Assembly: GCA_030584085.1 (NCBI GenBank)
Contig: CP129490.1
Coordinates: forward strand, 901,511-965,510
Origin: Melioribacteraceae bacterium
GTDB lineage: Bacteria; Bacteroidota; Ignavibacteria; Ignavibacteriales; Melioribacteraceae
DNA: 64,000 nt
Direction of reading: 5' to 3'
Made by a program: the position numbers and the translations under genes
The notes under the pieces: model-generated
Databases searched by the model: none
What the model was told of the DNA's origin: nothing
Seen by the model: the letters and a program-made list of their open reading frames with translations, nothing else
Shown: positions 1-64,000 of the stretch, one piece after another
Layout: each line of letters starts with the position of its first letter
Position numbering within the stretch: the stretch's first letter is position 1

Positions 1-1
1 A

Positions 2-115
2 ATAGCTTCATCTGAAGACATTGCATATCCAATATTATTTCTTTCATCCGATTATGCCCAGCATATTTGCGGTGAAATATTAAACGTTAATGGTGGAAGT
101 GTTCTTGCGGGATAA
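2..115 (+). CDS. C-terminal end of an SDR-family oxidoreductase (partial)
   Basis: Only the last 37 codons lie in the window. The reading frame ends in SSEDIAYPILFLSSD followed by GEILNVNGGSVLAG and a stop. This matches the C-terminus of short-chain dehydrogenases of the 3-oxoacyl-ACP reductase type, where a 'led/ia..v.FLaSd.as.itGe.l.vdGG' segment closes the Rossmann fold. The catalytic part is outside the window, so the substrate cannot be judged. A second, complete SDR lies at 39365-40108. Confidence 0.8.
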   Translation: MASSEDIAYPILFLSSDYAQHICGEILNVNGGSVLAG

Positions 116-581
116 CCCAAAAAATATAAAGAGAACATTTTTGTTTGAGAAATCTGTTTTTATTAAATGCCCAATAGATGATCTGTTTAATTTTCATTTA
201 GATACAAACAATCTCCCCAGGATCTCACCTTCCTTTCCTAGAGCCTCAATTAAAAAAATAAGTGAAATCCCATTAAGACAAGGTTCTTCAATTACAGTTA
301 CTCTGAATTTTATTTTGTTCAAAACAGATTGGGAAATATTTATTAAGAAAGTTGAATCAAATAAACTTATCGGTGATCTTCAAGTCAAGGGGATGTTTGA
401 ATATTGGTACCATTCTCATATATTTGAGATAAAAGGTGATGGAGTTATAATGACCGATAAGATTGAATTTATTCCGCCATTCGGGTTTATCGGAAAAACA
501 TTTCTTCCATTTATAATAATTCAGTTGACTACAATGTTTAATCATCGGCATAAAAAAACAAAATCGATCTTCGAGAAATAG
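90..581 (+). CDS. SRPBCC (START-like) ligand-binding family protein
   Basis: The protein is about 160 residues. It opens with an FEKSVFIKCPIDDLFNFH strand-turn typical of SRPBCC/polyketide-cyclase-like hot-dog-cavity proteins (beta strand, then I-x-x-P-I-D-D-L-F helix). A GMFEYWYHSHIFE segment and a terminal FIIIQLTTMFNHRHKK helix follow, as in 'cell division inhibitor / SRPBCC' entries. No catalytic residue is implied; the family binds hydrophobic ligands. The ATG at 90 overlaps the SDR stop by 26 bp, so a downstream TTG (141) or GTG (93) could be the true start. It is directly followed by the DUF2231 gene, suggesting one transcript. Function unknown. Confidence 0.65.
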   Translation: MVEVFLRDNPKNIKRTFLFEKSVFIKCPIDDLFNFHLDTNNLPRISPSFPRASIKKISEIPLRQGSSITVTLNFILFKTDWEIFIKKVESNKLIGDLQVKGMFEYWYHSHIFEIKGDGVIMTDKIEFIPPFGFIGKTFLPFIIIQLTTMFNHRHKKTKSIFEK

Positions 582-582
582 T

Positions 583-1068
583 ATGGAATTTTTAGCCGAA
601 CTTCATCCACAAATCATTCACTTTCCTATTGCAATACTTATACTATATTCTGTTTTGGAAATTGTCGGTATCTTAAGTAAGAATATATTTCTACAAAAAA
701 CATCTTTTCTTCTATTGGCAATTGGCGTGGTTAGCGCAGTAGGCGCAGTCTTAACTGGAAATCAAGCAGCCGAATTCGCTAAATTAAATTCCGATTTACC
801 AATCGCAACTTTAATTAACGACCATGAAACATATGCAACAATTACATTGTGGTATTATTTTGTAATCCTTATTTTGAGAACTTATTTAATACTCAAGAAA
901 AAGTTTGAAGGAATTTTAAAGTTCGTTTTTATTCCCCTTGTATTGATCGGATCTTATTTGATTTATGAAACCGGTGAACACGGTGGCAAACTTGTTTATA
1001 ATTATGGAATAGGAACATCAATAAATAAAGACATGAACACTTTTGATAATTTTGAAAATCATGATTAA
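583..1068 (+). CDS. DUF2231 family inner-membrane protein
   Basis: This 161-residue protein begins with LAELHPQIIHFPIAILI, the conserved N-terminal 'HP..vHFPIal' signature of DUF2231. Four hydrophobic segments are visible (about residues 14-32, 38-60, 87-105, 112-128), and the C-terminal YETGEHGGKLVYNYGIG also fits the family, where the histidines are thought to bind a metal or heme. It starts one base after the preceding gene and overlaps the next gene by 8 bp, so the three are probably co-transcribed. No precise role is established for the family. Confidence 0.8.
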   Translation: MEFLAELHPQIIHFPIAILILYSVLEIVGILSKNIFLQKTSFLLLAIGVVSAVGAVLTGNQAAEFAKLNSDLPIATLINDHETYATITLWYYFVILILRTYLILKKKFEGILKFVFIPLVLIGSYLIYETGEHGGKLVYNYGIGTSINKDMNTFDNFENHD

Positions 1069-1651
1069 AAAATTATTTGTATTATTATTCGCATTAATGC
1101 TCATCACACCTGCACAGGATTTGCGGTTTGGAGAGGTTAAAGGATTGTTCTTTTCAGTCGGAGTTGGTCCAAGAATTCCGGTGGGTGATTTTTCCGAAAC
1201 ACATAATCTTGGCGTTGGATTCAGCGGAGCTTTATCTTATACAGATAATTTAATTCTCCCACTTTTTCTTTACAGTGATTTAGGATTTCAACATTTCCCT
1301 GGGAAACAAGACTATTATAAAAATTCTGATCATTCTTCAATTTCAACAAACATGATAAGTCTAAATATTGGTGCACGTCATTATTATTCACCATTGGTTG
1401 AAAATGTGATATTGCTTATGCCAGTTGTTGAAGCCGGACTTTCGATTTCTTATAGTCATATTTCTCATCAAATGAAATTAGATTCCGGAAAAAGAAATTT
1501 TGTTGAAGATGAAGTAAAAGTTGGATTTCACGTTGGAGCTGGTTTTTCAATGTTTTTATTAGATGCGATGATTCATTACCAATATTTTTATACCCGTCAA
1601 TATATCTCGTTCGATTTACGTGTTAGATTACCAGTATTTGTTACTTATTAA
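1061..1651 (+). CDS. Secreted outer-membrane beta-barrel protein
   Basis: This 196-residue protein has an N-terminal signal peptide (MIKKLFVLLFALMLITPAQ). Alternating hydrophobic strands follow (FFSVGVGPRIPVGDF, GVGFSGALSYT, MISLNIGARHYYSP, VGFHVGAGFSMFLL) and it ends in an aromatic strand. This is the pattern of a small eight-stranded outer-membrane barrel. The ATG at 1061 is chosen because it starts the signal peptide and overlaps the upstream stop (ATGATTAA). An upstream TTG at 1043 in the same frame would add a non-signal extension. Ligand unknown. Confidence 0.65.
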   Translation: MIKKLFVLLFALMLITPAQDLRFGEVKGLFFSVGVGPRIPVGDFSETHNLGVGFSGALSYTDNLILPLFLYSDLGFQHFPGKQDYYKNSDHSSISTNMISLNIGARHYYSPLVENVILLMPVVEAGLSISYSHISHQMKLDSGKRNFVEDEVKVGFHVGAGFSMFLLDAMIHYQYFYTRQYISFDLRVRLPVFVTY

Positions 1652-1660
1652 GGAGGAATA

Positions 1661-2443
1661 ATGGAATTTAAAAGTTTGCTTGTAGAAATTAAAAACACAA
1701 TTGCAATTGTTACTATTAATCGCCCCGAAAAATTAAACGCCTTAAACAAAGAAACTCTTCAAGAACTGAATGAACTTTTTGATAAGTTCAAAACAGATGA
1801 CAATATTGATTGTGTAATTATAACAGGCGCTGGTGAGAAAGCATTTGTTGCCGGTGCGGATATTTCCGAGTTGCATTCACAAAATGGAATCTCCGGTGAA
1901 AAGTTTGCTGAATTTGGCCAATCCGTTTTTAATAATATTGAAAATTTGGGTAAACCTGTTATAGCCGCGGTAAATGGGTTTGCATTAGGCGGAGGATGTG
2001 AATTATCTCTTGCTTGTCATATTAGATTAGCTTCCGACAAGGCAAAATTTGGTCAACCGGAAGTTAATCTCGGAGTAATTCCTGGTTATGGCGGAACACA
2101 ACGTCTCGCAAAACTGATAAATACCGGCAGAGCAATGGAATATATCTTAACCGGAGATATGATCGATGCTCATGAAGCATTTAGAATTGGTTTAGTAAAT
2201 AGAGTATATAACTCGGATGAACTTATTCCAAAAGCTTTTGAACTAGCTGAAAAAATCGTTTCTAAGGGACAACTTGCTGTAAGACTATCGGTGAAAGCAA
2301 TAAAAGCATCCGAAAAGATGAGTCTTATGGAAGGTCTTATTCATGAAGCTTCTTTATTCGGATTAGCTTGTAGTACAGATGATTTTAAAGAAGGCACAAA
2401 AGCTTTCCTTGAAAAAAGAAAACCTAATTTTGTTAAAAAATAA
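1661..2443 (+). CDS. Enoyl-CoA hydratase/isomerase (crotonase family)
   Basis: This 260-residue protein has the complete crotonase fold signature. Oxyanion-hole residues lie in AFVAGADI (about 61-68) and ALGGGCE (108-114). Glu114 and Glu134 (in FGQPEVNLG) are 20 residues apart, as are the two catalytic glutamates of rat mitochondrial enoyl-CoA hydratase (144 and 164). GYGGTQRL and the C-terminal FKEGTKAFLEKRKP are also typical. It probably hydrates short-chain 2-enoyl-CoA such as crotonyl-CoA, in the cytoplasm. A strong AGGAGG-type ribosome binding site lies 5-10 bases before the ATG. A terminator follows the gene. Confidence 0.9.
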   Translation: MEFKSLLVEIKNTIAIVTINRPEKLNALNKETLQELNELFDKFKTDDNIDCVIITGAGEKAFVAGADISELHSQNGISGEKFAEFGQSVFNNIENLGKPVIAAVNGFALGGGCELSLACHIRLASDKAKFGQPEVNLGVIPGYGGTQRLAKLINTGRAMEYILTGDMIDAHEAFRIGLVNRVYNSDELIPKAFELAEKIVSKGQLAVRLSVKAIKASEKMSLMEGLIHEASLFGLACSTDDFKEGTKAFLEKRKPNFVKK

Positions 2444-2465
2444 TTTATAGTTTATCCAGATAATT

Positions 2466-2500
2466 TCTCCGGGCGAATTATTTTACCCGGAGATTTTTTT
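2466..2500 (+). terminator. Rho-independent terminator after the crotonase gene
   Basis: TCTCCGGG (2466-2473) pairs perfectly with CCCGGAGA (2486-2493) around a 12-base loop. A run of seven T follows (2494-2500). It closes the 1-2.4 kb gene group. Confidence 0.85.
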
Positions 2501-2508
2501 ATTTACGA

Positions 2509-3531
2509 ATGAAGAAAAAAACAATATACATTCTTGTTGTGCTATCTGTTTTATTATTATTTGCCAATGTTGTTCTTAATATAGTAAACAAGCCGGAACC
2601 ACAACTAGTTAAAGCCGAAACCGATGCAGCGGAAATTGATAGTCTGTTTATCGATGCTATATATAAATTCAATATTGATTCTTCATGGGTTACTCAAGTG
2701 CCGATTAGCAGTCGCCAATATGATTCACTTGGGAAAGTCTATAGAATAAAATTACCGGGAGATTTACGTCCGGCTACTGTACTTCTAGAACTAAAAAATG
2801 CATTTCAAAATTATCCTGTTGATTTAATTTCCGATGAAAAAGTTGTGAACGCAACAACCACACTCAATATTCTTTCCAACGATAAGTTAAAGCTGCAATC
2901 TACTATATCTGTCGAAAATGAATTGGAAAGGCCGCATACGAAGCTGTCCTTTATAATTACCAATTATGAAGAGTTGAACCAAAGTAGAAAAGAGAGTTTA
3001 TTTTATTCAATGATTCCTTACAGTATTCTGCTTGTACCATCTATTGAAACTGATTCAACAATAATCAAATTGAATGACTATAAAAAAAGTTACTCACTAT
3101 TTATTGATTATGACATTGATGAAGACAAATACAAACTTGCCTCTGATTTTAGTAAAACAAGATTGAAAGAAGCAGTGAGATATTTAAGTCGAAATTACAG
3201 TATGGCGGATCTTTTCATTGTGAATGATAAATCAAGCATTTTCAATTCGGCAATTTTTAATTTTATTAGAGACGAATTCACTTCTCGAGAAGTTAAGTTG
3301 TACCGGTTAAATGATTTCATTTCATTACCTGATAATTATGATGAAGCGCTCTCTCTGCTTAAATTTTATTTAGAAAGCGGTGTCGGAGAAAAGGGAAAAA
3401 TCATAGTTACAAATGCAAATATTTTTTACGAGTCAAATGAGATATTGCTCGAGGCAAAAAAAAGAGGGACAAAATTTTATAGACCAAATGAAATTATTCA
3501 AATAAACCAAAGTATGAGTAATTCTAATTAA
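2509..3531 (+). CDS. Membrane-anchored or secreted protein of unknown function
   Basis: I do not recognise this 340-residue protein with confidence. It starts with a signal-anchor (MKKKTIYILVVLSVLLLFANVVLNIV), followed by a soluble, presumably periplasmic region with no cysteines or obvious catalytic motif. The second half (SLFIDYDIDEDKY, later GKIIVTNANIFYESNEILLEAKKRGTKFY) has an alternating beta/alpha pattern. That pattern faintly recalls divergent polysaccharide deacetylase (YibQ-like) domains, but the expected metal ligands are not visible. The start follows the terminator closely, so its promoter must overlap the terminator. The 3' end overlaps the convergent M16 gene by 8 bp. Confidence 0.6.
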   Translation: MKKKTIYILVVLSVLLLFANVVLNIVNKPEPQLVKAETDAAEIDSLFIDAIYKFNIDSSWVTQVPISSRQYDSLGKVYRIKLPGDLRPATVLLELKNAFQNYPVDLISDEKVVNATTTLNILSNDKLKLQSTISVENELERPHTKLSFIITNYEELNQSRKESLFYSMIPYSILLVPSIETDSTIIKLNDYKKSYSLFIDYDIDEDKYKLASDFSKTRLKEAVRYLSRNYSMADLFIVNDKSSIFNSAIFNFIRDEFTSREVKLYRLNDFISLPDNYDEALSLLKFYLESGVGEKGKIIVTNANIFYESNEILLEAKKRGTKFYRPNEIIQINQSMSNSN

Positions 3532-4885
3532 TCGGATTACCGAGTTTATCTAATTCGATCAATTCTAAATCATTGATTCTTTTCAAATCATCAAATATTT
3601 CATTTTTATTTCCAACCAAAAAAAAGGAAAGATTAGCAGGATTAAAATATTCATTTGCAGCTTGCAGAATTTCATTCTTGGAAAGCTCCCAAATATTTTG
3701 AATATAATGATCATAATAATCTTCTAAATCAAAAATTACTTTTGTTGTTACTCGTTGGAGAATTTGGGAGTAAGTCTCAAACATTAACGGAAACTGTTTT
3801 ATCAAGGATGATTTAGCAAACGATATCTCTTCATCACTAATCTGGATTCGAATTCCTTCAACTTCCTTGCGAATTTCTCGAATTGAATTAAACGTAAACT
3901 CTGATTGCACGGAAGTAGAAACGGTAAAATATCCGGCGTGTTGATTATAACTTAGGGCAGAATGCGCACCATAAGTGTAACCCTTTGCTTCTCGTAAATT
4001 TAAATTCAGTCTGCTTGTAAATTGACCACCTAAAATAGTATTTGCAACCTTTGCGGCTAAATGATCTTCAGCATTACGTTCCTTGCAAATATGTCCGGCA
4101 ATTATCTCGCTTTGTGCGGAGTCTTCTTTATTTATGAAATACAACTTTGCATGTAATTTAGCTAGTCGTAATTCGCTAGTATTTCTTTTTATTTTGATGG
4201 AGAGATCGGAAAAAAGATATTTTAATTGAAGAAATAATTCTTCTTTTTGAACATCACCTATTGCAACAATTTTCACTCCGTTGGACAGAACAAATCGGTT
4301 ATAAAAATCTTTAATTTGCTGAAGCTTTAAATGTTCAACGGATTTTTCATAACCGAGGACCGGTTTATCATATGGTGAATTCTTGAAAATGTTTTTTTGA
4401 AATGCATTTGCAGCAATATACTCAGGACTATCGAACGATTGAAGAATTCGTGTTAAATGTTTTTTCCTTTCTCTGCTGTAATTATCTTTTGCAAACAAAG
4501 GGGATTTAAAAATTAAACTTAGTAACTCAAGTGTCCTTTTATAATTCTCAGAAAGGGAAGACATTGTTATAAATATATGATCTACACTTGTTGAAACATC
4601 AATCGAAGAACCAAGTTTATCTATTTCATCAGCAAGTTGAAGTGCATTATAATTTCCGGCTCCTTCATCTATAACTAGCGAAGTTAAATATGAAAGTCCT
4701 TCGTTACCATAGCCGTCATATCTGCTGCCGGCAGGAACAATTAAAGAAATCTTAACTATCGGCAATTTACTTTTTTGAGTGAAGAAAACCGGCAATCCGT
4801 TTGATAAATTAAATGAATTGATATTTGGTATATCAAATGGTCTGGGAATATCGGAAGATGGTATTTTCGTTCTATTAATTTTCAT
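3524..4885 (-). CDS. M16 family peptidase-like protein, zinc motif lost (partner subunit)
   Basis: This 453-residue protein has the insulinase (M16) architecture: N-terminal domain with SNGLPVFF and LIVPAGSRYDG, and a C-terminal domain with NLREAKGYTYGAHS. The position of the HxxEH zinc motif is occupied by GLSYLTSLV, so both histidines and the glutamate are absent. The Arg...Tyr pair in LREAKGYTYG is kept, as in the non-catalytic half of two-subunit M16B peptidases. Its start overlaps the end of the intact M16 gene by 11 bp (same strand, downstream), so the two products probably form one heterodimer. No signal peptide is seen. Confidence 0.85.
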   Translation of the reverse strand: MKINRTKIPSSDIPRPFDIPNINSFNLSNGLPVFFTQKSKLPIVKISLIVPAGSRYDGYGNEGLSYLTSLVIDEGAGNYNALQLADEIDKLGSSIDVSTSVDHIFITMSSLSENYKRTLELLSLIFKSPLFAKDNYSRERKKHLTRILQSFDSPEYIAANAFQKNIFKNSPYDKPVLGYEKSVEHLKLQQIKDFYNRFVLSNGVKIVAIGDVQKEELFLQLKYLFSDLSIKIKRNTSELRLAKLHAKLYFINKEDSAQSEIIAGHICKERNAEDHLAAKVANTILGGQFTSRLNLNLREAKGYTYGAHSALSYNQHAGYFTVSTSVQSEFTFNSIREIRKEVEGIRIQISDEEISFAKSSLIKQFPLMFETYSQILQRVTTKVIFDLEDYYDHYIQNIWELSKNEILQAANEYFNPANLSFFLVGNKNEIFDDLKRINDLELIELDKLGNPIN

Positions 4886-6152
4886 ATATCTTCGGAACTA
4901 CATGTAATTCTATAAATGGTTTGTCTAAATATATCTCTTTAACTACAGCGACCGATTGTTTTGTAACTCGTGCATATCTATCAAGATCAAAAATAAAAGA
5001 GTTTGGTTCTCCCAAATTACAATTGTAATTATTTATTTGATCGGCTAGCGAAGATTGTTTCTGTAATGAAAAAATATAAGATGATTTAAGGCTATTCAAG
5101 GCTCGCGATAGTTCCTCATCCTTTATTGATTTGCTACCGATCTTTTTAATCTCATTAATAATTGTTTCTTTTACTTCTTCAATAGAATGTCCGGGTTTAA
5201 CAGTTGCAACAATTATAAACATCCCGGTTTGTTTTGCTGAATACTGGAATGTGCTTATATCTTGTGCGATTTGCTTGTCAAAGACAAGTGATTTGAAAAG
5301 TCTAGAATTCTTTGATCCGCTTAAAATTTCGGAAAGAATATCTAAAGCGGCATCATCATCCCCATATAACTTATCCGAATGCCAAGCAAGGTACAAACGT
5401 GATAATTGAACGTTATCTTCCAAAGTAATTAATTTGTTCTCAGTTAAAGAAGTTTCCGGAACATAAATTTCTGGTACTGTATTTCCTTTAGGGAATTCAG
5501 CAAAGTAATCTTCAATCAGTATAATGGTCTTGTTATAGTCAATATCACCAACAACAACTAAACTCGCGTTGTTTGGGGAATAATAAGTTTTAAAAAAACT
5601 CTTCACATCCGCCAATTGGAATTTTTTAATATCTTCCATCCATCCGATTGTGGGCCAACTATACGGATGATTTTTGGGAAATAGATTTGAGAATAAAGTT
5701 TCCCAAGATAATCCATAAGGTTGATTTTCATAACGCTGTCGGCGTTCGTTCATTACAACATCTTTTTGATTTTGTAATTTCTCCTTTGTCAGTGCAGGTA
5801 GTAAAAATCCCATTCTATCAGATTCTAACCAGAGCGCAAGTTCTAAACTGTTTGAGGGAATTGTTTCAAAGTAATTTGTTCGATCCAGACTTGTTGAACC
5901 ATTTAAGGTGCCACCGGCTTCTTGAATATATTTAAAATGCTTTTCCTTTGGAACGTTTTCACTTCCTTGAAACATCATATGTTCAAAAAGGTGTGCAAAA
6001 CCGGTTTTACCTGGGGATTCGTTTGCAGATCCAACCTTATACCAAAGGTTTACTGTAGCCAATGGAATGGAATTAGCTTTCACAAGAACTAATTCCAGCC
6101 CATTATCCAAGATCTCTTTTTTGTAATCTATATTAAGAATGTTGTTTTTCAA
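4875..6152 (-). CDS. M16 family zinc metallopeptidase (catalytic subunit)
   Basis: This 425-residue protein carries the inverted zinc motif His54-x-x-Glu57-His58 in GFAHLFEHMMFQGS, with the downstream family glutamate in VVMNERRQRYENQPYG. It has the GDIDYNKT and HVVPKIY segments of M16B enzymes. It probably degrades peptides together with the inactive homologue encoded next (11-bp overlap). The frame starts with TTG at 6152; no ATG lies in frame nearby upstream, so the start is less certain than the product. No signal peptide is present, so a cytoplasmic location is likely. Confidence 0.9.
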   Translation of the reverse strand: MKNNILNIDYKKEILDNGLELVLVKANSIPLATVNLWYKVGSANESPGKTGFAHLFEHMMFQGSENVPKEKHFKYIQEAGGTLNGSTSLDRTNYFETIPSNSLELALWLESDRMGFLLPALTKEKLQNQKDVVMNERRQRYENQPYGLSWETLFSNLFPKNHPYSWPTIGWMEDIKKFQLADVKSFFKTYYSPNNASLVVVGDIDYNKTIILIEDYFAEFPKGNTVPEIYVPETSLTENKLITLEDNVQLSRLYLAWHSDKLYGDDDAALDILSEILSGSKNSRLFKSLVFDKQIAQDISTFQYSAKQTGMFIIVATVKPGHSIEEVKETIINEIKKIGSKSIKDEELSRALNSLKSSYIFSLQKQSSLADQINNYNCNLGEPNSFIFDLDRYARVTKQSVAVVKEIYLDKPFIELHVVPKIYEN

Positions 6153-6158
6153 TAGTAG

Positions 6159-7352
6159 TTAATTCTTCAATATGTGACTAATTCTATCCAACTTGCCGTC
6201 GATAGTTATGTTTTTAGGAATATTGAATATTTCACAAAGTAACGGATAAATATCTACATTCCAAACTGTTCCGGTTTTATAATTTTTCTTAAACGCCGGT
6301 CCGTTTGCGATAAAAATGCCATGCATATCAAGTTCATTGTTATCGTAGCCATGAGTACCTGATGAGGCATATTCATCCCATCGTTCCATATCGCGATTAT
6401 TGACAAGCAGCCAACCAAGCTCGGCAATCAAAACAAAATCGTAAATTAAGCCATTGTTTGAATAATGATAATGATCCGGTACGTCTTCACGTTTGTAAAA
6501 TCTATAATGTTGCTGATTCGTTTCTAATATATTTTTAATTTTTTCTCTATCATTTTCGGAAGGTTGAATCATCATAAACGGATCACCATCGGTTGCCTTA
6601 TATTCAAGTCCTGTGAGCATTTGTTCAATGTTTACAGTGCGATCTTTTGAAATCTCGGTCATTCCATGATCTGCCGTTAATATAATATTCACACTGTCAA
6701 GTAATCCTATATCTCTTAAACCATTCCGTAAATATTTAACAAGGGAGTCACATCTTTGTATCGAAACATTTATGCCTTTTGAATTTGGTCCATGCTTATG
6801 CCCTTCTGTATCCGTTTCATCAAAATAAATTGATAAAAAATTTGGTCGTTTTTCTTTTGGATATTGCAGCCATTTAAAGAGGGAATCGATTCTTTCTTCG
6901 TAAGGTTTTTCATGATAATAATCTTTTGAATAAGTTGGTCTTCTTAATTGATCGTCTAGTCTTGAACCGGGCCAAAAATAAGTTGCGGTAGTTATTCCGT
7001 TCTTCTCTGCAATTTCCCAAAATGCACGCCCAATCCACCAATTTCCTTCGGTAGATCGCATCGTAAATTTTTCACCAGTGTGAATATTTTCAAAATTGTT
7101 TGAAATTATTCCGTGATTTTCTGGATACATTCCTGTAATAATTGAATAATGATTTGGAAATGTTTTTGACGGAAATGAAGGACGCAATGACAGTGCATGA
7201 ACACCGTTATCAATTAGTTCTTGTATATTAGGAGTGATATCACGATTTACATAATCCCATCTGAATCCATCGAAAGAGACTAGAATTACATAAGGTTTTC
7301 CGGCAAATAATATTCCGCTTAACATTATGAAGAGTACAATAAATTTTTTCAT
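6159..7352 (-). CDS. NPP-type alkaline phosphatase superfamily phosphodiesterase, secreted
   Basis: This 397-residue protein has a signal peptide (MKKFIVLFIMLSGILFAG). The type I phosphodiesterase/nucleotide pyrophosphatase core follows: metal aspartate Asp28 in VSFDGFRWDY, nucleophile Thr64 in SFPSKTFPNHYS, then ITGMYPENHGIISN, YFDETDTEGHKHGP, LTADHGM and SGTHGYDN with further zinc ligands. It should hydrolyse phosphodiester or pyrophosphate bonds in the periplasm or at the surface. The start at 7352 is chosen because it begins the signal peptide. It lies just downstream of the TonB receptor gene on the same strand and could use imported or released organophosphate. Confidence 0.85.
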   Translation of the reverse strand: MKKFIVLFIMLSGILFAGKPYVILVSFDGFRWDYVNRDITPNIQELIDNGVHALSLRPSFPSKTFPNHYSIITGMYPENHGIISNNFENIHTGEKFTMRSTEGNWWIGRAFWEIAEKNGITTATYFWPGSRLDDQLRRPTYSKDYYHEKPYEERIDSLFKWLQYPKEKRPNFLSIYFDETDTEGHKHGPNSKGINVSIQRCDSLVKYLRNGLRDIGLLDSVNIILTADHGMTEISKDRTVNIEQMLTGLEYKATDGDPFMMIQPSENDREKIKNILETNQQHYRFYKREDVPDHYHYSNNGLIYDFVLIAELGWLLVNNRDMERWDEYASSGTHGYDNNELDMHGIFIANGPAFKKNYKTGTVWNVDIYPLLCEIFNIPKNITIDGKLDRISHILKN

Positions 7353-7398
7353 TACTAATCCGGTATTGAAATGTTTTTCAATTGTAAATATAATGAAA

Positions 7399-7432
7399 AG
7401 AGAATCCATCTTTACGTAAAGATGGATTCTCT
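7399..7432. repeat. Perfect 34-bp palindrome upstream of the phosphodiesterase gene
   Basis: A 16-base arm starting AGAGAATCCATC (7399-7414) is exactly mirrored at 7417-7432 around the central CG. On the minus strand it is followed by TTTTCATTATA, so it could be a second terminator, a read-through control hairpin or an operator for the phosphodiesterase gene. Confidence 0.6.
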
Positions 7433-7458
7433 AACCAGAATATGCTTACACGAATAAC

Positions 7459-7489
7459 AAAAAAAAAGCTGCTCCATTTGGAGCAGCTT
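7459..7489 (-). terminator. Rho-independent terminator of the TonB receptor gene
   Basis: AAGCTGCTCC (7466-7475) pairs with GGAGCAGCTT (7480-7489) around ATTT. The A-run at 7459-7467 gives a U-run in the minus-strand transcript. It lies 25 bases beyond the receptor stop codon. Confidence 0.85.
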
Positions 7490-7513
7490 AATTGTAAATG
7501 GAAAAACCAAGAA

Positions 7514-10273
7514 TTAGAATCTAATTGAGAAACCAGCTTTGAAGTTTCTTGGTAATCCTGGGAAAATTTCAGCGTCATCAGCAGAGTGGTTAACGCCGTT
7601 TTCTGTGTAAGCATTGAAGCTACTGTTATCTGTAGCATCAGCAACATAAAGAGCATCAAACACGTTGAAGATATGACCGAATACTGAAACATCAGCAAAA
7701 TCGATCGGTAAATTGTATGACATATGTAAGTTGAACAAATGGAATGAAGGAATTTGCCATACTTGAGCTCTGTCAGTTTCATCTGTTCTGCTAAATGGAT
7801 CATAAGCTGAATAATATTCGTCATTGAAGTTCCATGATAATTGAGCTTGGAAACCATCGAATGGGAATACTGTTACTCCAGCAGCTATTTGGAATTGAGG
7901 AGCGTCACCAACTTTTAAACCATCAATGTAATATGTGTACTCTTCAACTGTGGTTGGATCACCAGCATCAGGAATATAGGAACCGCTAACATCTGTTCCA
8001 TATTCCCAAACAGCTTTTGAGCCTGCTAAATCGATTCTTAAAAATCTAGCTGGTTGGAAAGCGATTTCAGCTTCGATACCCATATGAGTAGTTTCAATAC
8101 CATCAAGACGAATTAGACCTTCGCTACCGTCAGCATTTTGAACGCCACGTGATTGAGCTCTGTCCATCCATTTTGTGTAATAAACGTTTGATTTGATGTT
8201 AAGCATGTTCTTCAATAATCTGAAGTTTGCACCTAATTCGGCAGAGATGAATTTTTCATTCATCGGATCTTCAAGTTGAACGCCGTTAACGTCATCAATC
8301 ACCTGATCAAATATCGGCACTTTAGATACATAACCGAAATTAGCATAAACATCAGTTTCAGTAGTTACACGGAAGCTTGCACCACCTTTGAATTGATAAC
8401 CACCAATCCAATCTGTTTCAATTTTTCTAATACCAGAACTTAGATCTGGACTTCCGTCAGCTAATGTAGCAGCTGTTCTGAAACGATCTTCATAGTCGTA
8501 TTTAATTACTGAATAGCCTGCAGTACCGTAAAGTGTTAATCTATCGGCAGTATATTCAGCCTGTAGATAACCACCCATCCAATCAACGGTGTTTGTATTA
8601 TCATAATTAATTTTATCACCTAATCTTACATATAAGTCATTTGGATTTGTAATGAATTGATTGTTACCGGCAAATTCTTTAAATACATCCCCGCCAAGAA
8701 GATCACGAACTTCTCTGTAGTGATCAATTTCAGCATGACGCCAGTCAATACCAAATGATATTGTAAGGTCTTGATTTACTTTGTAGTATGCCTTAGAAAT
8801 TGCACCGATTGTCCATTGTTGGTTTACTGAGTTTCTCATGATACCACGAGCAACTCTGTAAGATGTGCTGTCGCCGTCACCATTTAAATCCAACAATGCG
8901 GTATTTCCCAAGTTTCTATTAATTGTACCGTAAAAATCAGCAACTCTTTGTCTTCCTGTATAATCCCAAACCATACTTCCGTATGTACCTGAACCGCCAC
9001 CTTTACCACCTGACCAATATGCAGTTGTATAGAGAGAGAATGCTTCACTAAACTGTGAATACCAGTTTAAGTTAACTAATGGTTTGTGATAGTAGTTTTC
9101 TCTTTCCCACATATTACTAGCATCATATCTATCAGAAATAGGTGTATTCCAGTATTCTTCATAATATTCTTTTCCTTGATACCATGAAGGAGCGCCATTC
9201 CAGTTAGGATTGTAGTTTACACCTCGTTCTTGATATCTTGGATCTTGAAGAACGTCTTCCGAAAATCCTAATTCTCTTGCTAATTCATGACTGAATTGCG
9301 CAGTATTTAATTTATAACTTCTTTGACCATGGCGTTGAGGAGCACCCATAGCATAGAGTTCAACTCTGTTTGTTTTGTTAATTTGATAAGCAGCACCTAG
9401 ATAGTATGACCAAGCATCTGTATAAGTACCTTGAGCAATTCCATCGCCTGTTTTCTTAACTAAACCAAGACTCATAGCAAATTTATCGTCAACTAAACCG
9501 GTATGAGCAAATACTGATTGTTTAGAGAAATTACCTGTTCCGGTTTCGGTTTTGAAGAACATTGAAGCTCGTTGCTGAGTAGGATCGGAAATTACGTTCA
9601 TTGTTCCACCAATCGAAGGAGTAGCGAGGTTAACAGCACTTAAACCTCTTTGAACCTGAATAGAAGAAGTAGCATCACTTAATCCATCCCAATTTGACCA
9701 ATAAACCCAACCGTTTTCCATATCGTTGATAGGAACACCGTTGATCATGATAGCTACGTTTCTTTGATCAAAACCACGAACGTTAACTCTTGCATCACCT
9801 GCACCGCCGCCTTGTTCAGATGCGTATACTGAAGGAGTGGAATTTAAAACCATTGGAATATCACGTGAACCAAGTGTGAATTCCATTTGTTTTTTATCAA
9901 CATTTGTAAAAGCAACCGGTGTTTCTCTTTCTTTTGCACGGTCTGCAATAACTTCAACAGAAAGAGAGAATTCATAATCGTCGAGATCAAAATCAGCTTC
10001 CATATCATTGGTTAAGTTGATTTCATACTCAACAGTTTCGTAGCCTATGTAGCTACAAACTAATGTGTACTTACCTTTTGGTGCAGTAAACTCATACATA
10101 CCTCCTTGAGTTGAAGCATCACCATAAGTTGTGCCTTTCAAATATACGTTAGCGCCGATAAGTGCTTCGCCATTTCTGGAATCAGTCACTTTACCTTTAA
10201 CAGTATAATTTTGGGCTACAACAACGGATGCAACTAGGAGGAGAGCAATAAGTAAGTTGTAGATTTTTGACAT
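7514..10273 (-). CDS. TonB-dependent outer-membrane receptor with CarboxypepD_reg-like domain
   Basis: This 919-residue protein has a signal peptide (cleavage near VVVAQ, residue 20). A carboxypeptidase-regulatory-like domain follows (about 22-105, VKGKVTDSRNGEALIGANVYLKGT), then a TonB-box-like ETPVAFTNV, and a plug domain (about 125-230) with VNVRGFDQRNVAIMINGVPIND and VQRGLSAVNLATPSIGGTMNV. A 22-strand-type barrel ends in the aromatic AGFSIRF. It should import a bulky substrate across the outer membrane using TonB energy. No SusD-like partner is adjacent, so it is not a canonical SusCD pair. Substrate unknown. An AAAGGG purine stretch precedes the ATG. Confidence 0.9.
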   Translation of the reverse strand: MSKIYNLLIALLLVASVVVAQNYTVKGKVTDSRNGEALIGANVYLKGTTYGDASTQGGMYEFTAPKGKYTLVCSYIGYETVEYEINLTNDMEADFDLDDYEFSLSVEVIADRAKERETPVAFTNVDKKQMEFTLGSRDIPMVLNSTPSVYASEQGGGAGDARVNVRGFDQRNVAIMINGVPINDMENGWVYWSNWDGLSDATSSIQVQRGLSAVNLATPSIGGTMNVISDPTQQRASMFFKTETGTGNFSKQSVFAHTGLVDDKFAMSLGLVKKTGDGIAQGTYTDAWSYYLGAAYQINKTNRVELYAMGAPQRHGQRSYKLNTAQFSHELARELGFSEDVLQDPRYQERGVNYNPNWNGAPSWYQGKEYYEEYWNTPISDRYDASNMWERENYYHKPLVNLNWYSQFSEAFSLYTTAYWSGGKGGGSGTYGSMVWDYTGRQRVADFYGTINRNLGNTALLDLNGDGDSTSYRVARGIMRNSVNQQWTIGAISKAYYKVNQDLTISFGIDWRHAEIDHYREVRDLLGGDVFKEFAGNNQFITNPNDLYVRLGDKINYDNTNTVDWMGGYLQAEYTADRLTLYGTAGYSVIKYDYEDRFRTAATLADGSPDLSSGIRKIETDWIGGYQFKGGASFRVTTETDVYANFGYVSKVPIFDQVIDDVNGVQLEDPMNEKFISAELGANFRLLKNMLNIKSNVYYTKWMDRAQSRGVQNADGSEGLIRLDGIETTHMGIEAEIAFQPARFLRIDLAGSKAVWEYGTDVSGSYIPDAGDPTTVEEYTYYIDGLKVGDAPQFQIAAGVTVFPFDGFQAQLSWNFNDEYYSAYDPFSRTDETDRAQVWQIPSFHLFNLHMSYNLPIDFADVSVFGHIFNVFDALYVADATDNSSFNAYTENGVNHSADDAEIFPGLPRNFKAGFSIRF

Positions 10274-10656
10274 GTGTTAACCCTTTTTTTGGTTAGTGAA
10301 ATAAATTAATTAGTTATGTAATAATAAGAAGTACTTTCCTTTTTTAATAATACTTCAAGAAATCTTAACAATTTCTTAATATATAATCTTGCGAAATTCT
10401 TTGAGGTATTAAGAAGTGTATTAATATTATAGTTCTCAATTAGATTTATAGAGAACGAGTTGCGAATGATACTTTTTAACAAAATCTGATTAAAGGTTTT
10501 TAACCGTTGCAAATAATTTGTCCTAAATCACATTTCTTTGATGCACCAATATAACTAATGTCTCATAAATAATAAAAAGAGTTTTTTAACTTTTTTCAAT
10601 AAGTTATAATAATTGCAAAAAAAGACTTTTAATCTTTAAGTTGATAATGCAATTGA
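10274..10656. other. AT-rich intergenic region upstream of the TonB receptor
   Basis: This 383-bp gap lies between two minus-strand genes. It contains a 6-bp hairpin (GTTCTC...GAGAAC around 10431-10456) and a weak terminator near its right side. I see no convincing gene; a 68-codon minus-strand frame here is low-complexity AT-rich sequence. The receptor promoter must lie here, but I cannot place it. Confidence 0.5.
10574..10599 (-). terminator. Weak terminator-like hairpin after the YD-repeat gene
   Basis: AAAAAGAGTT pairs with AACTTTTTT (one bulged base) around a short T loop, giving a U-rich tail on the minus strand. The stem is AT-rich, so this is tentative. Confidence 0.35.
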
Positions 10657-11712
10657 TTAATTCGAATACCTTATCATAAACGATTTGATTGGTTCTTTTA
10701 ATCTATCAAACTCAATAACTTCTATCAGATTACCAGAAGAATCATACTTATATCTGAACTCTTGATAGACATCATCATCAATGTTTTTAAAGATTTCTTT
10801 TTCAATTTCACCGGATGTCGTGTAAGAGTATTCGTAGCTAATTTCTAATTCGGCGGACGAATTATATTCCTTCTCGGAAATAAGCAATGATTTATCATTG
10901 TACTCGAATTTTTTCATGAACTTCAAATCACCGTCATCATCATATTCCATAGTTTCAATTAAGTGATTTTGCGGATCATATTTGTTCGCGGTTTTTGAAA
11001 CAATTGAGCCGTCCGGTTCAAAAAGAATTTTTGTTATAAGATTGCCTTGTTCGTCATATTCATTTGCAATCTTGTCGACAATTTCTCCGTCTGAATCGTA
11101 TGTAATTTTTTCGATTACCCTTCCAGCTGAATCATACTTATAATCTATTTTAATTTTTGGTTGACCATCGGAATCATAACCAATCATTTTATCTAGGTCA
11201 TTTCCCGAAGTATAATAAAAAACTTCACGCGAGATAATTTCTCCACTTCCACTATATTCGGTGTCTTTTGTAAGTTTCCCATTCTCATATTCATAACTTT
11301 TCTTTCGAATTATACTTTCGTTGGATTCATGTTCAGATTCTTCAATTAAATTATTCTCGTTGTTATACCTGTATCTTTTCATTAAAATAACATCGTTATC
11401 ACCTTCATAAAAAGTTTCTTTGGTTATATTTCCGGAAGCATCATATTCATAGCTCGTTCTTTTTTGAAGTTCGCCATCTTTATCGTAAATACTTAATGAA
11501 GATAGATTTCCATTTTCATCAATTTCCCCACCAAACATCTTTACACCAATCGGTACAGGCTCACCAAATTGATAAACATGAGAAGTTTGTTCATAGGATC
11601 TAATTTTTGAGTTTTCATTTTTTTTGTAATAATTCTTCTGTGCCGACAAATTGAATGCTAAGACCAAAACTAAAGCCAAAATAAAAGAAAGGGTTTTTGA
11701 GAAGGAATTCAT
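10657..11712 (-). CDS. Secreted YD-repeat-like (RHS-type wall repeat) protein
   Basis: This 351-residue protein has a signal peptide (MNSFSKTLSFILALVLVLAFNLSAQ). It is followed by about ten degenerate repeats of 20-24 residues with the pattern 'YEYDxxGNLIxExxYDxDGE' (e.g. YEYDASGNITKETFYEGD, YKYDSAGRVIEKITYDSDGE, NEYDEQGNLITKILFEPDGS). These are YD/RHS-type repeats that build beta-sheet shells or fibres. There is no toxin or core domain, unlike full RHS proteins. The start at 11712 has an AGGAGGTT-type site just upstream. Role at the cell surface unknown. Confidence 0.75.
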   Translation of the reverse strand: MNSFSKTLSFILALVLVLAFNLSAQKNYYKKNENSKIRSYEQTSHVYQFGEPVPIGVKMFGGEIDENGNLSSLSIYDKDGELQKRTSYEYDASGNITKETFYEGDNDVILMKRYRYNNENNLIEESEHESNESIIRKKSYEYENGKLTKDTEYSGSGEIISREVFYYTSGNDLDKMIGYDSDGQPKIKIDYKYDSAGRVIEKITYDSDGEIVDKIANEYDEQGNLITKILFEPDGSIVSKTANKYDPQNHLIETMEYDDDGDLKFMKKFEYNDKSLLISEKEYNSSAELEISYEYSYTTSGEIEKEIFKNIDDDVYQEFRYKYDSSGNLIEVIEFDRLKEPIKSFMIRYSN

Positions 11713-11796
11713 TTTGAACCTCCACACGGTGAAATATTATTATTCCATTTGCAATATAGAAAAAGCGGTTTATAAGAGAAACAAGATTTATAAATT

Positions 11797-12294
11797 TTAT
11801 TTATAGTTAACAAACTGCACAGGAAAAGTTAAATCAGCATCCTTTACTAGTTGGATGATTTCTTGAAGTTCATCTTTTTTTGAACCTTGAACTCTAACAA
11901 TTTCATCCATAATCTGAGCGTTTACTTTTACTTTGCTATCTTTAATAAGTTTTGTGATTAATTTTGCATTATCTTTAGAAATTCCGCTTTGAAGATCTAT
12001 CTTGAGTTTTACTCTATTACCACCTGCAGGTTCAACTTCACTAAGCTTCATTGATTTTAGTGATATGCTGCGCTTAATAAATTTTGTTTGAAGAATATCA
12101 ACCGCGGCTTTAATTGAATAATCATCCTTGGAGTTCATGTTTATTATTTTTTCTTTCTTATTCAAATTGATCTCGGTATTTGAGTCTTTCAAATCATAGC
12201 GTTGATTAATTTCTTTTACAGCTTGGTTAACAGCATTGTCAACTTCTTGAAAATCAATTTCGGAAACGATATCAAACGAAAATTTTTGTGCCAT
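11797..12294 (-). CDS. yajQ: YajQ family nucleotide-binding protein
   Basis: This 165-residue protein is full length for the YajQ/UPF0234 family. It has the N-terminal SFDIVSEIDFQEVDNAVNQ and RYDLKDSNTEI, the central AVDILQTKFIKR, and the terminal LTFPVQFVNYK. It contains two ferredoxin-like half-domains. Family members bind nucleotides, and some Xanthomonas homologues bind cyclic-di-GMP; whether this one does is unknown. The gene stands alone on the minus strand next to tRNA-Pro. Confidence 0.9.
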   Translation of the reverse strand: MAQKFSFDIVSEIDFQEVDNAVNQAVKEINQRYDLKDSNTEINLNKKEKIINMNSKDDYSIKAAVDILQTKFIKRSISLKSMKLSEVEPAGGNRVKLKIDLQSGISKDNAKLITKLIKDSKVKVNAQIMDEIVRVQGSKKDELQEIIQLVKDADLTFPVQFVNYK

Positions 12295-12477
12295 TTTTCT
12301 TCCTCGATTATATTCTTGAAACGCAAAATAAAAATTGGTACGGTTTAAGGAGAACTAAATAAAAATTCTGCTTTAAAAGGTAAGCAAATATTTAAAAAAT
12401 CTCATAAACTAATTACTATCTTCGCTTGGAACGATACGCAAAAAAGAAGAGTTGAAATAAGCAGAAAATAAACCGGG

Positions 12478-12551
12478 TCGGGGTGATAGGATTCGAACCT
12501 ACGGCCTCTTCGTCCCGAACGAAGCGCGCTACCGGGCTGCGCTACACCCCG
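12478..12551 (-). tRNA. tRNA-Pro (anticodon CGG)
   Basis: Read on the minus strand, the acceptor CGGGGTG (5') pairs with CACCCCG. The D-arm is AGCGCAGCCCGGTAGCGCG, the anticodon stem CTTCG/CGAAG holds loop TTCGGGA (anticodon CGG, codon CCG), and the T-arm is GTAGGTTCGAATCCTAT. Discriminator A is at 12478. The 3' CCA is not encoded. Confidence 0.95.
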
Positions 12552-12745
12552 AAAATGTGATTAATAACAAAAAACAAAAATAAATATTGCATAATCGTTA
12601 ATCAATCTCTAAATTACACATTAGGGCGATTTGGAGTTTTTGTAATAAAGTATCATTTAATGTTGTATTATTCATAATAATTTCTTAAATAAGACTTAAT
12701 ATTTATTAAAAATAAGTTATTACCTAACAACCTTAAGGGGTGAAC

Positions 12746-13843
12746 ATGAAAAAACTATTTACCATTTTAGCCGTTTTACTGTTCTTTGCTTTTTCTAGCA
12801 ATGCATTCGCACAGCTTGCTAAAGATAGCTGGGGATTCGGGTTTGGCGTTTCTTACCCAAGATTAACTTCACATAATGTAGGTATTTGGCCACAAAATGA
12901 AAGTGTTGGCGGTTTTTTGACACTTCAGAGAAACTTTAGTGAGCATACCGCTCTTAGGTTGCAAGGCCGTTTTAACCACATATCATATGCTTGGGGTGCA
13001 GGATTGAGCAGAGATGGTAACACAAATTTAATTTCCGGTAATATTGATTTTGTTTATACATTTGCTCCATGTGAATCAGTTTCACCATATATGTTTGCTG
13101 GTTTAGGTGGTGTTTATCAAATGTACGATAATCCCCCTGACCCAACATTGGACAATTTGTTAGATTACCAAGTTAACCTAGGTTTAGGTATTGATATAGA
13201 CTTATCAGACTCTTGGGCTCTAACTTCTGAATTGGGATTTCATCAAGTACCTAACACAAGTCTTGATGGTGCATACGGAACCGGTTTGGGCGGTATTTTC
13301 GGAGCTACAACAGATGCATACATGACTTTCAATCTTGGCTTAATGTATACCTTCTCAAAAGGCGAACCTTCAAAATATTGCCAATTGTATGATGGTATCG
13401 CAGTTAACGTTCCTGAAATTGATTATGAAAGAATTGAAAACATAGTCAAGAAACACATACCAGAAGTTATTGAAACTCAAGTTGTTGTTAAAGAACCTGC
13501 AAGCCAACAATGGATTCTTGTTGGTGTAAACTTTGATTTCAACAAAGCTACTCTTAAGAGTGAATCATATCCAGTATTATTCCATGCTGTTCAAGTACTA
13601 CTACAAAATCCTGATATGAGAGTTGAAATTCAGGGTCATACAGACAATATCGGTTCTGAAGACTATAACATGAAACTTGGTGAAAGAAGAGCTCAAACCG
13701 TAAAAGATTACTTAGTCGCACGTGGTATTTCTGCTGATAGATTAACAGTAAGATCATATGGTGAATCTCAACCAATAGCTGATAACAAAACAGCTGACGG
13801 AAGAGCAATCAACAGAAGAGTAGAGTTCAAAGTTCTCAACTAA
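12746..13843 (+). CDS. OmpA family outer-membrane protein
   Basis: This 365-residue protein has a signal peptide (MKKLFTILAVLLFFAFSSNAFAQ), an N-terminal barrel domain (about 25-205) and a C-terminal OmpA-like peptidoglycan-binding domain (about 255-365). The latter has VNFDFNKATLKSES, IQGHTDNIGSEDYN, LGERRAQTVKDYLVARGI and GRAINRRVEF, containing the Asp and Arg that bind meso-diaminopimelate. It should tie the outer membrane to the cell wall. The ATG at 12746 is preferred over a GTG two codons upstream because AAGGGG sits at the right distance. A strong terminator follows. Confidence 0.9.
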   Translation: MKKLFTILAVLLFFAFSSNAFAQLAKDSWGFGFGVSYPRLTSHNVGIWPQNESVGGFLTLQRNFSEHTALRLQGRFNHISYAWGAGLSRDGNTNLISGNIDFVYTFAPCESVSPYMFAGLGGVYQMYDNPPDPTLDNLLDYQVNLGLGIDIDLSDSWALTSELGFHQVPNTSLDGAYGTGLGGIFGATTDAYMTFNLGLMYTFSKGEPSKYCQLYDGIAVNVPEIDYERIENIVKKHIPEVIETQVVVKEPASQQWILVGVNFDFNKATLKSESYPVLFHAVQVLLQNPDMRVEIQGHTDNIGSEDYNMKLGERRAQTVKDYLVARGISADRLTVRSYGESQPIADNKTADGRAINRRVEFKVLN

Positions 13844-13854
13844 GCATTAATTTT

Positions 13855-13884
13855 AAGGGGTCACCTAGTGACCCCTTTTTTTTT
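13855..13884 (+). terminator. Rho-independent terminator after the OmpA gene
   Basis: AAGGGGTCAC (13855-13864) pairs with GTGACCCCTT (13868-13877) around CTA and is followed by a long T-run to 13884. Confidence 0.9.
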
Positions 13885-13942
13885 GATATTTTTATATTGA
13901 TTTAATTCTTTTTATTATTGCAACGTATTTCCCTTTAATTTT

Positions 13943-13968
13943 ATCCAGAGAGATAATCAAGGATTGGA
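13943..13968 (+). promoter_or_regulatory. PyrR-binding-loop-like hairpin in the pyr leader
   Basis: The leader contains ATCCAGAGAGATAATCAAGGAT (13943-13964). Its ATCC and GGAT ends can pair, leaving CAGAGAG in the loop. This resembles the conserved AUCCAGAGAGG core of PyrR-binding loops described in Bacillus pyr attenuators; the next consensus G is A here. It lies between the OmpA terminator and a second terminator-like hairpin, directly in front of pyrR. Function is inferred from resemblance and position. Confidence 0.5.
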
Positions 13969-14000
13969 AAAAATAATTACATATCACACAAACACGGAGA

Positions 14001-14034
14001 CCTCAAAGACTATTTGTCGATGAGGATTTTTTTT
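14001..14034 (+). terminator. Attenuator terminator overlapping the pyrR ribosome binding site
   Basis: CCTCA (14001-14005) pairs with TGAGG (14021-14025), a 2x2 internal loop follows, GAC pairs with GTC, and eight T (14027-14034) run up to two bases before the pyrR ATG. The GAGG in the 3' arm is also the only plausible ribosome binding site. Formation of this hairpin would therefore both end transcription and mask translation. Confidence 0.6.
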
Positions 14035-14036
14035 AT

Positions 14037-14585
14037 ATGAACATAAAAGCAAAAATTATTGACGAAGATGGTTTAAAGAGAACCATCGCCCGACTAGCTC
14101 ATGAAATTATTGAGAGAAATAAAGGAACAAAAAATGTTGTTTTAATTGGGATGAGAACTCGAGGTGAGTTTATTGCTCAAAGAATTCATAAGAAGATCCA
14201 AGAAATTGATAGTAGCAATATTGAATTAGGCGTTCTTGACATAACATTATATCGTGATGATTTCCGAATGAGATTAAAACAACCAGAGGTCTCAACAACA
14301 GATATTACATTTGATATTTCCGAAAAGGATGTTGTTCTTATTGATGACGTTCTATACACTGGTAGAACAGTGAGAGCAGCTCTTGATGCATTAATGGATT
14401 TAGGAAGACCAAATACAATCCAATTTTGTGTGTTGGTTGATAGAGGACATCGTGAGCTTCCTATTAAAGCAGATTTTGTTGGTAAAAATATTCCTACTTC
14501 AATAAATGAAGAAGTAAAAGTTAAATTAACAGAAACCGACGGTGAAGATGCTGTTTATTTAATAGATATTTCAAAAGAAGGATAA
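14037..14585 (+). CDS. pyrR: PyrR bifunctional pyr regulator / uracil phosphoribosyltransferase
   Basis: This 182-residue protein is the family's usual length. The PRPP-binding motif VVLIDDVLYTGRT is at 99-111, and the PyrR-typical LDITLYRDD (67-75) and VLVDRGHRELPIKADFVGKN are present. In Firmicutes PyrR binds pyr leader RNA in a UMP-dependent way and attenuates transcription; it also has weak uracil phosphoribosyltransferase activity. Here it is the first gene of pyrR-pyrB-pyrC and is preceded by a PyrR-box-like element and a terminator, which supports regulatory use. Confidence 0.93.
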   Translation: MNIKAKIIDEDGLKRTIARLAHEIIERNKGTKNVVLIGMRTRGEFIAQRIHKKIQEIDSSNIELGVLDITLYRDDFRMRLKQPEVSTTDITFDISEKDVVLIDDVLYTGRTVRAALDALMDLGRPNTIQFCVLVDRGHRELPIKADFVGKNIPTSINEEVKVKLTETDGEDAVYLIDISKEG

Positions 14586-14599
14586 AAGAGAGAAAAAAA

Positions 14600-15520
14600 A
14601 TGCCATTATCGAGCAGACATTTATTAGGTTTACACGGTGTTCCGCGAGAAGATATTCAACTTATATTAGATACCGCAACAACCTTTCGTGAAGTTCTTGA
14701 AAGACCAATTAAAAAAGTCCCGACTCTACAAGGGAAGACAATAGTTAATCTTTTTTATGAAAGCTCAACAAGAACAAGAATCTCGTTTGAGTTAGCTCAA
14801 AAAAGGTTATCGGCCGATACCATAAATTTCGCAAAGTCCGGTAGCAGTACAAGTAAAGGGGAAACATTCAAAGATACCGTTAAAAATATTGAAGCAATGA
14901 AAGTTGATATGATCGTAGTTAGACATGAATCAGCTGGAGTTCCGCAGTTTTTAACAAAGATTTCCAATGCAAATATTATTAATGCGGGTGATGGAAGACA
15001 TGAACATCCAACTCAAGCATTACTAGATATGTATTCGATCAAAGAAAGACTTGGTAAAATAGAAGGTTTGAATGTTTGTATTGTTGGTGATATCGCGCAT
15101 AGCAGAGTTGCATTATCAAATATCTACGGATTAAAAGCTATGGACGCAAATGTTTCTGTTTGCGGACCCAAGACTATGATTCCAAAAGATATTGAATCGC
15201 TAGGTGTAAAAGTATTACATAACATTGATGAAGCTATTTCATCAAATGATGTCTTGAATGTTTTGAGAATTCAACTAGAACGTAAGGCTGGAAGCACAAT
15301 TCCAAGTTTACGTGAATATCATAACTATTTTGGAATTAATGCGGAAAGAATTGAAAAAAATAATAAAGATATTGTCATCTTGCATCCCGGTCCCATAAAT
15401 AGGGGAGTTGAAATTTCATCGGAAGTCGCCGATGGACCTTATCAAGTTATTCTTGATCAAGTTACAAACGGTGTTGCAGTAAGAATGGCAGTACTTTATT
15501 TGCTTGGAATTAAGAACTAA
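14600..15520 (+). CDS. pyrB: Aspartate carbamoyltransferase, catalytic subunit
   Basis: This 306-residue protein catalyses carbamoyl phosphate + L-aspartate to carbamoyl-aspartate, the committed step of pyrimidine synthesis. The carbamoyl-phosphate signature STRTR is at residues 56-60 (YESSTRTRISFE). SGSSTSKGET supplies the loop from the neighbouring subunit, and RHESAG, GDGRHEHPTQALLD and LHPGPINRGVEI complete the active site. The gene lies 14 bp after pyrR and 23 bp before pyrC. No regulatory subunit (pyrI) gene is in the window. Confidence 0.95.
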   Translation: MPLSSRHLLGLHGVPREDIQLILDTATTFREVLERPIKKVPTLQGKTIVNLFYESSTRTRISFELAQKRLSADTINFAKSGSSTSKGETFKDTVKNIEAMKVDMIVVRHESAGVPQFLTKISNANIINAGDGRHEHPTQALLDMYSIKERLGKIEGLNVCIVGDIAHSRVALSNIYGLKAMDANVSVCGPKTMIPKDIESLGVKVLHNIDEAISSNDVLNVLRIQLERKAGSTIPSLREYHNYFGINAERIEKNNKDIVILHPGPINRGVEISSEVADGPYQVILDQVTNGVAVRMAVLYLLGIKN

Positions 15521-15543
15521 ATTCTAAATTCGGAAGGAAAGAA

Positions 15544-16833
15544 ATGAAAATTTTATTAAAAGATCTAACAGTTATTGATCCTTCGGTTAAACTAAACGAG
15601 AAAGCTGATCTGCTTATTGAAGATGGTGTGATTACAAAAATCGGAAAATTGAAATCTTCAGAAATAAAAGACGCAAAAATTTTTGAGCTCGAAGACAAAA
15701 TTTGTACACCCGGATTTTATGATATGCATGTTCATCTTCGTGAACCCGGAAGAGAAGATGAGGAAACTGTTTTAACCGGAAGTAATAGTGCCGCTGCAGG
15801 CGGATTTACTGGTATTGCTTGTATGCCCAACACATCTCCGGATATTGATTCAGCCGAAGTTGTAAACCTTATTAAAGAAAAAGCAAAAAATCATCTAGTC
15901 GATGTTCATCCAATCGGAGCAGCTACATTAAAAAGAAAAGGTGAAGAACTTGCACCGATCGCCGAAATGGTTGATTCTGGAATTGTTGCCGTATCTGATG
16001 ATGGTGTTGCAATTAAATCGGCCGCAATTTTAAGAAATGTTTTAGAATATACACAGATGTATAATATTCCCGTTATTGAACATTGTGAAGATCCATCTCT
16101 GGCAGATGGTGTGATGAACGAAAGTTTTTCTTCTACAAATTTGGGTTTGCCATCAATTCCAACTGTTGCTGAGGATTTGATAGTTATGCGAGATATAATA
16201 ATGGCGGAATATTGCGGAGGACATGTTCACATTTCTCATATTTCATCAGCAAATTCAGTGGAAATGGTTAGACAAGCAAAGAAACGAGGACTTAATATTA
16301 CAGCCGAAGTTACACCTCACCATTTTTCCTTAACCGATGAGAATCTTAAATCATACGATACTAATTTCAAAATGAATCCTCCTCTAAGAACTCAAAAAGA
16401 TATTAATGCGATGATAGAAGGATTGAAAGACGGAACGATTGATTGTATTGCAAGTGATCATGCACCACATTCAATCGAAGAAAAGGAAATGGAATTTATT
16501 TATGCTCCAAACGGAATTGTCGGTTTAGAAACAGAAGTTGGATTAGCATTAACAGAATTGCTTCATAAAAAACACTTAACCATAGATCAACTAATTGAAA
16601 AGTTTGTTATCAATCCGCGTAAAATTCTTCGATTAAATTTACCAACAATAAAAGTTGGTCAAAAAGCAAATTTGACATTTTTAGATCTCAATCAGGTTTG
16701 GACAGTGGACATTTCTAAATTCAAATCGAAATCAAAAAATTCTCCGTTCGATAAAAGGTTATTAACCGGAAAAGCTATAGGAGTAATTAATAATTCCCAA
16801 ATGTTTTTCAACGGAGAGTTTAAAAAAATATAA
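15544..16833 (+). CDS. pyrC: Dihydroorotase (class I amidohydrolase)
   Basis: This 429-residue cyclic amidohydrolase has metal-binding FYDMHVHLREPG near residue 60, IEHCEDPSL, HISHISS, and IASDHAPH with the catalytic aspartate. The length and the HxHLREPG form match type I dihydroorotases (Bacillus PyrC type), which close carbamoyl-aspartate to dihydroorotate. AAGGAAAG precedes the ATG. It ends the pyrRBC operon; the remaining pyrimidine genes are not in this window. Confidence 0.93.
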   Translation: MKILLKDLTVIDPSVKLNEKADLLIEDGVITKIGKLKSSEIKDAKIFELEDKICTPGFYDMHVHLREPGREDEETVLTGSNSAAAGGFTGIACMPNTSPDIDSAEVVNLIKEKAKNHLVDVHPIGAATLKRKGEELAPIAEMVDSGIVAVSDDGVAIKSAAILRNVLEYTQMYNIPVIEHCEDPSLADGVMNESFSSTNLGLPSIPTVAEDLIVMRDIIMAEYCGGHVHISHISSANSVEMVRQAKKRGLNITAEVTPHHFSLTDENLKSYDTNFKMNPPLRTQKDINAMIEGLKDGTIDCIASDHAPHSIEEKEMEFIYAPNGIVGLETEVGLALTELLHKKHLTIDQLIEKFVINPRKILRLNLPTIKVGQKANLTFLDLNQVWTVDISKFKSKSKNSPFDKRLLTGKAIGVINNSQMFFNGEFKKI

Positions 16834-16873
16834 TGTGTGTCCACTCTTCTATACAAGAGTGGACTCACATTTT
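16834..16873 (+). terminator. Terminator after pyrC
   Basis: GTCCACTCTT (16839-16848) pairs with AAGAGTGGAC (16855-16864) around CTATAC. The stem extends past one mismatch through TGTG/CACA, and four T follow. Confidence 0.75.
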
Positions 16874-16980
16874 GCAGCAAATATTTAATACCCATTCAAA
16901 TTTTGGTAAAAACCAATACTTCAAGCAGAATCTGATTTGGCATTCTCTTTGAGTTTCTATTAGTAAAAACGGAGGAAGCC

Positions 16981-17814
16981 ATGAAAAAAATCATTTTTAA
17001 ACTAACTTTTTTACCTTTAATTGCTTTTGCTATGTTTTTAACCTCATGTGATGAGGAGTATTACTATGACTCGACACCACCATCACCTCCGACAAATGTC
17101 GTCACGATTACAGGTGATAACTGGGTTGAAATTCAATGGAGCCCTAATCCTGAAAGAGATGTTGCAGGTTATAATGTTTACTACAATTATACTTATGAAG
17201 GAAGATATACTTTAATTGGAAGTACCACTTCGAATTACTTTGTTGACTATGATGTTCAAAACGGAGTAACTTATTTTTACGCAGTTGCAGCTTATGATTT
17301 TGACGGAAACGAAAGTGAATTGAGTTACGATTACGTTAAAGATACTCCAAGACCAGAAGGATATAACAGATCAGTTTTTGATTATTTTACGAGTCCAAGC
17401 AAAGCGGGATATGATTTCTCATCATACAGAGTAGTTCCTTTCGATTCTTGGGATGCTGATTTCTTCTTCGAAAATTATGAAGGAACTTACTACATCAATG
17501 TTTGGGATGATACAGATATTCAAGATATGGGTTCGACTTACGATATTTACGATATTACCGAAGCACCAATAGGTGGTTGGGTTCCTTTATATGAAGGAGA
17601 AAATGTAAAATATACCGAGGCAATACCAGGGCATACCTACGTAATCTGGACAAACGATGATCATTATGCAAAGATACGAATTAACAGAATCCAAGGAGAT
17701 ATGATGGTATTTGATTGGGCTTATCAAACCGTAACCGGTGAAAGAGAACTAAAACGAGGAAATCGAAATAATGAATCTCGAACCGGAATCAGAAAATTAC
17801 ACAAAAACTATTAG
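16981..17814 (+). CDS. Lipoprotein with fibronectin type III domain
   Basis: This 277-residue protein has a lipobox ending in Cys23 (FLTSC) followed by DEEYYYD. The acidic stretch resembles the Bacteroidota signal for export of lipoproteins to the cell surface (inference). A single FnIII domain spans about 33-122 (PSPPTNVVTITGDNWVEIQWSPNPERDVAGYNVYY ... VTYFYAVAAYDFDGNESELS). The C-terminal 150 residues are beta-rich and unassigned. AGGAGG lies just before the ATG. It stands between two terminators and so is monocistronic. Confidence 0.8.
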   Translation: MKKIIFKLTFLPLIAFAMFLTSCDEEYYYDSTPPSPPTNVVTITGDNWVEIQWSPNPERDVAGYNVYYNYTYEGRYTLIGSTTSNYFVDYDVQNGVTYFYAVAAYDFDGNESELSYDYVKDTPRPEGYNRSVFDYFTSPSKAGYDFSSYRVVPFDSWDADFFFENYEGTYYINVWDDTDIQDMGSTYDIYDITEAPIGGWVPLYEGENVKYTEAIPGHTYVIWTNDDHYAKIRINRIQGDMMVFDWAYQTVTGERELKRGNRNNESRTGIRKLHKNY

Positions 17815-17834
17815 TAAATGATCAAATAGACCAT

Positions 17835-17866
17835 AAAAGCATCCGAATTTTGTCGGATGCTTTTTT
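17835..17866 (+). terminator. Terminator after the FnIII lipoprotein gene
   Basis: AAAAGCATCCGA (17835-17846) pairs with TCGGATGCTTTT (17853-17864) around ATTTTG, with a T-run following. Confidence 0.88.
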
Positions 17867-17909
17867 ATTTTCAAATGAGTATTTTTTAAGCATTACAAAA
17901 TCATTGAAT

Positions 17910-18332
17910 ATGAAATCAACAAAATCATTTCTTAAACTTATTATTTTATTCACCTTAATATTCCTTTCATCAATAATTGCTCAAGATACAATTGATGGAA
18001 CAAAATCATTAATTAAAATTGAAGATGCATTTAATAGTGGTGAAGTTTCTTCACTTGGTGAGTATATAGATAGCAAAACATACTTTAGTTTTACAAGTGA
18101 TTTAACAGGTTACTATAGCTATTCACAAATCTATAATTTATTGAAAGATTATTTTTCTGCATACACTCCTATTAAATTTAAGTTTAGCAGTAAACAAGGG
18201 GAAAGCCAAACACCATTTGGCTGGGGTGAATATATCTATTTACGAAATGGAATTCGCGGTTCTCATAAAATATTTATCTCGCTGCAAAAATCCGGTCCTA
18301 ATTTTTATATTTCTCAAATATCGATAAATTGA
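17910..18332 (+). CDS. DUF4783 family secreted protein
   Basis: This 140-residue protein has a signal peptide (FLKLIILFTLIFLSSIIAQ). The DUF4783 pattern follows: IEDAFNSGEVSSLGEYIDSKTYFSF, YSYSQIYNLLKDYFSAYTPIKFKF, GWGEYIYLRNGIRGSHKIFISLQ, and a terminal FYISQISI strand. The family has an NTF2-like fold, is common in Bacteroidota, and has no assigned activity. The ATG at 17910 is chosen because it gives a proper signal peptide; an upstream in-frame start would run through the terminator. It ends 50 bp before the annotated kinase start. Confidence 0.75.
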   Translation: MKSTKSFLKLIILFTLIFLSSIIAQDTIDGTKSLIKIEDAFNSGEVSSLGEYIDSKTYFSFTSDLTGYYSYSQIYNLLKDYFSAYTPIKFKFSSKQGESQTPFGWGEYIYLRNGIRGSHKIFISLQKSGPNFYISQISIN

Positions 18333-18381
18333 AGAGGCACGCATAAAATCGATCAGTAATAAAATAATATTATCAATTGCT

Positions 18382-21300
18382 TTGGGAATTATTACAGCGA
18401 TTATCCTAATCGGCATAATTAATCCGATCGTATTAAAAAATAAAACGGAGAATTGGGAAGAAGAATTAAATGAAAAAATAGAAACTATTGAATTAAAAAT
18501 TCTGACCGAGTTTCAGAAGATACAGTCAAACCTTCTAAATAATTTAGCACATCAAAAAGAATATATTAAAAGTATTGATCCACAATTACTTAAGACGACT
18601 GGTTCAAATTTATTTACCAACGACAATACTCAATTTGTATTTGCACTGTTGGATTCGGGGAAAAATTTAATCTCATGGCATTACTCGTCCATATTAGATA
18701 ACAGTAATCTTATTGACGAATATTTTGTGCCGAGAGAAAATTATTTTATTTCAAATAGTTTAGTCGATTATATAAGCGCTTATGACACATTAAATTTTTC
18801 TTTTGGTCAATACTATCTTGCAATTTTTCAACCTATTGAAAAGAAGTATAAGATTGAAAATATATATTTCGAGCCGGTTCAGCTAAGCAACATTTTCTCT
18901 CAAGAATTCAACACCGAGGTTGAATTCAATTTATTCAAAGAAGCCCAACCTTCTCGTGATGGGAGAAAACATTCATTCGCATTGCTTAATTCAAACAATA
19001 ATAAAATTGGTACGGTAACTTTTCTAAAGCCAACTAGAGAGAATGAATTCGATAAAATTGCAGCTAATTTCAATCTTGCTCAATCTATCTCGTCGTTACT
19101 CTTAATAATAGTTATAGGATTGCTAATTGTTAAGTATTTATTAAGGATTAAATCCAATCTGATCAAATTCTTTCTGTTGGGTGGATATCTTATTCTATTT
19201 AGGTATGCCATTTTATACTTAGAGCTATCAAGCCTGTTCAAAGGCCAAGCAATAACAAATTCTAAATATTTTTCTTCTCTGTTTGGTGGCGGAATTGCCG
19301 GCTCACCTCTCGAATTATTTATTTCTTTAATTATAATTGCAGTAATTGTTTATATCGCCTTTCGCTATTCAATTGAATACTATAAACGAGATACAGATAG
19401 AAACTTAAAGCTACGCTTGCAATTCATATTTTCACTTTTAGTTTTTATGCCATTCTACTTTTTAACTCTGAGAAGTTTAGGAGCTTCCGTCAAGAGTATA
19501 GTCCTTGATTCTTCATTAAGATATTACAAAGAAGGTTCTTTATTGCCGTCTTCAATAGAAGTTTTTATGTTATTTAACATACTACTTCTTGGTATAATCA
19601 TTTTTGTTATTTCGATAACATATCTTATTGTGATTTTTAGAAATGTTAAAGATCATCCAAACTTCATTAGTTACTTCATTTCTATCTTCTTCTTGTTTCA
19701 AATTATTGGATTGCTTTATGATTTAATTCAACGAGAACCACAAGGGACGCCATTATTCAGAATAATATTTATTCTATTTACTTTTATCGCTTTGTTCTCT
19801 TTCGTTAAATTGAAGTTTGTTGGAGTTAGAGAGCATTTTGTTTATGCGGTTTTATCTTCTATTCTTGTGATTTTACTGTTAACCCAGTATAACTCTTTGG
19901 TGGAAAGAGATTCGCTGCGCAAAACGGCATATAATCTTACTAGACAAAACGAAGAGCTATTAAAATTTGCAGTTCAAGAAACATTAGTTAGAGCAATTAC
20001 GGATAGAGAAACAGTACAATCATTTTATCTGAACAACACAAACAGCAGTTCGATAGCTTTTAAACTCTGGAGCAATAGTATTCTTCAAAAAGAAACTTTA
20101 GGAAGTGCAGTAAGTTTACTCGATAGAAATCATAACAAAGTCGGTTCTTTTGAATTTAGATTCAGTAATGAATTTAATATAGATTGGGATAATTACTCAA
20201 CTGAGCTCTCTGATTTACATGAAATAAAAATTTTTGAAGAAGATCTTTTGTTTTCTGACAATAAAATTATTAGAGGAATAGCAAGCATTGAAGATGTAGA
20301 AGGTGTAATCGGATATATTACCGTAAGTGTAATGTACGATTTGAGTTCCTTAAATGTTCCCGATGCTCCGGATTTCATGATCGCCGATAATAGTTATATA
20401 AACGATACAATAGATTTTGAGAAATTGAAAATTTATGATTTTCATCAAGGCACTTTGATTAATACCATTTCTAATTATAACCTAAATGAAAATGAAATTA
20501 TTTCAATCTTAGACGCACCATACAATGAATATGGAGAAGCATGGTTAAATTTCAATTTAAACAACGAAAGACATCTTGTATTTGTTCTTAAAAGGGAGCA
20601 AAATTCAATCAGCAGAGTTATCTCAGTCGCATTAAAAGAAAAAGAACTTAGCTGGGGATTATTCGATTTCTTTAAAGTATTTTTTGTCCATATACTTATT
20701 ATAATCTCAATTTTTATAGTTTACTTGTTTTATTTCTTTTCAAGGAATCGATCTCTCAAACTTACTTTTACCCAAAAACTACTCATCTCATTTGTAGGAA
20801 TTTCGTTAGTTCCGCTCATTCTCGTATCTGTTTTTTTTAGATCATTAACAACATCAAAAAATGATACTTCAATAGAATATAAACTCGGTAAAAGGGCAAG
20901 CAGTTTAGAGAATTACTTAGAAACTTATACTCAAACTTCTAATTTAAAATTAGAAGCTATTGCGGCAAAAGCTACTACTGATCTTGGAATTGACTTCACA
21001 CTTTATAAAACGAATGAGTATATATACTCTAGTAACGACCAGTATTATGAGGTAGGCTTAATTCCTAAGGTAATAAATCCGGTTGCTTTTCAAAGCTTGT
21101 TCTTAGCGGGATTAAATGATGTCGTTGTAAAAGAAAGTATTGAAAAGTTTTCATTCAATTCTATTTACTACAAAACAAGTCTTTTAGGTGAGTATCATGT
21201 AATTAAAATTGATGACGGTTTTAATAAAATTGTTGTTCCACTCGCAGGCGAAGAGGTAGATGTTTATATTTTTATAAGCTATTCAGTAGCCATGATAATA

Positions 21301-22149
21301 ATTCTGATTATGGGATTTATATTATCGGGACAAATATCTAAACCAATTACTCAATTAAAAAATGCGACACGTTCAATTGCTTTAGGCGATTTGAATATTG
21401 AGTTAAAAATAAAACGTGATGATGAAGTTGGAGAGCTAGTTCAGGGATTTAATTACATGGTCAAAGAATTGGGTCGTAACCAAGCAGAACTTGCCGAGTT
21501 TGAAAGAGAAACCGCTTGGAAGGAAATGGCTAAACAAGTCGCGCATGAAATAAAGAATCCGCTTACTCCTATGAAATTATCTGTGCAGCAATTGATAACA
21601 GCTTATAATGATAAATCACCAAAGTTTGATGATTTATTTCAAAAAGTAACACAAACAATTGTAAATCAAATAGAAGCATTAAAAAACATAGCGTCGGAAT
21701 TTTCTGTCTTTACTCGGATGCCTAATCCAAAGTTTGAGATGTTGTATCTTGATGAGTTATTATTTGAAGCAACTAATTTATTCGTAGATGAAAATATTAA
21801 TTTTATCCACCAGGTTGATCATTGTAAAATTGAAGCGGATAAAGATCAGCTGAGAAGAGTATTTATAAATTTGATAAGAAATTCAATTCAAGCTGAGGCT
21901 AAACAGATTATAGTACAAACACGTACTATAGAAAATTTTGTAGTACTTACTTTTGAAGACAATGGAATTGGAATTGACAAAAAAAATATTGCTAAAATAT
22001 TTGATGCTAATTTTAGCACGAAACAGTCAGGAATGGGAATAGGACTCAGTATGGCGAAGAAAACAGTTGAAAATATGAATGGAGAAATTAGATTGAAAGA
22101 AACCAGTAGTTCAGGAACTATTTTTGAAATAAAACTTCCGTTAGGATAA
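18382..22149 (+). CDS. NtrY-like sensor histidine kinase
   Basis: This membrane kinase of about 1255 residues has an N-terminal transmembrane helix, a periplasmic part, a multi-spanning middle region (about 230-510) and a further extracellular sensor segment. A transmembrane helix near 970 and a HAMP domain follow (QISKPITQLKNATRSIALGDLNIEL). The phosphoacceptor His (about 1055) is in VAHEIKNPLTPMKLS, and the ATPase domain has NLIRNSIQAEA, EDNGIGI and SGMGIGLSMAKK. The motif set is that of NtrY-type kinases. No response regulator gene is adjacent. The TTG start may be wrong: the frame stays open upstream to an ATA at 18343 with AAGAGG in front. Confidence 0.88.
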   Translation: MGIITAIILIGIINPIVLKNKTENWEEELNEKIETIELKILTEFQKIQSNLLNNLAHQKEYIKSIDPQLLKTTGSNLFTNDNTQFVFALLDSGKNLISWHYSSILDNSNLIDEYFVPRENYFISNSLVDYISAYDTLNFSFGQYYLAIFQPIEKKYKIENIYFEPVQLSNIFSQEFNTEVEFNLFKEAQPSRDGRKHSFALLNSNNNKIGTVTFLKPTRENEFDKIAANFNLAQSISSLLLIIVIGLLIVKYLLRIKSNLIKFFLLGGYLILFRYAILYLELSSLFKGQAITNSKYFSSLFGGGIAGSPLELFISLIIIAVIVYIAFRYSIEYYKRDTDRNLKLRLQFIFSLLVFMPFYFLTLRSLGASVKSIVLDSSLRYYKEGSLLPSSIEVFMLFNILLLGIIIFVISITYLIVIFRNVKDHPNFISYFISIFFLFQIIGLLYDLIQREPQGTPLFRIIFILFTFIALFSFVKLKFVGVREHFVYAVLSSILVILLLTQYNSLVERDSLRKTAYNLTRQNEELLKFAVQETLVRAITDRETVQSFYLNNTNSSSIAFKLWSNSILQKETLGSAVSLLDRNHNKVGSFEFRFSNEFNIDWDNYSTELSDLHEIKIFEEDLLFSDNKIIRGIASIEDVEGVIGYITVSVMYDLSSLNVPDAPDFMIADNSYINDTIDFEKLKIYDFHQGTLINTISNYNLNENEIISILDAPYNEYGEAWLNFNLNNERHLVFVLKREQNSISRVISVALKEKELSWGLFDFFKVFFVHILIIISIFIVYLFYFFSRNRSLKLTFTQKLLISFVGISLVPLILVSVFFRSLTTSKNDTSIEYKLGKRASSLENYLETYTQTSNLKLEAIAAKATTDLGIDFTLYKTNEYIYSSNDQYYEVGLIPKVINPVAFQSLFLAGLNDVVVKESIEKFSFNSIYYKTSLLGEYHVIKIDDGFNKIVVPLAGEEVDVYIFISYSVAMIIILIMGFILSGQISKPITQLKNATRSIALGDLNIELKIKRDDEVGELVQGFNYMVKELGRNQAELAEFERETAWKEMAKQVAHEIKNPLTPMKLSVQQLITAYNDKSPKFDDLFQKVTQTIVNQIEALKNIASEFSVFTRMPNPKFEMLYLDELLFEATNLFVDENINFIHQVDHCKIEADKDQLRRVFINLIRNSIQAEAKQIIVQTRTIENFVVLTFEDNGIGIDKKNIAKIFDANFSTKQSGMGIGLSMAKKTVENMNGEIRLKETSSSGTIFEIKLPLG

Positions 22150-25100
22150 TGCCGCAATTAACGCCTTTTCAACAAAGTGCTCTCCAATATAAAAAGCATA
22201 TTTCTTTAACCGCTAATGCAGGTTCGGGCAAGACATTTGTTCTTGCAAACCGTTACGTTGAAATTGCCATAAATGAAAATGTTCCGTTAAGTAAAATAGT
22301 CGCAATTACATTCACAGAAAAAGCAGCGGCCGAGCTTAATAAAAAAATATCAGACGAGATTGATCTAAGATTAAATGAAGAAACTAATTCTCACAAATTG
22401 AAGATTTTACAAAGAATACGCAGACAACTTACTTCAGCGAATATTTCAACAATACATTCATTTTGCATAAGTATCCTAAAAGAGTTCTCTCCGGAAGTTG
22501 GTATAGATGCTAATTTTACTCCTCTTAATCAACAAGATGCAAACGAGATGCTAGATATTACGATCGAAGAATTTGTTTCTCAAAACTTACAACAAACAAA
22601 TTACACTGAATCGCTTAAGAAAATTATTCGTTTACTTGGCGGCAAGTATAAGTTTATTTCTGAAATTAAAAATATTGTTCATAATAGAAAAATATTTGAA
22701 AAACTTGAACAAACAATTTATATAAACAGGAACGAAGAGATTATTCAATACTATGAAAGGCTTATTGACGAGTTTCTTCATCATATTTACACAAATGAAT
22801 TACAATATCTAATCGAACTTATAAAGGAATTCAATAATAGTATTTTAGCTCAGGATAGAGATAACCAACTTGCAATTGAAATCACCCATTGTATTGATAA
22901 AATCCATAATCGAAATTCCATATTAGAAAAGATTAAACTCTTTCCGGAACTTGTTGACTTATTTTTTACTAAGCAGTTTTCGGTTAAAAAACGAGGTTAC
23001 CAAAAGAAAGATTATGATACTGACCAAACATTAGTTGATCGAATTGAAGAAAAATTGGATGAATTAAAATTCTTAGTAGAATTTCAAATCGATAAACAAG
23101 TCCTTCAAGCAACAATTGAGTATGCAAAGGATATTTTTCAAATTGGAAAAATTCTTTTAGAAGAATATGACGAACGAAAAAGAAAAGCCGGGTCTTTGGA
23201 TTTTGAAGATATTTTACTTCTCACAAAAAATCTTACCTCAAAACGAAACTTTAACGAGTTATTGAAAGACAAGTATGAATATATAATGATTGATGAATAC
23301 CAAGACACTAACGAAATACAATACGAAATATTCATGCCGATTCTGAATAACTTAAAGAAAGGTAACTTGTTTATAGTCGGCGATGAAAAACAAAGTATAT
23401 ATATGTTTAGAGAAGCTGAGTTAGCAGTTTTTAATAGAACTAAAAATGAAATTGTAAATCAGAACGAAAGCGGAAATCTTTTACTTCCGCATAGCTTTCG
23501 AGTTGCACCGGGAATAGCACATTTTGTAAACGAATTGTTCTCGCGTTTGTTTGCTGAATCAAATGCGGTTTACAATGAAGTTAGTTATAATGAATTAATC
23601 TGTTCCAGAAATCAAAACGAAAAAGGGAATATCGAAATATTGATTAATCAATTAGATAAAAGTGATGAAGCCAAGTTTGTTGCGCGAAAAATTATTGAAA
23701 TAGTTTCTACCCATGAGAGTAATAGCTGGAACGATTTTGCAATTTTGTGCAGAAAGCGTGATGCATTTTACGAACTCGAAAAAACATTTAATGAATTAGG
23801 AATTCCTTATGTAATTGCCGGCGGAAAAGGATTTTATCAACGCCAAATTATTTATGATCTTTTTAACTATATCTCATTCTTAGTAAATCCTGATGATGAT
23901 ACTGCTTTAATCGGAATATTGCGTTCACCCTTTTATTCTTTAGACGATGAGATTATTTATAAAATATTTCTCCAACAAGGCGAGAATTACTTCGACAAAT
24001 TAAAATCTTCACAGTCAATTTCAGCAGAAATAAAATCAATAGTAAAAAAACTTGAACGGCATATTTTATTGGCGTCTTCAATTAGACTTTCAGCATTAAT
24101 AAGAGAGTTATTTGTGTCGTGCAATTACTGGGGAGTAGCTGCTGCTAAGCAAAACTATGAACAAGAAATATCCAATCTATTTAAACTGATAGGAGTAGCT
24201 AGAAGTTTTTCAACTCAACGCTTCAAAACATTATATGATTTTAAACTTTATTTGAACGAATCAATTTTGATAAAAGAAGATGAAGGGCAGGCTCAAGTTG
24301 CGGAAGTAAGTAATGCAGTCAAAATTATGACTTTACATCAATCAAAGGGTTTGGAATTTAAACACGTATTCTTGTTCAAGTGTAATGAAAAAGTACGTGA
24401 TGAATCGATAAAATCAAAAAGTATTGCAATAAATAAGACTTGGGGAATTCTGACAAAGGTTCCCAGAAATAAGAGTTACTTTTCAAATTATGTTTCTTCA
24501 GCAATAATTGATCTTCATAATTATATTGAAACCAAAAAACAAATTGCTGAAGCAAAACGATTATTCTATGTCGGTATTACACGCGCGATTGATAATGTTT
24601 ATATAACGGCGACTGTTAATGATAATAAAATTACAAAAAATTCATTCCTCAGTTTTCTAACCAATGCTTTGGATATTGATTTAAATAGTGAAACAGTAAC
24701 ACTTAATTCGCAGCTTCAATTTATGGCGGATGCTTCGCAAAAATTTGCAATCACTTCACATAAGTTTTCAACAGTGATTAAGATTCAGAAAACAATAAAC
24801 GAAAATTCACAAATTGTTAATGAAAAGAAAAAAGCTAATGAATACAAAAATTATAAATTGCAGCAAATAACAGATCATGAAAAAAATGAAATTGTGTCTG
24901 CAACAAAAATTGCAATCTTTACTCAATGTCCTATAAAGTATTACCTGACCTACGAACTAGGATACACAGAGCTTTTTAATCTAACTAAATCCGCAATTAA
25001 TGAATATGAATTTAAGTATGATGAAGATTCAAAATTTAATTTATTTGCAGATATAAAAGGGCAGATCATTCATAAAATATTGGAAGAAGAAACTGACCGT

Positions 25101-25664
25101 GAAGAATTACATCTTAGAATTGCAGAACTTGCATCAAATTACCATAACAGAATAGAAAATAAGAAATCAGATTTTATAAAAACGGTTCATAAAGAAGTAG
25201 AGGATTTTTATGCCAGTCAGACTTTTCGGAGACTAAAAACTTATAAAAATTTTACAAATGAATATGAAATCTATTCAAAGGAAAGTGATTATTACGTCTA
25301 TGGAATTATTGATAAATTGATTATTGATGGCGACAGTATAATTATTGTTGATTACAAAACCGATAACCTTTCGGTAGATAAAATCAACTCTAAAGCAGAG
25401 CATTACTTACCGCAGTTAAAATTTTACGCTTATGTAGTTTCAAAATTATACACAGAAATAACCAACTTTGAAGTAGAATTGATTTTCATAAAGCACGCCG
25501 ATCACTCCTTTAAATTTTCGTTTAATAGAATAGATGTCGAAAAATTTGGAGTGGAAATTCATCAGATTGTCACATCAATTCGGAATCAAAAGTTTACCAA
25601 AAACCTAAATCATTGCGCTAAATGTCATTTTGCTGTAAATCAGAAATGTATATTTCAAACATAG
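22149..25664 (+). CDS. UvrD/RecB-type helicase-nuclease with Fe-S-like cysteines (AddA-like)
   Basis: This 1171-residue protein has a superfamily 1A helicase core: Walker A ANAGSGKT at 22-29, FTEKAAAELNKKI, DEYQDTN (Walker B), VGDEKQSIYMFREA, TLHQSKGLEFKHVF and FYVGITRA. A C-terminal PD-(D/E)XK nuclease follows, with GQIIHKILEEE, DKLIIDGDSIIIVDYKTD and YLPQLKFYAY. Cys927 at the nuclease entry and Cys1156, Cys1159, Cys1167 at the end match the 4Fe-4S nuclease layout of AddB and Dna2. It probably resects double-strand breaks. The ATG shares one base with the kinase stop (TAATG). No AddB or RecC partner gene is nearby. Confidence 0.85.
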   Translation: MPQLTPFQQSALQYKKHISLTANAGSGKTFVLANRYVEIAINENVPLSKIVAITFTEKAAAELNKKISDEIDLRLNEETNSHKLKILQRIRRQLTSANISTIHSFCISILKEFSPEVGIDANFTPLNQQDANEMLDITIEEFVSQNLQQTNYTESLKKIIRLLGGKYKFISEIKNIVHNRKIFEKLEQTIYINRNEEIIQYYERLIDEFLHHIYTNELQYLIELIKEFNNSILAQDRDNQLAIEITHCIDKIHNRNSILEKIKLFPELVDLFFTKQFSVKKRGYQKKDYDTDQTLVDRIEEKLDELKFLVEFQIDKQVLQATIEYAKDIFQIGKILLEEYDERKRKAGSLDFEDILLLTKNLTSKRNFNELLKDKYEYIMIDEYQDTNEIQYEIFMPILNNLKKGNLFIVGDEKQSIYMFREAELAVFNRTKNEIVNQNESGNLLLPHSFRVAPGIAHFVNELFSRLFAESNAVYNEVSYNELICSRNQNEKGNIEILINQLDKSDEAKFVARKIIEIVSTHESNSWNDFAILCRKRDAFYELEKTFNELGIPYVIAGGKGFYQRQIIYDLFNYISFLVNPDDDTALIGILRSPFYSLDDEIIYKIFLQQGENYFDKLKSSQSISAEIKSIVKKLERHILLASSIRLSALIRELFVSCNYWGVAAAKQNYEQEISNLFKLIGVARSFSTQRFKTLYDFKLYLNESILIKEDEGQAQVAEVSNAVKIMTLHQSKGLEFKHVFLFKCNEKVRDESIKSKSIAINKTWGILTKVPRNKSYFSNYVSSAIIDLHNYIETKKQIAEAKRLFYVGITRAIDNVYITATVNDNKITKNSFLSFLTNALDIDLNSETVTLNSQLQFMADASQKFAITSHKFSTVIKIQKTINENSQIVNEKKKANEYKNYKLQQITDHEKNEIVSATKIAIFTQCPIKYYLTYELGYTELFNLTKSAINEYEFKYDEDSKFNLFADIKGQIIHKILEEETDREELHLRIAELASNYHNRIENKKSDFIKTVHKEVEDFYASQTFRRLKTYKNFTNEYEIYSKESDYYVYGIIDKLIIDGDSIIIVDYKTDNLSVDKINSKAEHYLPQLKFYAYVVSKLYTEITNFEVELIFIKHADHSFKFSFNRIDVEKFGVEIHQIVTSIRNQKFTKNLNHCAKCHFAVNQKCIFQT

Positions 25665-25723
25665 TTTAACCTCTCCAAACAAAATCATATATTTGCAAGT
25701 TGTTTAAAACGAAAGGAAAAGGA

Positions 25724-27568
25724 ATGCGAATAAATCATCACTTATATGAATCTGCTGAAACACAAACCGGGAAATATGAATTTAACAATAGAGAGGAAAT
25801 TCCTACTGAAAACAAGTGGAAACTTGAAGATATATATGAATCCGAAGAAAAATGGGAATCAGCTTTTAATGAAATCAAATCACAGATAAACGAATATGAA
25901 AAATTCTCGGGTAAATTAAGTCAATCTTCCGAGCAATTAAAAAACTGTATCGAGTTTGATGAAAAGGTAGGAATCGAGCTTGAAAAGCTTTTTCTTTATG
26001 CAATGCTCAGCAAAGATATTGATCTTACAAATTCGAAAAATAATGCCCGTAACGAAAGAATTATGATGCTGCATTCGGAATTAACTTCTGCAAGTTCATT
26101 CATTGTTCCTGAAATTTTGGAAATGGATGAAACCAAAGTTTGGGAGTTTGTCGAAGAACAAGAATTATTGCAAGTCTATAAGTTTTACTTCGAAAATTTA
26201 TTTCGTAAAAAGGAATATACACTATCACCAAAAGAAGAACGCATTCTTGCAATGTCGCAAACCGTAACAGCAATTCCATACAACACATTCAGTATTTTTG
26301 ATAACGCGGATATTCAATTTCCCACAATCAAAAATGAAAAAGGGGAAGATGTAAAAATATCTCATGGAAAATATACGGCTTCACTTTATTCTCAAGATCG
26401 CTCGTATAGAGAAAGAGTTTATAAAAACTACTATAAACCTTTTGTGGAATATCGAAATACTTTAACAACTTTATTTAACGGAAACATTAATGCTTCCATC
26501 TTTAGTGCAAAAGCAAGAAATTATAAGTCAACTTTGGAAGCATCATTAAAGCCAAACAATATACCCGTCGAAGTCTATAACAATTTGATTAATACAGTTG
26601 ATGAAAATTTAGAGCCGATGCATAGATGGGGAAAGATCAAAAAGAGAGTTTTAAAACTAGATGAACTTCATCCGTATGATTCTTATGTTACACTTTTCCC
26701 GGGAACAGAAAAAGAATATACATACGAAGAGTCCAAAGAAATTTTAATCGAATCACTTAAACCGCTTGGTGATGATTACTTAAAAAATCTCAATAAAGCT
26801 TTTGATGAGAGATGGATAGATGTATTCGAAACAAAAGGAAAAAGAAGCGGTGCGTATTCATCCGGATCAACATTTGGCGTTCATCCGTTTGTGCTGCTTA
26901 ATTGGCAGAACCAATTGAATGATGTGTTCACATTTACGCATGAAATGGGTCACAATATGCATTCACACTATACCGGGATTTCACAACCGTTTCCGTATGC
27001 AAATTATTCAATCTTTCTTGCAGAAGTTGCATCTACAATGAATGAAGCTTTGCTATTGGATTTCTTGATTGAAAATGCATCATCACAAGAAGAAAAATTA
27101 TCATTAATTGAAAAACATCTCAATAATGTTACAACTACATTTTACAGACAAGCGCGCTTTGCCGATTTCGAAAAAACAACTCATGCATTAACCGAAGCCG
27201 GAGAAGTTTTAACACATGAAAGATTGTGCGAACTTTACGGTAAAAATTATAAAGCGCTATGGGGAAATGATATGGTGGTTGATGATGAAGAAACATATAC
27301 TTGGGCTCGTGTTCCTCATTTTTACTATAATTTTTATGTTTATCAATACGCTACGAGCTTTGCCGCTTCGCAAGTCTTAGTAAATAAAGTAAAAGAAGAA
27401 GGGGAGTCGGCAATTGGAAAATATTTAAACTTTCTTAAAGCCGGCAGTTCAAAATATCCAATCGATGTTTTGATAGATGCCGGTGTTGATATGACTTCCG
27501 AAGAACCGATTAAAGCTGTTGTTAATAAAATGAATCTATTGCTGGATGAAATGGAAAGAAATTTATAG
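25724..27568 (+). CDS. pepF: Oligoendopeptidase F (M3 family metallopeptidase)
   Basis: This protein of about 614 residues has the M3B zinc motif His406-Glu407-x-x-His410 in FTFTHEMGHNMHSHY and the third ligand region FLAEVASTMNEALLLDFL. The N-terminal ENKWKLEDIYESEEKWESAFNEI and YASYSQDRSYRERVYKNYY-like segments also fit the PepF family. It cleaves oligopeptides in the cytoplasm. ATG 25724 is preferred over a TTG 24 bases upstream because AAAGGAAAAGG sits in front of it. It follows the helicase-nuclease gene by about 60 bp. Confidence 0.92.
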   Translation: MRINHHLYESAETQTGKYEFNNREEIPTENKWKLEDIYESEEKWESAFNEIKSQINEYEKFSGKLSQSSEQLKNCIEFDEKVGIELEKLFLYAMLSKDIDLTNSKNNARNERIMMLHSELTSASSFIVPEILEMDETKVWEFVEEQELLQVYKFYFENLFRKKEYTLSPKEERILAMSQTVTAIPYNTFSIFDNADIQFPTIKNEKGEDVKISHGKYTASLYSQDRSYRERVYKNYYKPFVEYRNTLTTLFNGNINASIFSAKARNYKSTLEASLKPNNIPVEVYNNLINTVDENLEPMHRWGKIKKRVLKLDELHPYDSYVTLFPGTEKEYTYEESKEILIESLKPLGDDYLKNLNKAFDERWIDVFETKGKRSGAYSSGSTFGVHPFVLLNWQNQLNDVFTFTHEMGHNMHSHYTGISQPFPYANYSIFLAEVASTMNEALLLDFLIENASSQEEKLSLIEKHLNNVTTTFYRQARFADFEKTTHALTEAGEVLTHERLCELYGKNYKALWGNDMVVDDEETYTWARVPHFYYNFYVYQYATSFAASQVLVNKVKEEGESAIGKYLNFLKAGSSKYPIDVLIDAGVDMTSEEPIKAVVNKMNLLLDEMERNL

Positions 27569-27580
27569 AATATAAATTAT

Positions 27581-27655
27581 TGATTGGAAAGTGGATTATT
27601 ATGATCAATTATGATCTTAACAAATCATAATCATCATAACGATCAGCGTTCCATT
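27581..27655 (+). repeat. REP-like palindromic repeat, copy A
   Basis: This intergenic element has imperfect inverted arms: TTATGATCAATTATGAT (27599-27615) against ATCATAATCATCATAA (27624-27639). It ends in ATCAGCGTTCCATT. A second element with the end ATCTGCGTTCCATT and similar ATCATAA-rich arms lies at 31336-31418 in the same orientation. Confidence 0.6.
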
Positions 27656-27709
27656 GTATTTTGAAAAAAAAGTATTTAGAAAATAAATAATCCTTCAGAG
27701 GAGAACTAA

Positions 27710-28726
27710 ATGAAAGTCTATACAAAAAAAGAATTAAACGAATATGCTCTCTCACTCACTTATGATGATATTAGTCTGATTCCACACGAAATATCGGAAA
27801 TAAAAAGTAGATCCGAGGTAACAACGAGTACAAAGTTTCTTGGAAGGGAAATGAAAGTTCCGGTTGTATCTAGTCCGATGGATACGGTAACCGGTATCGA
27901 AATGGCAAAGACATTAAAAGAGATGGGCTGTATTGGTATCCTTAATCGTTTTGATTCTTCGTTGGAAACATTTTTGAATTACGATAAATCTGCTAATACA
28001 ATCGATGCAGTTTCAGTGGGATTGACAACTAAAGATGACATACTTCAAAAATTAGCCGACTTGAACGTGTTGATTTGTATTGATACCGCAAACGCAAGTA
28101 ATAAAGAAGTTTTACAAATGTGTGAATCGGTTAAGAGTAAATACAATGCTAAAGTTATTGTGGGAAATATTGCACATGGTGCAACACTGAAAGATCTTGT
28201 TAACGCGGGAGCAGATGCTGTTAGAATTGGAATTGGCGGCGGCAGCGTTTGTACAACATCTGTACAAACCGGTATTGGAATTGGACAAGTTTCAAGTTTG
28301 TTAAATGTTTATCATACGAGAGAAAGAGAGAATTTGAAAATTGAATTAATTGCCGATGGCGGAATCAAAAGTCCCGGCGATGTTGCAAAAGCAATGGCAC
28401 TCGGCGCCGATGTTGTTATGCTGGGAAGAATGTTAGCTGGAACAAAAGAAACTCCCGGTGAAGTAATTAAATACAGCGATCAACTATGGAAAAAGTATCG
28501 CGGCTCAGCATCATTCGGTGTAAAAATGAAAAGTGAATTTATTGAAGGTGAAGAAACAATGGTTCCTTATAAAGGAACGGTTAGAAATGTTATCAATACA
28601 ATTTCGGATGGATTGAAAAGTGCATTGAGTTATATGAACTGTAAAAACTTAGAAGAGTTAAAAGGTAAAGATGCTTTTGCGATACTGAGTAACAGTTCTT
28701 ATATAGAAAGACTCCCCAAAAAATAA
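27710..28726 (+). CDS. IMP dehydrogenase/GMP reductase family enzyme lacking CBS domains
   Basis: This 338-residue TIM-barrel protein has [13 protein letters not shown], the catalytic-cysteine loop [43 protein letters not shown] and [11 protein letters not shown]. It lacks the roughly 120-residue CBS pair inserted in typical IMPDH. The size fits GMP reductase, but SPMDTVT and [10 protein letters not shown] look more like IMPDH. It either oxidises IMP to XMP or reduces GMP to IMP; the sequence alone does not settle which. GAGGAG precedes the ATG and a terminator follows. Confidence 0.82.
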
Positions 28727-28739
28727 TCCTAGTTCAAAT

Positions 28740-28773
28740 AAGCCAACCCCGATTAATCGGGGTTGGGCTTTTT
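28740..28773 (+). terminator. Terminator after the IMPDH/GMPR gene
   Basis: AGCC-AACCCCGAT pairs with ATCGGGGTTGGGCT (one bulged base) around TA, followed by TTTTT. It also separates this gene from the convergent copA. Confidence 0.85.
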
Positions 28774-28788
28774 GTATCATATATACCT

Positions 28789-31017
28789 TCAAATCTTTGC
28801 CCGCTTTAACCTAAGCGAATTAGTAACAACCGAAACTGAACTTAATGACATTGCGAGCGCGGCAATCATTGGATTTAATAATCCCAAAGCGGCAAGTGGT
28901 ATTCCCAATGTGTTGTAAATAAACGCCCAGAATAAATTTTGCTTAACAGTTCTAATTGTTTTGTGAGATAAATTAATTGCATGAAGGACATCATTTAAAT
29001 CACCTTTAACCAAAGTAACATCGCTTGTTTCAATTGCAATATCGGTTCCCGTTCCGATTGCTATTCCAACATCAGCCTGAGCGAGGGCAGGTGCATCGTT
29101 TATTCCGTCACCAACCATCGCGATTCTACTTCCGTTCGCTTGCAGTTCTTTTACTTTACCAGATTTGTCTTCAGGTAAAACATTTGCAAAGTAATCATCG
29201 ATCCCAATTTTAGCTGCCAGAGATTTTGCAACCAACTCATTATCGCCGGTCATCATTATAACTTTCAAACCTTTTCTCTTCAATTTCTCAATTGCCGATT
29301 TTGAACTTTCTTTTACCGGGTCTTCTATTGTGAGCAATCCGATAAGCTTATTATTTTCAGCAGTAAAAATTACTGTCTTTCCTTCGTTCGAGTAATCGTT
29401 ATACTTCGTTTCAACTTGTAAAAGTTCTACAGAATTTTCTTCCATCAATTTTTTATTACCGATTAGATATTGCTTTCCGTTTAATTCTGCGGATAAGCCA
29501 AATCCACTTTTTGAATTAAAGTTATCCGGTTCATCAAATTCCATTTCATATTCTTTAGCTTTTTCAACAATAGCTTTTGAAAGCGGGTGTTCGGATTTGT
29601 TTTCTATAGAACCGATAATTTTTAACAATTCCTTCTCTTCGTAATCTATCGGAATTATATAACTAACCTTTGGCTTACCTTCCGTTATTGTTCCGGTTTT
29701 ATCAATCACAACAGTTTTTATTTCTCGCATCAATTCTAAAATTTCACCGTTCTTGATTAGTATCCCTTTATTTGCGCCCAAGCCTGTTCCAACCATGATT
29801 GCTGTTGGTGTAGCTAACCCCAAAGCACAAGGACAAGCAATAATTAAGACAGCAACAAAATTTATTAACGCTCTATCGAACTGAAGCGAATCCGGGAAAA
29901 TAAGCCAAGCCAGAAATGTTATAATCGCCACAAGAATCACGACCGGTACAAAAACGGATGCGATTTTATCTGCCAATTTTTGAATAGGTGCTTTTGAACC
30001 TTGAGCTTCTTCAACCATTTTGATGATTTTACCGAGTACGGAATTATCTCCAAGTTTTTCAACTTTAAAATTGAATGTACCACTCGTGTTGAATGTACCG
30101 CCGATAACTTTTGAACCGATCGATTTTTCAACAGGCATACTTTCGCCGGTTATCATTGATTCATCGACATTAGAACTACCCGAAATTATTTCACCATCAG
30201 TTGGAATATTTTCACCGGGTTTAACAATTACAATGTCACCAATCCTTAAATCGGAGTAAGAAACAATTTCTTCTTTTCCGTTTCTTTTAACTAACGCTTT
30301 ATCGGGACGAAGTTTCAATAATTTTTTAACAGCGGAATTCGTTTTCTTTTTTGCTCTGTCTTCAAGCCATCTTCCTAGTAATATGAGAGTGATGATAACC
30401 GCGGCAGTTTCAAAATAAACATGTGGTATGTGAGAATCTCCAAAAAGTAATCCCGGAAATAAAGTCGCAATTGTGCTATATAAAAATGCGGCACCTGTTC
30501 CTATTGCGACAAGAGAATTCATTTCCGCCGAAAAATGTTTGAGATTATTCCAAAAGATTACAAAGAATCTTTTTCCCGGGATAAACATAATTGGTGTGGT
30601 TAGCAGCAAGAGTATTTTATTTGTTGATTCATGACTAATTGTCCAAATCTCTCTGAAGAATTCAAAATCATAAAGCATACTTATTAGAAATATCGGAATA
30701 GTAAAAATCAACGAAACGAAGAAATCTTTTTTTACTCCGGAATAACTTTCTTCATCATGTTGATGACCGGCAGCATTAGTCTCAGCATGTTTGCTATGAT
30801 CTTCATTTGGCAATTCCAGTTCATAACCATATTCTTTAACTTTGTTGGCAATTTCATGCAAATCAATATTATCATGCTCAGATTCAAATGATAATTTTTC
30901 ATTAGCAAAATTGACTGCGACATTTTGAAGGTGGTCAAATTTTCCGACAACTTTTTCCACTCGTGCAACGCAACTTGCACAAGTCATTCCTTTTACCGGG
31001 ATTGTATACTTTTCCAT
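28789..31017 (-). CDS. copA: Copper-exporting P1B-type ATPase
   Basis: This 742-residue P-type ATPase has one N-terminal heavy-metal domain with GMTCASC (Cys13, Cys16), a His-rich linker ([17 protein letters not shown]), and a membrane part with the [12 protein letters not shown] motif of copper pumps. Phosphorylation site [11 protein letters not shown], nucleotide-domain SEHPL and hinge [21 protein letters not shown] are present, and the tail has the [23 protein letters not shown] helix expected of Cu(I) ATPases. It exports Cu(I) from the cytoplasm. It starts 1 bp after the copZ-like gene and belongs to the copper operon. Confidence 0.95.
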
Positions 31018-31018
31018 T

Positions 31019-31216
31019 TTAATTCACCACTTTATAACCTGCTTCTTCAATCGCGGCTTTAATTTGTTCGTCATTTACTTTAGTCTCGTCAAAGTCAACA
31101 CTCACTCTACCTATATCAACCTGATGAGAATTAATTTCCAATTTATTTAGTTCTAAAACTACAGAATGAACGCAATGTTGGCAGGACATTCCTTCTACTT
31201 TATATTCTTTTTTCAT
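31019..31216 (-). CDS. copZ: CopZ-like heavy-metal-associated (HMA) chaperone
   Basis: This 65-residue single HMA domain has the metal-binding GMSCQHC loop near its start and a complete beta-alpha-beta-beta-alpha-beta pattern ending in EEAGYKVV. It should carry Cu(I) to CopA, whose gene follows after 1 bp. AAAGGAG precedes the ATG. Zinc or other soft metals cannot be excluded from sequence alone. Confidence 0.9.
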
Positions 31217-31335
31217 TTGTGATTCTCCTTTTGATTTAAGTTACGATACAAATATAGGAATGCAGAATAGGGGAAGCGTTACATAATTTTGGAAAAGATT
31301 TACAAAATTTGGACTTTATTTCACAACACCAATAA

Positions 31336-31418
31336 AACGCTGATCTGTATGATTGTTATGATGTCCGCTAATTAAAATCATAAAGAATCTTAATTATCAT
31401 AAGAATCTGCGTTCCATT
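31336..31418 (+). repeat. REP-like palindromic repeat, copy B
   Basis: The element opens with AACGCTGATC and closes with GAATCTGCGTT, which are imperfect inverted ends. ATGATTGTTATGAT and ATTATCATAAG lie inside them. The tail GCGTTCCATT is shared with copy A at 27581-27655. It sits between the AraC-type regulator gene and copZ. Confidence 0.6.
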
Positions 31419-31427
31419 ATTATTGAT

Positions 31428-31988
31428 CTAAATTTGATCTAGCGGTTTTCTTTTTTGAGAAGTGTTCTCTTTAAACTCGGTGGCTGTTAATCCGGTATAT
31501 TTTTTAAATTGGTTTGAAAGATGATTGACGCTTTTATAACCGAGCTTATATGCAATTTCACTTAAAGTCATTTCTCCGTAACGTAAATATTCCTTGACCT
31601 TTTCAATCTTTTGAAGGATCACGAAATGTTCTATCGTCATTTGTTCTATTGAAGAAAATATTTTACTTAACTGCGAGTAATCTTTTTGTAATTCGTTTTC
31701 AATCACTTTTGAAAACAAAATTTCGTCTTCACCTTCGGAATGATGAATTTTTGAGATAATTATATTCTTTATCTGCTCAATAATTCTTTTTTTTGAGTCT
31801 TCGATTAATTCAAAACCATTTTCTTTAAGAACTTTTTTAATTTTCTCGAACTCGGAACTCGTTGGCTCTCTCTTTAATTCAACTTCTCCCAATTCAATAT
31901 GAATAACATCATGACCAAGTTTATGTAGTTCATCACTAACAACTTTAATGCATCTGTTGCAGACCATATTCTTGATATTAATTTTCAT
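31428..31988 (-). CDS. HMA-like domain fused to AraC-type DNA-binding domain (copper regulator candidate)
   Basis: This 186-residue protein has an N-terminal ferredoxin-like heavy-metal domain (about 1-65) with a CxxC in NMVCNRCIKV. Residues 70-125 form a helical linker. A C-terminal AraC/XylS helix-turn-helix pair follows, with KVKEYLRYGEMTLSEIAYKLGYKSVNHLSNQFKKYTG. It is transcribed towards copZ and copA, about 210 bp upstream of copZ. The natural inference is direct sensing of copper by the CxxC domain and control of the exporter. The start lies 10 bp after a small membrane-protein gene. Confidence 0.82.
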   Translation of the reverse strand: MKINIKNMVCNRCIKVVSDELHKLGHDVIHIELGEVELKREPTSSEFEKIKKVLKENGFELIEDSKKRIIEQIKNIIISKIHHSEGEDEILFSKVIENELQKDYSQLSKIFSSIEQMTIEHFVILQKIEKVKEYLRYGEMTLSEIAYKLGYKSVNHLSNQFKKYTGLTATEFKENTSQKRKPLDQI

Positions 31989-31998
31989 ACACTTGGTG

Positions 31999-32505
31999 TT
32001 AATCTTCGGTTTTTAAGGGGTGAAGATCGTCATCCGCAGAATCGGTATATCTTTTTAACGGATCATCATCGATACTTTTAAGATTTTTTTTCTTTCTGGT
32101 TTCTTCGGATACGTTTTTCTTTTTATCTACTGATTTAACATTTTTTGCGATTTGAGATTTATCATTTGCGTTAAGATCTCTTACTCTTTCGATTCTTTCG
32201 GTTGGTCTTTGCTTAATTTCCTTTTTCGGTTCCTCTTTACGAGGTGTTTTTGGTTTGCGAAAATCCTGAGATGATTGTTTTTCTTTTGAAGATGGCTTAA
32301 TGTTTTTCGTTCTATGATGAGGTTTTAATTCGTCCTCAACTTTTTTCTTATCTTTAAATATGGGAGTATAACTTGGAGTCTCTTCGGATTTGAATACCTC
32401 TTTACCTTTCTTGAATTTAAAGCTCACATATGAAATCGCAATTGTTATAACGAATAACCCGGCTGCAATTAGCAAACTATTGTAAATAATTGGGAGAAGT
32501 TCCAT
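31999..32505 (-). CDS. Single-pass membrane protein with long charged tail (hypothetical)
   Basis: This 168-residue protein has an N-terminal transmembrane helix (PIIYNSLLIAAGLFVITIAISYVSF, about 5-29). A highly charged, Lys/Glu/Asp-rich, low-complexity cytoplasmic tail follows (e.g. KKKVEDELKPHHRTKNIK), with no recognisable domain. Its first 30 residues match the neighbouring gene product at 32586-33155 in pattern (xxPIIYxSLxI...ISYxxxK), so the two are probably paralogues. Located 10 bp before the AraC-type gene. Function unknown. Confidence 0.6.
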   Translation of the reverse strand: MELLPIIYNSLLIAAGLFVITIAISYVSFKFKKGKEVFKSEETPSYTPIFKDKKKVEDELKPHHRTKNIKPSSKEKQSSQDFRKPKTPRKEEPKKEIKQRPTERIERVRDLNANDKSQIAKNVKSVDKKKNVSEETRKKKNLKSIDDDPLKRYTDSADDDLHPLKTED

Positions 32506-32585
32506 AAGAGATATACAATGTTAATGTAAATGTATTATCTACAATTATATAAACTAATATCTCCTTTTGCAACAATAGAGTTTAA

Positions 32586-33155
32586 TTAGTGATAATATCT
32601 TGAAGGCTTGTAAAGATGCTCGTCATCATCATCCGAATAGTAATGAATAGCTTTAAAATTCTCGTAATATTTTGGTAAAGCTATTGAACCTGATCCGCTG
32701 ACTGAAAACTTTTCCTTATTGGATTCTTCCGGACTTATTTTGTTCAGAATTTCTAATCGACTTTTGAATGAACCGGAATGTGTTCTTTGGTTATAGTCTG
32801 TCATTCGATGAGAATCATTGTTCCAATTATCTTCTCTTTCTCTTGAACCGTTATTATATGATGAGCTAATCGATGTTACAATAGTAGTTCTTGGTTGTAC
32901 CGGTACAACTTCTGGTTTTCTTAACTCCGGTTTTTTTATAGCACTTACAACCCGAATCGGTTGTGGAGGATAAGAAACACTATTATTTACAATTCGATTA
33001 TGTGAAAGATGGATAGAATTATCAGTTCTTCTATTTTGAACCGAATTAGAATTCCTATTGCGAATTTTATAAGCTATGTAAGAAATACTAACTACAATGA
33101 ACATTAAAATTGCAAAAAGAATTAAGCTTGTATATATAATTGGTACGAATGACAT
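32586..33155 (-). CDS. Single-pass membrane protein, paralogue of its neighbour (hypothetical)
   Basis: This 189-residue protein has an N-terminal transmembrane helix (VPIIYTSLILFAILMFIVVSISYIAYKI). A tail follows that is rich in Asn, Arg, Ser and Pro and likely disordered, ending in HYYSDDDDEHLYKPSRYYH. The helix resembles that of the protein encoded at 31999-32505, while the tails are unrelated. GAAAGGAA precedes the ATG. Function unknown. Confidence 0.6.
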   Translation of the reverse strand: MSFVPIIYTSLILFAILMFIVVSISYIAYKIRNRNSNSVQNRRTDNSIHLSHNRIVNNSVSYPPQPIRVVSAIKKPELRKPEVVPVQPRTTIVTSISSSYNNGSREREDNWNNDSHRMTDYNQRTHSGSFKSRLEILNKISPEESNKEKFSVSGSGSIALPKYYENFKAIHYYSDDDDEHLYKPSRYYH

Positions 33156-33414
33156 TTTATTCCTTTCTTCTCTCTTTCACTACTAATACAACACTCATAC
33201 CAGAAATTTTGTGGCTTTTTGATCAATTATTCAAGTTTCTTTATTATAGAAATGAGACTGTGTATCGTTATGAGATAGGCTGTCGTTTGATGTAGAATCC
33301 AAGTAAGTTATTATAATTAAATAAATTATAGAGATTCTTTGTTTGATTTTATTCGAGTTTTTGATATTTTTCCAAGCTCTGATAAAAAAGATTTGGCAAA
33401 AATTTGGGGTTATC

Positions 33415-33711
33415 ATGACAAAAGCCGACATTGTGGAAAAAGTTGCCTCCGGAACTGGATTAACAAAACTTGAAACCGAAGCAATTATTGAAGGTTTTCT
33501 TAATACTGTAATTCATTCTTTAAGAGAAGGAAAAGGAATTGAAATTCGGGGATTCGGAAGTTATAAAGTTAAAAAGAAAAATTCTCGATATGCTCGGAAT
33601 CCGAGAACAGGTGAAAAGGTATTTGTAGAAGAACACTTTGTTCCGGTTTTTAAATTCTCGAAAGATTTTAAAACTGCTGTTGATAAAGGAATGAAAGAAA
33701 AAGAAAAATAA
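33415..33711 (+). CDS. HU/IHF-family DNA-binding protein
   Basis: This 98-residue protein has the HU fold: MTKADIVEKVASGTGLTKLETEAIIEGFLNTVIHSL for the dimerising helices. GKGIEIRGFGSYKVKKKNSRYARNPRTGEKVFVEEHFVPVFKFSKDFK forms the DNA-clasping arms, with the conserved RNPRTG tip. It bends and packs DNA. ATG 33415 is chosen because it begins the conserved domain and has GGGG just upstream; an upstream extension is hydrophobic and unlike HU. It is followed after 8 bp by a zinc-ribbon protein gene. Confidence 0.93.
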   Translation: MTKADIVEKVASGTGLTKLETEAIIEGFLNTVIHSLREGKGIEIRGFGSYKVKKKNSRYARNPRTGEKVFVEEHFVPVFKFSKDFKTAVDKGMKEKEK

Positions 33712-33719
33712 TTTGTGAT

Positions 33720-34490
33720 ATGAGTATTAACCAAGAAAATAAAAAATTTATTAGATGTGAAATTTGCGGAACTGAAAATAAAAGCGATTCGGTTTACTGC
33801 AATGAATGTGGTGCGCAGATTAATGAAATAAAAAAAGAAGAAGTTGCATCGACTCCCAAAGAAATTAAAACCGAAAAAAAGAAAGATAAAGCGCCAGTTA
33901 ATAAAAAGAATACCAAGAAAATTGATCCGATTAAATTAACGTATCTTACGGTTACATTGATTGTTATTGGTGGTGCAATTCTTTATTCATCCGGTATTTT
34001 TGACGACCCGGTTTCAACCACAGTTCAGCATAATCATGAGCAACCCGTAGATGATTTTCATCGTGGGGTTGATATGAGTAAACTACAAGAAATCAACAAT
34101 TTACGCGAAAGTGTGACAAACAATCCAGCCGATCACCAATCAATGTTGCATCTTGCTCATTTATTAAACGATTCCGGATTTAAGGAAGAAGCAATTAAAT
34201 GGTACCGGCAATACTTGAAAGATCACGGTGACGAAGCTGATGTTTGGGTTGATATGGGTGTCTGCTATTTTGATCTAAACGATTTTGAAAATGCAGTTTC
34301 ATCTATGCGTAAGGGAATTGAACTTGAACCTAATCATCAAATTGCACATTTCAATTTAGGTATTGTTACTTATACAAAAGGTAATATCAATGAAGCAGTT
34401 CAATGGTGGAACAAAGCTATTGAAATAAACCCGACTTCTGACATTGCAAATAGAGCAAAAGAATTAATTAAAAATAACACGAATATGTAG
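33720..34490 (+). CDS. Zinc-ribbon, membrane-anchored TPR protein
   Basis: This 256-residue protein has an N-terminal zinc ribbon with Cys13, Cys16, Cys27 and Cys30 (CEICG...CNECG), a Lys-rich linker, and one transmembrane helix (about 77-97, LTYLTVTLIVIGGAILYSSGIF). C-terminal tetratricopeptide repeats follow from about 120 (MLHLAHLLNDSGFKEEAIKWYRQYL, VWVDMGVCYFDLNDFENAVSSMRKGIEL, AHFNLGIVTYTKGNINEAVQWWNKAIEI). It is likely a scaffold with the TPRs outside the membrane. It lies 8 bp after the HU gene. Confidence 0.8.
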   Translation: MSINQENKKFIRCEICGTENKSDSVYCNECGAQINEIKKEEVASTPKEIKTEKKKDKAPVNKKNTKKIDPIKLTYLTVTLIVIGGAILYSSGIFDDPVSTTVQHNHEQPVDDFHRGVDMSKLQEINNLRESVTNNPADHQSMLHLAHLLNDSGFKEEAIKWYRQYLKDHGDEADVWVDMGVCYFDLNDFENAVSSMRKGIELEPNHQIAHFNLGIVTYTKGNINEAVQWWNKAIEINPTSDIANRAKELIKNNTNM

Positions 34491-34503
34491 AAGGAGTTTC
34501 CAG

Positions 34504-34596
34504 ATGCCGAGCGGAAAAAAAAGAAAACGCCATAAAATGGCAACACACAAACGCAAAAAAAGACTCAGAAAAAACCGACACAAAAAGAAAAAATAG
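34504..34596 (+). CDS. AURKAIP1/COX24-type small basic ribosome-associated protein
   Basis: This 30-residue gene encodes MPSGKKRKRHKMATHKRKKR plus a further KLRKNRHKKKK-type tail, more than half Lys/Arg/His. This is the pattern of the AURKAIP1/COX24 (mS38-like) family, short forms of which are annotated in many Bacteroidota. In mitochondria the homologue is a small-subunit ribosomal protein, so a ribosomal role is inferred. AAGGAG lies 8 bases before the ATG. It follows the TPR gene by 13 bp and precedes tRNA-Thr. Confidence 0.85.
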   Translation: MPSGKKRKRHKMATHKRKKRLRKNRHKKKK

Positions 34597-34617
34597 TTGT
34601 TTTATAATTCTTTAGAA

Positions 34618-34690
34618 GCCGACTTAGCTCAGTTGGTAGAGCAATTCATTCGTAATGAATAGGTCGCCGGTTCGACTCCGGCAGTCGGCT
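34618..34690 (+). tRNA. tRNA-Thr (anticodon CGT), host of an integrated island
   Basis: Acceptor GCCGACT (34618-34624) pairs with AGTCGGC (34683-34689). The D-arm is GCTCAGTTGGTAGAGC, the anticodon stem ATTCA/TGAAT holds loop TTCGTAA (CGT, codon ACG), and the T-arm is GCCGGTTCGACTCCGGC. Discriminator T; CCA not encoded. The part from 34640 onward is duplicated at 37122. Confidence 0.95.
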
Positions 34691-34699
34691 CGAGGGAAT
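34640..34699 (+). repeat. Left attachment site (60-bp direct repeat, copy 1)
   Basis: This 60-base stretch runs from the anticodon arm of tRNA-Thr to 9 bp past its end. It is identical base for base to 37122-37181; flanking bases differ on both sides (G against T before, A against T after). A 3'-tRNA duplication of this kind is the classical product of site-specific integration into a tRNA gene. Confidence 0.92.
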
Positions 34700-34702
34700 A
34701 GC

Positions 34703-34733
34703 ATCAAGTAATAACTTGATTACATGTTATAAT
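34703..34733 (+). promoter_or_regulatory. Candidate island promoter with palindromic operator
   Basis: A perfect TATAAT lies at 34728-34733, about 23 bases before the first island ATG. A 7-bp inverted repeat, ATCAAGT-AATA-ACTTGAT (34703-34720), covers the -35 region, where no good -35 hexamer is seen. The arrangement suggests a regulated promoter. Confidence 0.4.
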
Positions 34734-34755
34734 TATTTTTATATTGCATACAATC

Positions 34756-35445
34756 ATGAGAATCAAAGACTATATTATAAAGAAAGTAATTTTTGAGGTA
34801 AGGTATTTTCCATTACTTAGTTTTTCTTCTAAGAATTTTAATGGGCTCCAAAAATTTACAAAAGAATTTACGAGGTTTGATGTTCAAGACAGGTTAATAG
34901 AACTAAGTAACGATGAAAATTATAAAAAATTATTGGTTAGCTGGAATAAATTAGCATTTACTACCGAAAATGTTAAGTCGCTTGATGAAGCTAATAGACA
35001 AATCAATAAATATTGTCTGTCTGTACTAGATGATTTGAAAGTTGATTATTATTTAAGGACTGGTCTAAGAGTTATGTACCTTATACCGACGGATTCTACA
35101 TTTGAAGAGTTAATAGAATATTATGAAAAAATAATAAATTTTGATGCTGACGCATTTAACGGGTTTGGAAATATTGTAGATATTGGGACTTTGGCATTGA
35201 CGCTAAGTAAAGAAAAGTCAAAAGCTAATTTAAGTTGTGGACCAATGAAAGATGAAGAAGTAAATAAAAAAGTTGCTGAATTTAGAAACTATAAAAATGA
35301 ATTAGATTCTTATCTGTTTATAGATTACGATATTTATACAGAAGAATCACTTCCCTTGAAAGGTTATATTGAGAAATCTATTAATGAATCAAGACTTAGT
35401 ATTGTTCGTTTCAGAGATAAATTACAGGAGAAATTTAATGACTAG
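34756..35445 (+). CDS. TIGR04255-like family protein (island gene 1)
   Basis: This 229-residue protein has no certain match from memory. The opening IIKKVIFEVRYFPLL and the later DYYLRTGLRVMYLIP resemble the 'vFEvRf.p' and 'rvGLRyiN' landmarks of the sporadically distributed TIGR04255 family, whose members often sit in mobile or defence-linked loci. ATG 34756 is used; a TTG 12 bases upstream is possible. No transmembrane segment or signal is seen. Its 3' end overlaps the next gene by 8 bp, so the two are translationally linked. Molecular role unknown. Confidence 0.6.
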   Translation: MRIKDYIIKKVIFEVRYFPLLSFSSKNFNGLQKFTKEFTRFDVQDRLIELSNDENYKKLLVSWNKLAFTTENVKSLDEANRQINKYCLSVLDDLKVDYYLRTGLRVMYLIPTDSTFEELIEYYEKIINFDADAFNGFGNIVDIGTLALTLSKEKSKANLSCGPMKDEEVNKKVAEFRNYKNELDSYLFIDYDIYTEESLPLKGYIEKSINESRLSIVRFRDKLQEKFND

Positions 35446-35962
35446 CGTTGCATGTACAAATAGTGGATCGTACGAAAAATTTCATTTTGATTGCACAGGT
35501 GAATCTCTAGTCGGACAAAAGCAGCGAGATAGTTTTATTGAAGTGAGCCTATCAGAATTTTTGAATTATCCTACATCTGAGAAAAATGAGCCAGTACATG
35601 ATATGGAGATGACCAGATATTCAGAAACTACTGCCACTTTTGGGGGTTCAAAAGAATTTATTGACAAAACACACATGGCCCAAAATGTAAAATTTATTGA
35701 GGGAGAGCTTCAGAGAATTGATAATAATTTTGCTCTTATTGCATTCACTGAAAATGATAGGATAATTGAAAGATTAGTTAAGGTTGAAAGATTGAACCAT
35801 CTTGGTGATGTTTATGAAGGGATGAAAATAAGATTAAGAGTAGAAAAAAATAATGGTGAGTTAAGGACTAAGTTCATCAGATTTGATTCCGATCAAAAAA
35901 ATAATTGGGAAAATCCCGATGAAAGTTTTTTGAAAATCATTAGAGAACTAAAGAAGAAATAA
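35438..35962 (+). CDS. Unknown 174-residue protein (island gene 2)
   Basis: I do not recognise this protein. It begins MTSVACTNSGSYEKFHFDC and has a middle part rich in Thr/Glu. The second half looks like an all-beta barrel domain (VKFIEGELQRIDNNFALIAF, IERLVKVERLNHLGDVYEGMKIRLRVEKNNGELRTKFIRFD), possibly an OB- or SH3-like fold by strand pattern only. It ends in a Lys-rich helix. ATG 35438 is preceded by AGGAG and overlaps the upstream stop by 8 bp. It is followed after 3 bp by the metallo-beta-lactamase-fold gene. Confidence 0.6.
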   Translation: MTSVACTNSGSYEKFHFDCTGESLVGQKQRDSFIEVSLSEFLNYPTSEKNEPVHDMEMTRYSETTATFGGSKEFIDKTHMAQNVKFIEGELQRIDNNFALIAFTENDRIIERLVKVERLNHLGDVYEGMKIRLRVEKNNGELRTKFIRFDSDQKNNWENPDESFLKIIRELKKK

Positions 35963-35965
35963 ATT

Positions 35966-37033
35966 TTGCATGAAATAATTACTTTAGAAGTTGGCCATGG
36001 TGATAGCTTAATACTAAAATACGAGATTGATTCTACAATTAAGTACGCTATTATAGATTGTCATAAACCTACGAACACAGACAAATCTCCTACACTAAAA
36101 TATCTTCAAGATCATAAAATTTCGGAAATTAGTTTTATCTGTCTTACGCATCCGGATAAAGATCATTACTCTGGTTTATTGGAGTTATTAAACTACTCAA
36201 ATAGTAATGCTATTAAAATTAATCGTTATTACGATTTTGGAATGGATGTAGATAAGTATCGAGTTAGTACTTGTTCAACAAAACAAAAGGAAAAAGAATT
36301 ATACGAGTTATATAAAAAACTATTAGATTATAAAAATAAATTCAATATTGAGTATAATCAACTCAGCTATAACACCATTTTAGAAGAACACGATGAATTT
36401 CGTATTTTCGCTATTGCACCGTTTAATATGGCATTAAAGAGATATAGAAATCAGGCTAGTAAAGCGCTGAATACAGGTAGATATTCTCTAGTAGATAAGA
36501 ATTTGTTGTCGGCTGTTTTGTTAATTAAGGATGGGAAATCTATTTCTTTATTATGCAGTGACGCGAATAGTGAATCATTAAAAAGTGCTTTAGCGAAGTA
36601 TGAAGGTGATTATAAAAAAGAAATTAGTCAAAGAAAAATCAGCATGGTAAAAGTGTCACATCATGGCTCAAAAACAGGTTACTTTAAAGAATTATATGAT
36701 AATTATTGTAATTCCGGGACAAAAGCCGTTATTTCAGCTAATGGAACCTATAATTTGCCAGCGAAAGATATAGTTGAGAAAATAGCAAAAGAGAATATTA
36801 ATATTTATTGTACCGGGAAGCCGTCCTGGTTAGCAAATGACGGCCGAAAATTAGATTTAGACTTGAGAAACGAACTTGATGATGAGTTAATAATTGAAGG
36901 TCTTGAACAAGATACAATTAAACCGTTTGAAATAGACGGTAATTCTTTTAATGGGACAATATCTTTTTCTTCGAATTCAAACTTAATACAATGTACAGGG
37001 CATCCTCACCCCTTAAATCATATTTTGGAGTAA
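35966..37033 (+). CDS. ComEC/Rec2-like metallo-beta-lactamase-fold hydrolase (island gene 3)
   Basis: This 355-residue soluble protein opens with EIITLEVGHGDSLIL, then the motif HPDKDHYSGL (HxDxDH, the ComEC-type variant of HxHxDH). LLCSDANSESL gives a metal aspartate, and VKVSHHGSKTGY is the conserved late ComEC-type motif. It lacks the ComEC membrane channel, so it is a stand-alone nuclease- or phosphodiesterase-like enzyme. The start is TTG 35966, the first usable codon after the upstream stop, with AAGAAG in front. As the only obvious enzyme of the island it is the likely effector. Confidence 0.85.
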   Translation: MHEIITLEVGHGDSLILKYEIDSTIKYAIIDCHKPTNTDKSPTLKYLQDHKISEISFICLTHPDKDHYSGLLELLNYSNSNAIKINRYYDFGMDVDKYRVSTCSTKQKEKELYELYKKLLDYKNKFNIEYNQLSYNTILEEHDEFRIFAIAPFNMALKRYRNQASKALNTGRYSLVDKNLLSAVLLIKDGKSISLLCSDANSESLKSALAKYEGDYKKEISQRKISMVKVSHHGSKTGYFKELYDNYCNSGTKAVISANGTYNLPAKDIVEKIAKENINIYCTGKPSWLANDGRKLDLDLRNELDDELIIEGLEQDTIKPFEIDGNSFNGTISFSSNSNLIQCTGHPHPLNHILE

Positions 37034-37121
37034 TGTATTTTTTTATGGAATTCTTTTGACTTGTTTTGTTGGGCAATCAAATATGTATCACTTATCCCTT
37101 ATTTATTTAGTTTCAAGATAT

Positions 37122-37172
37122 AGCAATTCATTCGTAATGAATAGGTCGCCGGTTCGACTCCGGCAGTCGGCT
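37122..37172 (+). pseudogene. 3' fragment of tRNA-Thr
   Basis: This carries the anticodon arm, variable loop, T-arm and 3' acceptor strand of tRNA-Thr(CGT). The 5' acceptor strand and D-arm are missing, so it cannot fold as a tRNA. It is what remains of the original gene end after integration. Confidence 0.9.
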
Positions 37173-37181
37173 CGAGGGAAT
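37122..37181 (+). repeat. Right attachment site (60-bp direct repeat, copy 2)
   Basis: Exact copy of 34640-34699 at an offset of 2482 bp. It marks the right boundary of the island. Confidence 0.92.
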
Positions 37182-37233
37182 TTTCACACCCAAACTTCTA
37201 AATCTCCATTACTTTTTTAGATTATTTACTCCA

Positions 37234-38658
37234 ATGAAAACAACTTTTAAGAAATCATTCCCATTCATATCTTTAATAATCATTTTTGTCTCTTGCTCAA
37301 CAGAAGTAGTAAGACAACATCAAGAATTTCAATCCGAAATTAATGTTTATTTTAATAAAGATGCAGACACCAGTTATGCTTTCCCAAATAATAAAGCAAA
37401 ATTCAACATTAACTTTGAAGAAGTGTTGATCAATAGAATTGAAAAAGCAACTTCAAAAATTGATATGATGGCCTACGAAATTAATCTGCCGAAATTAATT
37501 GACGCACTTATTAAACGAGCAAGTGAGGGAATACAAATTAGATTTATCATTGATGCAAAGAGTCATGATGAATCAATGGTTGAAGATACTTCAACAGTTG
37601 AACGATATACGCAAATGAGATTGTATCTAGAAAAGATGAGTCGGGGTAAGGATTTAATTCCCGGTACAGATGATGACATTATGCTTCTTGCCGATTCACC
37701 AATTTTTACTGTGACCGATACAACACTTAGAAAAAAATATAAACTCCCGATATCTTTCAATGACTATGAAAATGTAACACTAAAAATCGGCAACAAGAAT
37801 ATTTCCGGTCATCTTTTAGTCGATGCAGAACTAAAACCCGGCTGCAGCGATTGTTATTATTCACCTGGTGCTCAAATGCATAACAAAATAGCAATAATAG
37901 ATACACAGTGGGTCTTTACCGGTTCATGGAATTTTACAATAACGGGATTGTACGGAACCGAAAAAGATATGCAAAATGGCAACTTAAATGGAAATCAAAA
38001 CCACATAGTTGAAATAAGAAATAGACAACTAGCTTCAATATATTTAAAAGAATTTGAGGAAATGTGGGGCGGCAATAACCGGAAACCTAATCCGACTTTT
38101 GCAAGATTCAATAAACGAAAAACAGACAACACTCAACACATAATTAATATTGATGGTAGAAGAGTTGAAGTCTATTTTAGTCCATCCGATAAAGTGCTTG
38201 ATAAAATAATTAATACAGTTGAACGAGAAGCTAATAGATCTGTTTATTTTACAATATTTGCATTTTCCTATCAAGCTTTAGTTGATGTGTTGAAAGTTAA
38301 ATGGGAAGGAAGTATTGAGGACTTACAAGGCGAAAGAACTAATTTTGATTTGAAAGGAATTTTTGATGCAACTTTCTGGAATCAATGGTGGTCTGCTTCA
38401 ATTAATATGACGGGACGAACACCAAAACAAACTTCAGAACCTCATCCAATGAGAAGATGGAAAAATATCCCACCGGTTTACCGCGATAGAGATTCTAGAA
38501 AACTGCACGCGAAAACAATGATAATAGATGAAGGGGTTGTAATTGTCGGTTCCGCCAACTGGAGTGAAAATGCCGACGCTAACAACGATGAAAATACATT
38601 GATTATCTACGATCGATTTATTGCCAACCAATTCATGCAAGAGTTTAGGAAAAGATAA
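37234..38658 (+). CDS. Phospholipase D-fold lipoprotein with two HKD motifs
   Basis: This 474-residue protein has a lipobox ending in Cys21 (IIIFVSC). Two PLD half-sites are present: His216 in MHNKIAIIDTQWVFTGSWNFT and His425 in LHAKTMIIDEGVVIVGSANWS, each with the HxKx4D and downstream Asn. Both catalytic halves are intact, so it should be an active phosphodiesterase (phospholipase or nuclease) tethered outside the inner membrane. An insert of about 60 residues with DLIPGTDDDI lies before the first motif. It begins 53 bp past the right attachment repeat and is probably host DNA. Confidence 0.87.
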   Translation: MKTTFKKSFPFISLIIIFVSCSTEVVRQHQEFQSEINVYFNKDADTSYAFPNNKAKFNINFEEVLINRIEKATSKIDMMAYEINLPKLIDALIKRASEGIQIRFIIDAKSHDESMVEDTSTVERYTQMRLYLEKMSRGKDLIPGTDDDIMLLADSPIFTVTDTTLRKKYKLPISFNDYENVTLKIGNKNISGHLLVDAELKPGCSDCYYSPGAQMHNKIAIIDTQWVFTGSWNFTITGLYGTEKDMQNGNLNGNQNHIVEIRNRQLASIYLKEFEEMWGGNNRKPNPTFARFNKRKTDNTQHIINIDGRRVEVYFSPSDKVLDKIINTVEREANRSVYFTIFAFSYQALVDVLKVKWEGSIEDLQGERTNFDLKGIFDATFWNQWWSASINMTGRTPKQTSEPHPMRRWKNIPPVYRDRDSRKLHAKTMIIDEGVVIVGSANWSENADANNDENTLIIYDRFIANQFMQEFRKR

Positions 38659-38762
38659 TTGACGATTGTAACAATTCCAAAATTAGACCTCGTATCTATA
38701 TTAAGTTTCGAGTAAGCTGTTCGAAATGTGTTGCTTTTAATATTTGGATTTCCTATGTTTTT

Positions 38763-38786
38763 AACGTTTCAAAAATTTCAAACGAT
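38763..38786 (+). promoter_or_regulatory. Operator-like palindrome upstream of the GbsR-type regulator
   Basis: A 24-bp imperfect palindrome has outer arms AACGTTT and CAAACGAT. It closely matches the one at 39319-39342 (19 of 24 positions by eye). It lies just downstream of a Bacteroidota-like -33/-7 pair (TTG at 38731, TATGTTTT at 38754) and 10 bp before the regulator ATG. Binding there would block transcription, consistent with autorepression. Confidence 0.55.
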
Positions 38787-38795
38787 AAAAATATT

Positions 38796-39284
38796 ATGAG
38801 TTCCGAAGAACGCGTTAAAAAAGAAATCATTCAGAATTTTGGTCATGCCTACAGAGCCTTTGGTTTAAGTAAATTGATGGGTCACGTTGTTGCTCTGCTA
38901 ATTTCTTCCCCTGAGCCACTCTCGCTTGATGAAATTTGTAAAAATCTTGGTAGAAGCAAAGGACCAATTAGTCAAATAATGAAACGCTTGCGTGATCGAA
39001 ATCTTATAAGGAGAGTTTGGCACGAAAACAGCCGTAAAGATTATTATGAAATTCAGCCGGAAATTTTTGAAAATGCATTCCGTAACAACTTTGAATTGAT
39101 TAAATCAAATACACGTCTCGCAAAACAACTTAAATCGTTAGTAGCAAAAGAAAAAAACTCCAATTTAAATACTCTCAAGAATAGATTAACTGAAATGCAT
39201 AGGTTCTACCAATTGACTGAAAAGCATTACAATAATTTTTTGGATGAGTGGGAAGTCGAGAGAGAAAAAATATATTCTAAATAA
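38796..39284 (+). CDS. GbsR/MarR-family transcriptional regulator
   Basis: This 162-residue winged-helix protein has VKKEIIQNFGHAYRAFGLSKLMGHVVALLISSPEPLSLDEICKNLGRSKGPISQIMKRLRDRNLI, the GbsR-type version of the MarR fold with the recognition helix in SKGPISQIMKRL. A C-terminal dimerising helix follows (LTEMHRFYQLTEKHYNNFLDEW). It likely represses both its own gene and the operon starting at 39365, since near-identical palindromes precede both. The inducer is unknown; the downstream genes suggest an acyl compound or carboxylate. Confidence 0.85.
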   Translation: MSSEERVKKEIIQNFGHAYRAFGLSKLMGHVVALLISSPEPLSLDEICKNLGRSKGPISQIMKRLRDRNLIRRVWHENSRKDYYEIQPEIFENAFRNNFELIKSNTRLAKQLKSLVAKEKNSNLNTLKNRLTEMHRFYQLTEKHYNNFLDEWEVEREKIYSK

Positions 39285-39318
39285 ATCAAAAATCGAATAA
39301 GGGATTTTTTGTTGATCG

Positions 39319-39342
39319 AACGTTTTAAATTTTTCAAACGTT
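39319..39342 (+). promoter_or_regulatory. Operator-like palindrome upstream of the SDR operon
   Basis: A 24-bp element with perfect outer arms AACGTTT and AAACGTT, a near-copy of the element at 38763-38786. It sits 22 bp before the SDR start codon, in the expected promoter or leader of the operon. Confidence 0.55.
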
Positions 39343-39364
39343 AAAAACGTAATGAGGATATAAG

Positions 39365-40108
39365 ATGAAAAAGTTACAAGGAAAGACAGCAGTAATAACA
39401 GGTGGTGCACAAGGTATAGGAAAAGCAACTGTTCTGAAGTTTGTTAATGAAGGTGCAAATGTTGCAATTTGGGATCTTGATTCGGATAAAGGAATTTCAT
39501 TGTTAAACGAATTTAAAAATAATGATCAAAAAGTGATTTTCTACAAAGTCAACGTCGCAAAAGCTAAAGAAGTGAAAGATGCGATGCAAAAGGTGATCTC
39601 AGATTTTAGAAAAGTTGATATACTAATTAACAACGCGGGAATTACGAAAGATTCCACCCTAAAAAAAATGACACAAGAACAATGGCAGCAAGTTATTGAT
39701 GTTAATTTAACTGGTGTCTTCAATTGTACTCAAGCAATTGCGGACCATATGATTGAAAATGGCAGCGGAAGAATTATTAATGCCTCTTCGGTTGTCGGTT
39801 TATATGGAAATTTTGGACAAACCAACTATGTCGCAACTAAAGCTGGTGTAATCGGTATGACAAAAGTTTGGGCACGCGAATTAGGAAGAAAAGGAATTTG
39901 TGTAAACGCGGTTGCACCTGGTTTTATTGCAACCGAAATGGTTGCCGCCATGCCTGAAAAAGTTATCCAAACTATGGAAGAAAAAACTCCGCTTGGTAGA
40001 CTTGGAAAACCCGAAGACATCGCTAATGCATATTGTTTTCTTGCAAGCGATGAAGCATCATTTATTAATGGAACAACATTAAGTGTTGACGGTGGAATAG
40101 TAATTTAA
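39365..40108 (+). CDS. 3-oxoacyl-ACP reductase-like SDR (FabG family)
   Basis: This 247-residue protein has the cofactor motif TGGAQGIG (12-19), NNAG, catalytic Ser142 in NASSVVG, Tyr155 and Lys159 in YVATKAG, and a terminal GTTLSVDGG. It is a full-length NAD(P)H-dependent FabG-type reductase of 3-oxoacyl or 3-hydroxyacyl substrates. It heads an operon with a KAS III homologue, a symporter and an acyl-CoA ligase. That context points to acyl metabolism outside housekeeping fatty-acid synthesis. Confidence 0.88.
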   Translation: MKKLQGKTAVITGGAQGIGKATVLKFVNEGANVAIWDLDSDKGISLLNEFKNNDQKVIFYKVNVAKAKEVKDAMQKVISDFRKVDILINNAGITKDSTLKKMTQEQWQQVIDVNLTGVFNCTQAIADHMIENGSGRIINASSVVGLYGNFGQTNYVATKAGVIGMTKVWARELGRKGICVNAVAPGFIATEMVAAMPEKVIQTMEEKTPLGRLGKPEDIANAYCFLASDEASFINGTTLSVDGGIVI

Positions 40109-40125
40109 TTTGCAAAGGATAGTGA

Positions 40126-41115
40126 ATGAGAAATGCAGTAATCAAATCAGTTGGAGCTTATGCACCAGACCGAATTATACCAAACTCATATTTTAATGAA
40201 CTATTGGGTGAAGATGTTGATACTTGGCTAAAAAGTAATCTAACTATTAAAGAAAGAAGATGGGCGAGCAAAGATCAATCAACAAGTGATCTTTCGGTTG
40301 AAGCCGCAAAAATAGTCTTAGACAGGGCGAATCTAAAACCTGAAGATTTGCAATTGATTATCATATCAACAGATACACCGGATTTTATTTCACCCTCTAC
40401 TGCTTCGGTTGTTCAAGATAAATTAAAAGCGGTAAACGCCGGTACGTTTGATATTAATACAGCTTGTGCAGGTTTTGTCACAGGAATCGATGTTGCATCA
40501 AAATTTATAAGAGCGGATGAAAATTATAAAAATATTCTTGTTATAGGTGCATACGCTATGAGCAAGTATTTAGATCTACAAGATAAAAAAACTGTAACAC
40601 TATTTGCTGATGGTGCGGGTGCGGTTGTTTTATCTGCAGAAGAAAATAGCAATAGAGGATTTATAAGAAGTAAATTATATAGTGAAGGACAATATAATGA
40701 ATGGATGGGAATTTATGGAGGCGGAACAAGACATCCACTTACTCCGGCCGATGTTGAAAATAAAGATCATCTTCTAAAGTTTGTTAAAAAATTCCCTAAA
40801 GAAATTAATCCTACTACTTGGACAAGTATGATAAAAGAAATCACTTCAAAAGAAAATATTTCCCCAAACGATGTGGATCATTTTTTCTTTACTCAAATCA
40901 ACATCAATTCAATTTGGGAGACAATGGATAACCTAGAAGTTGATCGAAATAAAGCTCATACAATTATGGACAGATTTGGTTATACCGGTTCCGCTTGTAT
41001 TCCTATGGCATTAAATGATGCTTTTGAAAAAGGGCAATTAAAAATCGGTGATAGAATAATTTTTATGGGGTCCGGCGGAGGACTAGCGTTTGCATGCTCT
41101 CTTTTTGAGTGGTAA
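40126..41115 (+). CDS. Divergent beta-ketoacyl-ACP synthase III (FabH-like)
   Basis: This 329-residue thiolase-fold protein has the nucleophile Cys114 in DINTACAGF and the FabH landmarks DTPDFISPSTAS, LFADGAGAVVLS and GSGGGLAFACSLFEW. The other two triad positions are altered: FFFTQININ has Thr256 where FabH has the His of HQAN, and FGYTGSACIPMAL has Tyr286 where FabH has the Asn of GNTS. The Cys-His-Asn triad is thus reduced to Cys. It may act as an acyltransferase or a non-decarboxylating condensing enzyme. It follows the SDR by 17 bp. Confidence 0.85.
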   Translation: MRNAVIKSVGAYAPDRIIPNSYFNELLGEDVDTWLKSNLTIKERRWASKDQSTSDLSVEAAKIVLDRANLKPEDLQLIIISTDTPDFISPSTASVVQDKLKAVNAGTFDINTACAGFVTGIDVASKFIRADENYKNILVIGAYAMSKYLDLQDKKTVTLFADGAGAVVLSAEENSNRGFIRSKLYSEGQYNEWMGIYGGGTRHPLTPADVENKDHLLKFVKKFPKEINPTTWTSMIKEITSKENISPNDVDHFFFTQININSIWETMDNLEVDRNKAHTIMDRFGYTGSACIPMALNDAFEKGQLKIGDRIIFMGSGGGLAFACSLFEW

Positions 41116-41116
41116 A

Positions 41117-41257
41117 AATGGGGCTGAAGCCTCGGAGAGTTAACTGTTTTTGAACGGTTGACTTTAAGTCAACGGTAATTAAACAAAATTGAAAATTGCA
41201 GTCTGCTTTAGCTGACGGTTTTAAAAAAGTAAATTGATTATGGGCTTTAGCCCCATT
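41117..41257. repeat. Cluster of short palindromic repeats with shared outer arms
   Basis: The outer arms AATGGGGCTGAAGCC (41117-41131) and GGGCTTTAGCCCCATT (41242-41257) are inverted copies with one mismatch. Between them lie GTTGACTTTAAGTCAAC, a perfect 17-base palindrome, and CAGTCTGCTTTAGCTGACGG. The TTTAA/TTTAG-centred hairpins look like a REP-type element. It fills the gap between the KAS III and symporter genes. Confidence 0.6.
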
Positions 41258-41280
41258 ATAAAAATCACAGAGAAAGATAG

Positions 41281-42798
41281 ATGAACATTGCATCAAATGA
41301 ATTAGTTATTGCGAGCTGGGTTTTAATAGTGCTTTATGCATCCGTTATTCTATTTTTTGTTGTTCGCGGTGCGTTGAAAATAAAAACTATGAAAGACTAT
41401 GCAGTCGGTAATATTTCATTTTCTCCGGTTGCAGTTGGTTTAGCTTTAGCTGCTTCAATGACTAGCGCGGCAACGTTTATAATCAATCCGGGTTTTATTG
41501 CCTATTATGGTATCAGCGGAGTTATATCTTATGCTATCGCTTTACCTATTGCAGCAATGGTATCTCTTGTTGTTCTCACGAAAGGTTTTAGAAAACATGG
41601 AAGTAGTGTTAAGGCACTAAGCATGGCTCAATGGATGGGAACGAGATATAATAGTAAAAGTTATTCTATGTTCTTTGCATTTCTTTCTTTGCTTCTTATA
41701 ACATTCATAGTTCTTATAGCAGTTGGCTTAACGAAAGTACTTTCAAAATCATTAAACGTAGATGAAATTTATATGATGATCGGAATTATTGTTTTCATAT
41801 TCGGTTACATGATGTTTGGCGGTGCAAATTCAATGGTGTACACAAATACTATTCAAGCAGTGTTAATGCTTGTTGTTGCTTTTATACTGCTAGGTTCCGG
41901 CTACGAATATTTCAGCGAAGGAATAAATGGATTTCTTGATAAACTAAAATCAATTGATCCCAAGCTAATCGGTTTTACAAATGATTCAAGTTTTTTATTT
42001 AGAGATTTTTTTGAAATAATTATTGCTCAAATTATTGTGGGTGTTGCAATTGTGTGTCAACCGCACATAATAACCAAATCACTTTTATTGAAAACCGATA
42101 AGGATGTAAATAGATATTTAATTGTCGGCGTTATTACCGAATTAATTTTCTTCTTTGTTGTTTTTGCTGGATTGTATGCTCGAATCACTTTTCCCGATTT
42201 AACAGTTGATGGTGTCCCATTAAAACTAGATGGAGTAGTCTCGGCATATGTTGTTGCTGAGTTTCCAGTATTTGTTGGACTAATTGTAGTTATGGGATTA
42301 ATTTCCGCAGGCATCTCAACTCTTGAAGGATTAATTCAAGCACTTGCAACAACTGTAACTTCGGACATTGCCGAGCCGCTATTTGGTAAATATTATCCAG
42401 CGGATGAAATAAGAAGAGGCAAGTTTCAGATTGGACTTAACAAAATTGTTATTGCACTTATAGGCTTGGTTGCTATAATATTATCATATGATCAATTAAT
42501 AAACCCAAAACTAAGCGTTGCAATTTTTGCACAGAACGGTGTATATGCTTATTTCTCAGCAGCGTTCGTTCCTATATTATTCGGAATGTTTTTGAAAGAT
42601 GTAAAAAAGATTGCAGCGATTGCTGCATCAGTAACTGCGGTTATTGTTCATTTTAGTTTTTACTACGGTCAAATCGGAGTTCCGTTTACAATTGCAACCG
42701 GTGAAAATCCGGGTGTCGCAGCAGCAATGGCAATTATATCATCCATACTTGTTGGAGGAATATTATACTTAGTTACAAGGAGCAAGAAAAGTGTTTAA
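41281..42798 (+). CDS. Sodium:solute symporter (SSS family)
   Basis: This 505-residue integral membrane protein has about 13 hydrophobic helices and the SSS landmarks GLALAASMTSAATFIINPGFIAYYGISG, AQWMGTRY, GGANSMVYTNTIQAVLMLV and MGLISAGISTLEGLIQALATT. It should import an organic solute with Na+. The family includes acetate, pantothenate and proline carriers; substrate not readable from sequence. The next gene encodes an acyl-CoA ligase and overlaps by 8 bp, so a carboxylate substrate that is activated after entry is likely. Confidence 0.87.
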   Translation: MNIASNELVIASWVLIVLYASVILFFVVRGALKIKTMKDYAVGNISFSPVAVGLALAASMTSAATFIINPGFIAYYGISGVISYAIALPIAAMVSLVVLTKGFRKHGSSVKALSMAQWMGTRYNSKSYSMFFAFLSLLLITFIVLIAVGLTKVLSKSLNVDEIYMMIGIIVFIFGYMMFGGANSMVYTNTIQAVLMLVVAFILLGSGYEYFSEGINGFLDKLKSIDPKLIGFTNDSSFLFRDFFEIIIAQIIVGVAIVCQPHIITKSLLLKTDKDVNRYLIVGVITELIFFFVVFAGLYARITFPDLTVDGVPLKLDGVVSAYVVAEFPVFVGLIVVMGLISAGISTLEGLIQALATTVTSDIAEPLFGKYYPADEIRRGKFQIGLNKIVIALIGLVAIILSYDQLINPKLSVAIFAQNGVYAYFSAAFVPILFGMFLKDVKKIAAIAASVTAVIVHFSFYYGQIGVPFTIATGENPGVAAAMAIISSILVGGILYLVTRSKKSV

Positions 42799-44311
42799 TA
42801 CTCAATTTGACTGGATTGCCAGATGGGCTAAATATACTGCTAATCGTTTATTCATAAGAGAATATGAAACGGGTTTGGAATGGAACTATTACGATTTTAA
42901 TAATAGAGCCAATCAACTTGCGAATCATCTTAGAAATGAATTGAAAATTGAAAAGGGAGATAGAGTAGCAATATATTCAAAAAATAAATCTGAGTTTGTC
43001 TTTTTGTTTTCGGCTTGCGTTAAGATAGGCGCAATACTAGTTCCATTGAATTTTAGATTGACTCCAAGAGAACTTGATACTTTAATTGCAGACGCTGCAC
43101 CAAAATTATTCTTGTATGAAACAGAGTTTGAAGAAGAAGTAAAACGGCTGAAGACAATTAACTCGATTCCGATAAAATTGTCATTGGATATAATTACTAA
43201 GTTCAGCAAAGAAAAAATTCAATTAATTGATTTTCATTATGATCACAAAATTCAAGAATCCGATCCTGTAATGATTCTATATACGGCAGGGACAACCGGA
43301 TTATCAAAAGGTGCAATTATAACTCATAAGATGTTGTATTGGAATTCAATTAATACTGCATTAAGATTAGATTTGTCTTCACAAGATCATACACAAAGTT
43401 TTGCTCCGTTTTTTCATACCGGCGGTTGGAATGTTTTGTTTACTCCATTTATGCACCACGGAGCATCTCATACTTTATTAACAAAATTTGACGCCGATCT
43501 AATTTTACAATTAATGGAAAAAGAGAAATCGACAATTTTATTTGGCGTTCCTACAATGTTGCAAATGATGGCTGAATCTGAATATTTCGATAAAGTTGAT
43601 CTTTCATCGGTAAGATATGCAATTGTTGGTGGCGCCCCAATGCCTATTCCTTTAATAAACAAGTGGCATGAAAAAGGTGTGTTCATAAGGCAAGGTTATG
43701 GACTCACGGAGGTTGGACCGAATTGCTTCTCACTTCATCAAGATGATGCAATCCGGAAAAAAGGTTCAATAGGTTTTACAAACTTTTATGTAGAAGCAAA
43801 AGTAGTTGATGATAAAGGTAATGAGCTTGGAATAAATGAAGTCGGTGAATTATGGTTGAAATCTCCGGTTGTTACACCGGGTTATTGGCAAAAAGAAAAA
43901 GAAACAAATGAATCAATTACAGATGGATGGTTTCACACAGGTGATATGGTTCGTAAAGATGAAGAGGATTTTTATTATGTAGTTGACCGCAAAAAGAACA
44001 TGTATATAAGCGGCGGAGAAAATGTTTATCCTTCCGAAATTGAAAACTTCTTGTACACTAATGATGTTATAAGAGAAGTTGCTGTTATTGGAGTACCTGA
44101 CGAGAAATGGGGCGAAGTTGGCAAAGCATATTTATCTCTTAAAGAAAATTCTAAATTAAATAAAGACGAATTAAAAAAAATCTGTACAGGAAATTTAGCC
44201 AAGTACAAAATTCCTAAATATTTTGAAATACTAGATGAATTACCAAAAAATGAAGCCGGTAAAATTGATAAGAAAAAATTACTCGAGATACACCTAAAAC
44301 AAACTAACTAA
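42791..44311 (+). CDS. Acyl-CoA synthetase (AMP-binding ligase)
   Basis: This 506-residue ANL-superfamily enzyme has the phosphate loop YTAGTTGLSKGA (from residue 164), QGYGLTEVGPN, DGWFHTGDMVRKDEEDFYYVVDRKKNMYISGGENVYPSEIE, and the C-terminal catalytic lysine in KNEAGKIDKK. It forms an acyl-adenylate and then the CoA thioester. The chain length accepted is unknown. The start is GTG (42791) with AAGGAG upstream, and it overlaps the symporter gene by 8 bp, a coupled import-activation pair. Confidence 0.9.
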   Translation: MFNTQFDWIARWAKYTANRLFIREYETGLEWNYYDFNNRANQLANHLRNELKIEKGDRVAIYSKNKSEFVFLFSACVKIGAILVPLNFRLTPRELDTLIADAAPKLFLYETEFEEEVKRLKTINSIPIKLSLDIITKFSKEKIQLIDFHYDHKIQESDPVMILYTAGTTGLSKGAIITHKMLYWNSINTALRLDLSSQDHTQSFAPFFHTGGWNVLFTPFMHHGASHTLLTKFDADLILQLMEKEKSTILFGVPTMLQMMAESEYFDKVDLSSVRYAIVGGAPMPIPLINKWHEKGVFIRQGYGLTEVGPNCFSLHQDDAIRKKGSIGFTNFYVEAKVVDDKGNELGINEVGELWLKSPVVTPGYWQKEKETNESITDGWFHTGDMVRKDEEDFYYVVDRKKNMYISGGENVYPSEIENFLYTNDVIREVAVIGVPDEKWGEVGKAYLSLKENSKLNKDELKKICTGNLAKYKIPKYFEILDELPKNEAGKIDKKKLLEIHLKQTN

Positions 44312-44335
44312 ATTAACATCAGAGGAGATGTACAA

Positions 44336-45088
44336 ATGAAAAAATTACTCACATTGTTATTAATTGCTTTTGTTGCAATTAACTTTATCGCATGCAGCAG
44401 CGATGATGATGAAGGTCCAACTGGAACTACTACTTACAAAGTATCCGGTACAATTACGGATGCTGATGGTAACGGTGTTGCTAACCAAACCGTAGAAGCT
44501 AAGAGTGCCGATGATACAAAAACAACTACCACAGATGCACAAGGCGCATATGTATTTACAGGTCTAACAGCAGGAACTACCTATACCATTACTGCAAATG
44601 GTACCGATTATTATTTTACTACAACAGGTACCGGACAAGTTACTCTAAATGCTGATGCGACAGTTAACTTTACAGCTGTTGGTCTTTACGGTACTTGGGT
44701 TTCAGAAGGTGCTAATGTAGCTCCTCTTTTAGTCGCTCTTTTTGCTACAGCAAAAATTGAAGCTACATTTAATCAAAACGGAAGTTATACTGTAGTTCAA
44801 ACAGATACATCCGGAGCATCATTTACATTAACAGGTACTTTTACTATGACAAAAAGTACTGTCAATAATATTTTTGAAATCACAGCTGAACAGACAAGTC
44901 CGGCAGCACTTACTTCATCCGGAATTTTTGAAATCTATGCTGATTCTTCACCTTTCAACATGAAATATGAAATTGTGCAAACGACTCCGGATATTGGTGC
45001 GACACCTCCAACTCCTGCAGGTGGTTTTGGAAGTACAAATGCCGGTGCACTCGGTACACTTAATGTTCAGACTTACGTCAGACAATAA
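44336..45088 (+). CDS. Lipoprotein with CarboxypepD_reg-like domain
   Basis: This 250-residue protein has a lipobox ending in Cys20 (INFIAC) followed by SSDDDEG, an acidic signal like that of surface-exposed Bacteroidota lipoproteins. A carboxypeptidase-regulatory-like beta-sandwich spans about 34-110 (YKVSGTITDADGNGVANQTVEAKS ... DAQGAYVFTGLTAGTTYTITA). A Thr/Ala-rich C-terminal region follows with LYGTWVSEG and FNQNGSYTVVQTD, a lipocalin-like pattern. GAGGAG precedes the ATG. It may bind the substrate at the surface for the adjacent barrel protein. Confidence 0.75.
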   Translation: MKKLLTLLLIAFVAINFIACSSDDDEGPTGTTTYKVSGTITDADGNGVANQTVEAKSADDTKTTTTDAQGAYVFTGLTAGTTYTITANGTDYYFTTTGTGQVTLNADATVNFTAVGLYGTWVSEGANVAPLLVALFATAKIEATFNQNGSYTVVQTDTSGASFTLTGTFTMTKSTVNNIFEITAEQTSPAALTSSGIFEIYADSSPFNMKYEIVQTTPDIGATPPTPAGGFGSTNAGALGTLNVQTYVRQ

Positions 45089-45097
45089 TCTTTATAA

Positions 45098-45128
45098 TTG
45101 GGTCTGTGATCGAGCAGACCCAAATTTT
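45098..45128 (+). terminator. Hairpin between lipoprotein and barrel genes
   Basis: TTGGGTCTG (45098-45106) pairs with CAGACCCAA (45115-45123) around TGATCGAG, followed by ATTTTA. The tail is short, so partial termination or transcript stabilisation inside the operon is likely. Confidence 0.55.
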
Positions 45129-45154
45129 ATTATTCAACAAGTGGTGATACAACC

Positions 45155-46702
45155 ATGAAAAAATTTATTTTATTTTTTTTGTTAACTACTTTTGTAGGTC
45201 TTGCTCAATCTGGTAACTGGAATTATGATGAAAACAACATACCTACAAAACATCCTCAAGAATTTCAATTTCTTGCCTTCTTTATAAGTCAAGGTGTAAG
45301 TAATAATGTTTATGCAACCAATGATTTGTTAAAAGGGCAGACTGTCGGAAGATTATTCGGCGGGAACACAACAACGACCGGACAGAATTCAAATTACTTT
45401 GAACAGAGAATCATTCCATTTTTTATTTATCAGCCCAAACTCTTAAATGGGAAAGCGATTTTAAGAATGGCTTTCGAGATTGATTGGACATGGGGAGATG
45501 TTTCTTACGGTGCCGGTGGCAATTTCGGTTCAGCTCTATCTGCCGACCAAGTAAACTTGCAAACACAAAACATCGAATTGGAGCTTATACCATTTAAAAA
45601 TTTTGCTGTTAATCTCGGTTTACAAAGACTTTACGACACTCCATACAATCCATATCGAACCTTTGCAAGTACAATGCTTAAAACCGGTTACAGATTAATG
45701 TATTGGGGAAGTGATGCGGTTGGTATTTCTGCAAGATATGATTGGGATTATCATCGTATAAAAGCGGGATATTATCAGTTGTATGAAAATAATATTAATC
45801 AAAACGATGACGTTACTCTTTGGGAATTAAATTTTGAAATGGATGTTGCAAAAGAATGGCGGCAGGGTGTAACAGCTTACTACCTTTATGATAGAGCAAA
45901 CGGTGAAGGTGGAGTCTCAGTTTTAGGTCAAGGATTAAACAGCAATCTTGCGGCTTATAACGGTGTCTATCGTTTCCCTCTCGGCGCCAATACTTATAAA
46001 GCTGATGTAATTTGGTTGGGTACACACGGGAATTATAACCCGGAATTTACAATGGGGAGATGGTCCTTAAACGGATTCTTCATGGCAAATTTGGGTGAAG
46101 TTCAATCCGAACAAGGTGGCGAATTCAAGAAAGCAGCAGATATTTTTGGCTACGCAGCTAATCTAAGAGCAGGCTACAAATACGGACAAACAGCAGATGA
46201 TAATGTTATGCTTGATATGTTTTATGCTTCCGGTGATGATAATAATCTTGATGATAAAAAATACAGTGGTATATTAACAGGAAATAACTGGGGTTCTCCC
46301 GGTGCAATTATGGTAAGTCATGGCGCTTATCTACTTTATCCTCACGGAAATGTAGTCAATAGGTATGTATCAGCAATCAACGACTTATCAAATATGGGTT
46401 ATGGACAAGTTGGCGGAACAATCAATTTTTCGAAATCACTTATCCCAAATAAAATGGTTGCAAAAGTTGGAGCTGCTGCCGCTCAAAGTTTAGTTGAACC
46501 AAACGGCGGCGGGAAAATGGTTGGATCTGAAATTAATGCGATGATCGGTTACAAACCGGCTGTATTTATGGATGTCGAATTACACGGAGCTTATTTATGG
46601 TTGGGTGATTTTTATGACAGCAAAGTCACTAACGGGAATGTTGATATCAAACCGGATAATCCATTTACAGTTTTCCTAGTATTTAAATGGCTTATGTTCT
46701 AG
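45155..46702 (+). CDS. Outer-membrane beta-barrel (porin-like) protein
   Basis: This 515-residue protein has a signal peptide (MKKFILFFLLTTFVGLAQS). Many amphipathic strands follow (ILRMAFEIDWTWGDV, IELELIPFKNFAVNLGLQRL, TVFLVFKWLMF), and it ends in phenylalanine as outer-membrane barrels do. The tract MDVAKEWRQGVTAYYLYD and LGLQRLYDTPYNPYR recall alginate-export or porin-type barrels, but I cannot place it in a named family. In context it may be the outer-membrane channel for the compound imported by the symporter. Confidence 0.65.
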   Translation: MKKFILFFLLTTFVGLAQSGNWNYDENNIPTKHPQEFQFLAFFISQGVSNNVYATNDLLKGQTVGRLFGGNTTTTGQNSNYFEQRIIPFFIYQPKLLNGKAILRMAFEIDWTWGDVSYGAGGNFGSALSADQVNLQTQNIELELIPFKNFAVNLGLQRLYDTPYNPYRTFASTMLKTGYRLMYWGSDAVGISARYDWDYHRIKAGYYQLYENNINQNDDVTLWELNFEMDVAKEWRQGVTAYYLYDRANGEGGVSVLGQGLNSNLAAYNGVYRFPLGANTYKADVIWLGTHGNYNPEFTMGRWSLNGFFMANLGEVQSEQGGEFKKAADIFGYAANLRAGYKYGQTADDNVMLDMFYASGDDNNLDDKKYSGILTGNNWGSPGAIMVSHGAYLLYPHGNVVNRYVSAINDLSNMGYGQVGGTINFSKSLIPNKMVAKVGAAAAQSLVEPNGGGKMVGSEINAMIGYKPAVFMDVELHGAYLWLGDFYDSKVTNGNVDIKPDNPFTVFLVFKWLMF

Positions 46703-46730
46703 TTCTTAATCAATAATCACTGAGTATAAA

Positions 46731-47675
46731 ATGAGAAATATAAAAGTAATACTAGCAATTTTTGTAACGAGTTTATTAATAGCCTGTTCACCTTATGGGA
46801 ATTTAAGCAAAATGGAATTCGATGAATTACAATATCCGTATGAAGTTCACAAAGTGAACTTAGACGATGGACGAACAATTGCATTTGTTGATGAAGGTGA
46901 ATCCGAGGAAGTGATAATATTTGTCCACGGTTTAGGAAGTTATTTACCAGCTTGGAAGAAAAATATAGAAGAATTAAAAAATAATTACAGAACAATCGCA
47001 ATCGATCTTCCCGGCTATGGAAAATCCAGCAAAGAACCGCATGAAGGAACTCCGGAATTTTATGCCGATGTAATTTCTAATCTGATGAAGAAACTTAACA
47101 TTGAAAAGGCAAATATCGCCGGACATTCAATGGGTGGGCAAGCAGCAATTACGATGGCAATAAAATATCCCGAACAAGTAAAAGGACTAATCTTAGTTGC
47201 ACCTGCCGGAATAGAATCATTTACGGAAGGTCAAAAAGAATGGTTTAGAGAAGTGATGACTGTTCAAGGAGTTAAACTTACTCCGGTTAATCAACTTAGA
47301 GCAAATGTATATGCAAATTTTTACAACATGCCGGATGATGCTGAATTTATGATCACAGATAGAATTGCACTCCGCGAAGCTGAGCAATTTGATAATTACT
47401 GTTACGCTGTAGTTCAATCCGTAAACGGAATGGTTGACCAACCGGTTGTAAATTTACTGGATAGAATCACACAGCCAACATTAATTGTTTTTGGAGAGAA
47501 TGATAACTTAATTCCTAATCCTTATCTCAATCCCGGCTACACTTCAGAAGTTGCACAAAAAGGAAAAGAGTTAATTCCAAACAGCGAATTAGTCATGATC
47601 CCCGAATGTGGCCATTTTTTGCAGTTTGAAAAGCCGGAAGTTTTCAACGATGCAGTCAAAAATTTTCTCAGATAA
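46731..47675 (+). CDS. Alpha/beta-hydrolase fold lipoprotein
   Basis: This 314-residue protein has a lipobox ending in Cys19 (LLIAC). An alpha/beta hydrolase follows with oxyanion motif VHGLGSY (65-71), nucleophile Ser133 in GHSMGG, an acid in VFGENDNLIP and the His in PECGHFLQFEKPE. All triad parts are present, so an active esterase or lipase in the envelope is expected. It ends the operon that also holds an acyl-CoA ligase, which suggests it releases the acid from an ester before uptake. Confidence 0.85.
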   Translation: MRNIKVILAIFVTSLLIACSPYGNLSKMEFDELQYPYEVHKVNLDDGRTIAFVDEGESEEVIIFVHGLGSYLPAWKKNIEELKNNYRTIAIDLPGYGKSSKEPHEGTPEFYADVISNLMKKLNIEKANIAGHSMGGQAAITMAIKYPEQVKGLILVAPAGIESFTEGQKEWFREVMTVQGVKLTPVNQLRANVYANFYNMPDDAEFMITDRIALREAEQFDNYCYAVVQSVNGMVDQPVVNLLDRITQPTLIVFGENDNLIPNPYLNPGYTSEVAQKGKELIPNSELVMIPECGHFLQFEKPEVFNDAVKNFLR

Positions 47676-47694
47676 TCCGATTTTATCCTTCTCA

Positions 47695-47720
47695 AAACTG
47701 CGGGTTTAGTCCCGCAGTTT
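47695..47720. repeat. Perfect palindromic hairpin (REP-type)
   Basis: AAACTGCGGG (47695-47704) pairs exactly with CCCGCAGTTT (47711-47720) around TTTAGT. There is no T-run after it. The TTTAGT centre resembles the hairpins at 41117-41257. Confidence 0.6.
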
Positions 47721-47813
47721 AAATCCTAAATAAACCTTCGTATCCATTTCCCCAATCTATTATTTTTTAAAAAGTTAGCTGTGTCAAAAACATAATTTTT
47801 GTTGAAAAAAAGC

Positions 47814-47868
47814 TTGACTTTACAATACCAAAAGCGTTATTTTGGGGATGAGTGGGGAAAAGTGTTGA
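47814..47868 (+). promoter_or_regulatory. mraZ promoter with MraZ-box repeats
   Basis: TTGACT (47814-47819) is spaced 17 bp from TTATTT, a plausible promoter. Directly after it come three 10-bp-period repeats: TGGGGATGAG (47843), TGGGGAAAAG (47853), TGTTGA (47863). They match the TGGGGA-type, 10-bp-spaced boxes bound by MraZ in front of dcw clusters. The third repeat is degenerate. MraZ probably represses its own operon here. Confidence 0.65.
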
Positions 47869-47897
47869 ATTTTCCCATACATTAAACTTGAAAAATT

Positions 47898-48341
47898 ATG
47901 TTTATTGGCAGCTTTAAATATTCGATCGATTCAAAGGGCAGAATTGCTTTACCGGCAAAATTACGCAAAAATATAAACCCGGAAGCAAATGATACTTTTG
48001 TTCTTACACGCGATACCGAAAAATGTATTAGTATATATCCGTTGGATATTTGGAAAAAAATGGCCGCCGAGAAACTTAAGATCAACCAGTTCGATCCGAA
48101 AGAAGCAATGTTCCTAAGGTTATTCTTAAATGAAGCTGCAGAGGATACCCTCGATTCACAATCACGATTATTAATACCCAAACGATTAATAGAATACGCA
48201 GAGATTGATAAAGAAGTTTTGATTTTTGGTTCCATGGATAAAATTGAAGTTTGGAATCCCGATGTGTATGAAAGTTACATCAAAGAAAATTTTTCCTCTT
48301 TTAAGGAAATTGCTAAAGATGTAATGAAACGTGATGAGTAA
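47898..48341 (+). CDS. mraZ: Transcriptional regulator MraZ
   Basis: This 147-residue protein has two SpoVT/AbrB-like DNA-binding halves: IGSFKYSIDSKGRIALPAKLRKNI and EDTLDSQSRLLIPKRLIEYAEIDKEVLIFG. Each carries the D-x-x-x-R-x-x-(I/L)-P core. It binds repeats upstream of its own gene and in many bacteria represses the dcw cluster. Repeats of the right form lie 30-55 bp upstream. It overlaps rsmH by 8 bp. Confidence 0.95.
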   Translation: MFIGSFKYSIDSKGRIALPAKLRKNINPEANDTFVLTRDTEKCISIYPLDIWKKMAAEKLKINQFDPKEAMFLRLFLNEAAEDTLDSQSRLLIPKRLIEYAEIDKEVLIFGSMDKIEVWNPDVYESYIKENFSSFKEIAKDVMKRDE

Positions 48342-49260
48342 ACTTGTTCATCAACCTGTACTATTAAACGAAAGTATTGATCACCTTATTACTGATCTTA
48401 ACGGAAGTTATCTCGACGCAACAATCGGTTTTGGTGGTCACTCCAAAATGTTCTTAAATAAACTGAGTAGTAAAGCAAAACTTGTAGGCATTGATAAAGA
48501 TGATGTCGCATTCAAAGCTTGCAAAGAGATGTTTGCCGAAGATAAAAGAGTTTTGCTTTATAAAACCGGATTCACAAAAATTGATCTGATTTCTAAGATC
48601 GAGTTCATTGATAAATTTGACGGCATCTTTGCTGACTTGGGAGTTTCCTCATTTCAGCTGGATGAATCTGATTCGGGGTTCACATATAGAGAAGAAGCGA
48701 TTCTTGATCTTCGTATGAATAAAGAGGAAGGTATTCCTGCTCATAAAGTTTTAAATGAATTCGAAGAAACGGAAATCGCAAATATTCTTTTTCATTATGG
48801 TGAAGAGAAAAACTCTAGGAAACTTGCTCGGTTAATTAAAGATGAGAGAACAAAAAAAAAGATCACCACAACAACTCATCTTAAACAATTAATCGAAAGT
48901 ACCACTCCGCAGCCATTTGTTTTTAAAACATTATCGAGGGTATTTCAAGCACTGCGGATTTATGTGAATAACGAATTAGACGAACTAAAAGAGTTCTTAC
49001 AAAAGTCTTTTGATCTTTTAACTCCGGGAGGAAGAATAGTAATTATAAGTTACCATTCTTTAGAAGACAGGATTGTTAAGGAACAATTTAAGTATGAAAG
49101 CCTGGACTGCATTTGCCCGCCGGGAACACCGGTCTGTATTTGCGGAAAAGAGAAACGGATTAACATACTTACAAGAAAACCTGTCACACCAACTACAAAT
49201 GAGATAAAAGAAAATAGGCGAGCGCGAAGCGCAAAACTAAGAGTGGCAGAAAGGGTATGA
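48334..49260 (+). CDS. rsmH: 16S rRNA (cytosine1402-N4)-methyltransferase
   Basis: This 308-residue protein begins SKLVHQPVLLNESIDHL and has the SAM-binding DATIGFGGHSKMFL, GIFADLGVSSFQLDESDSGFTYREEAILDLRMN, and the C-terminal IISYHSLEDRIVKEQFK and RARSAKLRVAER typical of RsmH/MraW. It methylates C1402 in the ribosomal decoding centre. ATG 48334 is used instead of the adjacent GTG because it lies inside the mraZ stop (ATGAGTAA), the usual coupled arrangement. Confidence 0.95.
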   Translation: MSKLVHQPVLLNESIDHLITDLNGSYLDATIGFGGHSKMFLNKLSSKAKLVGIDKDDVAFKACKEMFAEDKRVLLYKTGFTKIDLISKIEFIDKFDGIFADLGVSSFQLDESDSGFTYREEAILDLRMNKEEGIPAHKVLNEFEETEIANILFHYGEEKNSRKLARLIKDERTKKKITTTTHLKQLIESTTPQPFVFKTLSRVFQALRIYVNNELDELKEFLQKSFDLLTPGGRIVIISYHSLEDRIVKEQFKYESLDCICPPGTPVCICGKEKRINILTRKPVTPTTNEIKENRRARSAKLRVAERV

Positions 49261-49583
49261 ACAAAAGTAATTTTGTTAAAAATCTAATTTTTCTATTTGC
49301 ATTAATTTGCTTGTGGATTTTCCCGCACCTCTTTCTCAGCTCTGAAATTGATCTACTTAAAAACCAAGAACAAACATTACAATTGTCTCTTAAAGCTATC
49401 AATGATAAAATTGAACGCTTAGTGGAAAGAGATTTCAAAGTTTTACAAGATGAATACAGAATCGTTAAGATTGCCGAAGATTCACTCGGCTTAGTTAGAT
49501 CACTTCATCCTTTTGATGAAGTTTATGTTGACGGTAACCGCATTAATCAAATTGAAAAAATTGTAAACGAGAAATATGATTAA
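49257..49583 (+). CDS. ftsL: FtsL-like cell division protein
   Basis: This 108-residue bitopic protein has a short cytoplasmic part, a transmembrane helix (about 8-28, KNLIFLFALICLWIFPHLFL), and a coiled-coil periplasmic segment (SSEIDLLKNQEQTLQLSLKAINDKIERLV). FtsL is poorly conserved, so the call rests on size, topology and position between rsmH and ftsI. It should join FtsQ in the divisome. It overlaps rsmH by 4 bp (ATGA) and ftsI by 8 bp. Confidence 0.75.
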   Translation: MNKSNFVKNLIFLFALICLWIFPHLFLSSEIDLLKNQEQTLQLSLKAINDKIERLVERDFKVLQDEYRIVKIAEDSLGLVRSLHPFDEVYVDGNRINQIEKIVNEKYD

Positions 49584-51588
49584 TTCACGAGCACTTTTAA
49601 TTACTTTTATCTTGTTTGTAAGTTTTGGCGTAATTGCGGCAAGACTTTTCAACCTACAAGTGCTCGATCACAATTACTATTCCGAAGTCGCAAAAAACCA
49701 ACAAGATAGATCACTTCTTATTAAAGCCGAAAGAGGATTAATAAAAGATAGAAATGGCGATATCCTTTCTTACACAGAAGATGATATTTCTTTCTTTGTT
49801 GATGCAAGAATGCTAAATGCAAATTCTAGACAGAAAATATCAGCCAAATTTTCTGAGGTGTTTTCAAAGAGTGAAAGTTATTATCTCAATTTGATGAACT
49901 CTGCTAAAGGTAATGTCTTTTTAGAGAAGAAAGTTCCACGCGAGAAATATCTTAGTTTCAAATCATTCGTTGTCGATGGTTTGGTTTCAGTTGAAGATCC
50001 GACAAGAGTTTATAGCAACGAAACTCTAGCCGCACACATACTAGGTTATGTAAATAATGAAATGATTGGACTCGATGGAGTTGAACGTGTCTTTGATGAA
50101 TATCTAACCGGAGTTGATGGATTACTTTATGTCGAACGTGATGTTCAAGGAAGAATTGTAACGGTAAAAGATGAACTTTCTCGTCAACCAAAACCCGGGC
50201 ATGATGTTTATTTAACAATCGATACAAAGTACCAAAAAATACTTGAACAAGAACTTCAAAAAGGGACGGAAGACTGTGGTGCTGAATCGGGTATAGGAAT
50301 TTTGATGAATCCGAATACCGGTGAAATAATTGCACTGGCAAACTATCCCACCTTTGATCCGGATGCATATTCCAAATTCAATGATCAAATAAGAAGAAAC
50401 AGAGCTGTAACAGATACTTATGAACCCGGTTCGACAATGAAAGCTCTCACTATGTCTATTTTGATTGACAACGATTTAGTAAGAGAAGATGAAGTAATCG
50501 ATACGGAAAACGGAAGATATAAAATTGCGAATGCAAGTATTATTGATGTTCATAAATATGATCGGTTAACTGTAAGAGAAGTTTTAGAACATTCAAGCAA
50601 CGTTGGAATGACAAAGTTAATTGAAAGAGTCGATGATAGAACTTTCTATAAATATTTACGTGATTTTGGATTTGGTAACTCAACTTCAATTACTCTTCCG
50701 AGTGAATCGCCCGGATTCTTAAAGAAACCGGATTTCTACTCAACACTGAGTAAACCGTTTATGTCATTTGGTTACGAAATTTCTGTGACTCCGCTTCAGA
50801 TGGTCACCGCATTTGCTTCGCTTATTAATGGAGGTATCCTTTATCAACCTAGAATAATTGATAAAATAGTAGATGAAAATGGTAAAGTAATTGAAAGCTA
50901 CCAATCCAAAAAAATTAGAAATGTTATTAGTGCTGAAACTTCGGAACGAATTAAAAACTTGATGCTTGGAGTTGTAGAACACGGTACCGGTAAGCTTGCT
51001 AGAACAGATAATATGTTTGTCGGCGGCAAAACCGGAACCGCACAGAAAATTATAAACGGAGCCTATGCAAAAGATTATAATGCTTCATTCATTGGTTTCT
51101 TCCCTGCAGATAATCCGCAAGTAGTTGGATTAATATTACTCGGTTCCCCTGCAAAAGGAAAATATGGCGGTGTAGTGGCTGCACCTGTATATAAGCGAAT
51201 TGTAAATAGAATAGTACAAGAAGATATAAATGTTATTCCGCAAAAAGTTATGATAGCCCGGCAAGATGAAAGTCTTGATAAAATTTTGGAATCCGTAACC
51301 GGTGATGAAAATCCTGTATTTCTGGAAACCGCAAATATTGGTGATGTAATTCCCAAAGTCGAACTTGCAAGTCAATTTGTCGGCAGAGTCACAATGCCCA
51401 ATTTAGTTAATAGATCTTTACGCGATGCACTTGCAGCTATGAATGAAATGGGATTAAGATTTGATATTGAAGGTAGCGGAAAAGTTGTTGACCAAAGCAT
51501 TAAACCCGGAACCCAAATTAAAGTTGGAGATATATGTTTCATAAAATGTGAAACCAATAGCTCACTTCGAACTCTGGGAGTTTATTGA
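49576..51588 (+). CDS. ftsI: Division-specific peptidoglycan transpeptidase (FtsI/PBP) with PASTA domain
   Basis: This 670-residue class B penicillin-binding protein has an N-terminal transmembrane helix, a dimerisation domain with KAERGLIKDRNGDIL, and a transpeptidase domain. The latter has catalytic Ser286 (YEPGSTMK), SSN in EHSSNVGMTKLI, and KTG at 485 (GGKTGTAQK). A C-terminal PASTA domain (about 600-660, VTMPNLVNRSLRDALAAMNEMGLRF) is typical of Bacteroidota and Firmicutes orthologues. It cross-links septal peptidoglycan. It shares one base with murE. Confidence 0.93.
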   Translation: MINSRALLITFILFVSFGVIAARLFNLQVLDHNYYSEVAKNQQDRSLLIKAERGLIKDRNGDILSYTEDDISFFVDARMLNANSRQKISAKFSEVFSKSESYYLNLMNSAKGNVFLEKKVPREKYLSFKSFVVDGLVSVEDPTRVYSNETLAAHILGYVNNEMIGLDGVERVFDEYLTGVDGLLYVERDVQGRIVTVKDELSRQPKPGHDVYLTIDTKYQKILEQELQKGTEDCGAESGIGILMNPNTGEIIALANYPTFDPDAYSKFNDQIRRNRAVTDTYEPGSTMKALTMSILIDNDLVREDEVIDTENGRYKIANASIIDVHKYDRLTVREVLEHSSNVGMTKLIERVDDRTFYKYLRDFGFGNSTSITLPSESPGFLKKPDFYSTLSKPFMSFGYEISVTPLQMVTAFASLINGGILYQPRIIDKIVDENGKVIESYQSKKIRNVISAETSERIKNLMLGVVEHGTGKLARTDNMFVGGKTGTAQKIINGAYAKDYNASFIGFFPADNPQVVGLILLGSPAKGKYGGVVAAPVYKRIVNRIVQEDINVIPQKVMIARQDESLDKILESVTGDENPVFLETANIGDVIPKVELASQFVGRVTMPNLVNRSLRDALAAMNEMGLRFDIEGSGKVVDQSIKPGTQIKVGDICFIKCETNSSLRTLGVY

Positions 51589-53069
51589 TGAAATTATCAC
51601 AATTATTAAATAATGTTAAAACGATTCATGTCACCGGAAACGCCGAATTGATTGAGATAAAAGATATCACAATTGATTCACGAGCGGTAAAAAAAGATTC
51701 ACTCTTTGTTGCGATAAAAGGATATAAAACAGACGGACATAGATTCATTCTAGATGCGATCAATAAAGGGGCTGTAGCAATTATTCTTGAAGATAATTAT
51801 GCTGTACCCGACCAAGTATTTGATAAATCCGGTTTGGTAAAAATCCTTGTTAAAAGCAGTCGCAAAGCATTATCCGAAATATCTGATGAATACTACAATC
51901 ATCCCTCCGAAAAGTTACAAGTAATAGGAATCACGGGCACAAAAGGAAAGACCACAACTGCATTTTATCTAAAGTCAATTCTCGAAGAGATGGGGGATAA
52001 ATGTGGATTGATTGGAACGATTGCGAACTATGCCGGAAATAAAGAATTAAAATCCCGATTAACAACTCCCGAGGCGAATGAAATTAATTTCATGATGCAA
52101 GAGATGTTAAGTGTAAATTCAAAATATTGTGTTATGGAAGTTTCATCTCATTCACTCTCTTTAGATCGAGTAGCAAATATCGATTTTGATTCTGCAATCT
52201 TCACAAACATCGCATCAGATCATTTGGATTTTCACAAAACATTTGAAAATTATTTAGCAGCTAAAAAAATATTATTTGATCAACTAAAGCCAAATGCAAC
52301 AGCAATTTATAACATAGATGATAGCAATTCTACGGCAGTTATTAGTTCTACAAAAGCAAAAACATTTTCATTCGGTACCAACCTTAACTCGTATTATAAG
52401 TTAAAAAATATTCAATACGATTTTAGCGGTACTAAGTTTGATTTGTTTTATAAAGAAAGAAAATATTCTGTCGAAACAAAATTAATTGGTTTGTTTAATG
52501 CTTTTAATGCAGTTGCCGCTTTAGCTGCAGCAACTTCTCTCGGAATTGATATCGAACAAGCAGTTGAAGGAATTAAAAACACACCACAAGTGCCGGGCAG
52601 ATTTGAATTAATTCAGATGGAAAACAAAAAAGTAATAATTGATTATGCCCATAATGCCAGCAGCTTAAAAGAGGTATTAATGTCATTGCAGCATGTGAAT
52701 AAAGAAGGAAGAACAATTCACACTGTATTTGGCTGTGGTGGTGATCGGGATAGAACTAAAAGACCGGTGATGGGAAAAATTGCTGATGAACTTAGCGATG
52801 TAATCTATGTTACTTCCGATAATCCGAGAACTGAAGATCCAAATAAAATTATTGACGATGTTATAAAAGGTATATCAAGAAAAGACTATCATAGAATTGA
52901 AAATAGAGAAGAAGCAATTAAAACAGCAATAGAAAAATCCGAGGACAACGCAGTCATCCTAATTGCAGGCAAAGGACACGAAAACTATCAAGAGATAAAC
53001 GGTGTGAGGAGTTATTTCTCTGATAAAGAAACTGCAATGAAGTATTTATCCGAAGGATTAATGAGATAA
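51588..53069 (+). CDS. murE: UDP-MurNAc-tripeptide synthetase (meso-DAP-adding type)
   Basis: This 493-residue Mur ligase has ITIDSRAVKKDSLFVAIKG in the N-terminal domain, ATP loop GITGTKGKTTTAFYLKSIL, MEVSSHSLSLDRV and VPGRFELI. The C-terminal DNPRTEDP contains the DNPR motif that marks meso-diaminopimelate-specific MurE, so the wall is DAP-type. ATG 51588 is preferred over a TTG one codon upstream, since it overlaps the ftsI stop (TGATG). It acts in the cytoplasm on UDP-MurNAc-Ala-Glu. Confidence 0.94.
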   Translation: MKLSQLLNNVKTIHVTGNAELIEIKDITIDSRAVKKDSLFVAIKGYKTDGHRFILDAINKGAVAIILEDNYAVPDQVFDKSGLVKILVKSSRKALSEISDEYYNHPSEKLQVIGITGTKGKTTTAFYLKSILEEMGDKCGLIGTIANYAGNKELKSRLTTPEANEINFMMQEMLSVNSKYCVMEVSSHSLSLDRVANIDFDSAIFTNIASDHLDFHKTFENYLAAKKILFDQLKPNATAIYNIDDSNSTAVISSTKAKTFSFGTNLNSYYKLKNIQYDFSGTKFDLFYKERKYSVETKLIGLFNAFNAVAALAAATSLGIDIEQAVEGIKNTPQVPGRFELIQMENKKVIIDYAHNASSLKEVLMSLQHVNKEGRTIHTVFGCGGDRDRTKRPVMGKIADELSDVIYVTSDNPRTEDPNKIIDDVIKGISRKDYHRIENREEAIKTAIEKSEDNAVILIAGKGHENYQEINGVRSYFSDKETAMKYLSEGLMR

Positions 53070-53071
53070 CA

Positions 53072-54460
53072 ATGAAATCATTAAAAATTACATTGGAAGA
53101 TTTTTTCAATTTGCCAGGCGCAGTCATTTATAATCCCGATGAATTTAAGCCTGTTAAAAAAGTTTCTATTGATTCCCGTAACATAAGTAAAAACACTTTG
53201 TTTGTTGCAATAAAAGGTAAGCGAACTGACGGGCATAAATATATAAAAGAAGCAATTACTAACGGTGCTTCAGCAGTAATGATTTCAAAAAAGAGAGTGA
53301 AAGATTTTTCATCTATTAAAATTCCGGTAATCGCTGTTGATAATACAACTAAAGCTTACGGTAATCTTGCAAATGTTTGGAGACAGAAACTAAATGCAAA
53401 AGTAATTGGGTTGACGGGTAGTAACGGTAAAACCAGCACCAAGGAAATGATTGCGACACTTTTATCAGCCAAATACTCAGTAACAAAATCAGTTGCAAAC
53501 AATAATAATCATATTGGTGTCCCGTTGACCCTATTTACTGCAAATGAAAAAACTCAAGCAGTAGTACTTGAAGAAGGCACAAATCATTTTGGTGAAATTG
53601 AATACATAGCAAAAATATCCGAACCTGATTTGTCTTTAATTACTAATATCGGTGACTCACATTTGGAATTCTTAGTAGATAGAGATGGCGTCTTCAAGGA
53701 AAAATCATATTTGTTATCTGTAACGGATGATAACAATGGAACAATTCTAATCAACAATGATGATCCGTATCTAAGCAAAAGTAAAAAGAATTATAAAGAT
53801 GTTATTACTTATGGCTTCAAGGGAAAAGTCGATATAAAAGGAAGACTAATCGGTTTCAGTCAATATGGATATCCCGAAGTTGAGATTATTGGCAAAGGGA
53901 AAAAGTTAAAAGTTGTTCTTCCACTTTTAGGCGAATCAAATGTAAAAAATTATCTAGCAACAGTCGCGGTTGCAATCACATTTGGTCTAACTAAAAAGGA
54001 AATTATCGATGCAACCAAAAAATTTGAGGTAGTAAAAGGAAGATTAAATCCAATTATTTCAGAAACAACAATGTTAATTGACGATACATATAATTCAAAT
54101 CCGGATTCGGTAAGAGCGGCAGTTGATTTGCTAAGTCAGATCAAAAAGTATAAACGAAGAATCTTAATTCTTGGTGATATGCTCGAACTCGGTAAAGGAA
54201 AAGAAAAACTCCATGCTGATCTTAAAGACTATATTATGAAAAGAAAAGTCGACGAAGTTTATATGCATGGTAAACTTATGAAGAATTTGTATGAAGCTTT
54301 ACCTTCTACAAAGATTGCAACTTTACACTTTACACTACGAGAAAGTCTAAAACGTTTTGCAAATGTGATGGATATAAATGATTCTGTAATCTTGATAAAA
54401 GGCTCGCGTGGAATGAAGATGGAAGAGTTCGTCGAAATAATTAAAAAGAGAATGCAATAA
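53072..54460 (+). CDS. murF: UDP-MurNAc-tripeptide:D-Ala-D-Ala ligase
   Basis: This 462-residue Mur ligase has VSIDSRNISKNTLFVAIKGKRTDGH, ATP loop GLTGSNGKTSTKEMI, NNNNHIGVPLTL (the MurF-specific region), IDDTYNSNPDSVRAAVDLL and a terminal ILIKGSRGMKMEEFVE. It adds D-Ala-D-Ala to complete the UDP-MurNAc-pentapeptide. It begins 2 bp after murE and shares one base with mraY. No ddl gene is in the cluster. Confidence 0.94.
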   Translation: MKSLKITLEDFFNLPGAVIYNPDEFKPVKKVSIDSRNISKNTLFVAIKGKRTDGHKYIKEAITNGASAVMISKKRVKDFSSIKIPVIAVDNTTKAYGNLANVWRQKLNAKVIGLTGSNGKTSTKEMIATLLSAKYSVTKSVANNNNHIGVPLTLFTANEKTQAVVLEEGTNHFGEIEYIAKISEPDLSLITNIGDSHLEFLVDRDGVFKEKSYLLSVTDDNNGTILINNDDPYLSKSKKNYKDVITYGFKGKVDIKGRLIGFSQYGYPEVEIIGKGKKLKVVLPLLGESNVKNYLATVAVAITFGLTKKEIIDATKKFEVVKGRLNPIISETTMLIDDTYNSNPDSVRAAVDLLSQIKKYKRRILILGDMLELGKGKEKLHADLKDYIMKRKVDEVYMHGKLMKNLYEALPSTKIATLHFTLRESLKRFANVMDINDSVILIKGSRGMKMEEFVEIIKKRMQ

Positions 54461-55569
54461 TGTTTTACTATTTGTTTGATTATATCAATGACAAATTTAG
54501 TCCGCCGGGATTCGATATCTTCCGGTTCCTAACATTCCGCTCAATTTTAGCGGCTATTACTGCGTTGATTCTTGCATTTTATGTCGGACCAAAGTTGATC
54601 AATTATTTACATCGCAAACAAATTGGTGAAACAATAAGAGTTGACGGTCCAGAAACTCACAAAGCTAAAGCCGGAACTCCTACGATGGGCGGTATCATCA
54701 TTATGATATCGATTACAATTCCAATATTACTTTGGAGTGATTTAAAAAGTACATATATACTTCTTCCAACTTTTGGAATGCTATTTTTAAGCTTAGTCGG
54801 TTTCATTGATGACTATCTAAAAGTTGTGAAAAAATATCCAAAAGGATTAATTGCAAAGTATAAGTTAGTCGGTCAAATTTTTGTAGGATTAGTTGTAGGT
54901 GCAGTAATTTATTTTTCACCCGAGTTTGCACAGTATAGTACTCAAACAACATTGCCGTTTTTTAAAAATCTCAATTTTGATTTCTCTTATCTATATATAC
55001 CGGCGGTTATCTTTATAATAACAGCAATTTCAAACGGCGTAAATCTTACTGACGGCTTGGACGGACTTGCGATGGGAACAATGACAATAGTCATGCTAAC
55101 ACTTGCTGTCATCGCATACGTATCCGGCAATGTTATCTACTCGGATTACTTGAATATTATGTACTTACCCGGTTCTGGTGAACTTACAGTTTTCATTGCC
55201 GCTTTTGTCGGTGCAGGTTTGGGATTCTTATGGTTTAATTTTTATCCGGCACAAATTTTCATGGGCGACACAGGTTCACTTGCAATGGGAGGGGCTTTCG
55301 GAATAATAGCCATACTAATTAAAAAGGAATTATTGATTCCAATCCTCGGCGGGATTTTCTTCCTTGAAACTGTTTCGGTAATTATTCAAAGATTGTATTT
55401 CAAATACACAAAGAAAAAATACGGTGAAGGAAGAAGAGTTTTCTTAATGGCTCCTATTCATCATCATTTTGAAATGAAAGGGTGGACCGAGCCTAAAATT
55501 GTAATCAGATTTTACATCATAACAATAATTTTGGCAATAATAAGTTTGGCTTCGTTTAAGATACGTTAA
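54460..55569 (+). CDS. mraY: Phospho-N-acetylmuramoyl-pentapeptide transferase
   Basis: This 369-residue enzyme has ten predicted transmembrane helices. Signature segments are THKAKAGTPTMGGIIIM, the aspartates in GFIDDYLKVVKK, NGVNLTDGLDGLAMG, IFMGDTGSLAMGGAFG and APIHHHFEMKGW. It transfers phospho-MurNAc-pentapeptide to undecaprenyl phosphate, forming lipid I at the inner membrane. It shares single-base junctions with murF and murD (TAATG). Confidence 0.96.
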   Translation: MFYYLFDYINDKFSPPGFDIFRFLTFRSILAAITALILAFYVGPKLINYLHRKQIGETIRVDGPETHKAKAGTPTMGGIIIMISITIPILLWSDLKSTYILLPTFGMLFLSLVGFIDDYLKVVKKYPKGLIAKYKLVGQIFVGLVVGAVIYFSPEFAQYSTQTTLPFFKNLNFDFSYLYIPAVIFIITAISNGVNLTDGLDGLAMGTMTIVMLTLAVIAYVSGNVIYSDYLNIMYLPGSGELTVFIAAFVGAGLGFLWFNFYPAQIFMGDTGSLAMGGAFGIIAILIKKELLIPILGGIFFLETVSVIIQRLYFKYTKKKYGEGRRVFLMAPIHHHFEMKGWTEPKIVIRFYIITIILAIISLASFKIR

Positions 55570-56918
55570 TGATTATAAAAGATAAAAAAATATCGATCAT
55601 CGGTGCTGTTAGAAGTGGTGTTGCTGCTGCTAAGCTTGCATTGGCTCATGGTGCAATTCCATTTGTTTCCGATTCTAATACATCAGAAAAATTAGTTGAT
55701 GCAGAACGAGAATTCGATCAATTAAAAATTCAATACGAATTTGGTAATCACTCGAAAAAAGTTTTTGATTGCGATTTTATAGTTACAAGTCCGGGCGTAC
55801 CAAGTGATTCCGATGTTCTAGTAAATGCAAAATCGAAAGACATTCCAATTTATAGTGAAATTGAATTTGCATCCTGGTTTTGTGAAGGTTCAATCGTTGC
55901 CATTACAGGTTCAAACGGAAAAACTACTACTACTACATTATTGAATTATCTTTTAAACGAAGCTGGTTATATTTCTTATCCAGCGGGTAATATTGGAAAT
56001 GCGCTATCAGGAATAGTCGATAAACTTAATGGTAATGACTTTGTTTCACTTGAGACTTCGAGTTTCCAGTTAGATCATATAAATACATTCAAACCAAAAT
56101 TTTCAGTGATCTTAAATATCACACCGGATCATTTAGATCGTTATGAAAACTCATTCGAAAAATATAAACAAGCAAAGCTAAGAATTTTCGAAAACCAAGA
56201 CGAAAATGACTTTTTGATATTAAACGCTGATGATTCATCATTATCCAAACTTCAGATAGATTCAAAAGTAAATCGATACTTTTTCTCTACAAAAAATAAA
56301 GTTGAAAACGGAGCTTTTTGTTCGGATGGAAAATTCATATTCGTGAATAATAATGTTGAAGAAGAAATTTGTGATTGCAGTGAACTTTATATAAAGGGTG
56401 AACACAATAGATCAAATGCTTTAGCTGCATTAATTGTAGCAAAATTAATTGGTATTACAAACGAAAAAATTAAAGATGCGTTTGCAAGTTTCAAAGGTGT
56501 TGAACATCGCTTAGAATTTGTAAGAGAAATTGAAGGAATAAAATTTATTAATGATTCCAAAGCCACAAATGTTGATTCGGTTTGGTATGCTTTACAAAGC
56601 TTCGATACTAAAATTTTATTAATACTTGGCGGCAAAGATAAAGGCAACGATTATAATATTATTAAAGATTTAGTGAAATCAAAAGTTAAAAAAATCTATG
56701 CAATAGGATCATCCAAAGATAAAGTATATGATTTTTTCCATGACATTGTAAGCGTGGATAAAAAAGAAACAATGGAAGATTGTGTGGTAGCCGGAAGAAA
56801 TGAAGCAGAAGCAAATGAAATAGTATTACTTTCACCTGCATGCGCAAGTTTTGATATGTTCAAAAACTTTGAACATAGAGGTGAAGTTTTCAAACAAATA
56901 GTGATGAGTCTGAATTAA
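55569..56918 (+). CDS. murD: UDP-MurNAc-L-alanine:D-glutamate ligase
   Basis: This 449-residue protein has an N-terminal Rossmann-like part (KKISIIGAVRSGVAAAKLA, VTSPGVP), ATP loop AITGSNGKTTTTTLLNYLL, NITPDHLDRYENSFEKY, EHRLEFVREIEGIKFINDSKATN and LSPACASFDMFKNFEHRGE. These are MurD signatures. It adds D-Glu to UDP-MurNAc-L-Ala in the cytoplasm. It overlaps mraY and ftsW by one base each. Confidence 0.95.
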   Translation: MIIKDKKISIIGAVRSGVAAAKLALAHGAIPFVSDSNTSEKLVDAEREFDQLKIQYEFGNHSKKVFDCDFIVTSPGVPSDSDVLVNAKSKDIPIYSEIEFASWFCEGSIVAITGSNGKTTTTTLLNYLLNEAGYISYPAGNIGNALSGIVDKLNGNDFVSLETSSFQLDHINTFKPKFSVILNITPDHLDRYENSFEKYKQAKLRIFENQDENDFLILNADDSSLSKLQIDSKVNRYFFSTKNKVENGAFCSDGKFIFVNNNVEEEICDCSELYIKGEHNRSNALAALIVAKLIGITNEKIKDAFASFKGVEHRLEFVREIEGIKFINDSKATNVDSVWYALQSFDTKILLILGGKDKGNDYNIIKDLVKSKVKKIYAIGSSKDKVYDFFHDIVSVDKKETMEDCVVAGRNEAEANEIVLLSPACASFDMFKNFEHRGEVFKQIVMSLN

Positions 56919-58027
56919 TGAGATTATTAACTAGAATAATATTGCTCTGTGTTATTTCGTTGATGTTGCTCGGCGGTGTTTTAGTGTTTTCTGCTAGCGG
57001 AACATACAGTCAAATGAAGTTTAATAATTTCTACTATTTATTTAACTCGCATTTATGGAAAATTCTAGCCGCTATCGGAGTAATGATAATCTTCGCTTCA
57101 ATCCCGTATGAATTCTATAAACGATACAGCAAACAAGCCATGTTCGGAATAGTTTTTTTACTTGTATTAACATTATTTATTGCTCCCTCTGTAAAAGGTG
57201 CATCGAGATGGATAAATCTTGGATTCATACAATTCCAGCCATCGGATTTAGCCAAAATTATTTTGATTATGCATCTAGCCGTTCTTATCGAAAAGAAAAA
57301 TGAAATTCTACATGATTTTAAAAATGGTTTAATCTATTTACTCTTCTGGGTGTTTTTAATTAGTGGTTTGGTTTTAGTTCAGCCAAACTTAAGTACAAGT
57401 ATGATAATTATTCTCACAAGTTTTACTCTGCTTTATATCGGTGGTGCTAGACTTAAACATATTCTTTTTACTTTATCCGGAACTGCATCAGTTGGATTTA
57501 TAATGATGATGTTATTCTCGCATTCAAGGCAAAGAATTTTAGCATTCATAAATAGCTTCGGAAGCGAATCCAGCATGAACATACAAGTGTATCAAGCTAA
57601 AGTTGCATTAGGAAGCGGTGGATTAATCGGGAAAGGAATTGGAAACAGCAGGCAGAGTGATTTGTTTTTACCAGAATCGTACGGCGATTTTATTTTCTCG
57701 ATTCTCGGTGAAGAGTATGGATTCATCGGAGCTATTGTTACTCTTTTAATTTACTTAACAATCTTTTTAGCCGGATTGATTATCGCAAAAAAAGCAACTG
57801 ATAAATTTGGTCAACTTCTTGCATTCGGATTATCGTTTAACATAATAATCAGTGCGTTCATTAATGCTGGGGTTGTATCGGGCATTCTGCCGACAACCGG
57901 GATTACTTTACCGTTTATAAGTTTTGGTGGCACATCAATTATAGTATTCGGTCTTTCGGTCGGAATTATTTTAAGTATTGCTAAAGAAACTATAAAAAAA
58001 CGAGAATTGAGATTATCGCAAGCATGA
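56918..58027 (+). CDS. ftsW: SEDS peptidoglycan glycosyltransferase FtsW
   Basis: This 369-residue SEDS protein has about ten transmembrane helices. Signatures are GASRWINLGFIQFQPSDLAKI, VQPNLSTSMIIILTSFTLLYIGGA, the long loop YQAKVALGSGGLIGKGIGNSRQ, LPESYGDFIFSILGEEYGFIGA and LPTTGITLPFISFGGTS. Together with FtsI it polymerises septal glycan from lipid II. It lies between murD and murG, with overlaps of 1 and 4 bp. Confidence 0.94.
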   Translation: MRLLTRIILLCVISLMLLGGVLVFSASGTYSQMKFNNFYYLFNSHLWKILAAIGVMIIFASIPYEFYKRYSKQAMFGIVFLLVLTLFIAPSVKGASRWINLGFIQFQPSDLAKIILIMHLAVLIEKKNEILHDFKNGLIYLLFWVFLISGLVLVQPNLSTSMIIILTSFTLLYIGGARLKHILFTLSGTASVGFIMMMLFSHSRQRILAFINSFGSESSMNIQVYQAKVALGSGGLIGKGIGNSRQSDLFLPESYGDFIFSILGEEYGFIGAIVTLLIYLTIFLAGLIIAKKATDKFGQLLAFGLSFNIIISAFINAGVVSGILPTTGITLPFISFGGTSIIVFGLSVGIILSIAKETIKKRELRLSQA

Positions 58028-59124
58028 AAGGTTCACCAATATATCGTTTTGTTTTTGCAGGTGGCGGCACAGGTGGACATCTTTATCCGGCAATTGCAGT
58101 TGCAGAAAAAATAAAAGAACTAAAACCGGAATCAGAAATATTGTTTATAGGAACAAAAAATAAAATTGAATCGAAAGTTGCTCCCGCGAGCGGGTTTAAC
58201 TTTATATCTATTTGGATAAGCGGATTTTCTCGGCAATTGAATCTTAGCAATATTCTTTTTCCATTAAAAGTGTTTGTCTCATATTTCCAAAGTTTGATTG
58301 CTCTTACAAAATTCAAGCCTCGTGTTGCAATTGGAACAGGTGCTTATGTTGCCGGACCTGTTATTTCTGCCGCATCAACATTGGGAACGAAAATCATTTT
58401 ATTAGAGCAAAATAGTTATCCAGGAGTGACAAATAGATTATTAGAAAAGAAAGCTGATCAAATACATATAAGCTATGAAGATTCAAAAAAATATTTTAGA
58501 CAAAGCGAAAAGCTTGTAGTTACTGGAAATCCAATCAGACCCAAATTAAAATTGATTGATAGAACTGAAGCGGTTAAGAATTTGAATCTAGATTCAACAA
58601 AAAAGATTCTTCTTGTAATTGGCGGAAGCGGTGGTGCCGGTTCAATCAATAAAGCTATCGCAAACAATATTCAATCTTTTGTTGGGAATGATATTCAGAT
58701 TTTATGGCAAACAGGAAAATATTATTACGAGAATTATTTGAATTATAACTCCGACTCGGTAAAGGTTATGCCATACATTGATGATATGAAGTCAGCTTAT
58801 TCATGTGCTGATTTAATAATTGCAAGAGCAGGAGCTACAACAATTGCAGAGTTAAGCTATTTAGGATTACCTGTAATTCTAGTTCCGTCACCAAATGTAG
58901 CGGCAAATCATCAATTTAAAAATGCTGAATCATTAGTAAAAGAAAATGCAGCAGAATTAATTGACGATGGAAAAATAAATTCGGATTTATTTGAGAAAGT
59001 AAATTCAATTATAAATGACTCGACAAAATTAGATTTAATGAAAAAAAACATCCTAAAATTTTCTAAACCTGATGCGGCAAAAGTTGTCGCGGAAAATGCA
59101 ATTAATTTAGCGGAGCAATTGTAA
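58024..59124 (+). CDS. murG: UDP-GlcNAc:lipid I N-acetylglucosaminyltransferase
   Basis: This 366-residue GT28 glycosyltransferase has the glycine-rich loop FAGGGTGGHLYPAIAVAEKI, TGAYVAGPVISAA, LLEQNSYPGVTNRLL, a second loop VIGGSGGAGSINKAI, the UDP-GlcNAc site in IARAGATTIAELSYLGLPVILVPSPNVAANHQFKNAE. It makes lipid II on the inner face of the membrane. It overlaps ftsW by 4 bp (ATGA). Confidence 0.95.
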   Translation: MKGSPIYRFVFAGGGTGGHLYPAIAVAEKIKELKPESEILFIGTKNKIESKVAPASGFNFISIWISGFSRQLNLSNILFPLKVFVSYFQSLIALTKFKPRVAIGTGAYVAGPVISAASTLGTKIILLEQNSYPGVTNRLLEKKADQIHISYEDSKKYFRQSEKLVVTGNPIRPKLKLIDRTEAVKNLNLDSTKKILLVIGGSGGAGSINKAIANNIQSFVGNDIQILWQTGKYYYENYLNYNSDSVKVMPYIDDMKSAYSCADLIIARAGATTIAELSYLGLPVILVPSPNVAANHQFKNAESLVKENAAELIDDGKINSDLFEKVNSIINDSTKLDLMKKNILKFSKPDAAKVVAENAINLAEQL

Positions 59125-59126
59125 TT

Positions 59127-60509
59127 ATGGCTATGATGATGAATACCGTAAAAAATGTTCACATGGTTGGAATCGGTGGAATCGGTATGAGCGGAATTGC
59201 AGAAATTCTTCTTACAAAAGGCTTCAAAGTTTCCGGATCCGATATTGCTAAAAGTGAAGTAACCGATAGACTTGAATCACTCGGAATAAAAATTTACGAA
59301 GGTCATAAAACTGAAAATTTAGAAGAAGCAGATGTGCTTGTTTATTCATCGGCAGTGACAGTTGAAAACCCCGAAGTTAAAGAAGCAATCGCTAGAAAGA
59401 TACCGGTAATCAAAAGATCGGAAATGCTTGCAGAATGTATGAGAATGAAATATGGAATTGGTATTGCCGGTACACATGGTAAAACTACAACTACTTCAAT
59501 GGTGGGATTGGTTTTAACTGAAGGCGGAATTGATCCTACAATTATTGTTGGTGGTAAACTAAGTGGATTAGGCGGAACTAATGCTCGACTTGGCAACAGC
59601 GAATTTATTGTAGTTGAAGCCGATGAATTTGATAGAACATTTTTAAAATTGACACCAAGTATTGCAGCAATTACAACATTAGAAAAAGAGCATCTTGATA
59701 CTTACAAAGATTTGGATGACATAAAATCGGCATTTGTTCAGTTTGCAAACAAAGTTCCATTCTTTGGTTTTGTTGTTTTATGCATGGATGAACCGGCGCT
59801 TCAAGATATTATTCCGTTAATAAACAAAAAAGTATTTACATACGGCTTGACTTCCCAAGCTGATATCAGAGCAATCGATATTAAACACGAGCATTACACA
59901 AGTAGTTATACCGTAATTTATAAAGGTGAAGAACTTGGTAGAATTACTTTGCAAATGCCCGGTGTTCACTTTGTGAAAAATTCACTTGTTGCTGTATGTA
60001 TTGCTAAAGAAATGGGAATCGATTTTACAACAATTAAAAAAGCTTTAGAATCATTCACCGGTGTTTACAGACGATTTGAAACTAAATACAGCAACGATAT
60101 TCTTGTAATTGATGACTATGCACATCATCCGACTGAAACAAACGCAACTTTATCCGGAATTAGAGCTGGATGGAAAAATAGACTTGTCGTTGTTTTTCAA
60201 CCGCATCTTTATTCAAGAACGAGAGATTTCTATGCGGAATTTGGTAGATCATTCCTGAATACAGATGTTTTCATTTGTACTGATGTTTACCCTGCAAGGG
60301 AAAAACCAATTGATGGAATTTCTGGTGAATTAATTGCTAACACAGCAAAAGATTTTGGACATAAGCATGTAATCTATGAATCGGATAAAAATAAAATACC
60401 CGATCTTTTAATGAAGCTCCATAAGAAGAATGACATAATTGTAACAATGGGTGCCGGTGATATTTGGAAATTCGGTGAAAAATTTGTCGAAATGTTAAAA
60501 AATAAATAA
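59127..60509 (+). CDS. murC: UDP-MurNAc:L-alanine ligase
   Basis: This 460-residue protein has KNVHMVGIGGIGMSGIAEILL, ATP loop GIAGTHGKTTTTSMVGLVL, VEADEFDRTFLKLTP, GVYRRFETKYSNDILVIDDYAHHPTE and FQPHLYSRTRDF. These are MurC signatures. It adds the first amino acid to UDP-MurNAc. It begins 2 bp after murG and ends exactly before ftsQ. The murB and ddl genes that often follow murC are absent here. Confidence 0.95.
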   Translation: MAMMMNTVKNVHMVGIGGIGMSGIAEILLTKGFKVSGSDIAKSEVTDRLESLGIKIYEGHKTENLEEADVLVYSSAVTVENPEVKEAIARKIPVIKRSEMLAECMRMKYGIGIAGTHGKTTTTSMVGLVLTEGGIDPTIIVGGKLSGLGGTNARLGNSEFIVVEADEFDRTFLKLTPSIAAITTLEKEHLDTYKDLDDIKSAFVQFANKVPFFGFVVLCMDEPALQDIIPLINKKVFTYGLTSQADIRAIDIKHEHYTSSYTVIYKGEELGRITLQMPGVHFVKNSLVAVCIAKEMGIDFTTIKKALESFTGVYRRFETKYSNDILVIDDYAHHPTETNATLSGIRAGWKNRLVVVFQPHLYSRTRDFYAEFGRSFLNTDVFICTDVYPAREKPIDGISGELIANTAKDFGHKHVIYESDKNKIPDLLMKLHKKNDIIVTMGAGDIWKFGEKFVEMLKNK

Positions 60510-61286
60510 ATGAAAAATCTCAGCGGAAAAATAGCGACGATCGTATTAATCTTCTTAATCGGAATGGTTATTTATTTATCGTTTGGGGTTGAACGAAACG
60601 ATAAGATTAATATTTCTGTGATTGAGATTAACGGAAATTTTCATCTTCCGAAAAATTCCTACTTCGAGTATGCTAATCTGCATGAGAAAACTGATTATCA
60701 TTTACTATCACTTCAATTAATAAGAGATAGATTTCAAAAACATCCATATATAAAGCAAGTTAACGTTGAATATACAGGAGATGGAAAAGTTGTTGTTCGT
60801 ATCAAAGAAAAAGAGTTAAAAGCATTGTTAATAACTAACAACAATAGATACTTAATGTCCGGTGATATGGAAATAATTCCGGTATTAAAAAATTCGCAGA
60901 ATATAAATTATCCGGTTATTCAAATTGCATCGGATGATAAAAGCATCTCCCACTTTAAGATAGTAAGAGATAATTACGAACTAAAAACATCATTCAAAAT
61001 ATTAACGGCTGCAAAACTGTTAAATCCAAGTTTGTATGATAACCTTTCCGAAATTGATTTTAGAAATGGTAAAAACGCAGTAATACATTTTTCATCGGTT
61101 GATTATCCGGTTATACTCGGTGCAAAAGATGAAATAAAGAAAATGGTTGTCTTCGAAAAACTTTGGGAAAGTATTGGAACTGTTCAGGCAAACAAGTTAC
61201 TCGAATATGTCGATCTCCGATTTACTGATAAAGTTTATCTTGGTCTCATCGGAGAAAATTTACAAGTAGAGGAAACTCAAACATGA
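60510..61286 (+). CDS. ftsQ: FtsQ/DivIB-like cell division protein
   Basis: This 258-residue protein has a short cytoplasmic start, one transmembrane helix (about 8-24, IATIVLIFLIGMVIYLSFG), and a POTRA-like domain (about 33-105: ISVIEINGNFHLPKNSYFEYANLHEKTDYHLL, HPYIKQVNVEYTGDGKVVVRIKEKE). A beta domain ends in LEYVDLRFTDKVYLGL. The length, topology and place between murC and ftsA fit FtsQ. It links FtsL and partners in the divisome. It overlaps ftsA by 4 bp. Confidence 0.85.
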   Translation: MKNLSGKIATIVLIFLIGMVIYLSFGVERNDKINISVIEINGNFHLPKNSYFEYANLHEKTDYHLLSLQLIRDRFQKHPYIKQVNVEYTGDGKVVVRIKEKELKALLITNNNRYLMSGDMEIIPVLKNSQNINYPVIQIASDDKSISHFKIVRDNYELKTSFKILTAAKLLNPSLYDNLSEIDFRNGKNAVIHFSSVDYPVILGAKDEIKKMVVFEKLWESIGTVQANKLLEYVDLRFTDKVYLGLIGENLQVEETQT

Positions 61287-62527
61287 AAAAAAATATTATA
61301 GCCGGATTAGATTTAGGTACGACGAAAGTATGTGCTGTTATCGCAGAGCAGATGGATAACAAACTGAATATCCTTGGCTTCGGTGTTGCTCCTTCTGAAG
61401 GTCTTAATCGTGGATTAGTTGCGAACATTGCTAAAACTGCAGAAGCAATTAAAGAAGCAATGGAAATAGCTTCTAACCGTGCGGGTTTCGAAGTTAGAAA
61501 TCTAAATGTTGGTGTCGCCGGTGAACATATCACTAGCCTTCGTCATAGAAATTATGTTACCATAAGTAATCCGGATAAAGAAATTACGCAAGGTGATCTT
61601 GATAGATTACGAGCCGATGTTAAAACAATTAGAATTCCTTCGGATCGACAAATCCTTCACATAATTCCGGAAGAATTTTTTGTTGATTATCAAGGTGGAA
61701 TAGAAGATCCAATTGGTATGTCAGGTTCAAGGTTAGAAGCTGTTAATCATGTTGTGCTGGCATCAATACCGGCAATTCAAAACATTAAAAAATCGGTTGA
61801 ACGAGCCGGTTATTCGGTTTCAAATTATATACTTCAACCGATTGCATCAAGTGTTTCCGTACTTGATGAAAATGAAATGGATTTGGGAGTTACTCTTATT
61901 GACATTGGCGGTGGTACCACAGATGTCGCAATTTTTCATGATAAGAGTATTAAGCATACAAAAGTTATCGGTGTTGCCGGCAACCAAGTAACAAATGATA
62001 TAAGAGAATCTTTGGGAATTGTTACATCAGAAGCTGAGAAATTGAAAAAAGAATTTGGTTACGCAACTGAAGAGGCAATAATCAAAGAAGAAGATATCTA
62101 TATAAAAGGTGTTGGTGCAAGAGGTAATGTTAAAATTCCCGTAACACTCTTAACACAGGTTATACATGTAAGAATGCGTGAACTCTTCTCTATAATAGAT
62201 AACGAATTAAGACAAACGGGATTCAAAAATAAAATTAAAGCCGGAATAGTTTTAACCGGCGGCGGCTCATTATTAAAAGGTTGTAAAGAATTAGCCGAAG
62301 AAGTTTTTGGTATGCCTGCAAGAATCGGAATACCTATTGAACTTGGATCTGGTTTATCAAATGAAATTGAAAGTCCTGAATTTGCAACCGTAGGTGGATT
62401 GATAAAGGGAGTTCCCGGTTCACCAGCAGAAGATACCGGAAAAACTTTCAAATTAAAAAAAGATAAAAGTACGGTCAAAATTGGAAGTTTCTTCAAACGA
62501 ATACAAGAATTTTTTGATGAATTATAA
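61283..62527 (+). CDS. ftsA: Cell division protein FtsA
   Basis: This 414-residue actin-like ATPase has IIAGLDLGTTKVCAVIAEQ (phosphate 1), LDENEMDLGVTLIDIGGGTTDVAIF (phosphate 2) and GIVLTGGGSLLKGCKEL (adenosine motif). Residues 90-160 form the family-specific 1C domain. The C-terminus (GSFFKRIQEFFDEL) is an amphipathic helix that serves as membrane anchor. It tethers FtsZ to the membrane. It ends 29 bp before ftsZ. Confidence 0.95.
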   Translation: MKKNIIAGLDLGTTKVCAVIAEQMDNKLNILGFGVAPSEGLNRGLVANIAKTAEAIKEAMEIASNRAGFEVRNLNVGVAGEHITSLRHRNYVTISNPDKEITQGDLDRLRADVKTIRIPSDRQILHIIPEEFFVDYQGGIEDPIGMSGSRLEAVNHVVLASIPAIQNIKKSVERAGYSVSNYILQPIASSVSVLDENEMDLGVTLIDIGGGTTDVAIFHDKSIKHTKVIGVAGNQVTNDIRESLGIVTSEAEKLKKEFGYATEEAIIKEEDIYIKGVGARGNVKIPVTLLTQVIHVRMRELFSIIDNELRQTGFKNKIKAGIVLTGGGSLLKGCKELAEEVFGMPARIGIPIELGSGLSNEIESPEFATVGGLIKGVPGSPAEDTGKTFKLKKDKSTVKIGSFFKRIQEFFDEL

Positions 62528-62556
62528 AAACATAAATACCACAACAAGGAGGTAAC

Positions 62557-63846
62557 ATGAGTAAATTTGCCACCCTAGAACGCGATCATGAACTTTCCGC
62601 ACGTCTTAAAGTTGTAGGCGTAGGCGGTGGCGGTTGTAACGCTATCGAAAGTATGATCAAAAGAGGATTGACAGGCGTAGAGTATGTCGCTATTAATACT
62701 GACGCACAAGTTCTCCAAAAAAATAGTGCAGATCATAAAGTTCAAGTAGGTGTTGGACTGACAAAGGGTCTTGGTGCCGGAGCTGATCCTGAAGTAGGAA
62801 AGAAAGCAACCGAAGAGGATAGAGAAAAAATTAAGGGAATTTTAAACCACAGTGATATGGTATTTGTCACTGCCGGAATGGGTGGTGGAACCGGAACCGG
62901 TGGAGCACCTATTGTTGCATCTATAGCAAAAAGTGTTGGTGCTTTAGTGATCGGAATTGTTACAAAACCATTTCGCTGGGAAGGTAAAAAGCGAATGATG
63001 AATGCCGAAGCAGGTATTCAAGAACTCAGACAATTTGTAGATAGTTTAATAGTTATCCCTAACGAAAGAATTCTAAACATTTTGGATAGTTCGGTTGGTG
63101 CGTTAACTGCATTCGATAAACCCAACGAAGTTCTTTATGAAGCTACCAGAGGTATCGCTGATATTATAACCGTACCCGGAATTATAAATGTTGATTTCGC
63201 CGATGTGCGTTCAGTAATGAATCATAGCGGCGAAGCATTGATGGGTTGCGGAATTTCTTCAGGTGAAAATCGTTCCGTTGAAGCTGCTCAAAAAGCAATT
63301 TCATCACCTCTGTTGGAAGGTATTTCAATCAAAGGTGCAAAGAATATTCTACTTAATGTAACCGGTTCAAGCAATCTAACGATGCAGGAAATCGAGGAAG
63401 GTAATAGAGTTATTTACGAAGCTGCCGGTGAAGAAGCTAACATTATATTTGGTTTAGTTAATAAAGAAGAAATGAATGAATATGTTTCGTACACTGTAAT
63501 TGCAACTGGATTTTCTTCAAGAAGTGAATCTAGCGGTGTAAGTAAATTGAGAGCAGAAAAACCCGAAAAGCCGAAAGAAGAAACAGAAAGATTTCCCATC
63601 GGTGGGTTTAATCGACGAGAATTGGAAATTGAAGACGAAGAAAATTTAGATGTACCGACAATCTTCAGAGTAAAAGGATCACAGAAAAAGATGTTTGAAT
63701 CTGCAGAATCCGAAATTAAAGGCGGATTCAAAATTGAACAGATGGATGCCTTCGAAAGTGAAAAAGCTGAGGAAAAGAAGAAAAAGAAAGAATTTGAAAT
63801 GAGAGAGCAAGACAGTTCCTCATTTTTACGAATGATGATGGATTAA
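62557..63846 (+). CDS. ftsZ: Cell division protein FtsZ
   Basis: This 429-residue tubulin-like GTPase has KVVGVGGGGCNAIESMI, the T3-T4 loops with GMGGGTGTGGAPIVASIAK, T7 in IINVDFADVRSVM, and the C-terminal GTPase subdomain to about residue 320. A charged linker (EKPEKPKEETER; EKKKKKEFEMRE) leads to the C-terminal SSSFLRMMMD, an FLR-type peptide that should bind FtsA. AAGGAGG lies 8 bases before the ATG, the strongest site in the cluster, consistent with high expression. It is the last gene of the cluster in the window. Confidence 0.97.
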   Translation: MSKFATLERDHELSARLKVVGVGGGGCNAIESMIKRGLTGVEYVAINTDAQVLQKNSADHKVQVGVGLTKGLGAGADPEVGKKATEEDREKIKGILNHSDMVFVTAGMGGGTGTGGAPIVASIAKSVGALVIGIVTKPFRWEGKKRMMNAEAGIQELRQFVDSLIVIPNERILNILDSSVGALTAFDKPNEVLYEATRGIADIITVPGIINVDFADVRSVMNHSGEALMGCGISSGENRSVEAAQKAISSPLLEGISIKGAKNILLNVTGSSNLTMQEIEEGNRVIYEAAGEEANIIFGLVNKEEMNEYVSYTVIATGFSSRSESSGVSKLRAEKPEKPKEETERFPIGGFNRRELEIEDEENLDVPTIFRVKGSQKKMFESAESEIKGGFKIEQMDAFESEKAEEKKKKKEFEMREQDSSSFLRMMMD

Positions 63847-63870
63847 GGTTAACCCTAAATCCCTTTCTGC

Positions 63871-63943
63871 CAAAAGGCTGTTGACGAATCTTACCTTGTT
63901 GTGGTGACATGGTTGCAAAACAAGATATCGACACAGCCTTTTG
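63871..63943. repeat. Inverted-repeat element after ftsZ (terminator, structured RNA or mini-element)
   Basis: CAAAAGGCTGT (63871-63881) and ACAGCCTTTTG (63933-63943) are perfect inverted ends around 51 bases that themselves hold CTTGTT/AACAAG (63895-63900 and 63919-63924). TTTTT follows at 63944-63948, so it may terminate the dcw transcript. The long loop is unusual for a terminator, and the TIR-like ends also allow a tiny non-autonomous insertion. Nothing else is recognisable in 63847-64000. Confidence 0.5.
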
Positions 63944-64000
63944 TTTTTACCTTCGTTATTGGTTTTTATTTTAGTTTATTATTACTAATTTTACCTTCTT

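Follow-up and report, generated by a model that had tools for sequence, protein, structure and literature searches.

The pyr operon of a Melioribacteraceae bacterium is probably controlled by PyrR-gated leader-peptide attenuation, in which the regulator PyrR would decide whether a ribosome enters a short leader open reading frame (ORF) and the ribosome would decide whether a terminator forms. This reading is built on the comparison of genomes, which supports a predicted PyrR-binding loop, a terminator hairpin with its T-run, a putative leader ORF, the lack of an evident antiterminator and a single loop in the genome. The window, meaning the whole stretch of DNA analysed (64,000 nucleotides of contig CP129490.1, positions 901,511 to 965,510 of the forward strand), comes from a genome of 3.74 Mb assembled as a single contig.

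Organization of the leader and the operon

The terminator of an upstream gene and the pyrR-pyrB-pyrC operon (14037-16833, genes named via NCBIfam) are separated by 159 nt. This region contains the loop, a 38-nt spacer, the hairpin and a tract of eight T (Table 1). The protein encoded upstream of the leader has OmpA-domain matches, the best of which lies below the curated cutoff (130.9 vs 175 bits).

Table 1. Features of the pyr leader and operon, in window coordinates.
Feature	Positions	Strand	Basis
Rho-independent terminator of the upstream OmpA-like gene	13855-13877	+	terminator scan
Candidate -7 promoter element TATTATTG	13913-13920	+	one mismatch to TAnnTTTG
PyrR-binding loop (predicted) CCTTTAATTTTATCCAGAGAGATAATCAAGG	13932-13962	+	RF00515 match below cutoff, conservation, covariation
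Leader ORF, TTG start, 19 codons (MEKIITYHTNTETSKTICR), TGA stop	13964-14023	+	position and openness kept in relatives
Terminator hairpin CCTCA..GAC..GTC..TGAGG with 2x2 internal loop	14001-14025	+	covariation, shuffle folding
pyrR Shine-Dalgarno GAGG, within the hairpin 3' arm	14022-14025	+	sequence
T8 tract of the terminator	14027-14034	+	such a tract in 51/53 loop-bearing leaders
pyrR	14037-14585	+	NF003549 247.7 bits (cutoff 138); PDB PyrR matches including 1a3c and 1ufr
pyrB, aspartate carbamoyltransferase	14600-15520	+	NF002032 405.5 bits (cutoff 263)
pyrC-type dihydroorotase	15544-16833	+	TIGR00857 408.7 bits (cutoff 279)

The -7 label of the candidate promoter element refers to TAnnTTTG, which we take to be the Bacteroidota-type promoter consensus. 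No exact copy precedes the window's own loop. Among 53 relatives, an exact TAnnTTTG is present 8-40 nt upstream of the loop in 27, compared with a mean of 2.3 and a maximum of 7 in shuffles. A second motif, TTTAC(T/A)TT, is found in 27 of 53 loci, mostly 32-44 nt upstream of the loop (window equivalent 13880-13931). Taken together, the two motifs probably represent a Bacteroidota-type promoter, which would place the loop near the extreme 5' end of the mRNA.

The predicted PyrR-binding loop

Clear pyrR genes were found in 54 of the 58 genomes searched (the window's own included), while the other four gave weak matches or none. The upstream regions of all 54 loci of the order, which cover 47 genera, were read. 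The loop is recognized by pattern in 53 of them (window counted in), locus L053 being the one without it; the compared genomes are related and do not amount to independent samples. The first-pass annotation had already placed a PyrR-binding-type loop between the OmpA terminator and pyrR, and conservation and covariation bear this out. The pairing itself has to be redrawn. Instead of the AUCC/GGAU stem proposed then, the relatives support an outer stem CCUU-AAGG (13932-13935 with 13959-13962) and an inner stem UUAUC-GAUAA (13941-13945 with 13952-13956), enclosing a loop of the form C-N-GNGA, here CAGAGA. An element starting at 13943, as previously delimited, misses the outer stem's 5' strand.

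The loop alignment comprises 53 rows, 50 of them distinct. Of its pair cells 99.1% are paired, and five of nine pairs have changed on both sides, against 1.7 in shuffles; slid versions come nowhere near. For four of five covariation measures none of 500 shuffles reaches the observed value, and for the fifth 4 of 500 do. When the hairpin is aligned together with the loop (49 leaders), 97.1% of the pair cells are paired, 10 of 17 pairs have changed on both sides compared with 4.6 in shuffles, none of 500 shuffles attains the observed value in any measure and the slid controls fall far short. This alignment omits L026 for its length, L042 and L052, which have no T-run, and L051, whose leader repeats that of L050. 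Neither loop nor hairpin is thus lost in relatives, a check that had been suggested with the initial description. Folding of the single leader sequence is not striking (z -1.24, with 23 of 200 shuffles folding as well), so that the case for loop and hairpin rests on comparison.

By its loop sequence, its stem in two parts and its place ahead of a pyr gene, the element fits the PyrR binding-site class. The Rfam PyrR family (RF00515) aligns with it from end to end at 13928-14034, the antiterminator region of the model being mostly deleted, with 38.2 bits and E 0.0011 in a 601-base search, below the gathering score of 54. A whole-window Rfam search gives no PyrR match above gathering. Over 148 genomes of the phylum, many of which may lack pyrR, RF00515 yields 13 matches at E <= 0.001, one of them above the cutoff; these 13 do not include the genome of the window. 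Searched with a covariance model of the element itself, 50 of 197 class genomes give a match, one each; PyrR is detected at E <= 1e-40 in 82 of 149 class genomes. The window's genome holds one loop in all, a search with up to 3 mismatches having returned no second one.

The terminator hairpin and the pyrR ribosome binding site

The hairpin pairs CCTCA (14001-14005) with TGAGG (14021-14025) and GAC (14008-14010) with GTC (14016-14018). It is followed by one A and the T-run, which ends 2 bases 5' of the pyrR ATG, as originally described. Five of its eight pairs have changed on both sides, with 96.4% paired, and in all 51 leaders its folding is more favourable than the average over shuffles of the same hairpin. 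The longest T run measures 5-9 in 51 of the 53 leaders with a loop, a regularity which is partly by construction because the terminator pattern demanded at least 4 T; the two remaining leaders failed this pattern.

By reading, GAGG in the 3' arm is the only Shine-Dalgarno-like stretch near the pyrR ATG, in agreement with the earlier description of the arm as holding the sole ribosome binding site (RBS). The anti-Shine-Dalgarno sequence GGATCACCTCCTTT occurs once in the genome. The proposed fusion of RBS and terminator holds for 43 of 51 leaders, in which the 3' arm (GAGG or GGGG by pattern) starts at most 17 nt before the ATG. It does not extend to the other eight (L013, L014, L016, L018, L021, L026, L034 and L046), where hairpin and T-run lie farther upstream, apart from the RBS. 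Because of these eight, termination looks like the older function, seemingly retained where the RBS is left unmasked, and the fusion appears to be a compacted variant of a terminator. Effects on transcription and on pyrR translation would be compatible with each other.

The 2x2 internal loop of the hairpin (14006-14007 with 14019-14020) reads AA/GA in the window, GC/AA in 27 of 51 leaders and takes other forms elsewhere. Since the leader frame across this part of the hairpin is not fixed (hairpins of L002-L054), codons do not explain it. It may serve to tune hairpin strength or as a recognition site.

The leader ORF

Conservation and covariation uphold the first-pass reading of an attenuator as far as loop, hairpin and RBS overlap are concerned; what that reading missed is the leader ORF, the putative switching element. 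In the window, this ORF runs from TTG (13964-13966) to TGA (14021-14023), the stop codon lying in the hairpin 3' arm on the pyrR Shine-Dalgarno. An ATG, GTG or TTG stands 0-13 nt past AAGG in 49 of the 51 leaders with a terminator, the window among them. As this distance varies, the start codon is no constant part of the loop sequence. L009, with a GTG overlapping AAGG, and L044, with a possible ATT start, were scored as lacking a start.

In 49 of 49 leaders, no stop codon interrupts the leader frame until 17 nt or less remain to the hairpin 5' arm, a limit chosen from the data itself; for the other two frames this holds in 23 and 30 of 49. Among 400 dinucleotide shuffles of the spacers, a start with an open frame is obtained in 18.3 of 51 leaders on average and in 27 at most. 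Under a stricter limit of 12 nt, about the reach of a ribosome at the stop codon, the frame is open in 45 of 49, the other frames in 16 and 24, and the shuffles reach a maximum of 25. The two leaders without a T-run, L042 and L052, keep the ORF, which there overlaps the pyrR start; translational coupling may take the place of termination in them. Further leaders, too, have the ORF overlapping the pyrR start.

Leaders of the window's family mostly place their start codon 0-3 nt past AAGG, too near for normal Shine-Dalgarno use, and in the window this codon is a TTG; both points speak against the attenuation model proposed here. Initiation may be aided by the A-rich, unfolded spacer or may proceed via GAG in the loop. 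A codon-position test reveals no third-position excess of changes (20, 30, 27 and 37, 12, 17), hence no coding signature, and a conserved leader peptide is not claimed on this ground. The missing codon bias fits a leader in which translation, rather than the peptide, matters, and lends that idea no support.

Relatives beyond the order

A further 49 loci of the class were read. The pattern recognizes the loop in 39; L103 escapes it, yet a loop is visible there when the sequence is read. Among the 39, ten (L056-L083) form a set of seven loci from the window's family plus L070, L075 and L079 from another family; start and open frame are present in 10 of 10, against 5 and 4 for the other frames and at most 8 in shuffles. 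The other 29 include 24 with a terminator, of which 22 have a start and 19 an open frame (shuffles at most 18), and five with no recognisable terminator. In these families the frame control hardly discriminates (19 vs 18 and 15 among the 22 leaders), and because other frames are open almost as often, the start codon is the main argument. Several of the leaders possess a stronger Shine-Dalgarno, AAAGGAG, with a start 7-8 nt on, and several have GC-rich terminators that, as in Thermaceae, are separate from the pyrR RBS. Early stops interrupt the leader frame in L101 and L114, and no start was found in L106 and L117.

Two loci from one family of the same class, L108 and L111, have the loop, and the script found neither a terminator nor a leader start there. 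They may be under a different, perhaps translational, control.

Outside the class, Thermus PyrR as a query against named genomes gave 80 loci, 40 of which were examined. The loop matches by pattern in 31: 11 of 11 Thermus, 12 of 12 other Thermaceae and eight others from Calditrichota, Omnitrophota, Rokubacteria, a metagenome-assembled genome (MAG) labelled Deltaproteobacteria and an unplaced MAG. A start codon lies 0-10 nt past the loop in every one of the 31, and 28 of the frames are open by the script rule. In all 23 Thermaceae the start lies 7-10 nt past AAAG or AAGG, mostly behind AAAGGGG or AAAGGAG. Openness of the leader frame and the other two is hardly discriminating in Thermus (10, 10 and 9 of 11), with similar counts in other Thermaceae (11, 10 and 9 of 12) and in the other groups (7, 6 and 6 of 8). 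L154 has an early stop in the leader frame. The script takes the first ATG, or else GTG or TTG, and therefore wrongly calls an early stop if ATG or GTG directly precedes TGA. In L093, L135 and L148 a longer frame is seen by eye to begin at a GTG two bases further along; these were counted as failures regardless, in the surveys within and beyond the class. The loop pattern is unmatched in five cyanobacterial loci and four others examined, two of the latter (L171 and L199) being loop-like by eye.

Applied to 16 chosen loci, Rfam returns a PyrR match at E <= 0.01 in 11 and misses L129, L130 and L136 (Thermus), L139 (Meiothermus) and L152. Scores of 47.5 for Thermus composti L134 and 60.9 for L160 fall below and above the cutoff, respectively. 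Thermus, Meiothermus and Calditrichota share the loop-leader layout upstream of pyrR.

The proposed switch and its alternatives

The nascent pyr mRNA would start with the PyrR-binding loop, its AAGG strand positioned at or just 5' of the leader start codon. When pyrimidine nucleotides are plentiful, PyrR with UMP would hold the loop shut; since the 3' strand of the loop sits at the leader start, a loop held by PyrR should exclude the ribosome and leader initiation would be blocked. With the leader silent, the hairpin would form, transcription would stop at the T-run and the pyrR Shine-Dalgarno would be hidden in the 3' arm. With PyrR unbound, a ribosome would translate the leader up to or into the hairpin and keep it open, so that RNA polymerase would read through and the pyrR RBS would be exposed. 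Leader translation probably counts here, and the peptide sequence probably does not.

One alternative dispenses with termination: the hairpin would only mask the RBS and be opened by PyrR-gated leader translation, the T-run having no terminating effect in vivo. The placement of the RBS within the 3' arm (43 of 51 leaders), the ORF overlapping the pyrR start in L042 and L052, both devoid of a T-run, and the five of 29 loop leaders of other families with no recognisable terminator are consistent with it. However, a run of 5-9 T follows the stem in 51 of 53 loop leaders, hairpin and T-run are kept in the eight leaders in which they lie farther from the ATG, and several other families as well as Thermaceae have GC-rich terminators away from the RBS. 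We consider control by translation only unlikely.

Alternatively, the leader ORF might not be translated, its start and open frame being by-products of the A-rich spacer and the loop sequence. The start too near to AAGG in the window's family, codon positions devoid of signal and a frame control that is uninformative in GC-rich relatives all speak for this. Against it, the other frames and shuffles of the same spacers stay well short of the observed counts in the order, and the start keeps its distance of 7-10 nt past AAAG or AAGG in 23 of 23 Thermaceae. In our judgement this makes an untranslated leader rather improbable.

In a Bacillus-type attenuator, PyrR stabilises an anti-antiterminator, an antiterminator otherwise replaces the terminator and no ribosome is needed. 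The window shares the loop type and the end-to-end RF00515 match, albeit with the antiterminator region mostly deleted. Over 51 leaders, the 5' arm of the terminator, taken as 8 nt, pairs with upstream RNA slightly better than shuffles do (mean -5.3 vs -4.5 kcal/mol), and in eight of them the pairing is more than 2 kcal/mol below that of their own shuffles. In the window itself, by contrast, the same 8-nt arm pairs no better than shuffles (-3.4 vs -3.8 kcal/mol, a calculation run without a Bacillus positive control), and the spacer between loop and hairpin is 24-54 nt long, A-rich and variable in length and sequence. A conserved antiterminator in the leaders of the order is unlikely; single leaders may differ. 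Antitermination by a structure exclusive with the terminator was not found in the leader and we give it little credence.

In attenuation by UTP sensing, the mode of E. coli pyrBI, RNA polymerase slows down in U-rich RNA and gives the ribosome time to close up on it. A leader ORF that extends into a terminator ahead of pyr genes agrees with this, but the E. coli leader has U tracts whereas the present one has a PyrR loop and the spacers are A-rich with no pyrBI-like U tracts, and this explanation is very hard to sustain.

Comparison with known systems

PyrR is a textbook case of RNA-based control by antitermination. For Thermus ZO5, Van de Casteele and co-workers reportedly proposed in 1997 a PyrR attenuation in which a leader ribosome takes the place of the antiterminator. 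As reported, that proposal shares with PyrR-gated leader-peptide attenuation in the window a PyrR-type loop, an ORF starting past the loop and overlapping the terminator, and no antiterminator. The window leader has an ORF beside the loop, open to the terminator, and a terminator-like hairpin with T-run before pyrR in the lack of an evident antiterminator, and would thus be of the Thermus type. In Thermus DNA, loop and leader start are present in 11 of 11 named loci, and by the script rule 10 of the 11 ORFs run without a stop to the terminator. The first-pass claim of an attenuator outside the classical hosts therefore stands for the present group and has to be qualified by the earlier Thermus proposal and by the same layout in Thermus leaders. 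Two differences separate the groups: the terminator of the order is compact, its 3' arm usually carrying the pyrR RBS (43 of 51), and the start usually lies 0-3 nt past AAGG, compared with 7-9 nt past AAAG in Thermus.

The PyrR attenuators of Bacillus subtilis resemble the window in their loop of the CCUU..CC-N-GNGAG..AAGG type, in the terminator and in a homologous PyrR (1a3c, E 1.3e-60). They differ in that the window has no evident antiterminator, contains a leader ORF and scores 38.2 against the gathering score of 54 with RF00515. Furthermore, B. subtilis has three PyrR loops, whereas the window's genome has one.

In Mycobacterium smegmatis, Fields and Switzer are said to have described in 2007 a translational repression by PyrR. 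There, a PyrR loop reportedly controls ribosome access, as it would here, but it covers the RBS of a pyr gene. The window's loop ends at 13962, ahead of the pyrR start at 14037, touches the start of the leader ORF instead and is followed by a terminator. In E. coli pyrBI a ribosome on the leader ORF likewise prevents the terminator, as would be the case here, but the signal is RNA polymerase speed and there is no PyrR loop. A literature search of titles and abstract openings, with most subscription journals outside it, returned no description of the present arrangement.

Implications

These comparisons suggest that a ribosome-dependent PyrR switch, reportedly proposed for a single Thermus strain, occurs widely and mostly lies below the Rfam cutoff. 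Relative to that proposal, the leader switch is predicted here for a large set of other bacteria, and the RBS is usually fused into the terminator arm in the order. The Thermus proposal becomes directly testable in many genomes, and a simple rule serves to spot candidates: a start codon within about 13 nt past the AAGG of the loop, with a frame open to the hairpin. The leaders of the order also illustrate how an RBS can be absorbed into a terminator.

More tentatively, PyrR gating of leader-ORF translation might be an old and general mode common to Thermaceae, the window's class, Calditrichota and others. At its root, the CCUU/AAGG stem would have masked a Shine-Dalgarno; the Bacillus antiterminator would be a later replacement, and the switch of the order a compacted form in which one hairpin serves both termination and pyrR translation. 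We regard this scenario as possible, if doubtful.

Lastly, tRNA sequences occur next to several pyrR leaders. Rfam places a tRNA gene just 5' of the leader in L114, L153, L156, L157 and L160, and tRNA-like sequence is seen by eye in this position in L086, L088, L090, L092, L095, L102, L110, L123 and L124, so that the neighbourhood spans different families and phyla. The window itself contains two strong tRNAs elsewhere and a low-scoring tRNA match at 37105-37167 (35.4 bits, model positions 5-66 of 71).
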